64,000 nucleotides of DNA, taken from an uncultured Methanobrevibacter sp. GTDB taxonomy: Archaea > Methanobacteriota > Methanobacteria > Methanobacteriales > Methanobacteriaceae. Positions 1-64,000 of the stretch are shown here, piece after piece (positions within the stretch are counted from its first letter, which is position 1; each line of letters begins with the position of its first letter). Below the pieces are notes generated by a model. That model did not search any database. It worked only from the letters and a program-made list of their open reading frames with translations, and was not told the origin of the DNA. The stretch covers positions 1 through 64,000 of the forward strand of contig NZ_CAMJCX010000003.1 of the NCBI RefSeq assembly GCF_946404245.1, read 5' to 3'. Made by a program: the position numbers and the translations under genes.

Positions 1-2
1 TG

Positions 3-1478
3 AACCACACTGGTGAAATCATGCTTGCAGCACAACAAAACATGTCCGGTGGACAGTCAATGTCCCTCTGGAACGTATTTGTTGCACCATTTGCAAGAGG
101 AAGAACCTATGATGAAATCAAACAAGCTGTTCAAATGCTTGTTTACAACTTAAATATGGCTTACGCAGCAAGAGGATCCCAAGTACCATTTACAAGTATG
201 GCATTGGAATTCGGAGTTCCTGACTTCTTGAAAGAAGAAACCGCATACGGACCAAAAGGTCAAGTTGTAGGAACTTACGCTGACTTTGAAGAAGAAACCA
301 GATTAATCCAAAGAGCATTCACTGAAACATTACTTGCAGGAGACAATGAAGGTAAACCTCACTTATTCCCTAATACTATCTACACATTAAGACCTGAAAC
401 AATGACCAGTGAATACGAAGATGACCTCCGTTTAGTACACGAATTATCCGCAAAATACGGTTCATCCTACTTTGTAAACATGTTCCCAGAATACAGAGGC
501 AAAATGGCAAACTACATGGGATGCAGAACCTGTTTACAAGACACCTGGACCGGTGACTGGGACAAAGACTGTTTAAGAACCGGTAACCTTGCATACGTTA
601 CCTTAAACTTACCAAGAATCGGATACCAATCCAAAGACGAAACCCAAGTATTCGAATACTTAGACGAATACATGGATTTAGCAGTTGAAACCTTAATGCT
701 TAGAAGAGAACAAGGATTAAAATGTCTAAATGATTTCCACATCTTACCATTCTTAAAACAAAAAGTGGGAGAAGAATCATACTACAGAATTGAAAATTCA
801 ACATTATCTTTCGGTTTCGTTGGACTTAACGAAATGTTAACCTCATTATTCGGAGAAGGTATTGAAAACGCTGATTCAAACAAATTCGGTGTAAAATGTA
901 TTGAATACATCAACGATAGAGCTAACCAGTTAAAAGATGAAACTGGACTCAGATGGTCTGTTATCCAAACTCCTGCAGAATCTACTGCTTACAGATTTGC
1001 AACTCTCGATAAAAAACAATTCGGAGACCAAGCAATCGTACAAGGTGAAGGAAATGCTAACTACTACACTAACTCCTCACACGTGCCAGTAGACACAGGA
1101 TTATCCTTAATTGAAAAAATCAAAATTGAAGAGCAATATCACAGCATAACTTCTGGTGGTCACATCTTCCATGCATTCATGGGAGAATCATATTCCGATC
1201 CGGATTCATTAATGAGTTTAACCAACAAAATTGCAAGAAAATCCGATATCGGATTCTGGGCTTACAGCTCAGCATTAAGTTTCTGTCTTAAATGTAAAAC
1301 TTTAATGAAAGGGTTAAATAATACATGCCCTACCTGCGGTGAAAAAGAAGATGTAGAATGGTATGACAGAATTACCGGATACGTACAACAAGTTGGACGT
1401 GCAAAATCTGCATCCGGAGGTTGGAACCCAGGTAAACGTCAAGAATTAATTGACAGAAGAAGATTCGAAGATAACTAA
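3..1478 (+). CDS. nrdD: Anaerobic ribonucleoside-triphosphate reductase, C-terminal part (5' end outside window)
   Basis: Frame is open to the window edge (NHTGEIMLAAQ...); C-terminal CxxC...CxxC zinc site and RITGYVQQVG glycyl-radical-like motif. Confidence 0.93.
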   Translation, partial: NHTGEIMLAAQQNMSGGQSMSLWNVFVAPFARGRTYDEIKQAVQMLVYNLNMAYAARGSQVPFTSMALEFGVPDFLKEETAYGPKGQVVGTYADFEEETRLIQRAFTETLLAGDNEGKPHLFPNTIYTLRPETMTSEYEDDLRLVHELSAKYGSSYFVNMFPEYRGKMANYMGCRTCLQDTWTGDWDKDCLRTGNLAYVTLNLPRIGYQSKDETQVFEYLDEYMDLAVETLMLRREQGLKCLNDFHILPFLKQKVGEESYYRIENSTLSFGFVGLNEMLTSLFGEGIENADSNKFGVKCIEYINDRANQLKDETGLRWSVIQTPAESTAYRFATLDKKQFGDQAIVQGEGNANYYTNSSHVPVDTGLSLIEKIKIEEQYHSITSGGHIFHAFMGESYSDPDSLMSLTNKIARKSDIGFWAYSSALSFCLKCKTLMKGLNNTCPTCGEKEDVEWYDRITGYVQQVGRAKSASGGWNPGKRQELIDRRRFEDN

Positions 1479-1698
1479 ACAGTTATCTTCTTCACACCAT
1501 TTTTTTAACACCAAAAACCATCAATACAATTATTACATATGAACTATTTTTAAACAATTTAGGGAAATTTCCAACTATCCTGTACAAAAAAGGGGAATCC
1601 CTACACAATGTGCATGGAAAATTGAATATACATATTTATATCATTATTATCAAAGATATTAGCATAACAGTTAATGTTATAAAATATAGGTGATTTTA

Positions 1699-2175
1699 AT
1701 GAAAAAAATAATGATTGTTTTAATTGCATTAATTGCAATCGGGATTTCCATCGGCGCTGTAAGTGCTGAAGGATTTAGTTTTTCCTTCGGAAGTGAATCC
1801 AACACCGACGGAGGACAATTCTCTTTAGAAAATAATAAACTTAATTTACAAGGTGTAGATTTCAAAATACCTGAAGGATTTAAAGAAAATGAAACCGGAA
1901 GAGTATTAGCTAAAGACACCAATGCATTTGGTGAAGACTGCAAAGTATCAGCTACTGAATTCTACAACAACGACACCAACGTACTTATCAAAATATTCAT
2001 AAGTAATGACGGCAAATTCGATAACATATCCGGTGACAACCCACTCAAAATTGGAAAATACGACGGATTCTTAACTGAAAAAGATGGTCGTACAATTTTT
2101 GATTGTCTTGTTGACGGAAAAATAATTGAAATCGATGCTGCAGACCAAGACACAATCAAATCAATCTTAGGATAA
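1699..2175 (+). CDS. Small secreted protein of unknown function with signal peptide
   Basis: AGGTGA RBS before ATG at 1699; N-terminal MKKIMIVLIALIAIGISIGAVSA signal-like segment. Confidence 0.7.
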   Translation: MKKIMIVLIALIAIGISIGAVSAEGFSFSFGSESNTDGGQFSLENNKLNLQGVDFKIPEGFKENETGRVLAKDTNAFGEDCKVSATEFYNNDTNVLIKIFISNDGKFDNISGDNPLKIGKYDGFLTEKDGRTIFDCLVDGKIIEIDAADQDTIKSILG

Positions 2176-2527
2176 AACTTTTGTTTTATTCTTTTCTTTT
2201 TTTATTTTAAAAAATTAGTTTTAAAAGCAAACCAGAAACTATTAAAAACTTAAAACAGGCAAAAATACACCATGAAAACCTCCTTAAAAGAAAAACATTG
2301 AGAGATATTTTTCCTTTATTTTTTTCACTTTAAACATTAACCGACAAATTTCACCAAAAAACTAAAAGTATATTAATACCATTAAACTAAAATTATAATA
2401 TTATCATATCACTGATGGTAATTGTTATTTTCACATTCTATGTTACTAGTATTTATGGGCTTTTTTAATACTAGGTCGCTGATAACATAGATTTATACCC
2501 AGACGAGAACTGATTAGAGGTTATATA

Positions 2528-2818
2528 ATGCAAAGATCAAGAGGATTAAAAAGTAGATCAAGAAAAAAAATGACTAAAGTACAAAGACCAGGTAGAACTA
2601 ACCCAATTACTAACAGACTCCAAAAATTCGAAGAAGGAGACTTAGTTCACATTACTATTAACCCAAGTATTCAAAAAGGTCAACCTGCTCCTAGATTCCA
2701 CGGTAAAACCGGTAAAATCGTAGGACAAAAAGGTAAAGCTTACTTAGTTGCTTTAAAAGATGGAAACAAACCAAAAGAATTAATTGTAAGACCTGACCAC
2801 TTAAAATTACAAAACTGA
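2528..2818 (+). CDS. rpl21e: 50S ribosomal protein L21e
   Basis: [23 protein letters not shown]...[18 protein letters not shown] is characteristic of archaeal L21e. Confidence 0.95.
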
Positions 2819-2823
2819 GTTTT

Positions 2824-3168
2824 ATGATTGGAAAAAACGTTATTGAAAGCGAACCTATTCCAGGTGTTAAAGTTAAAGAAGTGATTGAAGAATTTTCTGA
2901 GGATAATGAATTAAATTATGAACAGAATGTTACTTTAAACCATCTTGCAAGATTCAAAAGATATTCTGTTGAAGATGCAGAAGAAATCATTGAAAAACTC
3001 CAAGATGAATTTGACTTAAGACCAAAAGTCGCTGTTCATATTGTTGATTTAGTTCCAGAAGACTTAGACGACTTAAGATTGATTTTCGCAAAAGAACCAA
3101 AACAAGTCGACAAGGAAGAAATGGAAAAGATTCTTGAACTTCTAGAACAATATGATATTATCGAATAG
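2824..3168 (+). CDS. rpoF: DNA-directed RNA polymerase subunit F (Rpb4 homologue)
   Basis: Immediately follows L21e, the usual archaeal order; Rpb4-like helical sequence. Confidence 0.88.
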   Translation: MIGKNVIESEPIPGVKVKEVIEEFSEDNELNYEQNVTLNHLARFKRYSVEDAEEIIEKLQDEFDLRPKVAVHIVDLVPEDLDDLRLIFAKEPKQVDKEEMEKILELLEQYDIIE

Positions 3169-3336
3169 TTAAATTAACTATTCCCTTTTTTTATTATTTT
3201 TAACTGACTGTCACTTTTATAGAAATATTGCCGCCTTTTTTTAGATATATTTATAACACTTAAAAATTAAAACTAACCATAAGTTTGAATTATAGTCAAA
3301 TTTTTGACTTAACAAAAACAATAGTGAAGTGATACA

Positions 3337-3960
3337 ATGAAGAATAATAACAAAAAAGAGAGAGCACCAGCAGTAAAAAAAGAAGAAAATGCTGTTATAC
3401 TTGATTATTTAAGTAGAGGGTATGTCAAATCAGACATGTCCAAATTTGGTGGAAAAGCTATTGCTCAAGCTATTGGTACAGAACAATTCACTTTACTAGA
3501 ATTAGCTCCTAAGAACGGTGTAGATTTAGAAATCCAAGATACCGTATATATCGGAAAAGGAAAAAGAGACAAAATCTATAGAGTATTAGGAAAATTAGAT
3601 TTTGAAAATTTAACTGCAACAAGCAGAATCGAATTGGAATATGCGATTCGAGACATTGTGGAAGCAAATGAAGAAAAATTTGTTGAATTTTTCAATACCG
3701 CAGATTCTGTAAGCACAAGGCTTCACAGCTTGGAGTTAATTCCAGGAATCGGTAAAAAATACATGTGGGACATAATCAAAGCAAGGGAAGAAAAACCATT
3801 TGAAAACTTTGAAGACATTACCAAAAGACTTCCGACATTGACTGATCCTGCAGGAATGATTGTTAATAGAGTAAAACAAGAACTTGACACATCTACAGTC
3901 AGAAGAGGCAAAAACAAATATTACATATTTACACAACCTCCAAGAAGACCTAGAAGATAA
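3337..3960 (+). CDS. DUF655 nucleotide-binding/helix-hairpin-helix protein
   Basis: Sequence and position between rpoF and ksgA; HhH segment LELIPGIGKKYMWDI. Confidence 0.88.
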   Translation: MKNNNKKERAPAVKKEENAVILDYLSRGYVKSDMSKFGGKAIAQAIGTEQFTLLELAPKNGVDLEIQDTVYIGKGKRDKIYRVLGKLDFENLTATSRIELEYAIRDIVEANEEKFVEFFNTADSVSTRLHSLELIPGIGKKYMWDIIKAREEKPFENFEDITKRLPTLTDPAGMIVNRVKQELDTSTVRRGKNKYYIFTQPPRRPRR

Positions 3961-3969
3961 AGTGATAAT

Positions 3970-4842
3970 TTGAATAGTGAACCTTCCCAATCCCTATCTA
4001 AAGTAACAAAAAATATCCTGAATCAGTATGGGATTAAGTTAAATAAAAATCTTGGTCAGAATTACTTGATTGACAAGAATAAAAGAGACCAGATAATCAA
4101 CTTCGCAAATCTCAGCAAAGAAGATACTGTACTGGAAATAGGAACTGGGATAGGCACATTAACTATTGAACTTGCCAAAAGAGCTGGAAAAGTAATAGCT
4201 ATTGAACAGGATTCCAATATAGCCAAAATATTAAGCCAAAGGCTTGAAGACGAAAATATAGATAATGTAGAGTTAATAAATGACGATGCCTTAAATGTTG
4301 ATTTCCCGAAATTCAACAAGATTGTCTCAAACCTACCTTATCAAATCTCATCACCAATTACCTTTAAATTTTTAAACTATGATTTTGATTTGGCGATTCT
4401 GATGTATCAGAAAGAATTTGCCAGACGGATGAACGGTGCGGTGGGCAGCAAGGACTATTCCCGATTGTCTGCAATGCTTTATTTTAAATGCAATGTTGAA
4501 ACAATGACTGACGTCAGCTCAGAAAGCTTCATACCAAAACCGAAAATCGATTCTTCAGTTGTGAAATTAACACCAAAGGAAAATAAGATTTCACAAGGGG
4601 ACTTTAAAGTTTATTCAAATTTTACAAAAGCCTTGTTCCAGCATAGAAACAAAAAAATCCGAAACGCTTTAATTGACTCCAGACACATTATTTGCAAGCT
4701 CGATAAGAAAGAAATGAAAGAGAAAATCAACAATATTGACTCCGAAGAGATTAATGAATATCTAAAGAAAAGGGTAATTGCGATTGAGCCCGAAGAGATA
4801 CTGTTTTTATCTAAAGAGTTGAATTCCATCTTAAATGAGTAG
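3970..4842 (+). CDS. ksgA: 16S rRNA dimethyladenosine transferase (RsmA/KsgA/Dim1)
   Basis: LGQNYLIDKN, VLEIGTGIGTLT, VSNLPYQISSP motifs; TTG start. Confidence 0.95.
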   Translation: MNSEPSQSLSKVTKNILNQYGIKLNKNLGQNYLIDKNKRDQIINFANLSKEDTVLEIGTGIGTLTIELAKRAGKVIAIEQDSNIAKILSQRLEDENIDNVELINDDALNVDFPKFNKIVSNLPYQISSPITFKFLNYDFDLAILMYQKEFARRMNGAVGSKDYSRLSAMLYFKCNVETMTDVSSESFIPKPKIDSSVVKLTPKENKISQGDFKVYSNFTKALFQHRNKKIRNALIDSRHIICKLDKKEMKEKINNIDSEEINEYLKKRVIAIEPEEILFLSKELNSILNE

Positions 4843-4847
4843 ATATT

Positions 4848-5432
4848 ATGCCTGATTTTATATTGAATACTGATGATAATGTTTATATTCCCGCAGAAGA
4901 TAGCTATCTGCTAGCTGAAAATCTTGAAATAAAAGAGGGGCAAAGTGTTTTGGAAATCGGAACCGGATCAGGAATCGTTGCGATGTATGCCTCAAGGCTA
5001 ACCGACAGGATTACAGTGACAGACATCAACTTTGATGCATGCGAGCTTGCGCGCAAAAACTTTGAGGCCAACAATATTGAAAACATTGAAATTTTATTTG
5101 GAAATCTGTTCGAGCCTGTTAAAAATAGAAAGTTTGACGTGATTTTATTTAATACTCCATATCTACCTACCGAAGAAGGTGATGTTATTGACAGCAATTT
5201 AAATTATGCATTTGACGGTGGATTAGATGGTAGGAAAGTTATCGATTTATTTTTAAATGAAGTGGGAAATCATTTAAATGATGGAGGAATTGTGCAGATG
5301 ATTCAGTCTTCATTTTCAGACAATGATTTGACATTGTCAAGACTGGATGAATTAGGATTTATAGCCGAAATAAAAGCCAAGGAACATTTCTTTTTTGAAG
5401 ACATAACATTAATCAATGCTTATAAAATATAG
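4848..5432 (+). CDS. HemK/PrmC-related class I SAM methyltransferase
   Basis: VLEIGTGSGIVAMYAS and NTPYLP (NPPY-like) motifs; follows ksgA. Confidence 0.9.
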   Translation: MPDFILNTDDNVYIPAEDSYLLAENLEIKEGQSVLEIGTGSGIVAMYASRLTDRITVTDINFDACELARKNFEANNIENIEILFGNLFEPVKNRKFDVILFNTPYLPTEEGDVIDSNLNYAFDGGLDGRKVIDLFLNEVGNHLNDGGIVQMIQSSFSDNDLTLSRLDELGFIAEIKAKEHFFFEDITLINAYKI

Positions 5433-5445
5433 AGGTGAAATTAAC

Positions 5446-5604
5446 ATGAACAGTGGAATGAGATCAATTATAATAGGAGTTATCTTTTTAATCGTTGCAG
5501 TCGTATTTCTTACAATAACAACAAAATATTCCTATTTGGGAATACTTCTTATAATAATCGCATTGCTAATGATGGTTACAGGTTTTGTTAGAAAAAATAA
5601 TTAA
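5446..5604 (+). CDS. Small two-helix membrane protein
   Basis: GAGGTGA RBS then ATG at 5446; almost entirely hydrophobic 52-aa product. Confidence 0.55.
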   Translation: MNSGMRSIIIGVIFLIVAVVFLTITTKYSYLGILLIIIALLMMVTGFVRKNN

Positions 5605-5611
5605 GGGAGAA

Positions 5612-6472
5612 TTAGAATTCTCCATCGAAAACAAGCTCAGCAGGGCCTTTCATGAAGGCTCCAAGAGCATCTTCTTTTTCATAGACATTAAAGTTTAAGT
5701 CACCGCCAGGCAAGTGAAGCAATATTTCATCATCAAATAAGCCTAGCTTGTATCCAGAAATAGCTGTGGAAGTTGCGCCTGTACCGCATGCGAGTGTTAC
5801 GCCGGCACCCCTTTCCCAGGTAATCATTTTACCTTCGTTTTTGGAAATGACCTCTACGAAATGCACATTGATCTTTTCAGGGAAAACTTCATGTGCTTCA
5901 ATAGCAGGGCCGTATTTGTTAATGTCTACATCATCAACGTCATCGACAAAGATGATTGCGTGAGGGTTTCCGACACTGATTGCAGTTACATTGAATGTTG
6001 TGTCCAGTACTTCCAGCTCACCATCCAAGAATTCTTCCTTATCGGAAGTCATTGGAATTTCAGGAGTTTTAAATGTTGACAGACCCATATCTACCTTGAA
6101 CAGTACAGGTTCATCATTTTCCAATGTGATTTCAATGGTTTTTATTCCAGCCCTTGTCTCTACAGTCATTTTTTCCTGTTTTAAGATGCCTTTTCTGTAT
6201 ACGAAATCACCGAAACATCTTATACCGTTTCCGCACATTTCAGCTTCGCTTCCGTCAGGATTGAACATTCTGTATCCTATGTCTGCAACTTCAGAAGGTT
6301 CTACAAACAATACGCCATCTCCACCTACTCCGAAGTTTCTGTGGCATAATATTCTGCATGCTTCAGGTTTGTCCGCTTCAGGTATGACTTCCCCTTTTGA
6401 TTCATCGATGATTGGGAAATCGTTACCTATTCCGTGCATTTTTGAAAATTTTAATCCTTTTAAATCTACCAT
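5612..6472 (-). CDS. dapF: Diaminopimelate epimerase
   Basis: FSKMHGIGNDFPIID, MCGNGIRCFG, ERGAGVTLACGTGA motifs. Confidence 0.97.
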   Translation of the reverse strand: MVDLKGLKFSKMHGIGNDFPIIDESKGEVIPEADKPEACRILCHRNFGVGGDGVLFVEPSEVADIGYRMFNPDGSEAEMCGNGIRCFGDFVYRKGILKQEKMTVETRAGIKTIEITLENDEPVLFKVDMGLSTFKTPEIPMTSDKEEFLDGELEVLDTTFNVTAISVGNPHAIIFVDDVDDVDINKYGPAIEAHEVFPEKINVHFVEVISKNEGKMITWERGAGVTLACGTGATSTAISGYKLGLFDDEILLHLPGGDLNFNVYEKEDALGAFMKGPAELVFDGEF

Positions 6473-6481
6473 AGTATCAAC

Positions 6482-7765
6482 CTATTCAAGGTGTGGTGGA
6501 ATTCTTTGCTGTGCGTATAAGTCTTCGAAGGTTTGTCTTTCACGTACGACTTCGCATTTGCCGTCAGTTACCAATACTTCTGCTGCAAGAGGTCTTGAAT
6601 TGTAGTTTGAAGACATTGTGAATCCGTATGCTCCTGCATTCAATATACCTAAGACGTCACCTTCTTCCACATCAGGCATTGGTCTGTCACGTGCAAAGAG
6701 GTCCCCGGATTCACAGACGTTACCTGCAATGTCGACTTCCTGAGTCATTGGAGCGTCCATTTTGCTTGCATCAACGATGTGGTGGTATGAGTCATACATT
6801 GCCGGCCTTAAAAGTGTGTGGAATCCTGCATCTACACCGATGAATTTTCTGTAGCTTTGTTTTACGCTGTTAACGGTAACTAAAAGTACGCTTGCATCAG
6901 CAACAAGGTATCTTCCAGGTTCCAAATACATTGTAGGATTGCCCATGTCGAATTCTTCAAGTTTTTCTTTGAAGAGTCCTACATTGACTTCAGCAAACTT
7001 ATCCAAGTCCAGAAGTTTTTCTTCAGGAGTGTATGGAACACCTACACCTCCACCGAAATCAACGAATTCAAAGTCAATTCCGGCTTCCTGGTGCACTTTA
7101 CCTGCAATATCCATTGTGGACTCGATTGCTAATTTGAAAGGTTCTGGGTCTAAGATTCCGGAACCGATATGGGAATGCATACCAATTGGATTGAATCCTA
7201 GGTCTTTAGCCATTGTATAGACTTCAACAGCCTCATTGTCCATGATACCGAATTTACTCATTACTCCACCAGTGATACAGTGGTCGTGGTGACCTGCACC
7301 AACCATAGGGTTTACCCTGAATGATATTTTCAGTCCTTCAGGATCTACCATTTTAGCCAATCTTTTGAGTGCTGAAACGGAATCGATGTTGAGTACTGCA
7401 CCTTGGTCGTGGACAAATTTCAATTCTTCGTTTGTGATGTTGTTACCTGTGAACAATATCCTGTCACCTGAAAATCCGAGCATTCTTGAAGTGTAAACCT
7501 CTCCAGGTGAAACCGCATCAATACAGCAACCTTCAGACTCTAAGATTTTCATTACTGCAAGGTTGGTATTTGCTTTACATGCATAAAACACTTTGAAGTC
7601 AGGATAGTATTTAGAAAAAGTTGAATAAAATTTATTGTAATTTTCCCTAATCCTATTCTCGTCAATCGCATAGGTTGGAGTTCCAAATTCTTCTGCAATG
7701 TCTACTGCATCTGCACCACCGATGTCAAGGTGGTTTTTATCATTAACTTTAATATTCAAATCCAT
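6482..7765 (-). CDS. lysA: Diaminopimelate decarboxylase
   Basis: PLP fold-type III decarboxylase: [40 protein letters not shown]. Confidence 0.97.
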
Positions 7766-7893
7766 AATAAAACTCCTAAAAAGTTACATTATGTTTATAG
7801 TTATTTGCTTTAATCTATTTAAAAATATTGAAGGAAGTGATTTTTCCGATTAAAATATAAAGCAAAATAACTAAATTAACATTAGTGATTAAA

Positions 7894-8298
7894 ATGAGTA
7901 AACCCTATGGATTAACAGTTCGTGGAATAGTCAAAAACGAAAATGGTGAAATTCTAATTGTAAAAAGACATCCCAAAAGCAGAACCGACCCTGAAATGTG
8001 GGAGCTTCCGGGCGGAAAAGTGGAAAAGGGAGAGTTTTTCGCAGATGCACTCGTCCGTGAAATCAAGGAGGAAACAGACCTTGACGCTGATGTTGGAGAC
8101 TTCTGTGAAGCCATTCAAAACGATTATATGCACAAAAGAACCGTTCAAATCATGATGTATCTGGACAACGTTAATGGCCAAATAAAAATAAGCGATGAGC
8201 ACACAGACTGGATGTGGGCAGATATAGAAAAAATAAAAGAGTTAGAGATTTCAACATCTCTAAAAAAAGTATTGGAAAAGAAAAATTGGAATATCTAG
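7894..8298 (+). CDS. NUDIX hydrolase
   Basis: Nudix box GGKVEKGEFFADALVREIKEETDL. Confidence 0.9.
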   Translation: MSKPYGLTVRGIVKNENGEILIVKRHPKSRTDPEMWELPGGKVEKGEFFADALVREIKEETDLDADVGDFCEAIQNDYMHKRTVQIMMYLDNVNGQIKISDEHTDWMWADIEKIKELEISTSLKKVLEKKNWNI

Positions 8299-8999
8299 TC
8301 AATCAGCTGTTGACTTTCAATATGCAATACCCCTACCTTACATTTCGGACATATTGAAGACTCGCCCAATACCTGGAGTTCATCTCCGCAAATAGGGCAA
8401 TTTGAATAACTATCATTAATGTAAACGGTTAAATCATTGGTATGATCTTGTAAAATCTCTTTAATTAATGAATCATCCAAGTTTGCATCATTTTCCAATA
8501 TAACGAACTTATTGATTTGCTTTCCACAGTCCTGACAGAAATATCCATAGTATTTTCCGGAAAAATCGAATTTCTTGTTTTCAAAGTCTTCGCTGTAAAG
8601 GGAGTCGTCAATGAAAAACTCTCCCATTTCATCGATTGCGAATGATTTTTCCTGCCTTAGTGGAATCTCCTGGCGGCAATGGATGCAGTTTTGGAACCTG
8701 TTGTCGAAGTCTATTATCTTATGATTGTCATCCAGACTCTCAATCAATTGGATAATCTCTTCTTTTGTTATGAATCTTGATTTTCTTGTTATATGGAAAT
8801 TATAAATGTAATTATTGCAGTTATAGCAATAATACTTATAAATTCCTCCAGAAGCAAGGGAATCTGTAGCTTTCCTGGATGAGCTAACGGTTTGCATATC
8901 CACATGAATTTTCTTTTCTGCATCAACCCAAAAGATATCTGAAGAGTCAACTACCTTCATTCCGCATTCACTACATGAATATTCAGTATGGATACCCAT
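8295..8999 (-). CDS. Multi-zinc-ribbon protein of unknown function
   Basis: Several CxxC pairs (CSECGM, CYNCNN, CIHCRQ, CQDCGK, CPICGD, CPKCKV). Confidence 0.6.
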   Translation of the reverse strand: MGIHTEYSCSECGMKVVDSSDIFWVDAEKKIHVDMQTVSSSRKATDSLASGGIYKYYCYNCNNYIYNFHITRKSRFITKEEIIQLIESLDDNHKIIDFDNRFQNCIHCRQEIPLRQEKSFAIDEMGEFFIDDSLYSEDFENKKFDFSGKYYGYFCQDCGKQINKFVILENDANLDDSLIKEILQDHTNDLTVYINDSYSNCPICGDELQVLGESSICPKCKVGVLHIESQQLID

Positions 9000-9008
9000 T
9001 TTATCACC

Positions 9009-10169
9009 CTATAAAATTTCATCTACAGCTTTAACGAATTTATCAATGTCTTCTTTTGTAATTATCAATGGTGGAACAAGTCTTAATACATTTCCGGCAG
9101 TACAGTTAATAAGGAAACCTGCTTCTCTGAATTTGTCGACATATTCTGCGCCAGGTTTGGTGAGTTCGATACCGACCATTAAACCTACACCGCGCACTTC
9201 TTTAATGATTTCCTTATCTAATTTTTTAAGTTCAGAGACGAAGTATTCGCCGACTTCATTTACATTATCTAAGATATTATCTTCACCGAATACATCTAAA
9301 ACTGCATTAGCTGCTGCACAGACTAAAGGTCCTCCACCAAAGGTGGTTCCGTGATCTCCAGGTACAAATGCGCTGGCTACCTTTTCGGTTGCAAGGATTC
9401 CGCCCATTGGCACACCTCCACCGATTCCTTTAGCCATAGTCATTATGTCAGGTTTTACTCCGAAAAGTTCATGTGCAAACAATGTTCCGCATCTTCCGAA
9501 TCCTGTTTGTACCTCATCAACAATGAAAACAATGTCCTTTTCATGACAGAGCTCTTCAATTTGTTTTAGGTAATCCTTATCAGGAATGTTTACTCCACCT
9601 TCACCTTGTACAGGCTCGACAATGATAGCTGCAGTGTTTTCAGTGACTGCCTCTTTGATTGCGTCAATGTCATTGTATGGTACGTTGATGAAACCTTTTG
9701 GCATTACTGCCTTGAATGGCTCATGGTATTCCTCATGACCTGTAGCTGCAAGGGTCATGATGGTTCTTCCGTGGAATGAATCAACGGTTGAGATGATTTC
9801 GCTTTTTCCTGTGTATTTTACAGCAAGCTTAATAGCGCCTTCATTTGCTTCAGCACCACTGTTAGCATAAAATATTCTGTCAAAGTCGGTTTTGTCAATT
9901 AATTTTTTTGCATAGACTAATGCTGGTTCATTGTAATAGATACTTGAAATGTGAATGAGCTTTTCTGCCTGGTCCTGAATTGCTTTTACGAGTTTTGGGT
10001 GGTTGTGACCTAAACAGTTTACTGCAATTCCTGAAAACATGTCCAAGTATTCCTTTCCGTCAATGTCAGTTACCTTAACACCATCACCGTGATCGAGCAC
10101 TATTGGTTGTCTTGTGAAAGTGTTAATGAAATAATCATCTTCAATTTTAATAAGTTCTTGAGTATTCAT
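9009..10169 (-). CDS. argD: Acetylornithine aminotransferase
   Basis: Class III aminotransferase motifs: DMFSGIAVNCLGHNHP, FVDEVQTGFGRCG, MAKGIGGGVPMG. Confidence 0.94.
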   Translation of the reverse strand: MNTQELIKIEDDYFINTFTRQPIVLDHGDGVKVTDIDGKEYLDMFSGIAVNCLGHNHPKLVKAIQDQAEKLIHISSIYYNEPALVYAKKLIDKTDFDRIFYANSGAEANEGAIKLAVKYTGKSEIISTVDSFHGRTIMTLAATGHEEYHEPFKAVMPKGFINVPYNDIDAIKEAVTENTAAIIVEPVQGEGGVNIPDKDYLKQIEELCHEKDIVFIVDEVQTGFGRCGTLFAHELFGVKPDIMTMAKGIGGGVPMGGILATEKVASAFVPGDHGTTFGGGPLVCAAANAVLDVFGEDNILDNVNEVGEYFVSELKKLDKEIIKEVRGVGLMVGIELTKPGAEYVDKFREAGFLINCTAGNVLRLVPPLIITKEDIDKFVKAVDEIL

Positions 10170-10242
10170 AATCTTGCCTCCATAAACTATTTAATCATTA
10201 ATATTTATAGTAATAGTATTATTTAAAAATTAGGTGATAAAT

Positions 10243-10674
10243 ATGAAAGTCGCTATTATCGAAACTGATAAAGGAAATATCGAATTGGAACTGTTCCCAA
10301 ATGAAGCACCGGGAACTGTAGCTAACTTTGAAAAATTAATCAAAGAAGGCTTTTACGACGGCTTAACCTTCCACAGAGTTATTCCTAACTTTGTAATTCA
10401 AGGAGGTTGCCCTATCGGAAACGGTACCGGAGGACCTGGATACACAATCAAATGTGAAACCGAAGGAAACCCACACAAACACGGTACTGGTGCATTATCA
10501 ATGGCACACGCAGGTAAAGACACCGGAGGAAGCCAATTCTTCATTACCCACTGTCCTCAACCACACTTAGACGGTGTTCACACCGTATTCGGACAAGTTA
10601 TCAAAGGTCAGGATGTTGTTAACGCAATCCAACAAGGAGACAAAATGAACAGAGTGACCGTTGAAGAAAGATAA
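10243..10674 (+). CDS. Cyclophilin-type peptidyl-prolyl cis-trans isomerase
   Basis: [13 protein letters not shown] and [24 protein letters not shown] motifs. Confidence 0.96.
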
Positions 10675-10817
10675 ACACTTATCTTTCAACTTCTTTTTTT
10701 ATTTTTACACCAAATTGCTTTTATTTAGTAAAATTGACTTAAAATTAAACTAAAAATATAAATAACCCCCAATACATATTTTAATTTAAGTTTAAATTAA
10801 TATCCGGAGGTTATTAT

Positions 10818-11228
10818 ATGAGACAAAATTTCACACAAAGGCTAGAAATGCAGATTTCGCAGGAAAATGCAAGTTCAGGATCGATATTTATGGCCAATGA
10901 TAATGATCTTAAAGATTTTCTAAAAAAACATTATGATTTTCCATCAAATAATCTGAATGAAATTAAAGAATTCATCGAAAAAGATAAAGAATTAGAAAAA
11001 ATGGTTTGTGAATTAGCTGACACTATTTCTAACGAAATCATCATCAGTGAAATTTCTTTTGATTTCATGAAAGAAACCGACCCTAATGAAAAAATACTTG
11101 AAATAGTAATCCATACACCAGAATCCGATGAAAAATCATTGCTCGAAAAAGAAGATGTTTTAATCGATAAAATTATTGATAAATACCCTAAAACAATGAA
11201 CGAATATATTCTTTTGGTGGAATGCTAA
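10818..11228 (+). CDS. Hypothetical acidic protein
   Basis: Open frame with CGGAGGT RBS upstream; no family recognised. Confidence 0.6.
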   Translation: MRQNFTQRLEMQISQENASSGSIFMANDNDLKDFLKKHYDFPSNNLNEIKEFIEKDKELEKMVCELADTISNEIIISEISFDFMKETDPNEKILEIVIHTPESDEKSLLEKEDVLIDKIIDKYPKTMNEYILLVEC

Positions 11229-11364
11229 TGTCTGACAGTGAACAATTCGATTGGTACAAATATTATGAACATGCAATATCCTATCAAAATGTATAATAAA
11301 TGCCACCAAAGAGCAAAGAGAATATTTGAGTTATTGGACGAATTAAATTAATTATAATTGTTTG

Positions 11365-12726
11365 CTAACTTTTTGATTTGATTCCAACAAATGAAGCAAA
11401 TACAGATGCTATACATAACACCACACAGATAATGCATGTTATTTGACAGCTGCTAATCAATAATGGATAATACTGTGCAATTATTGGAACATCACCCATT
11501 ACGAATGCAAATACAAGTGTCAATATGCCCATACTCATTGCCTGGCCTACCGTACGCATTGTTGCAACCGCCGCTGATGCAACTGAGGTGTCTTTCGCAG
11601 GAACTGAACCCATGATGACATTTGTGTTCGGAGGAGAGAACAGCCCGAAACCAATACCGTAAATAATCATTGAAACAATTAAAAATACCATTGGAGTTGC
11701 AGCATCTAAAGATGAGAACAGAAACAGTGAAACTGTTCCCAGTGCCATTCCGATAGCTGCCAGGATTTGCGGAACGAACTTGTCTGACAATCTGCCTGCA
11801 ATCGGCGCTAAAACCACTTGACACAACGGAGCGACAAGCAATATCATACCTGCAGTCTGTGAATCAAACCCTTTAATATATTGCAGGTGATAGTTAAGGA
11901 TTGTTGTTACTGCATAAGTAGCCAAATAAGCGCACAGTGATGCGAAATTGGCTGATAGAAATTTATGGTTTTTGAAAAACCTTATGTCAAAGACTGGATA
12001 TTCCTGTTTCAGTTCAATCAAACCGAATACTACAAGAATTATCAATCCAAGAACTGTCAACACTATTCCCATTTGAGTGTTTAGAATAGTGAATCCATAC
12101 ATAAAGAGCACTATTCCAATTCCATATGCAAATGATCCCTTTATGTCCAGAGGCATGTTTTCAAAGGAACTCCATTCCTCATTGATTCTAGTTAAAAGCA
12201 ATGCAAGAATTGCAAAAAGGAACGGCACTCCAAAGAGCACTACTGATCTCCACCCTAAATTATAATTCAGAATTCCGCCAATAACCGGAGACAATGACAA
12301 TCCCACATATACTCCGGTGATATTTATTCCCAGCGCCTTTCCGCGCTCTTCAGGCGGGAAGGCATTAACAATCATTGCCATGGATGTTACATTAATAAAA
12401 GACAGGGAAATTCCTAAAATAAGTCTGCATAAAAGGAACTGTTCCTGTGAAGTGACAAGCACATTGGCAATTGAAATTATGATAAACAAAACAATGCTTA
12501 TGATTGTAACTTTTTTAAGACCATATTTTCCTGAAATTTGGCCTGCTGGAACCGACAGTACAGCCACAACCAACAAAAAGATAATGGTAACCCAGTTTTG
12601 AATGATATTGCTCATTCCGAATTCAGTTGCGATGGACGGAATGACAATGGTTACCGCATTAACGGCGAATACTGTAAAGAATGATAATACCGTACAAATC
12701 AATAAAATTAAATTTTTCTGTTCCAT
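11365..12726 (-). CDS. MFS transporter (DHA2/multidrug-type)
   Basis: 12-14 hydrophobic helices; LSVPAGQISGKYGLKKV and GRLSDKF loops. Confidence 0.9.
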   Translation of the reverse strand: MEQKNLILLICTVLSFFTVFAVNAVTIVIPSIATEFGMSNIIQNWVTIIFLLVVAVLSVPAGQISGKYGLKKVTIISIVLFIIISIANVLVTSQEQFLLCRLILGISLSFINVTSMAMIVNAFPPEERGKALGINITGVYVGLSLSPVIGGILNYNLGWRSVVLFGVPFLFAILALLLTRINEEWSSFENMPLDIKGSFAYGIGIVLFMYGFTILNTQMGIVLTVLGLIILVVFGLIELKQEYPVFDIRFFKNHKFLSANFASLCAYLATYAVTTILNYHLQYIKGFDSQTAGMILLVAPLCQVVLAPIAGRLSDKFVPQILAAIGMALGTVSLFLFSSLDAATPMVFLIVSMIIYGIGFGLFSPPNTNVIMGSVPAKDTSVASAAVATMRTVGQAMSMGILTLVFAFVMGDVPIIAQYYPLLISSCQITCIICVVLCIASVFASFVGIKSKS

Positions 12727-12768
12727 TAAATGATTATATTAAAGTCATATAATATAATTCTTTTCAAA

Positions 12769-13683
12769 TTATTTCAATTTTGACATCAAACCGGATTTTC
12801 TAGCATAATGGAATAAATAAAGCTGCACATAACCCGCATTTTTGCCAAACTCCTCCATTCCGAATTCACGGACTTTGGCAACACTAATGTCTTTTCCATC
12901 AAAATACAGGTGAGAAACAATTCTTTTTATCCAAACATCTGAAGGAAATGCTTCCCTGAAGTTAAATCCGTATAACAAAATGCAGTCGGCAACTTTCGGA
13001 CCTACACCAGGAACCTTCAATATGCTTTCAAAAGCTTCATCATAGCTCATTTTTGAAATGTCGTGAAGGTCCATTTCATCTGTAAAAAGCTCGCTTGCCT
13101 TTCTCATGTATGGTGCTCTATATCCCACGCCGCAATTTTTAAGATTATTAGTACAGCTTTCAATATCTGAAATATCTGACAAATCAGATTCCTCTTCATC
13201 GTCCAAGTACACATTTAATAAATCGTTGCTTTGAGGAAATGTATAGTAATCCCCATGTTGATTTCCCCAATTCTGCTTTATCTGGGAAATTGATTTTGTC
13301 CACCTTTTAATGGAATTGTTAGCAGAGCATATTGATGAGATAATGCACTCAAAAGGATCAGGTGCCAAAAAGAGTCTCAAGCCATTGCAGAATTTGGACA
13401 TCTCGGAAAGCTCGGCGTGATTGCCCAAATATTTATAAAAATTATCCAAATCAAAATCCAAGTCAAAAATATAGCTTAATTTTGAAACGGCTTCATCCTG
13501 AGAGATGTCCCCTTCAAAATCAAAATCAAAAAATTCGCCTGATTGCCTTACATTGAAAATTACAGGTTTGCCATCAACATTGACAACATTAGAAAAAGTA
13601 CCGTCGACTTCCATCCAAGGAGGCTGTGAAGTCTGACCTGACAATTGTGTCAGTTCCAAGTCAATAGGTGTTTTGATAATCAT
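12769..13683 (-). CDS. OGG/AlkA-type HhH-GPD DNA glycosylase
   Basis: [20 protein letters not shown]...[11 protein letters not shown] helix-hairpin-helix plus catalytic Asp. Confidence 0.9.
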
Positions 13684-14504
13684 AAGCGGACAGCCACATT
13701 ATTCTCTTTGAGGTATTCCTTTACGGTACCTATTGAATATTGGTTAAAATGAAATATGCTTGCTGCAAGAGCTGCTGAAACGTCAGTCTTTTCAAACACT
13801 TCAAGAATGTGTTTCGGTTCTCCAACACCGCCGCTTGCTATAACCGGAATGTCAACCGCATCATTGATTGTCTTGTTCAGTTCAATGTCATATCCGTTTT
13901 GGGTTCCATCTCCATCCATACTTGTAAGCAATATCTCTCCCGCTCCACGTTCCTGACATTCCACTGCCCATTGGATTGCGTCAATACCAGTGAATTCACG
14001 TCCTCCGTAAATGCTTGTATCAAACCAGCAGTAACCCTTTTCAGTTTCAATGACAGTTTTATCCGGAGCATCGTCTGGATGGTCAACATATCTTCTTTTT
14101 GCATCGATTCCGATTACCACCGCCTGGGATCCTACAACTTTTGAAGCATCTGTCAACAATTGAGGATTCTTGATGGCCGCAGTATTTGTTGAGCATTTAT
14201 CAGCGCCTGCCCTAAGCATTTTAATGTAATCGTCGACCTTTCTTATTCCTCCACCTACACATATCGGCATAAAAACGTTTTCTGTGAGTCTGTCAATAAC
14301 ATCTGCCATTGTTGCACGGCGTTCATGTGATGCAGTGATGTCCAATACAACAACTTCGTCTGCTCCTTCCTCATAATATCTTGTTGCAAGGTCTACAGGG
14401 TTACCCGCATATTTTATTTCCTTAAATTCGACACCCTTAACAACTCTACCTTCTGGAACCTGCAAATCACAATCTAGACAAGGAATAATTCTTTTAGTCA
14501 ACAT
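13680..14504 (-). CDS. hisF: Imidazole glycerol phosphate synthase, cyclase subunit
   Basis: [45 protein letters not shown]; internal Met chosen as start. Confidence 0.96.
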
Positions 14505-14551
14505 AATATCATAATAAAAAAAAGAGTATTGTTTTTTAAAAAACAATATTT

Positions 14552-14713
14552 TTAAGCTGAATATCTTAAAACAAAACAGAATATAGCTAAAATTATAGTA
14601 GCTATTAATACATGCTCAGGAGCGAGTTTAGGACCTAAACTTTCTTCATCAAAGTATCTAACTAAACCTGCACCGGTTTGAGGCATAGAAATCTTATCAT
14701 TTTTTTTCGCCAT
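14552..14713 (-). CDS. secG: Preprotein translocase subunit SecG/Sec61-beta (53 aa, absent from ORF track)
   Basis: Hand translation: [53 protein letters not shown]; matches archaeal Sec61-beta pattern. Confidence 0.9.
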
Positions 14714-14784
14714 AAGTAATCTCCTATAAAATTAATTAATATAAAATAACTGAATATAATTATTTTCCTCATCATATATAAAGT

Positions 14785-15252
14785 TTAAATTTTTTCTTTT
14801 TTGATAACTTTAATGTCACTGATTCTTGTGTCAGGATATTGACCATCTTCATCTTTCTCAACAGCCTTTACCATATCCCATACGGTTAAAAGAGCAACAC
14901 TAACACCGGTTATAGCCTCCATCTCCACACCAGTTTTGCCTAAAGTATTTACAGCACATCTGGCTATAATCTCATTGGATTTAACTTCAAAATCAAGCTC
15001 TATTCCAGTCAATGCCAATGGATGGCAAAGCGGAATTATTGAAGAAGTATTTTTAACGGCCTGAATTCCTGCAATTTGAGCGGTTGTTAAAACATTTCCT
15101 TTTTTAATTTCTTCATTTTGAATTAGGTTTATTGTATTTTCATCCAAAAAGATACTGCCACTGGCAATAGCTCTTCTTTTCTGGTCTGGCTTGCCGCCAA
15201 CTTCAACCATATGTACGCCGTTTTCTGTTAAATGTGTAAATTCATCTGCCAT
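14785..15252 (-). CDS. moaC: Cyclic pyranopterin monophosphate synthase
   Basis: IPLCHPLALTGIELDFE and GKTGVEMEAITGVSVALLTVWDMVKA motifs. Confidence 0.96.
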   Translation of the reverse strand: MADEFTHLTENGVHMVEVGGKPDQKRRAIASGSIFLDENTINLIQNEEIKKGNVLTTAQIAGIQAVKNTSSIIPLCHPLALTGIELDFEVKSNEIIARCAVNTLGKTGVEMEAITGVSVALLTVWDMVKAVEKDEDGQYPDTRISDIKVIKKEKI

Positions 15253-15257
15253 AATAT

Positions 15258-16466
15258 CTACTTCTCGCTTACTTCAATTACGTCCAGCTGTTCACATACA
15301 GCATTAACTCCCAATATTTCTCCAACATTAGGATGACTTCTGCCTTCATCGCCTGAAATTAATTCTTTAATGTATAATCCGCCTTCCGTTTTAATGATCA
15401 TTGTGAAATGTGTATCATCAACTATTTCATAAGATAAGTCCAGCACATGCTTGATGCGCACCTTATCTGCACGTCTTCTAAGCACCCTTAAAGGTGTTTG
15501 TTGGTGAATTTCATCCAATTTTGTCAATTCCTCCAATTTATCCTTATCGAATGCCTTATCACATTTTACAGAGGCTTGATAAACTTTATATGTGTCTGGA
15601 GAAGACTGTTTGATTTCTGCCTTACGTCTCCTCTCGCAAAGGTGTAAATTATGATAGGAAGTTTTGCCTTCATTTATTTTATTAATTTCCTCTTCCAGTT
15701 TAGCCAAATCAAGATTTCTGATTTTCGGTTCCTTGATTTCAAGAACAAACGGCCTTCCTGAACCCAGCATCAACACATCAATGTCTTCTCGACCCGCACC
15801 ATGGAATTTGGCTTCTTTACCTTTTGTTAATTTTAAAAAATGCTCAGAAATTAACTCTTCTACAGATTCGGGATACTGTTTTCCAGTGTAATTGCACTCC
15901 TCACAGCCTCTTCCCTTACATTTGGTACATGGCCATTTTGTTTGGGGAATTCCACGTTTAAGCTTATTGTATTTTCCTTCAATATACAATGGATTGATTT
16001 GGATTCTGACTTTTGGCTCATTGACCAGATCAATGTTAAAGACAATATCCTGGGATTCGAATTCGGCTTCCTTGTCATATCTCTCCCAAATTCCAAGACC
16101 TATAAGCCTGTTGACTTCCTTTTTGATGGTTTCAACGCTTAAATTAAATTTTTCAGATAACTCCTCATCTCTTTTTTGAATGTCCTTGTCGATTTTGGAG
16201 CCCACCAGGAATGTGTCGAACTCAATTCCCAATTGGTTTATCTTATCATCAATCTTTTTGTATAAATCATCATCAAGCTTGTCGAATAGATTATCACAGA
16301 CAACGCAGTCAACGTCGTCCAAATCTATGTCAAGCCCTTCACATACCTTATCTGCTCTTTCAATGTTGTTGGTGCCTTCTATTGTCTTTGATAATTTACG
16401 TCCCAAACAATTTTTGCAGATTTTTCCATCAGTCTCTTCTAAAATTTTTTTAGCTAACTCGTACAT
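15258..16466 (-). CDS. pus10: tRNA pseudouridine synthase Pus10
   Basis: CKNCLGRKLS N-terminal zinc site, FHGAGREDIDVLMLGSGRPFVLEIKEP, TEGGLYIKELISGDEGRSHPNVGEIL. Confidence 0.94.
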   Translation of the reverse strand: MYELAKKILEETDGKICKNCLGRKLSKTIEGTNNIERADKVCEGLDIDLDDVDCVVCDNLFDKLDDDLYKKIDDKINQLGIEFDTFLVGSKIDKDIQKRDEELSEKFNLSVETIKKEVNRLIGLGIWERYDKEAEFESQDIVFNIDLVNEPKVRIQINPLYIEGKYNKLKRGIPQTKWPCTKCKGRGCEECNYTGKQYPESVEELISEHFLKLTKGKEAKFHGAGREDIDVLMLGSGRPFVLEIKEPKIRNLDLAKLEEEINKINEGKTSYHNLHLCERRRKAEIKQSSPDTYKVYQASVKCDKAFDKDKLEELTKLDEIHQQTPLRVLRRRADKVRIKHVLDLSYEIVDDTHFTMIIKTEGGLYIKELISGDEGRSHPNVGEILGVNAVCEQLDVIEVSEK

Positions 16467-16467
16467 T

Positions 16468-17820
16468 TTATCTATTCATGAATTGGCCCATCATACGGTT
16501 CATTGCACCGCCACCTAAACGGCCACCACGTTTTCCTATTCCTTTCATTGTCTTTTTGGTATTGTTATAGTATTTTAGAAGTTCCTTAACTTCGCTTTCC
16601 TGTACCCCCGCACCGCGAGCAATTCTGCGAATGCGTGATTGCTTAATGATTTTAGGATTTAACATTTCTTCTTCGGTCATGGAAGACATCATGATTTTAT
16701 AGGTATCAATCTTGTCTTCTGTCATCTTGGATGCTTCTTTTGAAATCTTATTTCCCATACCAGGAATCATGTTGAGCACTTGCTGCATCGGTCCCATCTT
16801 GTTCATCATGTCAAACTGGTTTTTCATATCCATCAGTGTGAACTTACCTGTCAGCATGTTGTTCATGGTTTTTTCTGCAATGTCCTCATCAATGTTTTCT
16901 TCAGCCTTTTCTATAAGGGATTTGATATCCCCCATTCCAAGCAATCTGGAAATAAACCTTTCAGGATCAAACAGCTCAAAGTCGTCAATCCTCTCACCGG
17001 TACCGATGAACTTGATTGGAGCGCCTGTTTCTGCAACAGCTGACATCGCACCCCCTCCTTTAGCTGAACCGTCCAATTTTGTAATGATGATTGAACCGAT
17101 ATCGGTTGCCTGTGAAAACGCTTTGGCCTGTTCGCCCGCTTGCTGACCGATGGTTCCGTCAATGACAAGAATAGCTTCATTTGGATTGATGATATTGTCC
17201 AGTTCGTCCATCTCTGCAATAAGGTCTTCTTCCTGCTTGTGTCTACCTGCAGTATCGAAAATGATAACTTTCCTGTTTTTGAATTCCTGCAAACCTTTTT
17301 GCGCAAGGTCAAGCGCATCCTTATTGTCAGGATCACCGTATAGAGGAACATCCATCTCTTCAGTCAATTGCCTTAACTGTTCGTAAGCCGCAGGCCTCCA
17401 TGTGTCTGTACAAACAACAGCAGGATTGAAACCTTTTTTCTGAAGGTATCTGCATAACTTACCGATTGTGGTGGTTTTACCACTACCCTGAAGACCCAGG
17501 AATAAAATTTTATATGGCCTTTCATTGATATCCAGTCCGGCGGCTTCGCTGCCTAAAAGATTTACCATTTCCTCATAAATGATGGTTATGACATGTTCCC
17601 TTGGAGTGATTCCTTTTGGAGGTTCCTCATCAAGAGCCCTTGATTCAATTTTTTTAGATAAATCTAAAACTAATTTAATATTAACGTCGGATTGGATTAA
17701 TGCACGTTGAATATCTTTAACAACTTCCTTGATTGTCTTTTTATCGATTACTGACATTCCTACTAATTTTTTCATGGTATTAGTAAGATTTTCTCCTAAA
17801 TTTCCGAGCATATTAATCAC
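16468..17820 (-). CDS. srp54: Signal recognition particle 54 kDa protein
   Basis: [41 protein letters not shown], methionine-rich C-terminus. Confidence 0.97.
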
Positions 17821-17904
17821 TTAAAATAATTGATTTTAGAAAACTTATATAATTATAATAAAATATATTTATAATTAACAAGTTTTAAATTTTTGTGTGA
17901 GACT

Positions 17905-18474
17905 ATGTTAGAAGAAGTAATCAAATCATTAGAAGCATCCCCAATTGTGAAAAAAGGCGAATATAACTATTTTGTAAACCCTATAAGTGATGGTGTTCCA
18001 GCAATGGACCCGTTAATGCTTAGAGAACTGGCATTGGCTGTTCATAAATACGCTGACTTGGATATTGATAAAATCGTTGCTGTTGAAGCAATGGGAATTC
18101 ACTTAGCAACTGCACTCTCCCTTGCAACAGACATTCCTTTCGTCGTAATACGTAAAAGGCAATACGGCCTTCCTGGAGAAACAGAAGTGTATCAGAAAAC
18201 AGGCTACGGTTCATCAAACCTTTATGTGAATGATTTGCACGAAGGCGAAAAAATTTTACTAATTGACGACGTTGTAAGTACCGGAGGAACCTTAGTCGCA
18301 TTGATTAAAACACTGAAAGATATGGGTCTGGACTTGAAATCCGTAGTGGCTATCATCGATAAAGGCGAAGGTAAGGAAATCGTCAAAAAGGAAACCGGCG
18401 TTGATGTTTTATCTATAGTAAAACTGGACGTCATTGACGGCAAAGTGGTTATCGAAAGCACAATTGAAGATTAA
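17905..18474 (+). CDS. hpt: Hypoxanthine/guanine phosphoribosyltransferase
   Basis: PRTase motif [26 protein letters not shown] before ATG at 17905. Confidence 0.93.
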
Positions 18475-18475
18475 A

Positions 18476-19480
18476 ATGTCAATGTATGATATGGATTTGG
18501 ACAGGGTAATCCGTAAGATAAACTCAAAAGACGCACAGATAGTTGGGCTTCAGTTTCCTGAAGGCTTGAAGATGCAAGCCATTAAAATAGCTCGCCAAAT
18601 TGAGGATGAAACTGATGCAACAGTGATTATTTCCGGAGATCCATGTTTTGGTGCCTGTGATGTGAGTGACTGGAAAATGAAAGGGTCAGTTGACCTTATC
18701 GTCCATTATGGTCACACCCCGCTTCCGCTGAAATATGAGATTCCGACCCTTTTTATTGAGGCCTTTTCAAATATTGACATTAAAAAAGACCTTGAAAAAT
18801 GTTTGGATGAAATAAAGGGCTATTCAAGAATAGGGCTGGTCACAACCACACAACACCTGCATCTTTTAAATGAAACAAAGGATTTTCTTGAGGACAATGG
18901 GAAAGAGGTTATTCTCGGATCTTCACCGTCAACCAGAAAGGGACAGGTTTTGGGATGCAACTTCTCTTCCATCAAGGATTTGGACGTTGAAGTAATCCTT
19001 TTTATAGGCAGCGGAAACTTCCACCCTCTGGGCATAAGACTATTCTCAAACGTTCCTGTCCTGGCGCTTGATCCATACAACAGCGAAATCAGAAGTATGG
19101 ACGAATATGCTGATAGAATCTTAAGAATACGCTTTGCAAGAATAACAAAAGCAAAATCCGCTAAAAAATGGGGAATAATAGTCTCCTCAAAAGAAGGCCA
19201 ATACAGGATGGCGCTGGCAAGACAACTGAAAAAGACCCTTGAAGACAATGGCATGGAAGCATATATCATTTTAGCGGACAATATAAATCCAGATATACTA
19301 TTACCTTATTTTGAGTTGGAAGCATTTGTTGTGAGCGCTTGTCCAAGAATAGCTATTGATGATTCTCAAATGTATAAAAAACCACTCCTGACACCTCAAG
19401 AACTGGAGATTGTATTGAACAAGAGAGAGTGGGAAAATTATCAATTGGATGAAATTTTGTTCCATGAACGTTATAAATAG
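18476..19480 (+). CDS. dph2: Diphthamide biosynthesis enzyme Dph2
   Basis: [40 protein letters not shown] motifs. Confidence 0.95.
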
Positions 19481-19554
19481 TTTTAAATATGAATATAAAT
19501 AAAATTATTATATTAAAGAAATTTTTATAAAATCTTTGTTTTGGTGATTTTAAT

Positions 19555-20124
19555 ATGGATATGAAAGAGGAAAAAATAGTAATGCCTGGAGATAAATTAG
19601 GAATAATTGAGCAATATCTCCCAGGAGACGGTACTTATGATGATAATGGAGATATCAAATCATCTGTACTTGGTAATGTTAAAATTAATCAAAAAATGAA
19701 GGTTATTTCTGTTGAGGGTACTGCCAAACCGGCACTCCTGAAAGTAGGAGATATCATATATGGTCAAATTACTGACATCAAACCTCAAAGAGCTAATGTA
19801 AAAATCGAATGCATGAAAGACAATGCAAGACCATTGGCACTGCCATATATGGGTGCAATCCACATCTCTCAAGCTAAAAAGGATTATCTCGAAAAATTAT
19901 CAGACGCTTTTAGAATAGGAGACATCATACAAGCTAAAGTTGTTAAAATTACTGGAGATAATGTTGATTTAGGCACAGTGGATGACGATTGCGGAGTACT
20001 TAAAGCAATGTGCACCAGATGCAGAGATTTCATGCACACAACCTCAAAAGATAATGAACTTCAATGTAATACTTGTAATAAAAAAGAAAAACGTAAAGTT
20101 TCTAAAAACTACGTTAATGATTAA
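19555..20124 (+). CDS. csl4: Exosome complex RNA-binding protein Csl4
   Basis: S1-like domain plus C-terminal zinc ribbon (CTRC...CNTC); start of csl4-rpoL order. Confidence 0.9.
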   Translation: MDMKEEKIVMPGDKLGIIEQYLPGDGTYDDNGDIKSSVLGNVKINQKMKVISVEGTAKPALLKVGDIIYGQITDIKPQRANVKIECMKDNARPLALPYMGAIHISQAKKDYLEKLSDAFRIGDIIQAKVVKITGDNVDLGTVDDDCGVLKAMCTRCRDFMHTTSKDNELQCNTCNKKEKRKVSKNYVND

Positions 20125-20138
20125 TTAAGGTTGATAAA

Positions 20139-20417
20139 ATGGAAAATATTGAAATTATTGAAGATAAAACTTTAGAATTAACATTTATTGTAAAAGATGA
20201 AAGTCACGGTGTCTGTAATGCTTTAAGACATATCTTAATGCAAGACCCTGACGTGGAATATGCTGTTTACAATATTGATCACCCTCTTACCGGAAAACCT
20301 GAAATGACAATTAAAACCAAAAGAGGAAAAAGACCAAGAATTGTATTGAAAAAAGCAGCAGAAAAACTCCAAGAAGAAAGTGCTGATTTTAAAAAACTTA
20401 TCGACGAAGCTTTATAG
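20139..20417 (+). CDS. rpoL: DNA-directed RNA polymerase subunit L
   Basis: DESHGVCNALRHILMQDPDVEYAVYNIDHPL is typical of RpoL/Rpb11. Confidence 0.95.
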   Translation: MENIEIIEDKTLELTFIVKDESHGVCNALRHILMQDPDVEYAVYNIDHPLTGKPEMTIKTKRGKRPRIVLKKAAEKLQEESADFKKLIDEAL

Positions 20418-20446
20418 CTTCACTATTATTTTTTTAATGTGATTTG

Positions 20447-20869
20447 ATGGCAAATTACAAGATTCCTTCATTAACTGCGGACATCTTTATTTTTGATGAT
20501 GATTTTAACTTTATTCTAATTAAAAGAAAAAATGATCCTTATAAAGACTGTTGGGCATTACCTGGAGGATTTGTGGAATATGGTGAAAGTGTAGAAACTG
20601 CAGCAATACGGGAAGCCAAAGAAGAAACCAGCATAGATGTTGAACTTAAAAGCCTAGTCAACGTTTATTCCAAACCTGATAGAGACCCACGAGGACACAC
20701 AGTCACAGTAGCATTCGCTGCCAAAGGAGATATGAATAATATGAAGGCAGATAGTGATGCCAAAGATATTGCAATTTTTTCAGCTGAAAGTTTGGATGAA
20801 ATTGAAATTGCCTTCGACCATGAAGAAATAATTAAAGATTGCTTAAAAGTAGCAAAAAATGACTTATAA
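20447..20869 (+). CDS. NUDIX hydrolase (ADP-ribose pyrophosphatase-like)
   Basis: Nudix box GGFVEYGESVETAAIREAKEETSI. Confidence 0.92.
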   Translation: MANYKIPSLTADIFIFDDDFNFILIKRKNDPYKDCWALPGGFVEYGESVETAAIREAKEETSIDVELKSLVNVYSKPDRDPRGHTVTVAFAAKGDMNNMKADSDAKDIAIFSAESLDEIEIAFDHEEIIKDCLKVAKNDL

Positions 20870-20947
20870 TGATATATATTTAAATAAGTTGAAAAAAAGA
20901 TTTATTGAATATATATTTGTAAAAATTATTATATAGAGGAGAGTTAA

Positions 20948-21259
20948 ATGGAATTTTGTCCCGAATGTGGAGCAATGATGCTTCCAAATGATGGAGTTTT
21001 AAAATGTAACAGTTGCGGATATTCAAACGAATTGTCTGATAACGATGAATATGCAGTTTCAAAAAAAGTTGAAGCTAAAGAAACTGTTAAAGTATTAGGC
21101 GAAGATGTTGATGTACGCCCAACAACAACCGAAACCTGTCCGGAATGTGGAAATGATAAAGCTTATTATGAATTAAAACAAACTCGTAGTGCTGATGAAG
21201 CACCTACACGTTTCTTTACTTGTACTGAGTGCAAACATACTTGGAGAGAATACGACTGA
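20948..21259 (+). CDS. tfs: Transcription factor S (TFS)
   Basis: N-terminal MEFCPECGAMM ribbon and C-terminal CPECGND...QTRSADEAPTRFFTCTECKHTWRE. Confidence 0.96.
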   Translation: MEFCPECGAMMLPNDGVLKCNSCGYSNELSDNDEYAVSKKVEAKETVKVLGEDVDVRPTTTETCPECGNDKAYYELKQTRSADEAPTRFFTCTECKHTWREYD

Positions 21260-21268
21260 GGGTTGTTC

Positions 21269-22234
21269 ATGAAAGATTCTAAAGAAAAAGAGCATAGAAT
21301 TTCTAATCTGAAAGACATGATTGACAACATCAACGATAACGAAGTTATCGAAGAGGAAATTGAAGAAGATTTAGAGTTAATCAACTATCTTAACGAAGAT
21401 AAAGACGAATATGAAGATTTAGAAATTGATGATGAATTCATCTATCATCCTAGTGATGATGACAATGCTGTTAATTTAGAAGAAAATAATATTAATGAAG
21501 ATTTCATAATCAAAACCCCAAAAGAAGAAATTGATGTAGAAGATGCAACTGAAAATGAAGAGTTTTTTGACGATTTCACATCTGACATGAGCGAAAGTTT
21601 TGACAATATAGTTCATGCTAAAATCGGAAGAACCCCTATTCTAGCAATTGTCAGTACAATTATAGGATTGATTTTGATTGCCATCTCAGCTACAATTTTT
21701 TCATCACGTAGTGACAGAGTTATAGATAATGTTGTTTCCGGTGAAACAAACTTCATTTCAGTGATTTTTTTAATATTTGGTTTATTGTTATTAATTTACG
21801 GACTTTACAAAATCATCGGATTTAAGAATCCCCTGGAAAGTCTCTCAAATAGTATAGATTCAGTTGAAAGCGACGAACCTATTACTAAAAAAGAAGAACC
21901 AAAAGAGAAAGTTATCCCAAAAAGTAACATTCCATTGGACAAGGAATCTTACAAAATTGGTGAATTTAATCTTAAAGAATTAAAAAATAAATTTAAAAAA
22001 CCTTCCACCCCTAAAAAACCAGCACCACCAACTCAAGAGGAATTGGATAAAATCCCTCCAGCTCGTGAAAAACCTAAAGAGAAAAAAGGTCTAACAGCTG
22101 ACGAGATTGAAGAAATGGAATACGAACAGGTCGTTCGTGAAGGAGAATCCATTGATGATATTTTTGCTGAAGTTGAAGACATTGATGAAATGCCTATAAT
22201 TTCTGTTGATAGCGAAGATAAAATTAAAAAATAA
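21269..22234 (+). CDS. Acidic membrane protein of unknown function with two hydrophobic segments
   Basis: Strongly acidic N-terminus, two hydrophobic segments, charged tail; follows tfs by 9 bp. Confidence 0.65.
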   Translation: MKDSKEKEHRISNLKDMIDNINDNEVIEEEIEEDLELINYLNEDKDEYEDLEIDDEFIYHPSDDDNAVNLEENNINEDFIIKTPKEEIDVEDATENEEFFDDFTSDMSESFDNIVHAKIGRTPILAIVSTIIGLILIAISATIFSSRSDRVIDNVVSGETNFISVIFLIFGLLLLIYGLYKIIGFKNPLESLSNSIDSVESDEPITKKEEPKEKVIPKSNIPLDKESYKIGEFNLKELKNKFKKPSTPKKPAPPTQEELDKIPPAREKPKEKKGLTADEIEEMEYEQVVREGESIDDIFAEVEDIDEMPIISVDSEDKIKK

Positions 22235-22253
22235 TTTTTATTATTAATTTTTA

Positions 22254-22327
22254 GGGCCTGTGGTCTAGTCAGGAATGACGCAGGACTTCGGATCCTGAGG
22301 TCGGGGGTTCAAATCCCTCCAGGTCCG
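22254..22327 (+). tRNA. tRNA-Arg (anticodon TCG)
   Basis: Acceptor GGGCCTG/CAGGTCC pairs 7/7 (one G-U); anticodon arm CAGGA-CTTCGGA-TCCTG; T arm GGGGG-TTCAAAT-CCCTCC. Confidence 0.95.
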
Positions 22328-22328
22328 C

Positions 22329-24158
22329 CTAATTTTTTACCCGTACCACCGCTTCCTTGAAAAAGTCCGGAATCAGTGATCTATACATTGGACTTTTGAA
22401 TAACATGTTAATGTCACTGTCAATAATGTATGTGTAGCAAGAATCGTCCTCTGCCCTCATACCACGACCATACGCCTGCATTAGAGTCATTACAGTCTTA
22501 TATGCATACCATTTTTTATCCCTTTTCATCCTCATATTAACCTGTTTGTCTCCAAGATATGGGAATGGCATCTTATAGATAATCTGGAACCTACATTTAT
22601 CATAAGGCAAGTCCACACCCTCACTCATTGACGGGGAAACCAGCACCAATGGATTTTCATCTTTTTCAAAGAAATTCAATATCTGCTCCCTGTTTTTTGA
22701 AGTGTGTGAAATTAATCTTGAATTATACAGGTTATTAAGGATATACTGCTGACATTTATAACTGTGAGTGTGAATCAATCCCTTATCGCCCTCATGCTTT
22801 TTAAGGATTTCCTGAAGTATAGGGATTGTTTTTGGAGCAGTGTTCTTGATTCTGTTGGCTGACATCTTACCTGCCAGATTAAGAATAATAGGCCTTTTCT
22901 CTTTTGTGAATGGACTGTCAACCTTAATATGATATACCTCATTAGGATTTAATCCCAACCATTTGGAAAACATCTTGTGGGAAAGGATTGTAGCACTCAT
23001 AAAGATAACCACATCACCATATTTCAACAGATTGTTTTTCGCATAATGGTGAACCCTTAACGGCTTGAAGACAACTCCGCTTTCCTCCGCATCGATGACC
23101 CAGTTTTTAGGTTCTTTTTCCAGGTTATTTGCAAGGGTTTTCAGTCTGGATATTGTTGACCTGATTCTGTCCGCCTTATTCTTCTTGACATCTTTTAAAT
23201 CAATTTCTTCATAGCTTTCCCTAATAGCTTCAATTTCCATTATCCAATCTTTAATGTCACCATCTTTTATTGTTTGCGGAGAAATTACCTTGCTGATGTC
23301 TTTTTCAAGAACCCTATTATATAATGCAACCTCCATTGTTGCCATCAGCTTATTTTCAATGTTGTGGGCCTCATCCAAAATCAGCAGTGAACGTGGGGCA
23401 AAGTGCTTTACATAATTCAGCTCCACTATTGCATAATCATAATTCATCAGAGTTATTGGAGAGTTTATTGCATTGGCCTTCTGGTTCCAATAGTGACAGT
23501 GATTTGGGGATTGATAAAAAATAGCCCCACCAAATGAATCTTCAAAAGCCAGTTCAGAGTCCAAAGAAGGATTTTTAGCAATCCCATAAGGACAGAAGAA
23601 ATTGCTTGAAGTTGTAGTGGTTTTACATGTACCCATATCACAGGTCATTTCCAGATTGCTGTTAAGGCATGCGAAGTTTCCCCTTCCCTTAACTAACGGG
23701 AACTCGAACTCATCTGAATACTGTGACTGTAACTGTTTGGTCATTGTCAATATATATGCGGATTCATACATTTTCGCAAGTGTTGTGGCAATGGCGGACT
23801 TTCCTGTACCGGTACCTGCCTCCAAAATAATGTATTTATAACCTTGACGAATCGCATCATTTATATTTTGAATTATGTCCAGCTGACCGAATCTAGGCTC
23901 TTCAAATGGAAAATTTTCTATTATCTCATCATCAATATGAGGGTAAATCTCTTTTAGATATGCAACTGTGCCCTCATCCAATTTATGATTGTCGATTGAA
24001 TAGACTTCAGGGATTTCATCATCCAAAATAGAGTGTGTAACCTTCTTTTGAAAACTAAATAAATTAGTAGGGCCTTTTGACTTCTCATTACTTGAATTTC
24101 CACAAGTACAATTACTTTTTAACATGCCGCAATTTGGGCAAAACATCGAATTTGACAT
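22329..24158 (-). CDS. DinG/XPD-family superfamily 2 helicase with N-terminal zinc motif
   Basis: EAGTGTGKSAIATTLA Walker A, LILDEAHNIENK (DEAH), QAYGRGMRAEDD motif VI. Confidence 0.92.
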   Translation of the reverse strand: MSNSMFCPNCGMLKSNCTCGNSSNEKSKGPTNLFSFQKKVTHSILDDEIPEVYSIDNHKLDEGTVAYLKEIYPHIDDEIIENFPFEEPRFGQLDIIQNINDAIRQGYKYIILEAGTGTGKSAIATTLAKMYESAYILTMTKQLQSQYSDEFEFPLVKGRGNFACLNSNLEMTCDMGTCKTTTTSSNFFCPYGIAKNPSLDSELAFEDSFGGAIFYQSPNHCHYWNQKANAINSPITLMNYDYAIVELNYVKHFAPRSLLILDEAHNIENKLMATMEVALYNRVLEKDISKVISPQTIKDGDIKDWIMEIEAIRESYEEIDLKDVKKNKADRIRSTISRLKTLANNLEKEPKNWVIDAEESGVVFKPLRVHHYAKNNLLKYGDVVIFMSATILSHKMFSKWLGLNPNEVYHIKVDSPFTKEKRPIILNLAGKMSANRIKNTAPKTIPILQEILKKHEGDKGLIHTHSYKCQQYILNNLYNSRLISHTSKNREQILNFFEKDENPLVLVSPSMSEGVDLPYDKCRFQIIYKMPFPYLGDKQVNMRMKRDKKWYAYKTVMTLMQAYGRGMRAEDDSCYTYIIDSDINMLFKSPMYRSLIPDFFKEAVVRVKN

Positions 24159-24253
24159 TAAAAATATATTAGTTAGTATAATATAAATAAATTATAGGAA
24201 GAGCATTTGAAAATAAATATTCAAATTTAATTATTGTTATTATACGTGATATT

Positions 24254-24958
24254 ATGGCGGAAAAAGGAAAATTATACGGAATTGGTGTTGGACCTGGAGA
24301 TACTGAATTACTGACATTGAAAGCGGCAAGAATATTAAAAACCGTTCCGGTCGTATTTACACCAAAATCAGCTAAAGAAAAAGAAAGTATTGCATTATCA
24401 ATTGTAAGGCCAGTACTTGAAGAAAGAAAAGATTACAAAAGATTAATGCTTGTTACTCCTATTTTTCCAATGATAGAAGATAAAGAGGAACTTGAAAAAA
24501 TATGGACAAGCGCTTCAGAAATGATTGCACAATACCTTGACAGCGGAAGAGACGTTGCATTCATCACACTCGGCGATCCGTCCGTATTCAGTACATATTC
24601 ATATCTTCAAAAGAAATTAAAAGGAAAATATGAAATTGAAACCGTTCCTGGAATCACTTCATTTACTGCATGTGCCGCTGCCAGAAACGAGGCATTGGTT
24701 GAACAAAACGATGTATTGACTGTTGTTCCTAAAATTGACGATAGGTTAGAACAAATTCTTGAATACAGTGATTCTGTAGTTTTGATGAAAGCTTCCAGAA
24801 ACACTTCACAATTGGAACAGATAATAGAAGAAAAAGAAAGACCTAAAGATATCTATTCAGTGCAAAACTGCACACGCGAAAATGAAAAAGTAATTGAAGG
24901 ATTTTCTAATGAAAAACCTTACCTTACAACTACAATCATCAAATTCAAGGATGACTAG
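24254..24958 (+). CDS. cbiL: Precorrin-2/cobalt-factor II C20-methyltransferase
   Basis: LYGIGVGPGDTELLTLKAARIL, FITLGDPSVFSTY, VPGITSF. Confidence 0.94.
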   Translation: MAEKGKLYGIGVGPGDTELLTLKAARILKTVPVVFTPKSAKEKESIALSIVRPVLEERKDYKRLMLVTPIFPMIEDKEELEKIWTSASEMIAQYLDSGRDVAFITLGDPSVFSTYSYLQKKLKGKYEIETVPGITSFTACAAARNEALVEQNDVLTVVPKIDDRLEQILEYSDSVVLMKASRNTSQLEQIIEEKERPKDIYSVQNCTRENEKVIEGFSNEKPYLTTTIIKFKDD

Positions 24959-25725
24959 TAGTTTTTAATTGCTAAAGGCTCAATTTCAAATACGCATTTT
25001 TCGTCTCCCATTGTATAACATTGTGTTTCAATAACACTTACAGGGAGATTGAAAAATTCTGTAAATAGACCTTCAAATATGCCAGTGTCCAAAAAGCATG
25101 CTGGTTTTCCTGTTTTTGGAAGCAACTCACATTCAAAACAATCGTAAGTTGTTATCTTGATTATTTGACCAACGTCAAAAGTGAGTCTGCCTAAACCTTT
25201 TCTTTGCCAGAATTCGGCAATATTATTCATGAAAATATCCAAATCATCATCATATAACTTTTCAAAAATAGATTTGCCTATGCTGTTACCTGTTGATTGC
25301 ATGATTGGATCTATATTTATTCCTTCCTGAATAAGCATTGCTTTTAATGTGTGGAACAGCAATGTGGAAAATTCGGCATCCTCATCGACAATGTTTTTAA
25401 TTAAGTAATTGGATTGGGTTTCTTCAATTTGCTTTGGCTCGGACAGTTCAACTGAACCAATGTATTTTGAATTCAGGAAAAATATTTTCTTTCTGTTGTC
25501 AACAGGGTGAACTCTGTATGATATAATTCCTTTTTCTCTTAAGCTTTTAAGGTGGACTGAAACTGTGGACTTTGATTTTCCTGTGTTACTGACTATTTCA
25601 TCAAATTCCATATCACGGTCTCTAAGCATTTCCAAAATTGTAAGTTTTACTGGACTTTTGATTACGTTTACCCCTATGCTGTCATCGACATTAGAGAAAA
25701 TTTGTATAGGTTTTTGTTCGCTCAT
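24955..25725 (-). CDS. ArsR-type HTH + V4R domain regulator, MsvR-like
   Basis: N-terminal wHTH (NTGKSKSTVSVHLKSLREKGIISYRV); C-terminal V4R with five cysteines (DCFEC, PACF, QCYTMGDEKC). Met at 25725 taken as start. Confidence 0.82.
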   Translation of the reverse strand: MSEQKPIQIFSNVDDSIGVNVIKSPVKLTILEMLRDRDMEFDEIVSNTGKSKSTVSVHLKSLREKGIISYRVHPVDNRKKIFFLNSKYIGSVELSEPKQIEETQSNYLIKNIVDEDAEFSTLLFHTLKAMLIQEGINIDPIMQSTGNSIGKSIFEKLYDDDLDIFMNNIAEFWQRKGLGRLTFDVGQIIKITTYDCFECELLPKTGKPACFLDTGIFEGLFTEFFNLPVSVIETQCYTMGDEKCVFEIEPLAIKNY

Positions 25726-25859
25726 TTGTACTATCCCCCAATATATAATCATATTTAATATTTTCTAAGTTAATAAATCTAACTGAAATGAAAAAAAGCT
25801 TATTTGTTCAATATTTATTTAAAAAAAATAAACAAGAATAAAAACAAGAAATGAAAAAA

Positions 25860-25899
25860 ATACGAACTGTTCGTTTAAAACTTATAAAACAGTTCGTAT
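25860..25899. promoter_or_regulatory. Operator-like inverted repeat ATACGAACTGTT-N16-AACAGTTCGTAT upstream of the MsvR-like gene
   Basis: 12-bp perfect arms; contains ACGAA-CTG-TTCGT core palindrome. Confidence 0.6.
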
Positions 25900-25905
25900 A
25901 CCAAA

Positions 25906-26655
25906 CTATAAACGGAATAATCTTTTTGCGTTTCGAGTCGTTGTTTCGATGACTTCATCTTCTTTCATGTCCAATTCATGTGACAATTTTTGTATAATAT
26001 ACCCAATGTTGAGTGACGTGTTTTTTTGCCCCCTTTTCTCTTCGGGAGCTAAATAAGGGGAATCGGTTTCAACAAGAATATGATTAACATCAATGCTTTT
26101 TGCCGTTTTTATTGTTTTCTTGTTGTTTTTGTGAGTAACCGGTCCTGCAATTCCAATAAAAAAGCCCAATTTGATGAACTGCTGCGCCATTTCGGCAGAA
26201 CCAAGATAGCAATGCATGGATCCTGCCACATCATGCCTTTTCAATATGTCATAGGTGTCCTGCATTGCCTTTCTTGAATGGACTATCACCGGCAGGTCGT
26301 GTTTTTCAGCAAGGCCGAGCATATTTTCAAACAGTTCAATCTGGCAGTCTTTGTTGTCCTTTGTGTGATAATAGTCAAGGCCAATCTCTCCCACTGCAAC
26401 AACATTTTCATTCTTGAGCTGCTCGTCCAATAAAGAGATATCCTCATCGGTTGCATCATCTGCAAATGAATAGAGATACCCTAAAGCGGCATGGACATTT
26501 TCATATTTTTCAGCCAGCTCCAATACTTCCAAGTTGCTAGGAGGGTCTGTCCCGTTCACAATCATGTGAATATCCCTTTTTGCAGCTTCTTTTATGATTT
26601 CTTCTGCATTTTCCATTTCGCTTTTGTAAATGTGGCAATGAGTATCTATAATCAT
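25906..26655 (-). CDS. tatD: TatD-family deoxyribonuclease
   Basis: MIIDTHCHIY, VGEIGLDYY, PVIVHSRKA, LVETDSPYLAP motifs. Confidence 0.95.
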   Translation of the reverse strand: MIIDTHCHIYKSEMENAEEIIKEAAKRDIHMIVNGTDPPSNLEVLELAEKYENVHAALGYLYSFADDATDEDISLLDEQLKNENVVAVGEIGLDYYHTKDNKDCQIELFENMLGLAEKHDLPVIVHSRKAMQDTYDILKRHDVAGSMHCYLGSAEMAQQFIKLGFFIGIAGPVTHKNNKKTIKTAKSIDVNHILVETDSPYLAPEEKRGQKNTSLNIGYIIQKLSHELDMKEDEVIETTTRNAKRLFRL

Positions 26656-26738
26656 GAAAAATCACTATTGGATAAATTTTTATGTTATCTAATCAATAGT
26701 TATATTGTAAATTAAATTATATTTTTTGGTGAAATGAG

Positions 26739-27449
26739 ATGGATGAGAAGTTTTCAAGAACAGAAATGTTAATTGGAAATGATGGAATGGAAAAGTTGAG
26801 CGATGCAAAGGTTGCCGTTTTCGGACTTGGCGGCGTTGGCTCTTTTGTTTGCGAAGGACTTGCAAGAAGCGGAATAGGGAATTTTGTTTTAATCGACTTT
26901 GACAAGGTGGACGAAAGCAACATCAACAGACAGCTGATTGCAACCGTTGATACAATCGGCAGGCATAAAGTTGACGTGATGGCTGAAAGAATCCTTAAAA
27001 TCAATCCTGATGCGAATGTTGAAACATATAAGGAATTCTACATGGCCGATTGTGAAATAGACATCATTACCAAGGATTTGTCCTATGCCGTTGACTGCGT
27101 GGATACGATAATGGCAAAGATTGCAATTATCTGCAAATGCGACGAACTTGGCGTTCCGGTCATCTCTTCAATGGGAACCGGTAACAAGTTGGACCCGACA
27201 ATGTTTGAAGTGGCGGACATTTATGAAACCTCAGTTTGCCCTCTCGCCAAAATAATGAAAAAGGACCTCAGAAAGAGAAATATCAAGAAATGTAAGGTCG
27301 TATATTCACAGGAACATGCCATCAACACAAATGACCATCCGATAAATAAGGACCTGAAATTCAAGGTGAAAGGAAGCGTTTCATTCGTGCCGTCTGTAGC
27401 CGGACTTACAATTGCAGGTGAAGTGATAAAAGATATTGCAGGCAAATAG
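26739..27449 (+). CDS. ThiF/E1-like enzyme, TcdA (CsdL)-type
   Basis: VFGLGGVGSFVCEGLARSGIGNFVLIDFDKVDESNINRQ plus TcdA-like length and C-terminus. Confidence 0.85.
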   Translation: MDEKFSRTEMLIGNDGMEKLSDAKVAVFGLGGVGSFVCEGLARSGIGNFVLIDFDKVDESNINRQLIATVDTIGRHKVDVMAERILKINPDANVETYKEFYMADCEIDIITKDLSYAVDCVDTIMAKIAIICKCDELGVPVISSMGTGNKLDPTMFEVADIYETSVCPLAKIMKKDLRKRNIKKCKVVYSQEHAINTNDHPINKDLKFKVKGSVSFVPSVAGLTIAGEVIKDIAGK

Positions 27450-27472
27450 TATCACATTTAGGAGATGATTTT

Positions 27473-27865
27473 ATGGATGAAGAAATAATTTTTAAACCTG
27501 TTGGCTACATTAAGTCCCCCTACGAGGATGTTGAGAATATGCCTAAGTCCACTAGAGAATCTGGAGATGTTGAAGCTGAAATTATCATCAATGAAAAGTA
27601 TCTGGAAAGCATGTCCAGCATGAAAGCCGGTGAAGAATACATGGTATTATTCCATTTTCACAAATCAGAAGGATTCAAGCAAAGAGTCCCTTTTAGGGGA
27701 AACGGTCCGATAAAGGGATTGTTCTCAACCCATGCCCCGAATAGGCCAAATCCGATTGGCATTTCCACAATCAAAATTAAAGAGATAAAAGGCAATATCA
27801 TCAGATTTACCGGTGTTGACATGCTGAACGGCACCCCAGTACTTGACATTAAGGATATTATTTGA
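27473..27865 (+). CDS. trmO: TrmO/TsaA-type tRNA methyltransferase
   Basis: VGYIKSPY, FSTHAPNRPNPIGIS, VDMLNGTPVLDIKDI motifs. Confidence 0.93.
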   Translation: MDEEIIFKPVGYIKSPYEDVENMPKSTRESGDVEAEIIINEKYLESMSSMKAGEEYMVLFHFHKSEGFKQRVPFRGNGPIKGLFSTHAPNRPNPIGISTIKIKEIKGNIIRFTGVDMLNGTPVLDIKDII

Positions 27866-27881
27866 AAAAAGAATAGATAAA

Positions 27882-28499
27882 ATGTCAAATGAAAAAGATG
27901 CACTAAAAGAATTAAGAGCTATAACAAAAAATAAGGAATGCTGGAAAGAAAATACTGACAATGTTGCCAGCAAATTGAATGAAAATTATTCGTCAAACGT
28001 TAAGGCAAAGGCATTATGGATTCTTGGAGAGATGGGACTGAAGTACCCTGAAGAGATAGAAGGATATGTCAGAGATATTGTCTGCTACATGGAAGACGAA
28101 AATCCCAAATTGCGGGAAAGATCAACAAATGCTCTGGGAAGAATAGGGCGAGGCGATGAAAATCTGATAATACCGTATTTAGATAAACTAATGGCTATGA
28201 AAGACGATGAATCTGAAAACGTCAGACATGCATTCATCTGGGCCTGTGAAAACATTGCAACAAACGCACCCGAACTATTTTTAGAAAAACTCGAAATTTT
28301 TTTAGAAATGATTTCAGATTCAAGCGATAAGGTCAGGATTGAAGCGCCTGAAATGTTTAGAGTTGTCGGAAAACAAAAGCCGGACCACGTAAAACCCTAC
28401 CTGGAAAAATTAGAATGGATTTCGCAAAATGATGAAAACCCTATTGTCCGAATCCACAGCGAGGGTGCAATTCGAATTACAAAAAGAGCCTTGAAATAA
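27882..28499 (+). CDS. HEAT-repeat protein
   Basis: Repeated alpha-helical units (LWILGEMG..., STNALGRIG..., AFIWACENIA...). Confidence 0.75.
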   Translation: MSNEKDALKELRAITKNKECWKENTDNVASKLNENYSSNVKAKALWILGEMGLKYPEEIEGYVRDIVCYMEDENPKLRERSTNALGRIGRGDENLIIPYLDKLMAMKDDESENVRHAFIWACENIATNAPELFLEKLEIFLEMISDSSDKVRIEAPEMFRVVGKQKPDHVKPYLEKLEWISQNDENPIVRIHSEGAIRITKRALK

Positions 28500-28527
28500 T
28501 ATATATCACAAACTTGAGAGTGTAATC

Positions 28528-29271
28528 ATGGACAAAAATGTAAAATATTTCCTTCTAGCTATATTACTGATTGCGAATTTAATTTACCAATTCACTTATA
28601 ATTTTAGTTTATGGAATATTTTCACATCTTCCCTAGTAATCATCATTCTGGTTTACCAGTTTGCTGATATCCCTCAAAATAAGATTTCTAAATTCCTAAC
28701 ATATGTAATGATGGTTGTTTGTCTCATTGAGACTTACATCGGAATAAAAAACAATGACTGGCTTTTAGCATACGGATATTTTGGTTTTTTATTGCTTTTG
28801 CTCTGGGTATGCCTCGAACCTACATTAGACATGCTGGCCAGATTCTTTTTAAGACACAATCATTTTTCAACAGCTTTAAAATTTGCAAACTGTTCCATAT
28901 TCATATTTGGAAAGAAATCTTACATTTTAGCCATCAAAGGGAGTGCTTTAAACACGCTCAAACGCTACGATGAGGCATTAGTTAGCTTGGAAGAATCCCA
29001 GAAACTAGGATATGACCATCCGTTTCTTTATGCAAATCTAGGCTATTGCAACAGTTATCTGGGAAATTATGAAAAAGCACTAGATTACTTCAAATTAGCA
29101 TCAGAGATTGAACCTAATGAATTTGGACATTTATATAACATTTCCAAAATATCAATTGGATTGGGAAACTACGATGAAGCATTATATTATATAAATAAGG
29201 CACGTGAATTAAATGAGAATGATGAATTGTTGGATGAGCTAATTGAAGACATTAATAATCTATCCGATTAA
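28528..29271 (+). CDS. Membrane-anchored TPR protein
   Basis: Three or four N-terminal hydrophobic helices then TPR units (YANLGYCNSYLGNYEKALDYFKLASEIEP...). Confidence 0.8.
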   Translation: MDKNVKYFLLAILLIANLIYQFTYNFSLWNIFTSSLVIIILVYQFADIPQNKISKFLTYVMMVVCLIETYIGIKNNDWLLAYGYFGFLLLLLWVCLEPTLDMLARFFLRHNHFSTALKFANCSIFIFGKKSYILAIKGSALNTLKRYDEALVSLEESQKLGYDHPFLYANLGYCNSYLGNYEKALDYFKLASEIEPNEFGHLYNISKISIGLGNYDEALYYINKARELNENDELLDELIEDINNLSD

Positions 29272-29304
29272 CTTTTAAAAACTAATTTCAAAGTTTAAAC
29301 AAGA

Positions 29305-30309
29305 CTATTGAAAGCCTATTCCAGACAATCTCCTGTATCTCAAGACGAAACGCGTAATAATTAAAGTTAAACCTTCAAAAAACCAAATTGGGAATAAAAA
29401 TTTGGGATTCATATTAAAGTATCCGACCAGTGTAAATAATCCTGCAAATAAAGCCCATAATCCCGCATCGATTCCAATTCCAAGTATTGACAAAAATAAT
29501 GATTTTTTATAATAATAAGCAGTGATTATTATAGATCCAAATAAAATTATTCCAGCAAAACTCCTTGAATCCAGTTGCAAAACATTATAATATTTATAAA
29601 AAATAAAAGAGATTACAAACAATGAAACAAAAGATAACATGAAACATGATTTTACTTTATACATATCAATATCTTTTTCCTGTTTATTCAATTCAGCAAC
29701 CCTTTTTGATTCAATTATCTTTAAATCCCTAGAGGTTATATCTATACTGAATTTAAATGCCAGATAAAACGCATTGAAGATTATAAATGCATCGATTAAT
29801 GATGGTATAAGAGTAAGTTCATAAAATATCACTTCACATACAAACATTGATAAAAAAGACAATTCACAAAAGACCAAAAAGCTCCAGAAATTTACCTTCA
29901 ATCTGGAATCACATTTATTAGCCATGACCTGATACAGATTATAGCTGAAAAACAGGCTAATAAATACTGAAAAAAATATCAGACAATATTCCACACCGTC
30001 AAGATTATAAGCAAATGTACTTGCCATAACGTTTTCAGCTAAAAAAACCCCCACTAATAAAATAACAAACAGAATGCATGAAAGTGCAATATGAAAATTT
30101 TTAGATTTGCCGATATAATATGCAATGACAAGCGCAACAATTGAAGAACTTATAATTTGGCATATCAATATCCCAAATGGAGTAAATGGTGAGTAAACAA
30201 GAAATTCCTGCAGATATAGTGAAAAATATACCAATGATAGAAACATTGTAATTGCCAAAATAATCTTAAAGCAATATATGTTTTTTCTCACAAATGTTTC
30301 TACACTCAA
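29305..30309 (-). CDS. Polytopic membrane protein of unknown function
   Basis: Multiple hydrophobic helices over 334 aa; no family recognised. Confidence 0.65.
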   Translation of the reverse strand: MSVETFVRKNIYCFKIILAITMFLSLVYFSLYLQEFLVYSPFTPFGILICQIISSSIVALVIAYYIGKSKNFHIALSCILFVILLVGVFLAENVMASTFAYNLDGVEYCLIFFSVFISLFFSYNLYQVMANKCDSRLKVNFWSFLVFCELSFLSMFVCEVIFYELTLIPSLIDAFIIFNAFYLAFKFSIDITSRDLKIIESKRVAELNKQEKDIDMYKVKSCFMLSFVSLFVISFIFYKYYNVLQLDSRSFAGIILFGSIIITAYYYKKSLFLSILGIGIDAGLWALFAGLFTLVGYFNMNPKFLFPIWFFEGLTLIITRFVLRYRRLSGIGFQ

Positions 30310-30411
30310 AATACTATCTCCACTAACAAATAATAATTAGTTTATCTTTATCATGCTATTTAATTGTAATGATTATTTTATATCAGCCATTATTATATTA
30401 AAACCTAAACA

Positions 30412-30445
30412 AACTGTTCGTATAAAACATATGATATAGTTCGCA
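30412..30445. promoter_or_regulatory. Related operator-like element AACTGTTCGTATAAAACATATGATATAGTTCGCA
   Basis: 28/34 identical by hand alignment to the element at 25860-25899. Confidence 0.5.
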
Positions 30446-30516
30446 ACATTATCAATTTTCAGTAAATCTCAACATATTATTTTTAAATAATTATGTGGTT
30501 TAAAGAGTAAATAATG

Positions 30517-30882
30517 TTATGATGTAACCAGTTCAGATTCAATAGCAGGAATACCATTTAAATTAGTTGTGATTCTATTCATTCCAAAAGTTTGTGTTTT
30601 ATTATGGACCGGAACTGCTAATTTGACTTTTAAATTTATAGCTTCTTCAGTGATTATTGATTGAATAGTAATTTTAGTTAAATTATTAAAATGACTTTTA
30701 TCCAGATTGAATATTTTAGATGCATTTAGAAATTCAAATGCAACAGGTTTACCATCTTTATCAATATCCAGAATCACATCATTGTCTAATTCAAGTGAAA
30801 CTTCATATTCATAATCATCAACACAATATATGAATAATGAGTCCCCTTGACGATCATAATCATATACTACTTTGTTATTCAT
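30517..30882 (-). CDS. DUF2283-family protein (antitoxin-like)
   Basis: DYDRQGDSLFIYCVDDYEYEVSLELDNDVILDIDKDGKPVAFEFLNAS matches the DUF2283 pattern. Confidence 0.75.
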   Translation of the reverse strand: MNNKVVYDYDRQGDSLFIYCVDDYEYEVSLELDNDVILDIDKDGKPVAFEFLNASKIFNLDKSHFNNLTKITIQSIITEEAINLKVKLAVPVHNKTQTFGMNRITTNLNGIPAIESELVTS

Positions 30883-31190
30883 TTTCTCACCCTTTTATTT
30901 CTATAAGTTTCCATAACAGTTACAAATTTCACTTCTCTATTATCATTTATACCTATCACTAATGATATATCTTTTGTAGGTCTCTGATTGTGTTCAAAAT
31001 ATAATCTAAATTTATTGTAATCTTGCTTGATAATCCCCATTAATGGATTGTGTAAGAATGTTTCAAAGATTAAGCCAAAATCTCCAATCCGTTGAATATT
31101 CCTAACATCAAAATGTTTAGTATCAGGCATGAATGATTCATCACATGAATTAATTATTTCAATTGCCTCTTCAATAGAATAATTTCTCAT
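30879..31190 (-). CDS. Possible DUF4258/BECR-like small protein (toxin-like partner)
   Basis: 103 aa, ATGA overlap with the DUF2283 gene; C-terminal strand pattern ISLVIGINDNREVKFVTVMETYRNKRV. Confidence 0.5.
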   Translation of the reverse strand: MRNYSIEEAIEIINSCDESFMPDTKHFDVRNIQRIGDFGLIFETFLHNPLMGIIKQDYNKFRLYFEHNQRPTKDISLVIGINDNREVKFVTVMETYRNKRVRK

Positions 31191-31360
31191 TTTTAAAACC
31201 TTTATTTTATATTTTAAAAAATTTAATTTAATATTATTTTAAATTACGAATTTTATAAGCTTTTTGTTTTAAATGAATACAATATTATAAAGTTAAAGCA
31301 ATTTTACAAAAGTAGAGCAATTTTTATAAAAGAAATTTCCCAAAGACAAAATCTATAAAA

Positions 31361-31399
31361 ATACGAATAATTCGTATAAAACTAATAAAAAAGTTCCGA
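31361..31399. promoter_or_regulatory. Related operator-like element ATACGAATAATTCGTATAAAACTAATAAAAAAGTTCCGA
   Basis: Perfect palindrome ATACGAA-TAA-TTCGTAT at 31361-31377; 26/34 positions shared with the element at 25860-25899. Confidence 0.55.
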
Positions 31400-31710
31400 T
31401 ACTTATCGATTCGGACCACTAAAACTCTAATACAAACTTTATTTTTTACAAGTGATAAAATTTTTGGAAGGCCTTTGCTGACATTATTATTTCATTTATA
31501 TAAACAATATAATAAAAAGGATAATAAAGCTCTATTAGGCCCGAAACATTAATTTAATGCTTACCGAGGCATTTGCGATTTATACATTTGACTTTTTTTA
31601 TAGACAATTTATGTTTTAATGTTTAGCAAAATTTCGAAAAATACAAGGCTTATGGACACAATTTTTTCTCAAAAAAATGAACAGTTTAACAATAAATACT
31701 AATAGAAATG

Positions 31711-31718
31711 TTTATATA
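31711..31718 (+). promoter_or_regulatory. Strong TATA-box candidate (TTTATATA)
   Basis: Sequence TTTATATATCC; no protein gene over 60 aa starts until 32332. Confidence 0.45.
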
Positions 31719-31757
31719 TCCAAATTAACAAACTATCAACTAGCCTCCACCATTGAA

Positions 31758-31796
31758 GTAAATTTTACGAAGTGAAATCAACTTTTCACGGTGAAA
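31758..31796. repeat. Compact inverted-repeat cluster: GTAAATTTTAC; GTGAAA-TCAACT-TTTCAC-G-GTGAAA
   Basis: Read directly: 31758-31768, 31772-31777, 31784-31789, 31791-31796. Confidence 0.8.
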
Positions 31797-32221
31797 CAAC
31801 TTTTTTTGGTGAGGCCTGAAAATCAATTTAGAGAGGTAAAATACTAGAAAAGAAATACTAAAAATGAAATCATGAAAAAAGGATTATAAAAAAAATTCTT
31901 AATTGAATGACGAGCTATTAAGATATTTTTAGAATAATCCCATGGGCAGTGAGAAAAATAAAAATAATTAGACACGTCGCGAAACTATGTTAAAAATTAA
32001 TATTTTCCAAAACTTAACCCAATAACTAGTTTATTTTAAGGAATATATAAAGATTGTCAAATCCAAAAAAGAGAAACTTATCTTATTCTAAATATTGGCT
32101 AAAAGATGGAGAATTGATTTTGCCGATGCTATTTATTTTTTAAAAATTTCCTGACCCCACGAGCTTAGACTGTCGAATTTATAATCCTCCCATGAAGGGA
32201 AAAACAGGAGAGGAAAAAACC

Positions 32222-32335
32222 ATGAGAAAAAAGGAAATAAATGGAAAAATGTATGTTGCAATCCCAAAGAAACTGTGGGATAGAATGTGGGAAATTTTAG
32301 ATAGAATTGAAGAAATTTGTGAGAATTTAAAATGA
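32222..32335 (+). CDS. 37-aa ORF translationally coupled to the downstream ATPase
   Basis: AGGAGAGG RBS; MRKKEINGKMYVAIPKKLWDRMWEILDRIEEICENLK*; ATGA overlap with the ORF at 32332. Confidence 0.6.
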   Translation: MRKKEINGKMYVAIPKKLWDRMWEILDRIEEICENLK

Positions 32336-34014
32336 GTAAAGCAACTGAATTACCCACAAAAGATACAATAGCACTCATTATCAATAGGAAAAACATTGAT
32401 AAGGTTACCTACGTATTCAAAAACAAGTATGGCAATAAGATTGGAGAATATGAAAACAGATCACCGGCTACATTGTCTTCCAGAAGTAATGTCGCAAGAC
32501 AGTTCAAACAGCTCATAAATCCAAAAGGTGATATGGAACCCGCCATATTCAACAATAAGTTCACAGAATTGAAACAGCTCCTGCAGCTTCACTATGAAAA
32601 TGAAGTATCAGTCATTGAACAGGAAATAGCTGAAAAGAAACAGGCCGAGCAAGAACAGAATATCGCCAAATCAAAGGAAGCTATCACCAAATTGCAGTCA
32701 TTGGACTATCCTTTGATTTATATCGGCAGTATTGTTGAATGGTTTACGGCAGGTGAGAGGAACAATATAATGTATGCGTTTACCGTATATGCAGGACAAG
32801 TTGTTCTTGGAAATCCGGTATCTGTAATATGTCTGGGTGAGGCAAGCAGCGGCAAATCCCACATACAGGAAATCGCACTGATGCTGATTCCAAAACAATA
32901 CATTGTCAATGAAAAGAAAATCACTGAAGCAGCACTTTTCAACCGTGCCAAAACAGATGAATATTTTTATGACGGCAAGATTGTTAATTACGGTGATATG
33001 GGCGGAAGCAATGACCATGAATTCATGGAAGAGTCGAAAAACCTCATGAAGGAACTTCAGTCAGACGGATTTCTAAACAAGCCATTGAGCATTCCGGACG
33101 GTGAAGGAGGATGGGAAGTCAGAGAATTGAAGTTAAAGGGAAGGCCATGCCTGACCTACACAACTGTGCCCAACCACAATTTCGATGAGCAGGAAATGAG
33201 CCGAAGCATCTTCATAACACCAAGAATGGACAACAAAAAAATATTCAATCTCAGAAAATCTGCACTTGAGTTCACACATGGAAAAAGCTACAAGATCCTA
33301 AAGGAATATGAAAAGGAAGTTGAGTTAGTGCCATATATGCTGCTGCACCTTAAGGAAGTCTTTAAAGACATTGTAATAATAAATCCTTATATTAACTTTG
33401 TCATCAACTTCCTGAAGGATTCATCTTTCTATAAAAGGGATTTTGACAAGTTCAACGGCATACTGAAAACAATAACGGCCCTGAACTACTATAACCATGA
33501 AGTCCATGACATTGACGGTGAAACGGTAATCCTTACCAATCTTTCAGACGTGCAGCAATTCATGAGCATATTGCAGCCATATAAGGAAAGCATATCTGCA
33601 AACCTCTCGCCCAAGGCTGTTGAGGTCCTGAATGATATCAGAAACAATATCGATGACTGGATAATGGAAATTGACCCGGAAGAATTGAGTCTGGGAATTA
33701 CAACCAACCAATACTTCACACTCCAGAATCTTGGATTGAGCAAGGACTCAGTGAAGAAATACATATATGAATTGGCAAATAATGGATTTCTTCAGATAAC
33801 TGATCATTCAGGAAAATCCAATGTATATAACCTGACCAAAAGTGAAGTTGCATACATCAATGATGATTTAAAGCGCATTGATGATTCAATACATCAAATC
33901 ATCTGCCGTGAGGTTGGAGAATGGGTTGTAAACATCATGATGGAAGACAAGTTTGTAGAGGATTTAAGCATCATGAACTTTGATTCGGAAGTGAAAAAAC
34001 CGCCATGGCTGTGA
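32332..34014 (+). CDS. Mobile-element-type P-loop ATPase (helicase/primase-like), 560 aa
   Basis: Walker A GEASSGKS, IVNYGDMGG Walker-B-like; wHTH-like C-terminus; sits in an accessory AT-rich region. Confidence 0.65.
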   Translation: MSKATELPTKDTIALIINRKNIDKVTYVFKNKYGNKIGEYENRSPATLSSRSNVARQFKQLINPKGDMEPAIFNNKFTELKQLLQLHYENEVSVIEQEIAEKKQAEQEQNIAKSKEAITKLQSLDYPLIYIGSIVEWFTAGERNNIMYAFTVYAGQVVLGNPVSVICLGEASSGKSHIQEIALMLIPKQYIVNEKKITEAALFNRAKTDEYFYDGKIVNYGDMGGSNDHEFMEESKNLMKELQSDGFLNKPLSIPDGEGGWEVRELKLKGRPCLTYTTVPNHNFDEQEMSRSIFITPRMDNKKIFNLRKSALEFTHGKSYKILKEYEKEVELVPYMLLHLKEVFKDIVIINPYINFVINFLKDSSFYKRDFDKFNGILKTITALNYYNHEVHDIDGETVILTNLSDVQQFMSILQPYKESISANLSPKAVEVLNDIRNNIDDWIMEIDPEELSLGITTNQYFTLQNLGLSKDSVKKYIYELANNGFLQITDHSGKSNVYNLTKSEVAYINDDLKRIDDSIHQIICREVGEWVVNIMMEDKFVEDLSIMNFDSEVKKPPWL

Positions 34015-34019
34015 AGACT

Positions 34020-34270
34020 TGAAAAGACTTTCTTAAAAGTCTTTTCACAAAAATGGTTTACAATCGTTTTTTGGTTAATTAAAGCATCCATCATGGTTTG
34101 ATGGTGGTTGACAATTAGCTAAAAAACTGAAAAGACCATGATTTCGGAATAATAGGGGGGGACATTTAAAAGTCCCCATCATCCTGAAAAAAACAGTCTT
34201 TTCAAATATGAAAGTTTATAAGAAGCCTTCTTTAACTGTTTAAATCCTTAAAAATACTTTTTGAAAAGAC
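34020..34270. repeat. Iteron-like 9-mer TGAAAAGAC, five copies in both orientations
   Basis: Exact copies at 34020-34028(+), 34039-34047(-), 34128-34136(+), 34196-34204(-), 34262-34270(+); first two form a 12-bp-arm palindrome. Confidence 0.8.
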
Positions 34271-34313
34271 CATGTGAAAAGTTTTTATGGTCTTTATAAA
34301 TTCAGCGATTGTT

Positions 34314-34628
34314 ATGAAATCTATAAGACATCAAATTATCGAAGCCAAAAAGGAAAAGCGAGAAAGGGAAGAGGAATTGTGGTTTGTGGATTACTGCAAC
34401 AACTGCAAAACAGGACTGGCATTTAAAAATGATGTGGCCTGCCACCACCCATATTACTGCTGGCATGAAGGCGAACCAGCTATTGTACAATCAGCCATTG
34501 TTGGAATAGATGAGTATCGAAGACAATATGGATACGTTACAGCACAAATGTATGAGGAATATAAACTATTAAGAAAAAGACAACGACAATTAATATGGCA
34601 TGGCAGAAGAAAATTGCTGAAAGACTAA
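34314..34628 (+). CDS. Small Cys/His-rich protein
   Basis: YCNNCKTGLAFKNDVACHHPYYCWH putative metal site; ATG at 34314 taken as start. Confidence 0.55.
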   Translation: MKSIRHQIIEAKKEKREREEELWFVDYCNNCKTGLAFKNDVACHHPYYCWHEGEPAIVQSAIVGIDEYRRQYGYVTAQMYEEYKLLRKRQRQLIWHGRRKLLKD

Positions 34629-35218
34629 TATTAATTTCATCATCTTTTCCAATTTCAATGCCCATATTTTCTCGAACCCGGTCCTATTTGTTCCATATCC
34701 AAAAAATTCCACCCAACAATTGAATATAAAAGCTTGTCTATGCTCATAAACATTGTTTTCGCACTGATTTGAAGTATCAATACTGAATTATGTTTAGTTT
34801 AACCTACCAATGTCCAATTACATCATGTTTTTATAATCACCAATGTAAAAATTATTAACATCATATATTGAACTTAATACATGTTTAAATATGTATAATA
34901 TAACTAATTTAATTTTTATATCCCTATTCAAAGTCATGTGAATCTCAAATATAGATATTGCCCTTTAATTATTTAGTTAGCAGTACTCTTGTTGTGAAAC
35001 ATGAGTCATGTTTTTTCATGAATTTACCCTCAAATACATCATTTGATTCAAGATTTCATCATCTTATGATGCAAATAATTGGAATTTTCAAAAAGTAGCT
35101 ATGACAAATCAAGTTAAAATCGGAATTATAAAATAGTTGACACTTAACATTTTCCCATAGCTACTATTCAATATCATATTAAATTGTAGGATAATCAAAA
35201 AAAATAATTTGATGAAAC

Positions 35219-36169
35219 CTAATTTTCAAATAAATCTCTTACTTCTTTTTCCCAACCATCTTTATGAATTATTCTTTTAATATGTAAATTATCATCCAAT
35301 ATTTCTTTTTTAGTTAGTTTAGTTAATTCTATACAATTTTTATTAAAGACATATATTGCATTACCATAAAGTAAAGACTCCAATATAGTGAAGTCTTTAA
35401 ACTCAAATCCGACATACCCATTAAAACCGGATTTTCCATAAAACACAGTAGTTGGCTTATATGAATAAATATGTTCTAATCTAGCTTTGTCGGCTGGTTT
35501 TTTAGTATTCTTTATTTGTTTTAAAATAGGGTTTAATTGTTCCTCTACTGTTTCCCAAGGCATCTCTCCTTCAGGCAACATTTCCCAGTTTAATCTTTTA
35601 ATGTTTTTTAAGTCATATAATGCAGCTAATTCAGTTAAATCTCCCTTTAATATTTTACATTCGTTAAAAAGCTCTAAAAATAAATTTATTGTGTGTTTTA
35701 ATATTTCATCATCTTTTTTGTATCTGAATTCTTTAGCAGCTATTATGATTTTATTACCTTCTTTTTCAACTATTCTTAATTCAATACTTGGAGGTTCTAT
35801 ATATTCCCTACATATTCTTTCACGTGAAAATGTACAAATATCGGTTACTTCTTCGGTTCTATACCTACCTCTCCATTCATGTCTTGTAAATTCTCTTTGA
35901 TAATATTTTGTTTCTTTACCCCAATCAGGTCTTTTAATATAAGATCCTTCTGAATTATGCCTAGTGACAGATGAACTTCTACCTAATCCTGAACTAATAG
36001 CAGGTAAAACTTGTTCATTTAACTCTAACTTCTCCGTAAATCCTATTTTATTCAAATTATCGAATCTGCCTATATCTGATAGACTAACTACAAGATTATC
36101 TCCTTCTTTTATATCTAGATTTTTGAATTGAGATTCTAATTTATTAATTCTAGTTTTATTTATTAACAT
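35219..36169 (-). CDS. Hypothetical protein, 316 aa
   Basis: Open frame downstream of the PIN-like gene on the same strand; no family recognised. Confidence 0.6.
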   Translation of the reverse strand: MLINKTRINKLESQFKNLDIKEGDNLVVSLSDIGRFDNLNKIGFTEKLELNEQVLPAISSGLGRSSSVTRHNSEGSYIKRPDWGKETKYYQREFTRHEWRGRYRTEEVTDICTFSRERICREYIEPPSIELRIVEKEGNKIIIAAKEFRYKKDDEILKHTINLFLELFNECKILKGDLTELAALYDLKNIKRLNWEMLPEGEMPWETVEEQLNPILKQIKNTKKPADKARLEHIYSYKPTTVFYGKSGFNGYVGFEFKDFTILESLLYGNAIYVFNKNCIELTKLTKKEILDDNLHIKRIIHKDGWEKEVRDLFEN

Positions 36170-36242
36170 TATTCTACTCCCCTACAATAATAAACATATT
36201 TAATATCAAACTTATCATCATCGCTTTCAACATTACATTGAT

Positions 36243-36818
36243 TCATCGTTCACTTTTTAAAAATCTTTCACAATCACTTTTGTAAAGCTCATCATGGTAT
36301 TCCGTGAAAGAATTTTTAGGTAAATCAATGCCTTCTTTAATCATTCCTTTCCATAATCCATTTGCAGTATTTTCACTGACAATATTCTTTTCAACTGCTT
36401 TGGATAGAATCATTGAACTTGTAATGAGTTCAATATCCAAGCTATCAATATATTCTTCCACATCACTTAGATTGTTGCTTGCTACTATTCCATTATTCAG
36501 GTGAGCCAATGCCATTGCTGCTGATTCACCATCACCACAACATTTACCTGTTTTACTCCAAAAGCCTTTTTTAATTAAGTTATAAGTAGTGTAGTCCTGG
36601 GACATGAATTGTATTTGTCTGGTTTCTACAAATCCGTCTTTTAATTTTTTAAAATTTGTTTTTACGATTGGTGGAGTGTTATTATCCATTAGTTCATTAT
36701 AGACTTGTTCTGGAATGACAATTTTAGTGAATAACTTTTCTAGAATATGTCCCGCATCTACAAATAAAAAACATTCTAAACAGTCTGTATCATAAAAAAC
36801 CGGTTTATTCAAGGTCAT
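36243..36818 (-). CDS. PIN-like domain protein
   Basis: FYDTDCLECFL, VIPEQVYNELM, GDGESAAMALA, VASNNLSDVEEY: acidic-residue spacing of PIN nucleases. Confidence 0.65.
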   Translation of the reverse strand: MTLNKPVFYDTDCLECFLFVDAGHILEKLFTKIVIPEQVYNELMDNNTPPIVKTNFKKLKDGFVETRQIQFMSQDYTTYNLIKKGFWSKTGKCCGDGESAAMALAHLNNGIVASNNLSDVEEYIDSLDIELITSSMILSKAVEKNIVSENTANGLWKGMIKEGIDLPKNSFTEYHDELYKSDCERFLKSER

Positions 36819-37530
36819 TCACCTCATTTGAGTTATGAATGATGTCATTTCTAAAACTCCTTAATAGTATTTCCCTTCGTTTTCCACCGGTTATCTTTTC
36901 ATCCTCATATGCCTTTTCGGTTAGGCGTATTAGCTCACCTATTGATGAGTATTTCTGATTTTCTGGAGATGGTTTGTAAAGGCTAGTGTCGTAACCTAAT
37001 CTGTCAGCTTCACGTATTACATCTGCCCCATATTCATCAAATTGGTTTTGACTAATCCAATTCATTTTTTTAAGGCGTAAAAGCATGGTAGAACGGCTGA
37101 CCTGATAATGCTGTTCGCATTTTATTACATCTTCGAGTGTCCAGTCTTCAATTTGGTTTTTATTTTTAAACCAGTATAGGGCACTATCAGGCATCAGGAA
37201 GGTTGATGCAAAGTTATTTGCATTTATTTCACTTTGGCTATTGTTGTTGATTCCGCAAACGATAAAGTCTTCAATATCCTCATAAAGCAAGTGGTATAAT
37301 TCATGAGCCAGTGTGAAGTTTTGCCTTCCAATGCTATGATTGGTATTGATGAATATCACTTTGTCATCTTTTGTTTTTGAGCAACATCCACTAATGTTGG
37401 TTTTCATTGGAAACCAAAGTACTGTTAAATTTCTTATGTTATTATAGATTAAAGAGCGTATATTTATTGAAGCAAAGCTTTCAATGCCCCAGTCGTGTCT
37501 TAACATTTCCGCTAATGCAATGCTGTTCAT
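36805..37530 (-). CDS. ImmA/IrrE-family metallopeptidase
   Basis: NFTLAHELYHLLYED (HExxH) in COG2856-like context; overlaps the PIN-like gene by 14 bp. Confidence 0.88.
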   Translation of the reverse strand: MNSIALAEMLRHDWGIESFASINIRSLIYNNIRNLTVLWFPMKTNISGCCSKTKDDKVIFINTNHSIGRQNFTLAHELYHLLYEDIEDFIVCGINNNSQSEINANNFASTFLMPDSALYWFKNKNQIEDWTLEDVIKCEQHYQVSRSTMLLRLKKMNWISQNQFDEYGADVIREADRLGYDTSLYKPSPENQKYSSIGELIRLTEKAYEDEKITGGKRREILLRSFRNDIIHNSNEVNDLE

Positions 37531-37532
37531 GT

Positions 37533-37859
37533 TTACTCATCACCATCCAGTTTTCTTAGTAATTTTAAATATCCTGTAATTTCATTCATTTTTGCAACTA
37601 CGTTTAAGTCCACCTTTTCATCACTGCGAAATGCTATACTTGATTTTTCATGTGAATCTGTTTCCCCTAAAAGATATTCGGGAGAACAATTGTATAATAA
37701 ACATAATTTATCAAGTAAAGTCATGTTAAAGTTTCTCTCACCATTTTCTATTTTTGAAAGGTTGCTTTGGGTAATTCCCAAATAGCTAGAAACTTGTTCT
37801 TGCGTATATCCATTTTCCCTCCTTAATTCATTTAGAGTTTTTCCTACCTTTTCATTCAT
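37533..37859 (-). CDS. XRE-family HTH transcriptional regulator
   Basis: GKTLNELRRENGYTQEQVSSYLGITQSNLSKIENGERNFNMTLLDKLCLLYNCSPEYLLG. Confidence 0.93.
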   Translation of the reverse strand: MNEKVGKTLNELRRENGYTQEQVSSYLGITQSNLSKIENGERNFNMTLLDKLCLLYNCSPEYLLGETDSHEKSSIAFRSDEKVDLNVVAKMNEITGYLKLLRKLDGDE

Positions 37860-38279
37860 GATAATCCACCTTTGGTATTTACTATTTTGTACTAAAAAAT
37901 ATATAAATATTTCTATTAAAAATATGACAAAATTGTAATCAACATATAATTTTAATTTTAATAAATACAATCAATAATCAAAATTACATAAAACAAAATA
38001 ATAATCTCTAATTAATATATATTACGAATTTAAATACTATATTTTAATAAATATTAGTAAAATAGTTTTAAAATAATTTTTTAAAGAATATTAACAATAA
38101 TTAAATTGAAAAATAAAATTTATGGAAAAATTATTCTTTTATCTACATCAGCCATTAAAAAAAGTTACAGTTTAAAAATAATGTTAAAATAATTATAAAA
38201 ACAGTTGATTAAAAAATAAGTTATATGGCTAACCATGCAAATAATTAATCATAAAAATAAATATTCGAGAGGTTAACAT

Positions 38280-38594
38280 CTAACCTCCCTCAACCATAAT
38301 TAATTTTCCCGTTACCGGATCTTTATATACCTTACCCATTTCAGTATAACCCTGACCTGAAGAGTTACTGGTATCCGGTGCCTCATCCAACTGAGTGCCC
38401 TGATCAATTTCAGTAGTTTGTTGAGCCTGCTGGATTGGATTATCATCAGTCACTAACGCCTGCATATTCCAAGAAATAATAACAAAGACAAGAAAACCCA
38501 CTGCAATTACAAGCATCGCATCGACTAAATTAGAAGTACCTGCCATCGGGTCTTCTTCCACTCTTTGTCTTCTTGCACTTTTTCTTCGAACCAT
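38280..38594 (-). CDS. DUF2149-type single-TM protein
   Basis: DPMAGTSNLVDAMLVIAVGFLVFVIISWNMQ; directly follows the ExbB/MotA-like gene. Confidence 0.8.
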   Translation of the reverse strand: MVRRKSARRQRVEEDPMAGTSNLVDAMLVIAVGFLVFVIISWNMQALVTDDNPIQQAQQTTEIDQGTQLDEAPDTSNSSGQGYTEMGKVYKDPVTGKLIMVEGG

Positions 38595-38600
38595 AACACA

Positions 38601-39239
38601 TCAATCCATATAATCAAGTACAGCATCAGAAAGTGCATCCAAATCCGCAAGGTACCTGTCATACCATGACTTTCTGATTTTACCTAAAACATAACACAGC
38701 GCACCTGAACCGATACCGACAATAGTAGTGTTGAACGCCAAAGTCAGAGAAGTCGCAAGAGTGTTAATGTCACCTGCACCTAGTGCGGCAAGTCCAGGAC
38801 CCATTGGAATCAATGTTCCCATCAAACCCAGTGTCGGACCGATTCTTGTAATGATATCAGTCTTGTTCAGGTTCTTGTCAATGCGTTCTTCTTCCATTTC
38901 AACCAATCGTCTTGCTGCTGCTTCACGTGAAGACTTCTTCATTGAATGAGTATCTGAGATTCTAGTTAAAATTCTTTTTTGCAAATCAGGAATATTTGAC
39001 TGACTGACAATGACCTGCAAATGCTCGATTGAAGTTGCATTGCTGATTTGGAAAATCAAATCATAAATATCTCCAACCTTAACTTTCTTGTTTTTAAAAT
39101 ACTCGGCTATTATTTCACCTAAAAGGAATAGTGAAGCAACAACTATTATCAAAAGAATTATTAGAACCGGAATTGTCAGGCTTTGTGAAATAGTATCCAT
39201 TGCAGCAGATATTAAAGTATCACCAGGAAAAGAAACCAA
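38601..39239 (-). CDS. MotA/TolQ/ExbB proton-channel family protein
   Basis: ITRIGPTLGLMGTLIPMGPGLAALGAGDINTLATSLTLAFNTTIVGIGSGAL; GGAGGTG RBS before TTG at 39239. Confidence 0.88.
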   Translation of the reverse strand: MVSFPGDTLISAAMDTISQSLTIPVLIILLIIVVASLFLLGEIIAEYFKNKKVKVGDIYDLIFQISNATSIEHLQVIVSQSNIPDLQKRILTRISDTHSMKKSSREAAARRLVEMEEERIDKNLNKTDIITRIGPTLGLMGTLIPMGPGLAALGAGDINTLATSLTLAFNTTIVGIGSGALCYVLGKIRKSWYDRYLADLDALSDAVLDYMD

Positions 39240-39284
39240 AAATATACACCTCCACAATCCTTAATTTATTAAAATGAGAAAAGA

Positions 39285-39517
39285 GAAACAAAAAAATATT
39301 TTTTTGTTTCTTGATTCCTCACAAACGTTTTTATAAAGTAAAAAAAATTTACTTTATTTTTCCTTAATTCATTTCATATCAAAAAAACCGAATTATAATA
39401 ATTCAGCTTTCAAAGAGGAGAAAAAACATAAAATAAACTGCTTAATCTAACTTTTTTAAAATTCAACAGTCAGATTCCCACAACTGTAGGAATCTGGGAA
39501 AGTAAAATTTTACTTTC
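39285..39517. repeat. Cluster of four perfect inverted repeats between the adhesin gene and exbB-like gene
   Basis: 39285-39310 GAAACAAAAAAATATTTTTTTGTTTC; 39333-39342/39348-39357; 39471-39478/39489-39496; 39498-39517 GAAAGTAAAATTTTACTTTC. Confidence 0.8.
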
Positions 39518-39526
39518 TCTTTACAC

Positions 39527-42500
39527 TTAAATTTCATCACCATCCTTTTTACCCCTTCTATAACCATAACCAAAGATTACAATTACAGCGAATAAAATAA
39601 CAGCTTGTACAAATTGCCAATTGTTTTCATTTATATTAATTACTTTTGAAACTTCATATGCATTAGGTGAATCTTGACTTAATTCACCTGATTGAGAACC
39701 GCCTTCAACAGAATCGGAATCACCTTGAGCTGCAGCTTCAACACCAACAGATGGAGAATTGCCACTATCGGTTTGGAGGAGATTATTTGCGTCACCTTCA
39801 ATTTCACCTTCACGGCCATTAACGTTAGAACCGCCATGACCACTGGAACCATGACCATTACCTGAACCCTGACCGTTACCAGTTCCTGTTCCCTGACCGT
39901 TACCATTACCACCGCCATTGCCGTTTCCACTGCCCGAAGAATTTCTTCTCTCAAGCTCTTTAATAGCATCAGCAATACTTGGAATGACCGGGTCAGGATT
40001 ATTGATAGCTTCACCAGCTTCATAACCGGAATCCTTATCCTTATTACTGGATGAATAACCATCAGTAATAGGAATATCAAATGCTACAGATTTTTGAATC
40101 TCAGTAGATATTTTAGCAACAACTGTAGTAATGGCAGAAGAAGTATCGAATGTCGCTACCGCTTCACTGTCTTTAAACTTAACAGTCTGTGAAAAACCAC
40201 CTGCGATAAAAGTAACATCAAACTCAGGAATTTCGGATAAATAGTGACCATCCAAACGGTTAATCAATCTTAATCTGAAAGATGAATCACCAACACGGTC
40301 AACAACAAGGTCAACTTTACCTTCACGATAGGAAGTTGCACCTCCACGACCGGTTAGACTGGATGAACCATCCATCAGGTTATATCCATAACCGCTGCAA
40401 CTAGAATCAATATATGTATTGGTGTGTCTTGCTTCCCATGACCTGTGCTCCAATAAGATACAGACGTTATCTATGATTGTAACCTCATCATGGAAATTAC
40501 TTGCACCACAGGAAACCTGTATAGCATTGTGGTACTGACCATAAGTATCCGGCCAGTTCCAGAAATCATATGTCTCCATAATGCCGATTCCACCATAAAT
40601 ATCATCAGGTTCACCTTGGTGATAATGCATCTTTTGGATTAGATTATGTTCAACATTAACACGTTCACTGTATCCGTTAAAGTTAATGCCGTTAAAACAA
40701 CCATCTAATGTATTATGAGTAATGTTAACACCATAATATCCTCCTTCAAGGATTATCGCATCACCAGTACCTTCATAAATGGTATTGTAATCCATTTTTA
40801 AGTTTTGATTTACATCTGATAAATGAACTCCAAAGAAACCATAATTAATAGTGTTATTGATTATGTTGGTATTTTGTGATCTTACAAGCCAAATCTGATG
40901 GGCCTTGCTTATTTGCCACTCCTTACCATTGTTGTCCAATTTTGAATTATAGATATTAGTATTACTGCTTTCCAATACCCATACACCATTATTATATGAT
41001 TCAGCCACTTCAGAGTGGTCTATTGTAGTGTTAGTGCTTTTATTAATGAGAATCCCATCACAGGAACCGTTAATATATGAATCCTTAATAGCGATATTGC
41101 TGCTTGAAACAATATTAACACCAGTTTTATTTGCAGTATTGACAACAGTATTCTTAATTAGAATATCATCACTGTTTTTAATTAAAATACCGTCATTTTC
41201 TATTACAAAACCGTTAATAGTTGTACCACTTGCATTTTCACCTAAAGTGAAAACAGGCTGGTTGCCATTACCAATGAGTTTAGTATTATTTGTAGTGACG
41301 ATATTTAAAGGCTTATTGATGGTAAAATTAGCACCATAAAGCACATCATAATCAAATACAAATTTACTTCCCTCTTCAGCATTATCCAACAAATCCTGAA
41401 TCTTTTGAATCAAAGTAGAATTAACCAAATCATTAACATTTAAAGCATCCCTAATCTCAAAAGAAATTGATGTAACCTCACCAAAATTATCAGACTCATC
41501 AACAGCAACAGTTTTTAAAACAGTGTTTGATTCTATGAGAATTGGTTCATAATATAATCTCCTTGTAGAACTATTAACCGGATTAGACCCATCAACTGTA
41601 TAATAGATTGTAACTGAGCCAGCATCATCACTTGCATAAAGACTGACATTTTGAGAAGTGGCAAAAACACCACCCTCACTTACAACATCACCAATATATA
41701 CAGTGACATTACTTGGAGGAGTAAGATCATACTTAACCACTTCAATGGTTGTGTTTCTTGCAAGATTAACACCATCATGTTCAACAATCAAAACCACACG
41801 ATACTTGCCTGAATCATTGTAGACATGTACTGGATTTTGCTCAAGTGAATAATTACCATCACCAAAATCCCAGAAATAACTATTATTTCCTTTCACAGAC
41901 AAATCAGTGAATTGGACAGTAGTTTCAGTGTTGTTTACATGTTCCCACTTAAATTGAGCCGCAACATCATTAAAAGCAAAAATACCCTGATTAGTAGTAA
42001 CAATCAAAGTACCATCATTAGACAATGTCGGACTGGATAAACAAGACGGATCACCATACTTACCAGTTAAAGTATAATTCCACAGCTGCTGACCAGTCAA
42101 ATCAAAAGCATAAACCATATTGTCATGAGCAAGATAAATCATTTCATTGCCACTTATCAATGGAGAACTTGCAGAATAAAATGCAGAATTAATTTTCTTA
42201 CTCCACAAAATAGCACCATTAGATGCATTAACAGCCACTAACTTATCTTCACTGGAAAGATATAAAATACCTTTGTAATAAGTTGGAGTGCCTGAAACAA
42301 ATAGCTGTGTATTTTTACTACTCCATTTTACTGTTCCATTAGGATAATAAGCTCTGATAAATATATTAACAATATCTCCTTGGTTACTCCTATAATTTGG
42401 CTGATTAATAACATAAATAATTCCTTCCTCATCAATACTAACAGAAACCTTAGATTCTTTTAAATAATCTTCAGTACTATAATACTTAATTAGATTTTGT

Positions 42501-45500
42501 TTAAATTTTAATGTTCCATCAGGACTAACAGCTACAAATTCATGACTTTCAGAAATTAAATAAATAGTGCCATCCAAACCTATGGCAGGAGTGGAACCAC
42601 TAATTAAAGGAATGCTACAATTCCAAACAACAGAACCATTTTTTAAAGAATAAATACTTGAAGAAATATCACTACTTGTTATTGCATAAACGCTTCCATC
42701 ATCAGCGATTTTTATACTGGAACCAGTATTATAATCTCCTAAAATACATTTCCATAGTAATTGTCCATTAGGTGAAATACAATAAACAGTACTGTTCATC
42801 CAATTGCTGAAGTAAATATTTCCATCAGCACCAATTGTTGGAGTTGAGATAATCTTACTTGTTGTACCATATCTCCAGATGACTAATCCTTGATTATTTA
42901 AACAATATAAATAACCATCATCTCCACCAATATAAATGTGACCTTTTTTATCAATTACTGCTGAACCAGAGCTAATTAAATCAAGATTCCATTTAGTCAA
43001 GTTAGTAACTGGGCCGCAATAATCGGTAATACCAGAATTATTATTACTTCCCTGATATTGGCTCCAAATAGCATTCTCACTCAGATTAGAAAGATTACTC
43101 TTAATATAATTAATAGAAAAGAAATCTGTATAAGTTCTAATGCTAATAATTGTAGGTACTGGATAACCATCAATCTCATATTTGAAAATTGATGAAAACA
43201 AAAATTTTGTAGGCTCGTTCACATAAAACATGTGGGAATATATAATACGGTTTGGATTGTTTCTGTCATAGGGTATACTGCCATCAACAGTATAATACAC
43301 TGTTCCAGATGATGAACATTCAACAAAAACACCAGAATATACTCTTTCAATAACCAAATCTGTGAAAAGATGTTCACCATAACAAAACATTGGACGATTG
43401 CCCATCTTATCAATCGCAGTGTAATGAACAGTAATGGAATTATCAATTGTAAATGGTTGAGTATAAATTAAACGAGTGTTACTATAACATGGATTACTAC
43501 CATCTAATGTGTAAAAAATAACTGCTTCAGAATCATCACACTCAATAATAACTTCCATTTCATCATTAAAAGTTGTTGTTGGAGTAATATATGTGATAAT
43601 CGGAGCAACATTATCCGTATCAATAAAAAGCTGATAATTTTCATTATCCAACTTAATATTCATTTGGCTAACATCACCAGTTAAATATCCCCAAGTAAAA
43701 AGCAATTGTTTAAAACCATCTTCAAGAAAAATATCAAAATCCACATCATTAAAAGTAAAAGTGCAATTTCTATCCCCAAGATGTCCTAAACTGCTTGTAT
43801 CTTCACCTAAATTATTATGTGTTAAATCAATAGTTAAATTGTAATAAGTAACTCCACCAATCCATTTATCAACATCTAAATCATGTTGGGTAACATTTAA
43901 AATTAGCCAAGGATTCATTTTTGAGCTAGACTCATTAACAAAATAAACATCATAATACTCATTAGGGATTATCAAACTAGAATAATAAGAAGGATTATTA
44001 GTTCCCCACCAATTATTGGAATAATCAACATTTTCATCAGCAATTAAAGAAAAATTATTATTGCGATAAATATTATTAAAATGAATATCCGCATTACCAA
44101 ATGATTTAATACCAATATCATTTCCCTCAATAAGATTTCTAGTTACATTTAATTCACCATTACCCTGTTGTATTGCTACATTGCATGATGAAAAATTACA
44201 ATTACTGATTTTGGAATTTCCCCCATCTTGACTATATGCAACATCACAAGAAGAAAAATTACAATTGAGGATGTTAGTTATTCCTTGATTTTGTTTGATG
44301 GCAACATCACAAGAAGAAAAATTATTATTATTGATTATTGATTTTCCACCATTAACAATGATGCCTCCATTTGAAATATTACATTTCAAGATACTTGTAT
44401 TGGATTGTAGAACCGTTAAAGAAGAATTAACAAAAATATTATTTTCAAAAAATATATTTCCTTCATCCAGAATCATATTTTTATTAGTGATATTTGATTT
44501 TTGAATTGTTAAACTGGAATCATCGCTTGTTTTTGAAATGCTTTCACAATCTCCAAGCAAAAGATTATTAATGATTACTTGTGATTCATTAATGACCTTA
44601 ATTGTTGGTTTTGAAATGTTTTTAGGATTAATTGAAGCATTAATGAAATTCAAGGTTACAGATTTATCAATTATTAGATTTTCAAAATGATTATCTGTAA
44701 AATAATTACTGAAAATACTTATTATATCCCCATCAGCTGCAACATCAATTGCATCTTGTATAGATGGAAATTCAATATTTTTATTTTGAATCTTACAAAC
44801 AGAAACCGGCAATGAAAAACTATAACTGCTTTCCATATCATTATTGAAAACCGTTAATGTGATAATATAACTATTTGCTTTGAAAGTATGTGTTGGGTTT
44901 TGATTATCACTATAATTTTCATCCCCAAAATCCCATAAATACTCACTAATCAAACCTTGAGACAAATCAGTGAAGTTAATTCTGATTTTACCATCAGAAA
45001 TCTCATAGGAACCAATAGTGAAATTAGCTATAATATTATTGTTGTAGGTAATATTGAAGTAATCAATGTATCCTAATCCATAGCTTTGAGTAATATTGAT
45101 TGTATGGTAACCTGTGAAGTTAGATAAATCTAATTTTACTTCTTCCCATTTTTTCTTACCTAATCCAGTCTTTTGGATAGTATAATTATCTAATGAAATA
45201 TCGTCAACATGAATATTGATTGTTGCATTTTTTGTATTAGACATATACCAGAAAGAAACTGAATCGATTGTATCGAAATTGATAACTTGGGAAATATAAC
45301 CATTAGTAGATAAGCTAATAAATTTAGTTCCACTTTTGGAGTTAAGAGCAAAATTAGTTATACTCACACCATAACCATCCCAACCACTTAAACCATCCTC
45401 AAAATCAGGATTAACAATCGGACTATTAACCACATAATCAGAACCTTTATCTAATAAACAATTAGGTGAATCTTCTTGACTGGATAATTGTGAATTATCA

Positions 45501-45718
45501 TCAACTTCAACAGTATTGTTAAAATCTGTTGTTGGATTGATTAGCATTGTTGGTTGATCATCATATAAAGAATCATCTATAAGCACTGTTTCATCTAAAA
45601 CATTCTCATTTGCAATACTTGTTGTATTATCTTGAGTGTTAGCTGAAACCCCACCTATAGAGACAAGAGTAATTAATATCAATAAGAATATTAAATACTT
45701 TCTTTTATTGTTTATCAT
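39527..45718 (-). CDS. Adhesin-like surface protein (2063 aa): beta-helix, PKD, chitobiase-C-like, PQQ-type propeller; C-terminal TM anchor
   Basis: Signal peptide; PKD motifs (YLWDFGDENYSDNQNPTHTF); propeller repeats (GHIYIGGDDGYLYCLNNQG); YYTVDGSNP repeats; C-terminal GNG-rich linker + TM + RRGKK. Confidence 0.88.
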   Translation of the reverse strand: MINNKRKYLIFLLILITLVSIGGVSANTQDNTTSIANENVLDETVLIDDSLYDDQPTMLINPTTDFNNTVEVDDNSQLSSQEDSPNCLLDKGSDYVVNSPIVNPDFEDGLSGWDGYGVSITNFALNSKSGTKFISLSTNGYISQVINFDTIDSVSFWYMSNTKNATINIHVDDISLDNYTIQKTGLGKKKWEEVKLDLSNFTGYHTINITQSYGLGYIDYFNITYNNNIIANFTIGSYEISDGKIRINFTDLSQGLISEYLWDFGDENYSDNQNPTHTFKANSYIITLTVFNNDMESSYSFSLPVSVCKIQNKNIEFPSIQDAIDVAADGDIISIFSNYFTDNHFENLIIDKSVTLNFINASINPKNISKPTIKVINESQVIINNLLLGDCESISKTSDDSSLTIQKSNITNKNMILDEGNIFFENNIFVNSSLTVLQSNTSILKCNISNGGIIVNGGKSIINNNNFSSCDVAIKQNQGITNILNCNFSSCDVAYSQDGGNSKISNCNFSSCNVAIQQGNGELNVTRNLIEGNDIGIKSFGNADIHFNNIYRNNNFSLIADENVDYSNNWWGTNNPSYYSSLIIPNEYYDVYFVNESSSKMNPWLILNVTQHDLDVDKWIGGVTYYNLTIDLTHNNLGEDTSSLGHLGDRNCTFTFNDVDFDIFLEDGFKQLLFTWGYLTGDVSQMNIKLDNENYQLFIDTDNVAPIITYITPTTTFNDEMEVIIECDDSEAVIFYTLDGSNPCYSNTRLIYTQPFTIDNSITVHYTAIDKMGNRPMFCYGEHLFTDLVIERVYSGVFVECSSSGTVYYTVDGSIPYDRNNPNRIIYSHMFYVNEPTKFLFSSIFKYEIDGYPVPTIISIRTYTDFFSINYIKSNLSNLSENAIWSQYQGSNNNSGITDYCGPVTNLTKWNLDLISSGSAVIDKKGHIYIGGDDGYLYCLNNQGLVIWRYGTTSKIISTPTIGADGNIYFSNWMNSTVYCISPNGQLLWKCILGDYNTGSSIKIADDGSVYAITSSDISSSIYSLKNGSVVWNCSIPLISGSTPAIGLDGTIYLISESHEFVAVSPDGTLKFKQNLIKYYSTEDYLKESKVSVSIDEEGIIYVINQPNYRSNQGDIVNIFIRAYYPNGTVKWSSKNTQLFVSGTPTYYKGILYLSSEDKLVAVNASNGAILWSKKINSAFYSASSPLISGNEMIYLAHDNMVYAFDLTGQQLWNYTLTGKYGDPSCLSSPTLSNDGTLIVTTNQGIFAFNDVAAQFKWEHVNNTETTVQFTDLSVKGNNSYFWDFGDGNYSLEQNPVHVYNDSGKYRVVLIVEHDGVNLARNTTIEVVKYDLTPPSNVTVYIGDVVSEGGVFATSQNVSLYASDDAGSVTIYYTVDGSNPVNSSTRRLYYEPILIESNTVLKTVAVDESDNFGEVTSISFEIRDALNVNDLVNSTLIQKIQDLLDNAEEGSKFVFDYDVLYGANFTINKPLNIVTTNNTKLIGNGNQPVFTLGENASGTTINGFVIENDGILIKNSDDILIKNTVVNTANKTGVNIVSSSNIAIKDSYINGSCDGILINKSTNTTIDHSEVAESYNNGVWVLESSNTNIYNSKLDNNGKEWQISKAHQIWLVRSQNTNIINNTINYGFFGVHLSDVNQNLKMDYNTIYEGTGDAIILEGGYYGVNITHNTLDGCFNGINFNGYSERVNVEHNLIQKMHYHQGEPDDIYGGIGIMETYDFWNWPDTYGQYHNAIQVSCGASNFHDEVTIIDNVCILLEHRSWEARHTNTYIDSSCSGYGYNLMDGSSSLTGRGGATSYREGKVDLVVDRVGDSSFRLRLINRLDGHYLSEIPEFDVTFIAGGFSQTVKFKDSEAVATFDTSSAITTVVAKISTEIQKSVAFDIPITDGYSSSNKDKDSGYEAGEAINNPDPVIPSIADAIKELERRNSSGSGNGNGGGNGNGQGTGTGNGQGSGNGHGSSGHGGSNVNGREGEIEGDANNLLQTDSGNSPSVGVEAAAQGDSDSVEGGSQSGELSQDSPNAYEVSKVININENNWQFVQAVILFAVIVIFGYGYRRGKKDGDEI

Positions 45719-45845
45719 TCTCTATTTCTCCTTTTCACTTAACGAAATTGAAAAAAAGAAAAAATATCATGTTTTGGAGTACTTAGGACTCAAACCTAAA
45801 AATATTATTGGTGTACTCCATGAGACTATTAAAAAAATAAAAAAG

Positions 45846-45891
45846 AAAAAAAGAGAATGAAAAATCGTGTTTCAACTTATTCTCTTTTTTT
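45846..45891 (-). terminator. Hairpin at the end of the 1574-aa adhesin gene
   Basis: AAAAAAAGAGAAT ... ATTCTCTTTTTTT perfect 13-bp arms overlapping the stop codon. Confidence 0.55.
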
Positions 45892-48800
45892 ATTTAATAG
45901 TTATTTTTCCTTTTTTAGTTATTGCTTTGTATGCTTTATCACCTGCGAATTTTACAGTGTAGGTGAAAGTACCTTTTTTAGTTAATTTGGTAACTTTTAT
46001 TGTTGCTACACCTTTGCTGTTGGTTTTAGCTGTGTAAGTTTTACCATTAACTTTTAAAGTAATCTTTTTACTTTTAAGTGCGGTGCTACCAGATTTTAAA
46101 GTGATTTTAACCTTTTTAGTTTTTACTTTAGCTTTGAAAGATTTTTTCGGAGCTGTAATCTTGGTAGCTTTTTTACTTACAACAACTTTACTTGTACCAA
46201 TGGATGATTTGTATGTGTCATCACCTGCAAAGGTTACTGTAGCATAGTATGTACCTGCACTTGCAAATTTAACTGCTATTTTAGCAACACCATCTTCTCC
46301 AGTTGTACCATTATAAACTACACCATTGATAATGACATTAACAGTTTTGTTTGCTAAAGCTGTGCCGTTAGCTTTGAGAGTTACCTGGATGTTTCCATTA
46401 GTTAATGCTTTAATATTTAAATTATTTGCAGCAACTGTTGTGGAAATCAAATCAGCAGATAAAGTATGGATTTGCTTTTGAGCATCTCCTAATTGAATAG
46501 TTAAGTTTTCTGCTTTTTGATTAGCATCTTCAAGATCCTCAGCCAACTTAGTAGCATTAGATTGAGTCTCATTCAATTGAGTAGTTAAATTCTCAACTTT
46601 CGCATTAGCCTCAGTAAGATTATTAAATAACTGAGTTGCATTAGCTTGAGTTTTATTCAATTGAGTAGTTAAATTATCAACTTTAGCATTAGCAGCATCA
46701 AGATCCTCAGCCAACTTAGTAGCATTAGATTGAGTCTCATTCAATTGAGTAGTTAAATTCTCAATTTTTTTATTAGCATCTGTTAGATTATTGAATAACT
46801 GAGTAGCATTTTCTTTAGCTTCTGCTAATTCTTCTTTTAGTTCAGTAATTGATTTATCTTCAACTTCAGATACTTTTATTTCTGCTGTTGTTGTAGTTTG
46901 TGTGAATTTCTCATCACCAATGTATTTGATGTTTGCTGTGTAGTTACCAGGTTTTAAACCAACAACATTAACAATTGCATTGGCCTTTTCAAGTTCGGCG
47001 AAATATTTATTTCCACCTACTTCAACTAAAACAATACCAGTTGCACCATCAATGTTAACTTCAACGATTGCAGTTTCATTTTCCCCAACAGCACATCCAG
47101 TTGCAGTGATTGTTGGAGTTCCTTTGGAAACAATTAACACTTGAGTTTTGTTAGCCGGATAATAAATGTCATCATTATCATAGGTCACTTCAACCACATG
47201 TTCACCAATACCCACATCATTTAATGGAATAATTGTAGTACCAGTTACTTGTGTTGTGTTTATTTTTTTAGTGTCTACAAAGATGTTTACTGTTCCTTGT
47301 GCATCGGTTGGTAATTGGATTGTGATGCTTGTTGTTTCGTTGGTTTTTGCAGATTCTGGAATAGTAATGTTGATATTTCCATCATATACAAAGTGGAAAT
47401 TCTCACTAGCAGTTGTACTGTTATAGTATGGGTATTCACTAATTCCTGCATAATCTGCAACAACAGTTACAGTTCCTTTCAAACCAGGAATTGTGATTTT
47501 ACCATCAACAGTTTTATCAGTAATTTGATCTCCAGTATTAACTGTGTAGGTCACATTTGCGTCTGAAATAAGGTTTCCATCAACATCTTTTAATGTAACG
47601 ATTACAACACCGTTTTCAACTGATTCAATGGTTAAGTTAGTGTTTATTATTTTTGCAACAATAGCTACATTATCTAATGTGTATTCTTCACCACGAATAG
47701 TGAATGATACTTCATCAGATGGTAATTTACCAGTTGTTAATGTAAACTCACCAATACTATCTTCAACATTTACATCACTAGCTTCACCTAATTCAGTTGA
47801 AACAGGTAAAGTGAATTTAGGCAATACTCCTAAACTGCTTGTATCATCGCCGTTACTGTTGGTTGTTAAATTAGCAATGATTGTGTGGTTTTGTGTTGTA
47901 TAGAATTGAGTTTCTTTGCTGTTGAGAGTTAATACTAACCATACTGGCTGTTCAGCATTTGGAGCATAAACATCAACATATCCATCAGGGACAGTTGTAC
48001 TAAATGTAGCTTGTAATACACCAAACCAATTATTGGAAGCATCAACAGTACCCACGTAAGCTAGGGCAACATTATTGTTATTGTAGATTACATTGAAGTT
48101 GATGTTTGAAGTACCATTAGTAACGTTTACACCTATGTTGTTGTCGGTGATTATGTTACTTGTAATGTTTGTTTCTCCTTCTGTTTGTGTGATTGCTACA
48201 TCGTTTCCTGATAAAACATTGTTGTTGATTTTGGATTTACCTCCATTGACTTTAATTCCACCATTAGCAATATTATTGTTAGCAATAACAGCATTAGCAT
48301 TCACGACAGTTATGTAACTGCCAGTGAAGTCATTGCCGTCAAGTGTAATATTACCTGTGTTTAAAGTGATGTTGGTATCTGCAATGTTGGATTCTGTGAT
48401 AGTTAATTTAGATGAATCATCAGTACTGAAACTATTAGCACCAGCAATATTATTTACAGTAACTTTTGCACCATTATTAACATTAATATTTCCATCTAAC
48501 TTATTTCCATTAAAGTTTAAAGTTAAATTTTTATCAATAGTTAAATCTTCAGTTAAATCATTTGGAATTTCAATAGTTGCACTATCAGTTGCGTTATTAA
48601 TTGCATCTTGGATGCCATCATACATTTTTCCATCAATTGTTGGGAAATTTAATGATAAAGTATATGTTTGATTAACAAAATTTTCCCCATTATAAACAGT
48701 TAAAGAAACATTATGATTTCCTGGTTTAAAAATATGGGTTGGATTTATAAGATTACTAGTAGTATTATCATCAAAACTCCATAATATTTTGTTAATTGAA

Positions 48801-50614
48801 CCAATTGCGGTATTTATAAAGTTAACTGTTACATTTTCTCCATCAACATTTGCATTATATGTGAAATCTGAAACTATTTCATTATTATAAACTACTGCAA
48901 AATCATCTAAATATAATCTTAAAGGAGTGAATTGACCACCAGTGGACAGTTCAAATAAATTAATACCCTGAATATCATGAGTATCAATTGTTACTTCTTG
49001 CCAACATGATTCATCAGCAGTAGGGACATTTTCAATAATATTTCCTCCAATTAATGTAGTAAGGTTGTAATTAAACCAATTTAAACTTGCATCTAAAGCA
49101 TAATATTTAAAAGTAACTTTATCAATATAATCAAAATTTAGGTATTGAGAAACCCAAAATCCATAATAATTACCTGACAAAAGTAATGCTCTAGTACCAT
49201 TAAATATAGATATTTGACCATCCGGACGTTTGCCGCCATGTGCAGCACCACCAGTTACATTCCAACCATACACATCAGCATAAGTATCTAACTTTCCTTG
49301 TTCAAAATCGGAGTTAATGAAAGGATTAATAATAAAATTAATATTGGAAAAATTAACTATATTATTGGAAGAAGAATAATTTTCATTTCCTGTGAAATTA
49401 ACTGAAACAGAAAAATTACCAGTTAAAGCACTGAAAATAATTTGACCATTAATATCAGTAGATTCATTAATAATTTCATTGTTATCAACCCTATAAGTTA
49501 TATTAACATTAGGAATAACTTTGTCATTTTCATCTTTTAGAGAAATAACAACAAAACCTGTATTAAGATAAGCTACTGAAATAGTTGTATTAACTGGACT
49601 AGTTTCTTCATCAGTAGGTTCATTAGTATTTACTGTAAAGTCATCTATTCTTAGTTGAACTTTTTCATTATTAACTAATTTAAATACATGCTCTCCAGTT
49701 AAAGAAGAAGTATCTACAGTAAATTGTTTCCAAACTCCATCACCAATACCTTCATCATCAGTAATAGTTTTTAAAACTACATCATCAGAAAGAATGTTAA
49801 AATTAACTTTATTTTGTGCAGAAGATGCCCAAAAACTAATACTATAAATAGAATCAAAATTCAAAGTTTGACTAATATATTTATTCGCTTTAGTAGCTTG
49901 CAAACCCTGAGAACCTGAATGAGCAGCAACTGAAGCAACAGTAAAATCACTATCCCAACCATCCTTACCATTCTCAAAACCAGGATTAACAATGACATTT
50001 ACTGTAAAGTCATCTATTCTTAGTTGAACTTTTTCATTATTAACTAATTTAAATACATGCTCTCCAGTTAAAGAAGAAGTATCTACAGTAAATTGTTTCC
50101 AAACTCCATCACCAATACCTTCATCATCAGTAATAGTTTTTAAAACTACATCATCAGAAAGAATGTTAAAATTAACTTTATTTTGTGCAGAAGATGCCCA
50201 AAAACTAATACTATAAATAGAATCAAAATTCAAAGTTTGACTAATATATTTATTCGCTTTAGTAGCTTGCAAACCCTGAGAACCTGAATGAGCAGCAACT
50301 GAAGCAACAGTAAAATCACTATCCCAACCATCCTTACCATTCTCAAAACCAGGATTAACAATACTGCCAGAATCATCGACTCCAATAGGTTCATCCGAAA
50401 CACTATTTAATTCAATATTTTCATCATTAATTAAATTATATTCCAAATCATCTTGCAAATAAGACTCTGTTAAAGTTAAATCATCAACATCACTTAAATT
50501 TGGATTATCTAAAATTGATTCATTATTTTCTGCTGCATAAGCAGAATTCATTATAATTAATAATAAAAAAATTAAAAAAAATAATGTTGAAATTTTAAGT
50601 TTCATTTGAATCAA
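45890..50614 (-). CDS. Adhesin-like surface protein (1574 aa) with duplicated N-terminal module, beta-helix, Ig-like and coiled-coil segments
   Basis: Signal peptide; two identical IVNPGFENGKDGWDSDF... modules; PKD-like IDNKILWSFDDNTT region; Lys-rich Ig-like C-terminus. Confidence 0.88.
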   Translation of the reverse strand: MIQMKLKISTLFFLIFLLLIIMNSAYAAENNESILDNPNLSDVDDLTLTESYLQDDLEYNLINDENIELNSVSDEPIGVDDSGSIVNPGFENGKDGWDSDFTVASVAAHSGSQGLQATKANKYISQTLNFDSIYSISFWASSAQNKVNFNILSDDVVLKTITDDEGIGDGVWKQFTVDTSSLTGEHVFKLVNNEKVQLRIDDFTVNVIVNPGFENGKDGWDSDFTVASVAAHSGSQGLQATKANKYISQTLNFDSIYSISFWASSAQNKVNFNILSDDVVLKTITDDEGIGDGVWKQFTVDTSSLTGEHVFKLVNNEKVQLRIDDFTVNTNEPTDEETSPVNTTISVAYLNTGFVVISLKDENDKVIPNVNITYRVDNNEIINESTDINGQIIFSALTGNFSVSVNFTGNENYSSSNNIVNFSNINFIINPFINSDFEQGKLDTYADVYGWNVTGGAAHGGKRPDGQISIFNGTRALLLSGNYYGFWVSQYLNFDYIDKVTFKYYALDASLNWFNYNLTTLIGGNIIENVPTADESCWQEVTIDTHDIQGINLFELSTGGQFTPLRLYLDDFAVVYNNEIVSDFTYNANVDGENVTVNFINTAIGSINKILWSFDDNTTSNLINPTHIFKPGNHNVSLTVYNGENFVNQTYTLSLNFPTIDGKMYDGIQDAINNATDSATIEIPNDLTEDLTIDKNLTLNFNGNKLDGNINVNNGAKVTVNNIAGANSFSTDDSSKLTITESNIADTNITLNTGNITLDGNDFTGSYITVVNANAVIANNNIANGGIKVNGGKSKINNNVLSGNDVAITQTEGETNITSNIITDNNIGVNVTNGTSNINFNVIYNNNNVALAYVGTVDASNNWFGVLQATFSTTVPDGYVDVYAPNAEQPVWLVLTLNSKETQFYTTQNHTIIANLTTNSNGDDTSSLGVLPKFTLPVSTELGEASDVNVEDSIGEFTLTTGKLPSDEVSFTIRGEEYTLDNVAIVAKIINTNLTIESVENGVVIVTLKDVDGNLISDANVTYTVNTGDQITDKTVDGKITIPGLKGTVTVVADYAGISEYPYYNSTTASENFHFVYDGNINITIPESAKTNETTSITIQLPTDAQGTVNIFVDTKKINTTQVTGTTIIPLNDVGIGEHVVEVTYDNDDIYYPANKTQVLIVSKGTPTITATGCAVGENETAIVEVNIDGATGIVLVEVGGNKYFAELEKANAIVNVVGLKPGNYTANIKYIGDEKFTQTTTTAEIKVSEVEDKSITELKEELAEAKENATQLFNNLTDANKKIENLTTQLNETQSNATKLAEDLDAANAKVDNLTTQLNKTQANATQLFNNLTEANAKVENLTTQLNETQSNATKLAEDLEDANQKAENLTIQLGDAQKQIHTLSADLISTTVAANNLNIKALTNGNIQVTLKANGTALANKTVNVIINGVVYNGTTGEDGVAKIAVKFASAGTYYATVTFAGDDTYKSSIGTSKVVVSKKATKITAPKKSFKAKVKTKKVKITLKSGSTALKSKKITLKVNGKTYTAKTNSKGVATIKVTKLTKKGTFTYTVKFAGDKAYKAITKKGKITIK
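49628..50362. repeat. Perfect tandem duplication: copies 49628-49993 and 49997-50362 (366 bp each, period 369)
   Basis: Compared base by base by eye; no mismatch found. Confidence 0.93.
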
Positions 50615-50624
50615 TTTAATTAGT

Positions 50625-51710
50625 TTAAGGATATCTAACTAATCCAGTGTTATTTATATCCTCTGTAATCTCATAATAAAATGCTGAACTTGTATAACCA
50701 TAAAATGTATTATTAATTAAGCTAATAATCGCATCATCATCAACATCAAAATTATTACCTGCTAAAATTGCAAAAGTAGTGTTTGAAGTAGAATTAACAG
50801 TATTATTTAACATTTTAAAACAGATAACATCAGGATGATTCATACTAATTCCAGTTGTTACATTAACAATTGTATTATAATTTAATTCCACATCTAATCT
50901 ACCATTAGTAGCTGCTTTTTTACCTGCAAATTCAATACCATAATCAGCACCAGAAATATTATTATTACATATTACACCTTTAAAGTTTCCTCCAAAGAAC
51001 ATTCCATATTGATTTCCAGATAAACTACCATCACATGAAATAATGTTACCAGTAATAGTTGATGGTTTAAAATTATTCCAGGTAGTATCATCCATTGTTA
51101 AAAAGTTTACTAATGAGATTCCGTCTCTGTTAAAATCATGAATATAATTATTGGTAATTGTTAAGTTTTCATGCACTTGGAAAATGTTTATTCCATCTCT
51201 TCCATTATACATGGTGTTGTTTGTTATTACCGCATCGTATACGTGGTGTCCATATACTGCTGCAGCACTAGAACAATTAATGTTAATTATAAAGTTTTTA
51301 ATGGTGAAATTTTGACAGTTTGTTACTACGAATATATCGTTTGTTCCATCACCAATTAATGTTGATCCATGACCATCTAATACCACATTATCTTGTACTG
51401 TATATGCAGCATTATAATAAGTTCCTTGTGCAAAGTTTACAATATGATTTGAACTATCTGTTGAAGCATCTGAAATCGCTTGATTTATATCTGCAACACT
51501 ATCACTATAAGTTACATCATGAAGAGCCCTTGTTGGTTCTACTACTTTTCCGCTGTCGTCAGTCTCATCTACTGATACATCATCTACTGTGATATCATCA
51601 GCAGGTACATCACTATCAGCTGTTATATTATCAGCAGCAGATACACTACCTACTGCGAAAATAGCGAGCACTAATAGTGCCATTAAAATAATTGATTTTT
51701 TACCTAACAT
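50625..51710 (-). CDS. Secreted right-handed beta-helix/adhesin-like protein
   Basis: Signal peptide MLGKKSIILMALLVLAIFAVGSVSA; NNTMYNGRDGINIFQVHENLTITNNYIHDFNRDGISL parallel-beta-helix pattern. Confidence 0.82.
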   Translation of the reverse strand: MLGKKSIILMALLVLAIFAVGSVSAADNITADSDVPADDITVDDVSVDETDDSGKVVEPTRALHDVTYSDSVADINQAISDASTDSSNHIVNFAQGTYYNAAYTVQDNVVLDGHGSTLIGDGTNDIFVVTNCQNFTIKNFIININCSSAAAVYGHHVYDAVITNNTMYNGRDGINIFQVHENLTITNNYIHDFNRDGISLVNFLTMDDTTWNNFKPSTITGNIISCDGSLSGNQYGMFFGGNFKGVICNNNISGADYGIEFAGKKAATNGRLDVELNYNTIVNVTTGISMNHPDVICFKMLNNTVNSTSNTTFAILAGNNFDVDDDAIISLINNTFYGYTSSAFYYEITEDINNTGLVRYP

Positions 51711-52351
51711 AGTTTCACCTAGATTAACTATATTAAGAGGCAATATCAGATAAAATAAGTAGAGGTTTAATATAATTTGTTAATTTGTTTATTTCCGACT
51801 TAAATATGAATTAAATTTCATTTCGATTATTATTTAAGAAAGAAATTGGATAATGCCGTGAAACATTTGCAAATTAATATTTTTATATTAACCTCTTTTT
51901 TTATGCTTATCGATATTACATCTTTTTAATTATGATGTGCATTCTGGTACACATCAATTATTATATTTTTAAAATTTTATATTTATAATATTCGCTTTAA
52001 ATTTTAATCTGACAACTCAAAATTCGCCATATCCTAAATGAACACATCGGGGGGGGCGTTTGTAAAATGGTTAAATGATTGTTTTAATCACGAAATAAAT
52101 GAATATCATTTTAAATCATGAGATAAAATTGAACACTTCAATATTAAAAATCATCATTATAATTAAAAATTCATTTAAAAATCAATAATGCGAACTATAA
52201 CGGTTAATAACAATATTTATATTGAACATTTAAATAAACTATTAACGTAGACAATTTTTATTAGGTCACCTCGATTTAATGATGATAATTGTCTTAAATT
52301 TGCTTATCGATATTATAATCTCATAATAATATTTTTTGGAGATTATTTAAA

Positions 52352-54379
52352 ATGAATAAAAAGACTTTGAGCATTTCCATACTGTTAATATTATTGATTG
52401 CAGTTTCCATATCTGCAGTTTCTGCTGAAGACACTAATGAAACCGTACTTACAGAAACCAGTTCAGATACATCATACATTCAGGATGCAATTAATAATGC
52501 CAGTGATGGAGATACAATTAATTTAGGTGAAAATAAAGCATATAACATTAACAATGATTCAATAAACATTAACAAGAAAGTTACAATAAAAGGTGAAAAC
52601 GTATCTATTACTGCAGGTGCAACAAATGGTGCTTTCAGCATCCGTCAAAGTTCAGAGGTTACAGTTGAAGGAATCACATTTGTCAACCCTGTCAACCTTC
52701 CAGGTTATGGTGGAAAACTGGACGGTAAGGCAATATATGTTCAGGGATCAGACAATATCATAATCAACAATTGCAGATTCATAAACTATGCTTACGGCGT
52801 TGAGATGTACACTTCAAATAACTGTGAAGTTAAAAATTCATATTTCAACGGCGCAACAACTTTAGTTAGTGGAATGGCAGGTACTGGTACAAAGGCAATC
52901 CAACTAATGGGTTCCAAATACGTCAACATCCAAAACAACACTTTTGATGGTCAAATCTATGACTCATTAAGCATTGCTGCAACTTCAAGTTACGTAAACA
53001 TTGAAAACAACACTTTCATAAACAACACTTTCGCTATTTTTTATGGTGGAGCTTCAACTGAAGGAAGTAAAATTAAAAACAACCGTTTCATAACCTGCGG
53101 TATGATTAATGAAACATATTCCACAAGTTACACTTTATCCGGTAAAACTTACGCCAGAAACGGAAGTGTAAGTTTATTTGACCTGCCATACATTGGTCTT
53201 CAAAAGGCATCAAGCGACATTGAAGTTACCGGCAATGAATTTATAGTTAAAGACAACAACAGAATAATCTATTCTGAAGCTGAAAATACTGCTCACGGAT
53301 TCCCGTCAGTGATTGGAAACATTAACATTACCAACAATACTGTTAAAAAGGCAGATCCCTCAGTAGATGACTCTTCAGTAACATTCTACCATTTAAAAAT
53401 TGTCACTAGTCTTTCAATCGATCCGACCGGAGATATAATCCTTAAAAACAACAATTTCACAGATGTTCCAAACATCAACAAGCTGAATCTGGAGTTTGCA
53501 AGCATTACATTTAATGATACCAGCGGAGATATTACAATTCCAAAATCACAACTCTCTACAATGTTGGCTATCGTTTATGCTAAAAACGGCCGTATAGTTG
53601 TTGAGCTGACCACAGTCAGCGGTAAAACACTAGTCGGTGAAAAAATCACATACCGCATCAACAGCGGCAATACGCAAAGTGCAACTACCGATGAGTACGG
53701 CCACATCTACATAAACGGCCTTACAGGCAATGTGGATTTGGATGTGACCTATTCCGGTTCAAGTTTATATTACAGGACCACATTAAGCAGTGATTTGCAG
53801 TTAAGCCCAACACAAACATTAACCAGCATTTCTGCAACCGGATTAACTGTCAATGCGGCTAATGCTAAAAATACAATATACAAGTTCACTTTAAAAGACA
53901 GTGCAGGTAACGCTTTAAAAGACCAAAGCTTAAGCATTTCATTCAACGGCAAAATCTATACTGCAACCAGTGACGGCAATGGTATTATAAGCTTTGCTTT
54001 ACCGACTACAGCTGCAGGAAAATATGCTGTTACAATGGCATTCAGTGGAGATTCAACCTACAAAGGCAGCGTCGCAACTTCAACAATTAATATTGTAAAA
54101 CAGACAACTAAACTGACCGTTGCTAAAAAGACATTTAAAAAGTCTGCTACTAAAAAGGTTACTGCTGTTTTAAAGGACAATAAAGGTAAAGTTCTTAAAG
54201 GCAAAAAACTGACCCTTAAGGTTAACGGTAGAACCTATAAGGCAACTACCAACTCTAAAGGTGTTGCGACATTTACCTTGAAACTGACCAAAAAAGGAAC
54301 TTTCACCGCAACAACCAAATTTGCAGGCGATTCATACTACAATGCAAAAAGTGTTGCAAGTAAAATTATCGTGAAATAG
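52352..54379 (+). CDS. Adhesin-like protein (675 aa): beta-helix + Ig-like repeats + Lys-rich C-terminal domain
   Basis: Signal peptide; N-rich beta-helix; FSGDSTYKGSVATS and FAGDSYYNAKSVASKIIVK Ig-like ends. Confidence 0.87.
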   Translation: MNKKTLSISILLILLIAVSISAVSAEDTNETVLTETSSDTSYIQDAINNASDGDTINLGENKAYNINNDSININKKVTIKGENVSITAGATNGAFSIRQSSEVTVEGITFVNPVNLPGYGGKLDGKAIYVQGSDNIIINNCRFINYAYGVEMYTSNNCEVKNSYFNGATTLVSGMAGTGTKAIQLMGSKYVNIQNNTFDGQIYDSLSIAATSSYVNIENNTFINNTFAIFYGGASTEGSKIKNNRFITCGMINETYSTSYTLSGKTYARNGSVSLFDLPYIGLQKASSDIEVTGNEFIVKDNNRIIYSEAENTAHGFPSVIGNINITNNTVKKADPSVDDSSVTFYHLKIVTSLSIDPTGDIILKNNNFTDVPNINKLNLEFASITFNDTSGDITIPKSQLSTMLAIVYAKNGRIVVELTTVSGKTLVGEKITYRINSGNTQSATTDEYGHIYINGLTGNVDLDVTYSGSSLYYRTTLSSDLQLSPTQTLTSISATGLTVNAANAKNTIYKFTLKDSAGNALKDQSLSISFNGKIYTATSDGNGIISFALPTTAAGKYAVTMAFSGDSTYKGSVATSTINIVKQTTKLTVAKKTFKKSATKKVTAVLKDNKGKVLKGKKLTLKVNGRTYKATTNSKGVATFTLKLTKKGTFTATTKFAGDSYYNAKSVASKIIVK

Positions 54380-54430
54380 CCAAGTGCTATTTTACATTTT
54401 TTTATTTTAAGGGCTTTTATAACTACATCA

Positions 54431-57400
54431 TCATAATATTGATTCCCTAAACTGGAAACTAAATACTGATCCTTTTTTAATTAAATAATTGAGGATTTTT
54501 AAAAATTGATTATATTTCATATTATTAGTTTTAACTACCTTCCAATTTTTTATAACATATCTTTTGACATATAATTCCAAATATTCTTTTGTGTCATCAT
54601 CCAAAGGTTCTTCCACTAATTTAGAACCATCAATGAGATTGCAAATCCAATTTATACCCTCATCAATAAATAAATCATCAATAATTACTTTTGATATTAC
54701 TCTTAAAATTTCCATGAATCTTAAATCATTTGAAATATTACTGTAAAAAAGAATAGCTTGCCTTTCCTGTTTAATATCGCTTAAGTCATATTTAAAAGTA
54801 AAAGGTTTTAATAAATATGCTGAAATCGTGCTTCTATTGATTTCAGAAGGTCTATAAGAATCAACTATTTTTTTATAAAACAAATTCCAAACATTCCAAA
54901 ATTTACTAGAATTTAATCTCATATCAACAGATATGAATGATTCAAAAAATAAAGCAGAATCTCTAGAAAATTTAAAAGAATTAATAAAAGGATTTATGTA
55001 TTCTAGAATATTTTCCCTAGATAAAACAAAAAATGCATATCTTTCTAAAAAATTTCTTTTAATATTTAAAAAATTAGCAGTATTTATTTCAGAAGCATAT
55101 TCAAAGAGTTGATTAGAATAGACGCTAATAATTTCTTTAACTATATTTAAGTATTCATTTTCATCAGTATCAAATGGTATTAATTGAAAAATAATATTTA
55201 AATCTTCTAAATTCCAATTAGTTAATACAATTTCATTTTCTTTTTCTATTTTAAATATCTGATTTTCATATTCATTTACAAATTTATGAACTGCACAAAT
55301 ATATTTTTCATGAGCACTATGTACCCATTTAATATCATCATGAATATTTTTAAAATGAGGCTTAAAGTAAATAAAATTAGATATTAATTTATTTAAATCT
55401 TCATCCAAAATACCAAAATTTCTTATTGAATAAATTACTAAATCATAACCTCTATTAAAATTATCCAAGCGATTACTATTAAACAAAAAGATTAACATTA
55501 TAAATAAAATTCCATCTTTTTCGTCAGAATGTAATTTATATAAACACATTAATGAATTGAATACATGGACTATATTTGAATCCCATCTAAGATTATAATT
55601 TTCACTAAAAATATATGACATATAATCAACAATTATATTTTCACAGTATTTCAATTCCTCATCATTTAATTCATTAAAATAAAATTTTATTAAAACTGAA
55701 GCAAGTGGAATCAATGGATATTCAACAAAAAATAAATCATTTTCCCCAGATTCCATTTCTTGAGCAATATTTTTCAAATTATTGAATATTAATTTTGGAT
55801 TATTATCAAACTTGGAAGATTCCATATTTTGATTATTTAACTTATTACATGCCCAAATAATTAAATCATTATATTTGAATTTTGAATCCATCTCTTTTTG
55901 GAAATTTTCGTTATCTTCTTTTAAATCCTGTGGCAAATCCACAGTTAACATGAATTGTTCAACTTCAGAACTTTCATCTTCAATTTTCAATAATTTATGC
56001 TTTTTTAAATCAATTTGATGAATCAATAACCTATAATCAGATTCTTCTTTAATGACTAATTGTTGATATGTATCTTCATGAATTTTAATCATTTGATTAA
56101 GAATTTCACTCCTATTTTCAACATCTTTATCAAAATCGTCGATTCCCATTTGATAATGTAAAAAACAGTCCCGCAATGTCCTTTTCCTGCAAATTAAATT
56201 ACAGGATTCTTTACGTTCATTAATAAATATTTTAGGAGTGCTCAGATAAGAAAGATTAATTAAACTTTTTGCTTGACCTTCCATTGAAAATCTATTCAAA
56301 TCATAGAAAAATAAATCTAAAGACGAAAATAATATTTTTGCAACATCAAAAAGTTCATTAGGAAATTCAAGTACAATACTTGTAACTACAGCAGTTAATG
56401 ATGCAGAATAAGAATTTGATAAAATTTTCTTTAATAATTCTTCCAAATAATCAAAATTCTCTTTATTTCCTTCATCTAATAAGAATTTTTCTAATGCCAT
56501 ATGTATTGAAATTAATAAATCTGGAACAATAGCTGTTGTGCCCCTATATGCTTGCCATAAATGATCATTAATCAATTGTTTATAAATTTCATCTTCAATG
56601 ACAATCTCTATTTCGTATAATTTATTGGAAAATGTGCCCCACATTGAATCTTTACCATCATTGCAAGATCCATAATTCTTAACTGATTTGTTGACAAAAT
56701 CTACTATAAAGTCGATTGTTTCATTAGGATGTTCTTTTAATAACTGAAGAATAGGAGTTTGATAGGGATTACTAAGAGAATTTAAATCTAAACTATTTGA
56801 TATCCCAAATTTAATATTATTATCCATATCCCAATATTTTTCATCTGAATAATCTTTAAACCAAAATAAATTTAAAAAATCGAATATTATATTAGGACTC
56901 AATTTGAAAATGGGGGATGCATTCATTGTTAACATTTTTTTAGATAAATCATAATAGGGGTTTATTCTAGAAACCCATTTATTTTCTACAATCTTTTTTA
57001 ATATATCTTCCATCTCTTCTTGAATTGAAAGAGAACCATTCAAAATAACATTAATAATCTTTTGTTTATCATCAGAACTATAACTATCTACGTCATTTTC
57101 AATTTTATCATACATATTGAGTGCTATTAATGAAGATTTCCTTGTTGTTTCGCCTTCAAAATTATTGGAATTCCAATCATTTAATAAATCAATAAATAAT
57201 CTCACATCTTCAATCTGGAATAAATTCTGATTATCATATAAAAAATCTATACAATTTATCCAATTTTTTAGGGGCTCAAAACTTGTAAAAATAAATTCAA
57301 TATCATTATTTGTAATCTCCCTAACTAATGGACTATCTTTTACATATGCAATTCTTAGCCAAAAAATAATTTTTTCTAAAATAAATTTATCAAATAAAAT

Positions 57401-59059
57401 ATTATCAGCATATTCTTCAAAAAAATACTTAGAATATTTAGAACCCAAAATTGCAATCAAAATATCATCAAGGTTAGATTCATCATTGTCTCGCATAAAT
57501 AAATAATCTAAAAACATGTTTGCATCAATTGCATCATCTTTCAGTTTATTTGAAAACCATCTTCTAAATGATTTGCGAATTAACAAAGAATCAGGTAATC
57601 TATTAAAGAAATCAGAAATATCACCCATCTCTGAGAAAGCATTATCAATTAATTTTTCAAGAGCCAATTCTTCGAATATATCCTGAGTAATGAAATATCT
57701 GCCAATATTTTCATTATAAACTATAATCTCATCAGATTGTAATGCACTAAATGCATCATCACATTCAAAACTATAATCCTGATTTTTATTAATTATATCC
57801 TTAACAAATTTTAAAAAACATTTTTCTCTTTTAATGTGAATATTATTTTTTTTAAAAGTGCTGTTTTTTATTTTTATTTCCCATATCTTATTTTTAAACT
57901 CTGATACTGAATTCGAATTATAAATATCTGGATTTAAAAATAAGTTTAAATAAAATAATCTACATAACAACTGAATCAATGATTTATCTTCTGGCAAATG
58001 AAACTGATAATCTTCAGACAAGGATCTTAGTTCATCCACAGTTAGAATATCCACTTTTAACTCAGCAATATTCTTTAAATCATATATTTCCATAAGCAAT
58101 AATTTTAAATCATTTACATAATCTGGTCGAGTTGTGAAAATCACTTTCCAATTAAAATCAAATAATGAATGTAATAAATTTTTAAATGCATCCAAATTTT
58201 CCAAATAAGCTAATTTTTCTGCAGAATCAATAACAAAGATTTTTTCAGGAAAATCATTGTAAAATTCTTGAAAATTATTTAAATTATAATTGCCAAAGTT
58301 ATTGAAAAACTGTTGTATGTTTGACAAATCAAATTCTGTCGATTTAAAAATAAACAATGGCATTTCAAATTCATCTTTAAAATTTTTTATTAATGCTGAC
58401 TTGCCCGATCCTCCTTCACCACTTATTATGAGTGCATTATTGTCATTTAAAATTTCTTTAATTTCAATAAGTTGGTCATCTCTATTAATTTTAATAGGAG
58501 TTTCATTGAAGTGAATCTCATCTTTAATATAATCTAATGATAACTTACCTTTATCTTTAATATTATCAATAAATTGAAAAATACTATCATCTAAACTAAA
58601 AAATTCCTTTTTTATATATTCATATTCTTCATTTGATAAAATTATCTCAAAGTGACTTGGAAAAATAAATTCTAATTCGATATTTAAATCTTTAGCCAAC
58701 TGATAAATTTCCTTAAGATATTTTGGCATGTTATTTTCTTCATTATAATTTGCACCAAGGTCTTTGTTAGTATAAAATAATAATTTATCTAAATTATAGG
58801 ATTCATCTGAACCACTTAAAGTTTTTATAATCTCATCCTTACTTTCCCCCAATGGTTTTTCAAAAAATTTAGCTTGAAACCCGATAATTTTACCATCATA
58901 TTCAATTGGTTCATTTTCTATTGCTTTTTGATTTTTATATCTTAAAATTCCTTTTGATTGATTAAAACGTTTACAGAATAAAATATAAGCTAATTCTTCA
59001 AATTTTTCATTGACACGTCCTTCAAATTTCGCTTCAAATTGTTTCCAATTTAAACTCAT
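54431..59059 (-). CDS. Large putative defence NTPase (1542 aa): N-terminal PD-(D/E)xK/Mrr-like + STAND/NACHT-like P-loop + long helical C-terminus
   Basis: FEELAYILFCKRF...IEYDGKIIGFQAKFF nuclease-like core; Walker A ISGEGGSGKSALIK; IFVIDSAEKL Walker-B-like; VIFTTRPDYV. Confidence 0.7.
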   Translation of the reverse strand: MSLNWKQFEAKFEGRVNEKFEELAYILFCKRFNQSKGILRYKNQKAIENEPIEYDGKIIGFQAKFFEKPLGESKDEIIKTLSGSDESYNLDKLLFYTNKDLGANYNEENNMPKYLKEIYQLAKDLNIELEFIFPSHFEIILSNEEYEYIKKEFFSLDDSIFQFIDNIKDKGKLSLDYIKDEIHFNETPIKINRDDQLIEIKEILNDNNALIISGEGGSGKSALIKNFKDEFEMPLFIFKSTEFDLSNIQQFFNNFGNYNLNNFQEFYNDFPEKIFVIDSAEKLAYLENLDAFKNLLHSLFDFNWKVIFTTRPDYVNDLKLLLMEIYDLKNIAELKVDILTVDELRSLSEDYQFHLPEDKSLIQLLCRLFYLNLFLNPDIYNSNSVSEFKNKIWEIKIKNSTFKKNNIHIKREKCFLKFVKDIINKNQDYSFECDDAFSALQSDEIIVYNENIGRYFITQDIFEELALEKLIDNAFSEMGDISDFFNRLPDSLLIRKSFRRWFSNKLKDDAIDANMFLDYLFMRDNDESNLDDILIAILGSKYSKYFFEEYADNILFDKFILEKIIFWLRIAYVKDSPLVREITNNDIEFIFTSFEPLKNWINCIDFLYDNQNLFQIEDVRLFIDLLNDWNSNNFEGETTRKSSLIALNMYDKIENDVDSYSSDDKQKIINVILNGSLSIQEEMEDILKKIVENKWVSRINPYYDLSKKMLTMNASPIFKLSPNIIFDFLNLFWFKDYSDEKYWDMDNNIKFGISNSLDLNSLSNPYQTPILQLLKEHPNETIDFIVDFVNKSVKNYGSCNDGKDSMWGTFSNKLYEIEIVIEDEIYKQLINDHLWQAYRGTTAIVPDLLISIHMALEKFLLDEGNKENFDYLEELLKKILSNSYSASLTAVVTSIVLEFPNELFDVAKILFSSLDLFFYDLNRFSMEGQAKSLINLSYLSTPKIFINERKESCNLICRKRTLRDCFLHYQMGIDDFDKDVENRSEILNQMIKIHEDTYQQLVIKEESDYRLLIHQIDLKKHKLLKIEDESSEVEQFMLTVDLPQDLKEDNENFQKEMDSKFKYNDLIIWACNKLNNQNMESSKFDNNPKLIFNNLKNIAQEMESGENDLFFVEYPLIPLASVLIKFYFNELNDEELKYCENIIVDYMSYIFSENYNLRWDSNIVHVFNSLMCLYKLHSDEKDGILFIMLIFLFNSNRLDNFNRGYDLVIYSIRNFGILDEDLNKLISNFIYFKPHFKNIHDDIKWVHSAHEKYICAVHKFVNEYENQIFKIEKENEIVLTNWNLEDLNIIFQLIPFDTDENEYLNIVKEIISVYSNQLFEYASEINTANFLNIKRNFLERYAFFVLSRENILEYINPFINSFKFSRDSALFFESFISVDMRLNSSKFWNVWNLFYKKIVDSYRPSEINRSTISAYLLKPFTFKYDLSDIKQERQAILFYSNISNDLRFMEILRVISKVIIDDLFIDEGINWICNLIDGSKLVEEPLDDDTKEYLELYVKRYVIKNWKVVKTNNMKYNQFLKILNYLIKKGSVFSFQFRESIL

Positions 59060-59131
59060 AATATCCCTTATTAATATTATTTTTTTACCTTGAAAATTTA
59101 ATATAAATCAATTATCCTTTTACATCTGAAT

Positions 59132-61351
59132 TTAATTAATTTTTTTAAATTCGACACCATTGCAATTAGGACAAGGGGGAAGTGCATCATTTGAATCATC
59201 AAGCATTATTTCCTGATTACAATTAATACAAATATATGTTCCTACACCTGGTTTTTGACCAGATTGAAAAGTGAAATAATCTTCATCAATCTGTTTAATT
59301 AAAGAAGCACATATTTCCTTTTCATTATCATCTAATGATTCATTATTACAAACTTCAACGTATTTACTTCTTAAATCATCTATGCTTTCAAAATATTTCA
59401 CCATTGATTTTAAGTTAAATTTTTGAACAATTTCAGATGGTGAATCTGCATGTATTGTTGTAGAGTTAATGTTTCTAAATCCTCTTGCAAAACGCAAAGC
59501 ATTTTTACCTTCAGAAATAAATTCCTTAACTCTTTTAACTACATCAATTTCGCTGTCCCACAATTCCCAACTATCAAGAATAAATTCCAAATCTAAACTA
59601 TCCCATAATTTATCAGTTTCATCCCATTTTCTGATTTTCAAAACCATCATATCTTCAAGTTTTTCCAAATCATTTTCATCAATTAAAGCTTCAGAAACAT
59701 CTTTCCTATCATTCTCATAAGTAAATCTATTATAAATAAAATCTTGGTCTGATAAAATTTCAATAGCTACATACAAACTGTTTTCAGAATTATCAATAGC
59801 ATTTTGTAATACGTCAAATCTCTCAGAGTTATTATCGTACTTTTTAAGTAAATCATCTAAGATTCGGGATAAATAAACTTTTTTATCAAAAAACGTGTTA
59901 AGTGGAACATGTAATTGGTCTCCAATATCAATTAATGAATCTATAAAATAATGTGCATTTTCTTTTGGAATATCTCTCATACGATTTATAATTATGTCAA
60001 AAAGGTCTTTTGTTTGATTATTTCTATCATGTTCTAAAAACATTTCAGAAATCTTTTCTACATCATCTAACTTAAATAAATCATCAATTGAAGTAGCACT
60101 TAAATCCTCAGCTTCTAAGTTTAATGTGAAATAATTATAAAAGAATTCAGTAGTGCAAATTCTAAAATTGTATTTCCAATCGCGATAAGAATCTTCTAAA
60201 TCAATATTTCGATAATACATTCTAATTCTAGGGAATAACTTTAATAAAATATGGTAAATTTCATCTTCAGACAATTTAGAATGTAACCCAATAATCTCTT
60301 GAATTTTGTTTTTATTATCCTCTTTAATATCATCTTTTTGATTTTCAGTAGAAACTAAAAATAAATCTGGATTGTCCTTAATCTTATTATAAATCTTATG
60401 TTCAAACAATTGCACGGCCAAAATCAACATGAAATCATTGATATTAACATCATCCTTAAAAACTGAAAAATAAAATGTTATGATATTGATATATCTATAT
60501 AAATCCCTTAGATTATCAAAAAATAGTCTTAAATACGAATAGATATCAAAAAAGTCCTTTTGATAAGTTTCATCAACATCACGATACTTTTTATAAAAAT
60601 CATCCAAATAAAATGTAACTAATTTATCTAATTGAGACGCCCTGATTTCAGGTACAACAATAGGAATCTGAATAATCTTTTCTAAAAACATATCAGGATT
60701 ATAAACTTTTAAATTTTTAAGTGATCCTACAACAGCATCTTTATCAAATGATAAAATATAAACTACATGAGGAAAATCAGCTAATGATTTAACAAGCATC
60801 ATAATTTGTTTAACTTCATCATCAGATAACCTATCAATATCATCAATAATAATTATAACTTTCTTTTTAAGATTTTTAAAATCATCGGAAATTTTATTTT
60901 TAAGACTTAATAATGTTTCTTCATCACTTAACGAATTATTAACTTCTGGATTAATACTTATTGAACCTAAACCAAAATTAAGGCTAAATGAAGTCATGTT
61001 AATTAAAGATTTGCCTAATTTTTTAAGATTATCTGTGTTTACATAATCTGTAAAATCTTTTCCAGAACTATTAACTAAAATATCAAAAAATTGGAATAAT
61101 AAGTTATTATTATTTGAAAAATACCATGGATTAAAATGAATAACAATATTATTACTATCATTATTCTTCCAATAATTTTTAACCATGTTAATAATTGAAG
61201 TTTTTCCAGAACCCCATTTTCCCATTAAAGAAATTGTTAAACAACTTTCCTTTTTATAATTTGAAATAGCTTGAGCTAATGATTCTGCAAATTCCCTTCT
61301 ATTTAATTTATCATCATCTAACAAAGAAATAGGATTTTCCTCAATGAACAT
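59132..61351 (-). CDS. KAP-family P-loop NTPase with C-terminal zinc ribbon
   Basis: LTISLMGKWGSGKTSIINMVKNYW, VIIIIDDIDRLSDDEVKQIM, C-terminal CINCNQE...CPNCNG. Confidence 0.87.
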   Translation of the reverse strand: MFIEENPISLLDDDKLNRREFAESLAQAISNYKKESCLTISLMGKWGSGKTSIINMVKNYWKNNDSNNIVIHFNPWYFSNNNNLLFQFFDILVNSSGKDFTDYVNTDNLKKLGKSLINMTSFSLNFGLGSISINPEVNNSLSDEETLLSLKNKISDDFKNLKKKVIIIIDDIDRLSDDEVKQIMMLVKSLADFPHVVYILSFDKDAVVGSLKNLKVYNPDMFLEKIIQIPIVVPEIRASQLDKLVTFYLDDFYKKYRDVDETYQKDFFDIYSYLRLFFDNLRDLYRYINIITFYFSVFKDDVNINDFMLILAVQLFEHKIYNKIKDNPDLFLVSTENQKDDIKEDNKNKIQEIIGLHSKLSEDEIYHILLKLFPRIRMYYRNIDLEDSYRDWKYNFRICTTEFFYNYFTLNLEAEDLSATSIDDLFKLDDVEKISEMFLEHDRNNQTKDLFDIIINRMRDIPKENAHYFIDSLIDIGDQLHVPLNTFFDKKVYLSRILDDLLKKYDNNSERFDVLQNAIDNSENSLYVAIEILSDQDFIYNRFTYENDRKDVSEALIDENDLEKLEDMMVLKIRKWDETDKLWDSLDLEFILDSWELWDSEIDVVKRVKEFISEGKNALRFARGFRNINSTTIHADSPSEIVQKFNLKSMVKYFESIDDLRSKYVEVCNNESLDDNEKEICASLIKQIDEDYFTFQSGQKPGVGTYICINCNQEIMLDDSNDALPPCPNCNGVEFKKIN

Positions 61352-61569
61352 GAAACACCAAATTAAACCATATTAATAAATAATTATAAAATTATAATTA
61401 TATAAATTTAATTAAAATCATATCCATCAAACACATTTAATAATCAAAAATATTAAAAAAATGACTAATTAAAATAATAGTTTGATAAATATTATGCTAA
61501 ATTATAAAAAGAAAAATCAATTAAAATACCCATCAAAATACCCATCAAAAATTCATGATGTCCATCATT

Positions 61570-63024
61570 TTAATAATCTGGAGATGAGAAATAAACATTT
61601 TTACCCTTTTTATTTCTTTTAACTAAATTAAGTTTTAATAATTTTGAAAAATCTCTCTCAGCAGTAGGTTTAGATTTACCAAACATTTTAATATGGTCTT
61701 CATAAGACATTGAAACATTATCATTAGTAATTATGGTTAAAATTTCAATTTGACGTGAGTTTAATCCCAAATCTTTAAGATTAATTATATTTGTTCCACC
61801 AACAGCTCGGGACAAATCATCATCAGTTCCTTTAAATACTACTTTAAATGAATCTTTCCCCTCGCTAAACTGAGGTTCTTCAAGACCAAAACTTTTCATT
61901 TCATCAATCATTTGTGGAATGCCTCTACCAATATGTTCCATATAATTAGTCATGTAAAACATTTCACAAATTCTTTCATTTCTATGACCTATGCCTTCAT
62001 CATTTTTAATATCTTCAATTGACAAATTATTTATAAGCTTCCCAGGGCTAATAACTTCGATACGATTATCATATATATAAAATTCAATGAAACTAGATGA
62101 AATTTCATAATTTCTATGAGCAAGTGCATTAATGATAGCTTCACGAATCGCTCTAATTGGATACTCATCAACATTCACACGACTAACCTCATCAATGAAA
62201 AAACCAGAACGAGTATTTCTTTTATAAAATCTTTCAAATTCATTCAATAAAATTAAAAGAGTACTACTTGAATCAACACGATCAATAGCATCAAATTTAC
62301 TTATACCTTTAAATCTGACCATTTTAATTTCATGTGCTAAAAATTTAGTAACATCCCTAGCAAAAAATAATGCTCCTGCAACATTTAAATGAAAAATACC
62401 ATTAATCTCTTCACCAGCACCAATACGTTGCAATGAATAAGATTTATTATCTACATTTCTTAATTTTTTATAAGAATCATCATCTTTTAACAAATCAAAA
62501 AATAAATTATATGCCTCATCATCAACATCATCAATTGTGGATTCATAAATAATTTTTTTATCATAGTTTTCATTATCTTTTTGACTATCTGATAAAAATT
62601 TGACCAAACTTTTTCTAATTTCACTAATTAACTCATTTTCATCCTTAAAAGAAGAATGTTTATTATTAGGTTCTATTTTTGATAAAAATTTCTTATTTTC
62701 AGCATCCATTTCTTCGACTTCTTTAATATAAAAAAATGAGTGTTCATTTGAAGAATGGAATGCATCATATTCTTCTTCAGTTGCAGATAATCCTGATTCT
62801 TTAATATTACCATAATGAGAACCAATGAGCCCAATGTAAATATCAGATTGCCGTATCTCTTCAAAATAAGTGGCTTCAGGCGATGAACCATATGATGGAG
62901 AATTTTCAAATATAAACACTTCAAAAAAAGATTTTAAGAAAAAATCTTCCTCAAATTGTTTTTTGATAAATTGTCTCTCATTAGCAAATTCTGTTTGATT
63001 ACTACTGATGAAAACCTTAAACAT
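61570..63024 (-). CDS. DUF4062 + GHKL-type HATPase (HATPase_c_4) + winged-helix protein
   Basis: MFKVFISSNQTEFANERQFIKK...SDIYIGLIGSHYG (DUF4062); IREAIINALAHRNYE...VISPGKL; C-terminal wHTH. Confidence 0.82.
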   Translation of the reverse strand: MFKVFISSNQTEFANERQFIKKQFEEDFFLKSFFEVFIFENSPSYGSSPEATYFEEIRQSDIYIGLIGSHYGNIKESGLSATEEEYDAFHSSNEHSFFYIKEVEEMDAENKKFLSKIEPNNKHSSFKDENELISEIRKSLVKFLSDSQKDNENYDKKIIYESTIDDVDDEAYNLFFDLLKDDDSYKKLRNVDNKSYSLQRIGAGEEINGIFHLNVAGALFFARDVTKFLAHEIKMVRFKGISKFDAIDRVDSSSTLLILLNEFERFYKRNTRSGFFIDEVSRVNVDEYPIRAIREAIINALAHRNYEISSSFIEFYIYDNRIEVISPGKLINNLSIEDIKNDEGIGHRNERICEMFYMTNYMEHIGRGIPQMIDEMKSFGLEEPQFSEGKDSFKVVFKGTDDDLSRAVGGTNIINLKDLGLNSRQIEILTIITNDNVSMSYEDHIKMFGKSKPTAERDFSKLLKLNLVKRNKKGKNVYFSSPDY

Positions 63025-63317
63025 AATACTTCTCCATGAGTTTTAAAATATTATCTCAAATATAACTATCGTTTTCATCAAATATAAACTTAACAGTTGA
63101 AAAAAAGAAATTTAAAAATAATTTTTTATATTAATAACAATATTGAAGTTTAAATCGAATATTAAAATAAAAAAATAGCTTAAATAAGTTTAATCCATAA
63201 CATCCAATATAATAATATCACCACATCTATTGAAATTTTAAGATGATAAATTTAATGATGAAATTATCCAAAAATTGAATAAAATTGGAAAGTAATTAAA
63301 GTAACTACTTCTAAATA

Positions 63318-63557
63318 TTATCCAATATAATGTATTTCTGCAAGAACATCATTTCTTAAATCAAAATATTCTCCAGCAATACAACATTCATACCCATCAA
63401 TTAGAATTTTAGCATTTTTACTAATCGTGATGCTTCTAAAATTTTTAAATAAAATTCTTATTTCTTTGATATGTACTGGATGTAATTTAAGACTTTCAAA
63501 TGTACTGTATACAGAATTTAATTCTTGGATTCTATTAATAATTGTTATTTCTACCAT
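63318..63557 (-). CDS. Small hypothetical protein (79 aa)
   Basis: Open frame in the same orientation as the defence-like genes; no family recognised. Confidence 0.45.
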   Translation of the reverse strand: MVEITIINRIQELNSVYSTFESLKLHPVHIKEIRILFKNFRSITISKNAKILIDGYECCIAGEYFDLRNDVLAEIHYIG

Positions 63558-63611
63558 ATTATCACAATAAATACTGTCTTTTTGTATTTATAAAACCATT
63601 TATTCAAAAAG

Positions 63612-63974
63612 TTATGCTGAAGATACTTGCAAATAAATTTGCACAACTATTAAAATAAGATTTGCAATACTTACAAACAACATTACCCTAGTCAATGAAT
63701 ATGTTGATTTATTTAACTCAAAACTAGACTTATTCAACTCTGCAGATTCCTCTTCAGATCTTTTAACATAATTAAATAATTTAACATTGCTTATTATTTG
63801 TGAAGTCTCTGCAGGAGAACAGTAATTTGGAGATTCATAGGATCTTGGAATATGAGATGCACTAAACTGGCTTTTAGTGAGTTCATGTTTAAATGTGCAT
63901 TTTCCCCGAATATTATCTAATTGTTTACAATATCTATAAGCAGGACAAAATCCGTAACCTGTAATAGTTTCCAT
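63612..63974 (-). CDS. Small Cys-containing protein with C-terminal TM helix
   Basis: Four Cys near N-terminus; C-terminal VMLFVSIANLILIVVQIYLQV. Confidence 0.5.
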   Translation of the reverse strand: METITGYGFCPAYRYCKQLDNIRGKCTFKHELTKSQFSASHIPRSYESPNYCSPAETSQIISNVKLFNYVKRSEEESAELNKSSFELNKSTYSLTRVMLFVSIANLILIVVQIYLQVSSA

Positions 63975-64000
63975 AAAATTAGATTCCTCTAGTCTTTGTT

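What the first reader, a model, noticed from the sequence alone, without database searches (positions are those of the whole stretch)
54431..61351. Candidate two-gene defence system: nuclease-STAND giant protein encoded 72 bp downstream of a KAP NTPase
Both genes run on the minus strand with only 72 bp between the KAP stop and the 1542-aa start, so co-transcription is likely. The 1542-aa protein has a PD-(D/E)xK/Mrr-like N-terminus, a P-loop core and about 1000 residues of helical C-terminus, the architecture seen in STAND anti-phage sensors such as Avs. KAP NTPases are also found in defence contexts. I do not recognise this pairing as a named system, least of all in a methanogen.
Basis: partly seen in the sequence, partly recalled or inferred. 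Interest (0 to 1): 0.8.

Follow-up and report, generated by a model that had tools for sequence, protein, structure and literature searches.

The report
Known Avs4 beside a PifA-like gene
The giant protein is a methanogen version of the already known anti-virus sensor-nuclease Avs4, and the gene beside it is a relative of the known phage-exclusion protein PifA; the two sit together by cargo swapping in one mobile defence island and do not form a new two-gene system.

Summary
The reading as an unnamed two-gene system does not hold. The 1542-aa protein is Avs4 end to end (PADLOC 1129 bits; solved EcAvs4 8dgf, E=8e-197 over residues 3-1542; top structural hit of the modelled N-terminus). The KAP protein is PifA-like (PADLOC E=1e-71 over 4-682), with an added C-terminal zinc ribbon. 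The pairing is not conserved: none of 79 Avs4 loci from many phyla has a PifA-like gene in its flanks (up to 10 kb). Sister genome G057 carries the same island, 99% identical from the pifA stop outward, with 8 kb of other cargo in place of avs4. In 139 family genomes the two genes are not associated (p=0.16). Most likely Avs4 works alone, sensing a viral portal and cutting DNA (inferred from EcAvs4, untested here), and PifA is a separate exclusion module. Novelty is limited to a divergent methanogen Avs4 clade. By-product: a G094 gene fusing a virus portal to the last ~23 codons of an avs4.

The parts
54431..59059 (-). avs4, 1542 aa: Mrr-like PD-(D/E)xK nuclease (about 1-140; E48, Q62, K64), STAND NTPase (about 190-345; Walker A GEGGSGKS at 214, Walker B FVIDSAE at 275), C-terminal helical sensor region (about 400-1542)
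   Evidence: PADLOC PDLC02169 Avs4 1129.5 bits over 3-1542; NCBIfam NF041815 Avs4 1276 bits, below its 1500 naming cut-off; PDB 8dgf E=8e-197; alignment A1; AF2 model of 1-430 with 8dgf as top hit, E=5.7e-36; motif positions
59060..59131 (-). 72-bp gap between pifA stop and avs4 start, with a TATA-like box (TTTATATTA); avs4 may have its own promoter
   Evidence: sequence and comparison of upstream regions; suggestive only
59132..61351 (-). pifA-like gene, 739 aa: KAP P-loop NTPase (18-294; Walker A GKWGSGKT at 44), helical C-terminal half, C-terminal zinc ribbon (about 691-736)
   Evidence: Pfam PF07693 4.3e-45 and DUF1451 zinc ribbon 2.8e-7; PADLOC PDLC02361 PifA 1.3e-71 over 4-682; zinc ribbon found only in this gene and its closest relatives
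61570..63024 (-). 484-aa DUF4062 + HATPase_c_4 (RecG-C/AlbA-type) + winged-helix protein, probably another defence gene; a steadier neighbour of this pifA than avs4 is
   Evidence: Pfam; kept beside pifA in G057 (100%), G073 (92%) and, as a 40% homologue, G086
63612..64000 (-). 170-aa Cys-rich, probably membrane-anchored protein of unknown function (runs past the window end); the gene of a tyrosine recombinase follows on the contig at C3:64499-65212, cut by the contig end
   Evidence: ORFs of the contig end; the full-length integrase in G057 matches Phage_integrase, 2.6e-7

Best explanation
Two independent, already known kinds of antiviral gene sit side by side in an integrase-bordered, cargo-swapping defence island of a Methanobacteriaceae archaeon (Methanobrevibacter-like). 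The 1542-aa protein is a divergent Avs4. Its helical C-terminus most likely recognises the portal protein of an infecting tailed virus; binding drives ATP-dependent STAND oligomerisation, which brings the N-terminal Mrr-like nuclease domains together, and these cut viral and host DNA so that the cell dies or stops before virus release. The PifA-like KAP NTPase is a separate exclusion module with its own trigger. Shown here: identity, full architecture, intact motifs, island context, non-conserved pairing. Inferred from EcAvs4 and from PifA of the F plasmid: ligand, oligomerisation, DNA cleavage, outcome.
For: End-to-end Avs4 matches by PADLOC, NCBIfam and PDB; intact nuclease and Walker motifs in alignments of 8 and 26 homologues; modelled N-terminus matches 8dgf far above anything else; a supported methanogen Avs4 clade (4 rows, SH-aLRT 100) in the 80-row tree. 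PifA match over 4-682. Cargo swap: G057 is 99.2% identical from window 59132 to 64000, its left flank matches the window's adhesin gene (77%), and between them it has 8.2 kb of other genes (RhuM, PIN, DUF4062-NACHT) instead of avs4. G073 has the same DUF4062-NACHT protein beside pifA; G086 has a second pifA there. No PifA-like KAP within the fetched flanks (up to 10 kb) of 79 Avs4 loci, with a positive control that works. The five other family genomes with full-length Avs4 have no strong KAP hit, except G136 on another contig. Literature: Avs1-4 nuclease effectors cleave phage and host DNA on recognising terminase or portal (PMC12931631).
Against: NCBIfam score lies below the equivalog cut-off (1276 against 1500), with about 32-42% identity to other Avs4, so the ligand could have changed. 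Same-strand arrangement with a 72-bp gap allows co-transcription in this one genome. The PifA match is remote in sequence: an annotated plasmid pifA matches only residues 5-409 at 22%. No activity was tested.
Confidence: 0.9

Rival explanations
1. PifA and Avs4 form a co-transcribed two-gene defence system in which the KAP NTPase assists or regulates the Avs4 nuclease.
For: Same strand, 72-bp gap. No terminator search of the gap was made.
Against: Pairing seen once only: 0 of 79 Avs4 loci across many phyla have a PifA-like neighbour; the same pifA lives without avs4 in G057, G073 and G086; Avs4 lives without a strong KAP in G013, G037, G039 and G041; genome-level association p=0.16. Homologous avs4 genes are annotated and named as single-gene systems on E. 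coli plasmids.
Confidence: 0.04
2. Avs4 here is intact in sequence but has drifted to sense another viral protein (terminase, a capsid protein or an archaeal-virus-specific protein) rather than the portal.
For: One of the three longest end branches of the tree and about 32-35% full-length identity to other Avs4; Avs relatives are reported to sense terminase (PMC12931631); portals of Methanobacteriales viruses are so different that neither Pfam nor PHROGs names the one found here.
Against: The C-terminal sensor region aligns without large loss to EcAvs4, which was solved bound to a portal, and Avs proteins recognise fold more than sequence (general knowledge of the Avs literature, not tested).
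Confidence: 0.2
3. The avs4 gene is a decaying or silent passenger of the island.
For: Avs4 is patchy in the family: 6 of 139 genomes have it full length, one of these with an in-frame TGA, and others only fragments (G086, second G013 copy, G094).
Against: The window copy is a single open frame of 1542 codons with all motifs intact and no stop.
Confidence: 0.06

Closest known systems
Avs4 (AVAST type 4; EcAvs4, PDB 8dgf bound to phage PhiV-1 portal)
   Same: Mrr-like nuclease + STAND + long C-terminal sensor, aligned over residues 3-1542; intact catalytic and Walker residues; single-gene size and order of domains.
   Different: About 32% identity to E. coli Avs4; NCBIfam score below its naming cut-off; belongs to a divergent clade with other Methanobacteriaceae copies; ligand untested.
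PifA (KAP NTPase of the F plasmid that excludes phage T7)
   Same: KAP P-loop NTPase at the N-terminus and similarity to the PADLOC PifA model over 4-682.
   Different: Remote sequence (an annotated plasmid pifA: 22% over 5-409); extra C-terminal zinc ribbon with two CxxC pairs; archaeal chromosome island; no evidence on trigger.
DUF4062/TIR-like defence proteins such as KpSwz (PDB 10wc)
   Same: The 484-aa neighbour has an N-terminal DUF4062 (Pfam 1.3e-17), with a weak match to KpSwz (E=0.011).
   Different: Followed by a HATPase_c_4 domain and a winged helix; relatives of this protein match in 53 of 139 family genomes; not assigned to a named system by PADLOC here.

Membership tests
Avs4 | N-terminal Mrr-type PD-(D/E)xK nuclease with intact active-site residues | tested here: met
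   E48, P51, Q62 and K64 conserved in 26 homologues; model matches 8dgf.
Avs4 | Central STAND P-loop NTPase | tested here: met
   nSTAND3 27.8 bits against cut-off 27.2; Walker A at 214, Walker B at 275.
Avs4 | Full-length match including the C-terminal sensor region | tested here: met
   PADLOC 3-1542 of the protein to 4-1570 of the model; 8dgf 3-1542.
Avs4 | NCBIfam equivalog cut-off (1500 bits), a naming threshold and not a mechanistic feature | tested here: not met
   1276.2 bits. The other full-length methanogen Avs4 of the family score 1165-2270 on the PADLOC model, the window copy 1129.
Avs4 | Activation by viral portal protein, oligomerisation and DNA cleavage | not testable with these tools
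   Needs biochemistry; known for EcAvs4 (8dgf; PMC12931631).
PifA | KAP NTPase with PifA-type C-terminal half | tested here: met
   PADLOC PifA 1.3e-71 over 4-682.
PifA | Orthology to F-plasmid PifA | tested here: inconclusive
   Annotated plasmid pifA matches only the N-terminal half at 22%.
PifA | Exclusion of T7-like phage, triggered by viral proteins | not testable with these tools
   Function of F PifA from PMC8594841.
   0 of 79 Avs4 loci; same pifA without avs4 in G057, G073, G086.

The most novel reading that the evidence does not exclude
In this island PifA and Avs4 act together, or the zinc-ribbon PifA and the DUF4062-HATPase gene form a core module that arms whichever large STAND sensor is plugged in downstream (Avs4 here, a DUF4062-NACHT protein in G057 and G073), so that the island is a slot for exchangeable sensors.
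Probability: 0.05. Interest if true: 0.6.

Novelty: new member of a known kind. Interest (0 to 1): 0.2.

Why it matters
It removes a candidate 'new system' from the list and shows that Avs4, a sensor of tailed-virus proteins, occurs as a distinct clade in Methanobrevibacter-type methanogens, whose tailed viruses are known. That makes a cross-domain test possible: does an archaeal Avs4 recognise the portals of archaeal tailed viruses such as vir323? The bp-level cargo swap between sister genomes is a clean example of why gene adjacency in a defence island should not be read as a shared system.

Tried and rejected
Single-protein scan of genome contigs with the window Avs4 found no relative; the alignment-based scan did. 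PifA relatives in viral contigs: none. Avs4 in annotated phage records: none; one IMG/VR contig encodes an Avs4, not followed. AlphaFold of PifA from a single sequence was too poor to use (pLDDT 40). Rejected: a portal-mimic function of the Avs4 C-terminus, suggested by the 29-residue match with a portal ORF in G094; other portals of that family (433 aa) lack the tail and the Avs4 family has it, so the match comes from a recombination junction with short shared sequence. Literature search for an Avs-PifA pairing found nothing, but the library lacks most subscription papers; the original Avs papers were not found in it.

Full report
Observation. The stretch from about 54.4 kb to the window end is AT-rich (24% GC for the two genes, 34% for window 1-52000), which suggests acquired DNA.

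What the large protein is. It matches the PADLOC Avs4 model with 1129.5 bits over residues 3-1542, the NCBIfam Avs4 model with 1276 bits (below that model's naming cut-off of 1500, so it is divergent), and the solved E. coli Avs4 bound to a phage portal, 8dgf, with E=8e-197 over residues 3-1542. Alignment with seven further Avs4 proteins and with the N-termini of 25 others shows that E48, P51, Q62 and K64 of the nuclease and the Walker motifs are intact (positions). An AlphaFold2 model of residues 1-430 (pLDDT 86) has 8dgf as its best PDB match at E=5.7e-36; the next matches are general AAA+ proteins at about 1e-9. In a quick tree of 80 Avs4 rows, the window copy groups with three other copies from the same archaeal family (SH-aLRT 100 for the four), apart from the Methanosarcina, Methanomicrobia and one further Methanobacteriaceae copy; its end branch is long, so the exact place is unsure.

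What the KAP protein is. It matches the PADLOC PifA model over 4-682 (E=1.3e-71) and Pfam KAP_NTPase (4.3e-45). Residues 691-736 are a zinc ribbon that lies beyond the part matched to the PifA model; among the related sequences examined only the closest ones (G057, G086) carry it, while small ORFs of about 50 aa that match it are scattered over the family. An annotated plasmid pifA matches only residues 5-409 at 22%, so 'PifA-like' is as far as the evidence goes.

Are the two a unit? Three tests say no. First, sister genomes: G057 is 99.2% identical to the window from 59132 (the pifA stop codon) to the window end, and its left flank matches the window's adhesin gene at 77%, but between them lie 8.2 kb with a RhuM-family protein, a PIN-like protein and a 1403-aa DUF4062-NACHT protein on the opposite strand. 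G073 has the same DUF4062-NACHT protein beside pifA, and G086 has a second pifA copy there. In G057 the island ends in a tyrosine recombinase, and the same recombinase lies at the end of the window's contig. Second, from the Avs4 side: 79 Avs4 loci from many bacterial phyla and several archaea, with up to 10 kb of flank on each side, contain no match to a profile of 21 PifA-family sequences, although the profile recovers the expected PifA genes in the control set. Some of those contigs are short, so this is not a full 10 kb in every case. Third, across 139 genomes of the family, 17 carry a PifA-like gene, 6 a full-length Avs4 and 2 both (window and G136, where they are on different contigs); Fisher p=0.16. 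Many of these genomes are drafts.

Mechanism. Avs1-4 nucleases cleave phage and host DNA on recognising terminase or portal proteins (PMC12931631), and EcAvs4 was solved with a portal (8dgf). The window protein has every sequence element needed for the same action. PifA of the F plasmid is reported to sense T7 proteins (sensitivity depends on Gp1.2, with some role for Gp10) and to trigger death by membrane depolarisation (PMC8594841). I therefore take the two as separate modules. Ligand, oligomerisation, cleavage and cell fate are inferred; nothing here tests them.

Novelty. AVAST systems are already reported in rumen archaea (5.6% of their systems; PMC11834463), and full-length Avs4 is present in five other genomes of this family. 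The finding is a new, divergent member of a known kind.

A side observation. In G094 a 391-aa ORF consists of the first ~369 residues of a tailed-virus portal (88% identical to the annotated portal of Caudoviricetes sp. vir323, a Methanobacteriales virus) joined to the last ~23 codons of an avs4 gene, at a point where both share a short stretch. Other portals of this family are 433 aa and lack that tail, and the tail belongs to Avs4. The simplest reading is a recombination or deletion joint between a provirus portal gene and an avs4; that the partners are the sensor and its known type of ligand is probably coincidence. An assembly error in this draft genome is not excluded. The portal family itself is common (matches in 42 of 139 genomes, one of them only the Avs4 tail in the window genome) and is the obvious ligand to test.

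Noticed in passing
L059 (G094:C23:10000-28000) 12554-13729 -: 391-aa ORF: truncated portal of a vir323-like virus fused to the last ~23 codons of an avs4, joined at a short shared sequence; a PifA-like gene lies just downstream.
   Followed up: yes
L065 5768-9412 - (G100) and L066 237-3860 + (G076): 1214- and 1207-aa proteins with an Avs4-type nuclease and P-loop N-terminus (about 32-35% to residues 1-250) but an unrelated C-terminus: possible Avs variants with another sensor.
   Followed up: partly
window 61570-63024 -: 484-aa DUF4062 + HATPase_c_4 + winged-helix protein, with matches in 53 of 139 family genomes; kept beside pifA and the integrase in G057 and G073.
   Followed up: partly
L058 (G057:C14:96000-115000) 4619-8830 +: 1403-aa DUF4062-NACHT protein with a weak Ada-type zinc-binding match at its end, occupying the place of avs4 in the sister island; likely another STAND defence gene.
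   Followed up: partly
window 59132-59281 - (PifA residues ~691-739): Zinc ribbon fused to the C-terminus of this PifA clade only; similar stand-alone ~50-aa ORFs occur elsewhere in the family.
   Followed up: partly
L007/L069 (G039:C1:1674029-1678675): Avs4 copy interrupted by one in-frame TGA; G086 and G013 also hold C-terminal Avs4 fragments, so avs4 seems to decay often in this family.
   Followed up: no
L195 (IMGVR_UViG_2808606715_000001): An Avs4 (43% to the query) on a contig classed as viral; could be a provirus-borne defence gene or host flank.
   Followed up: no
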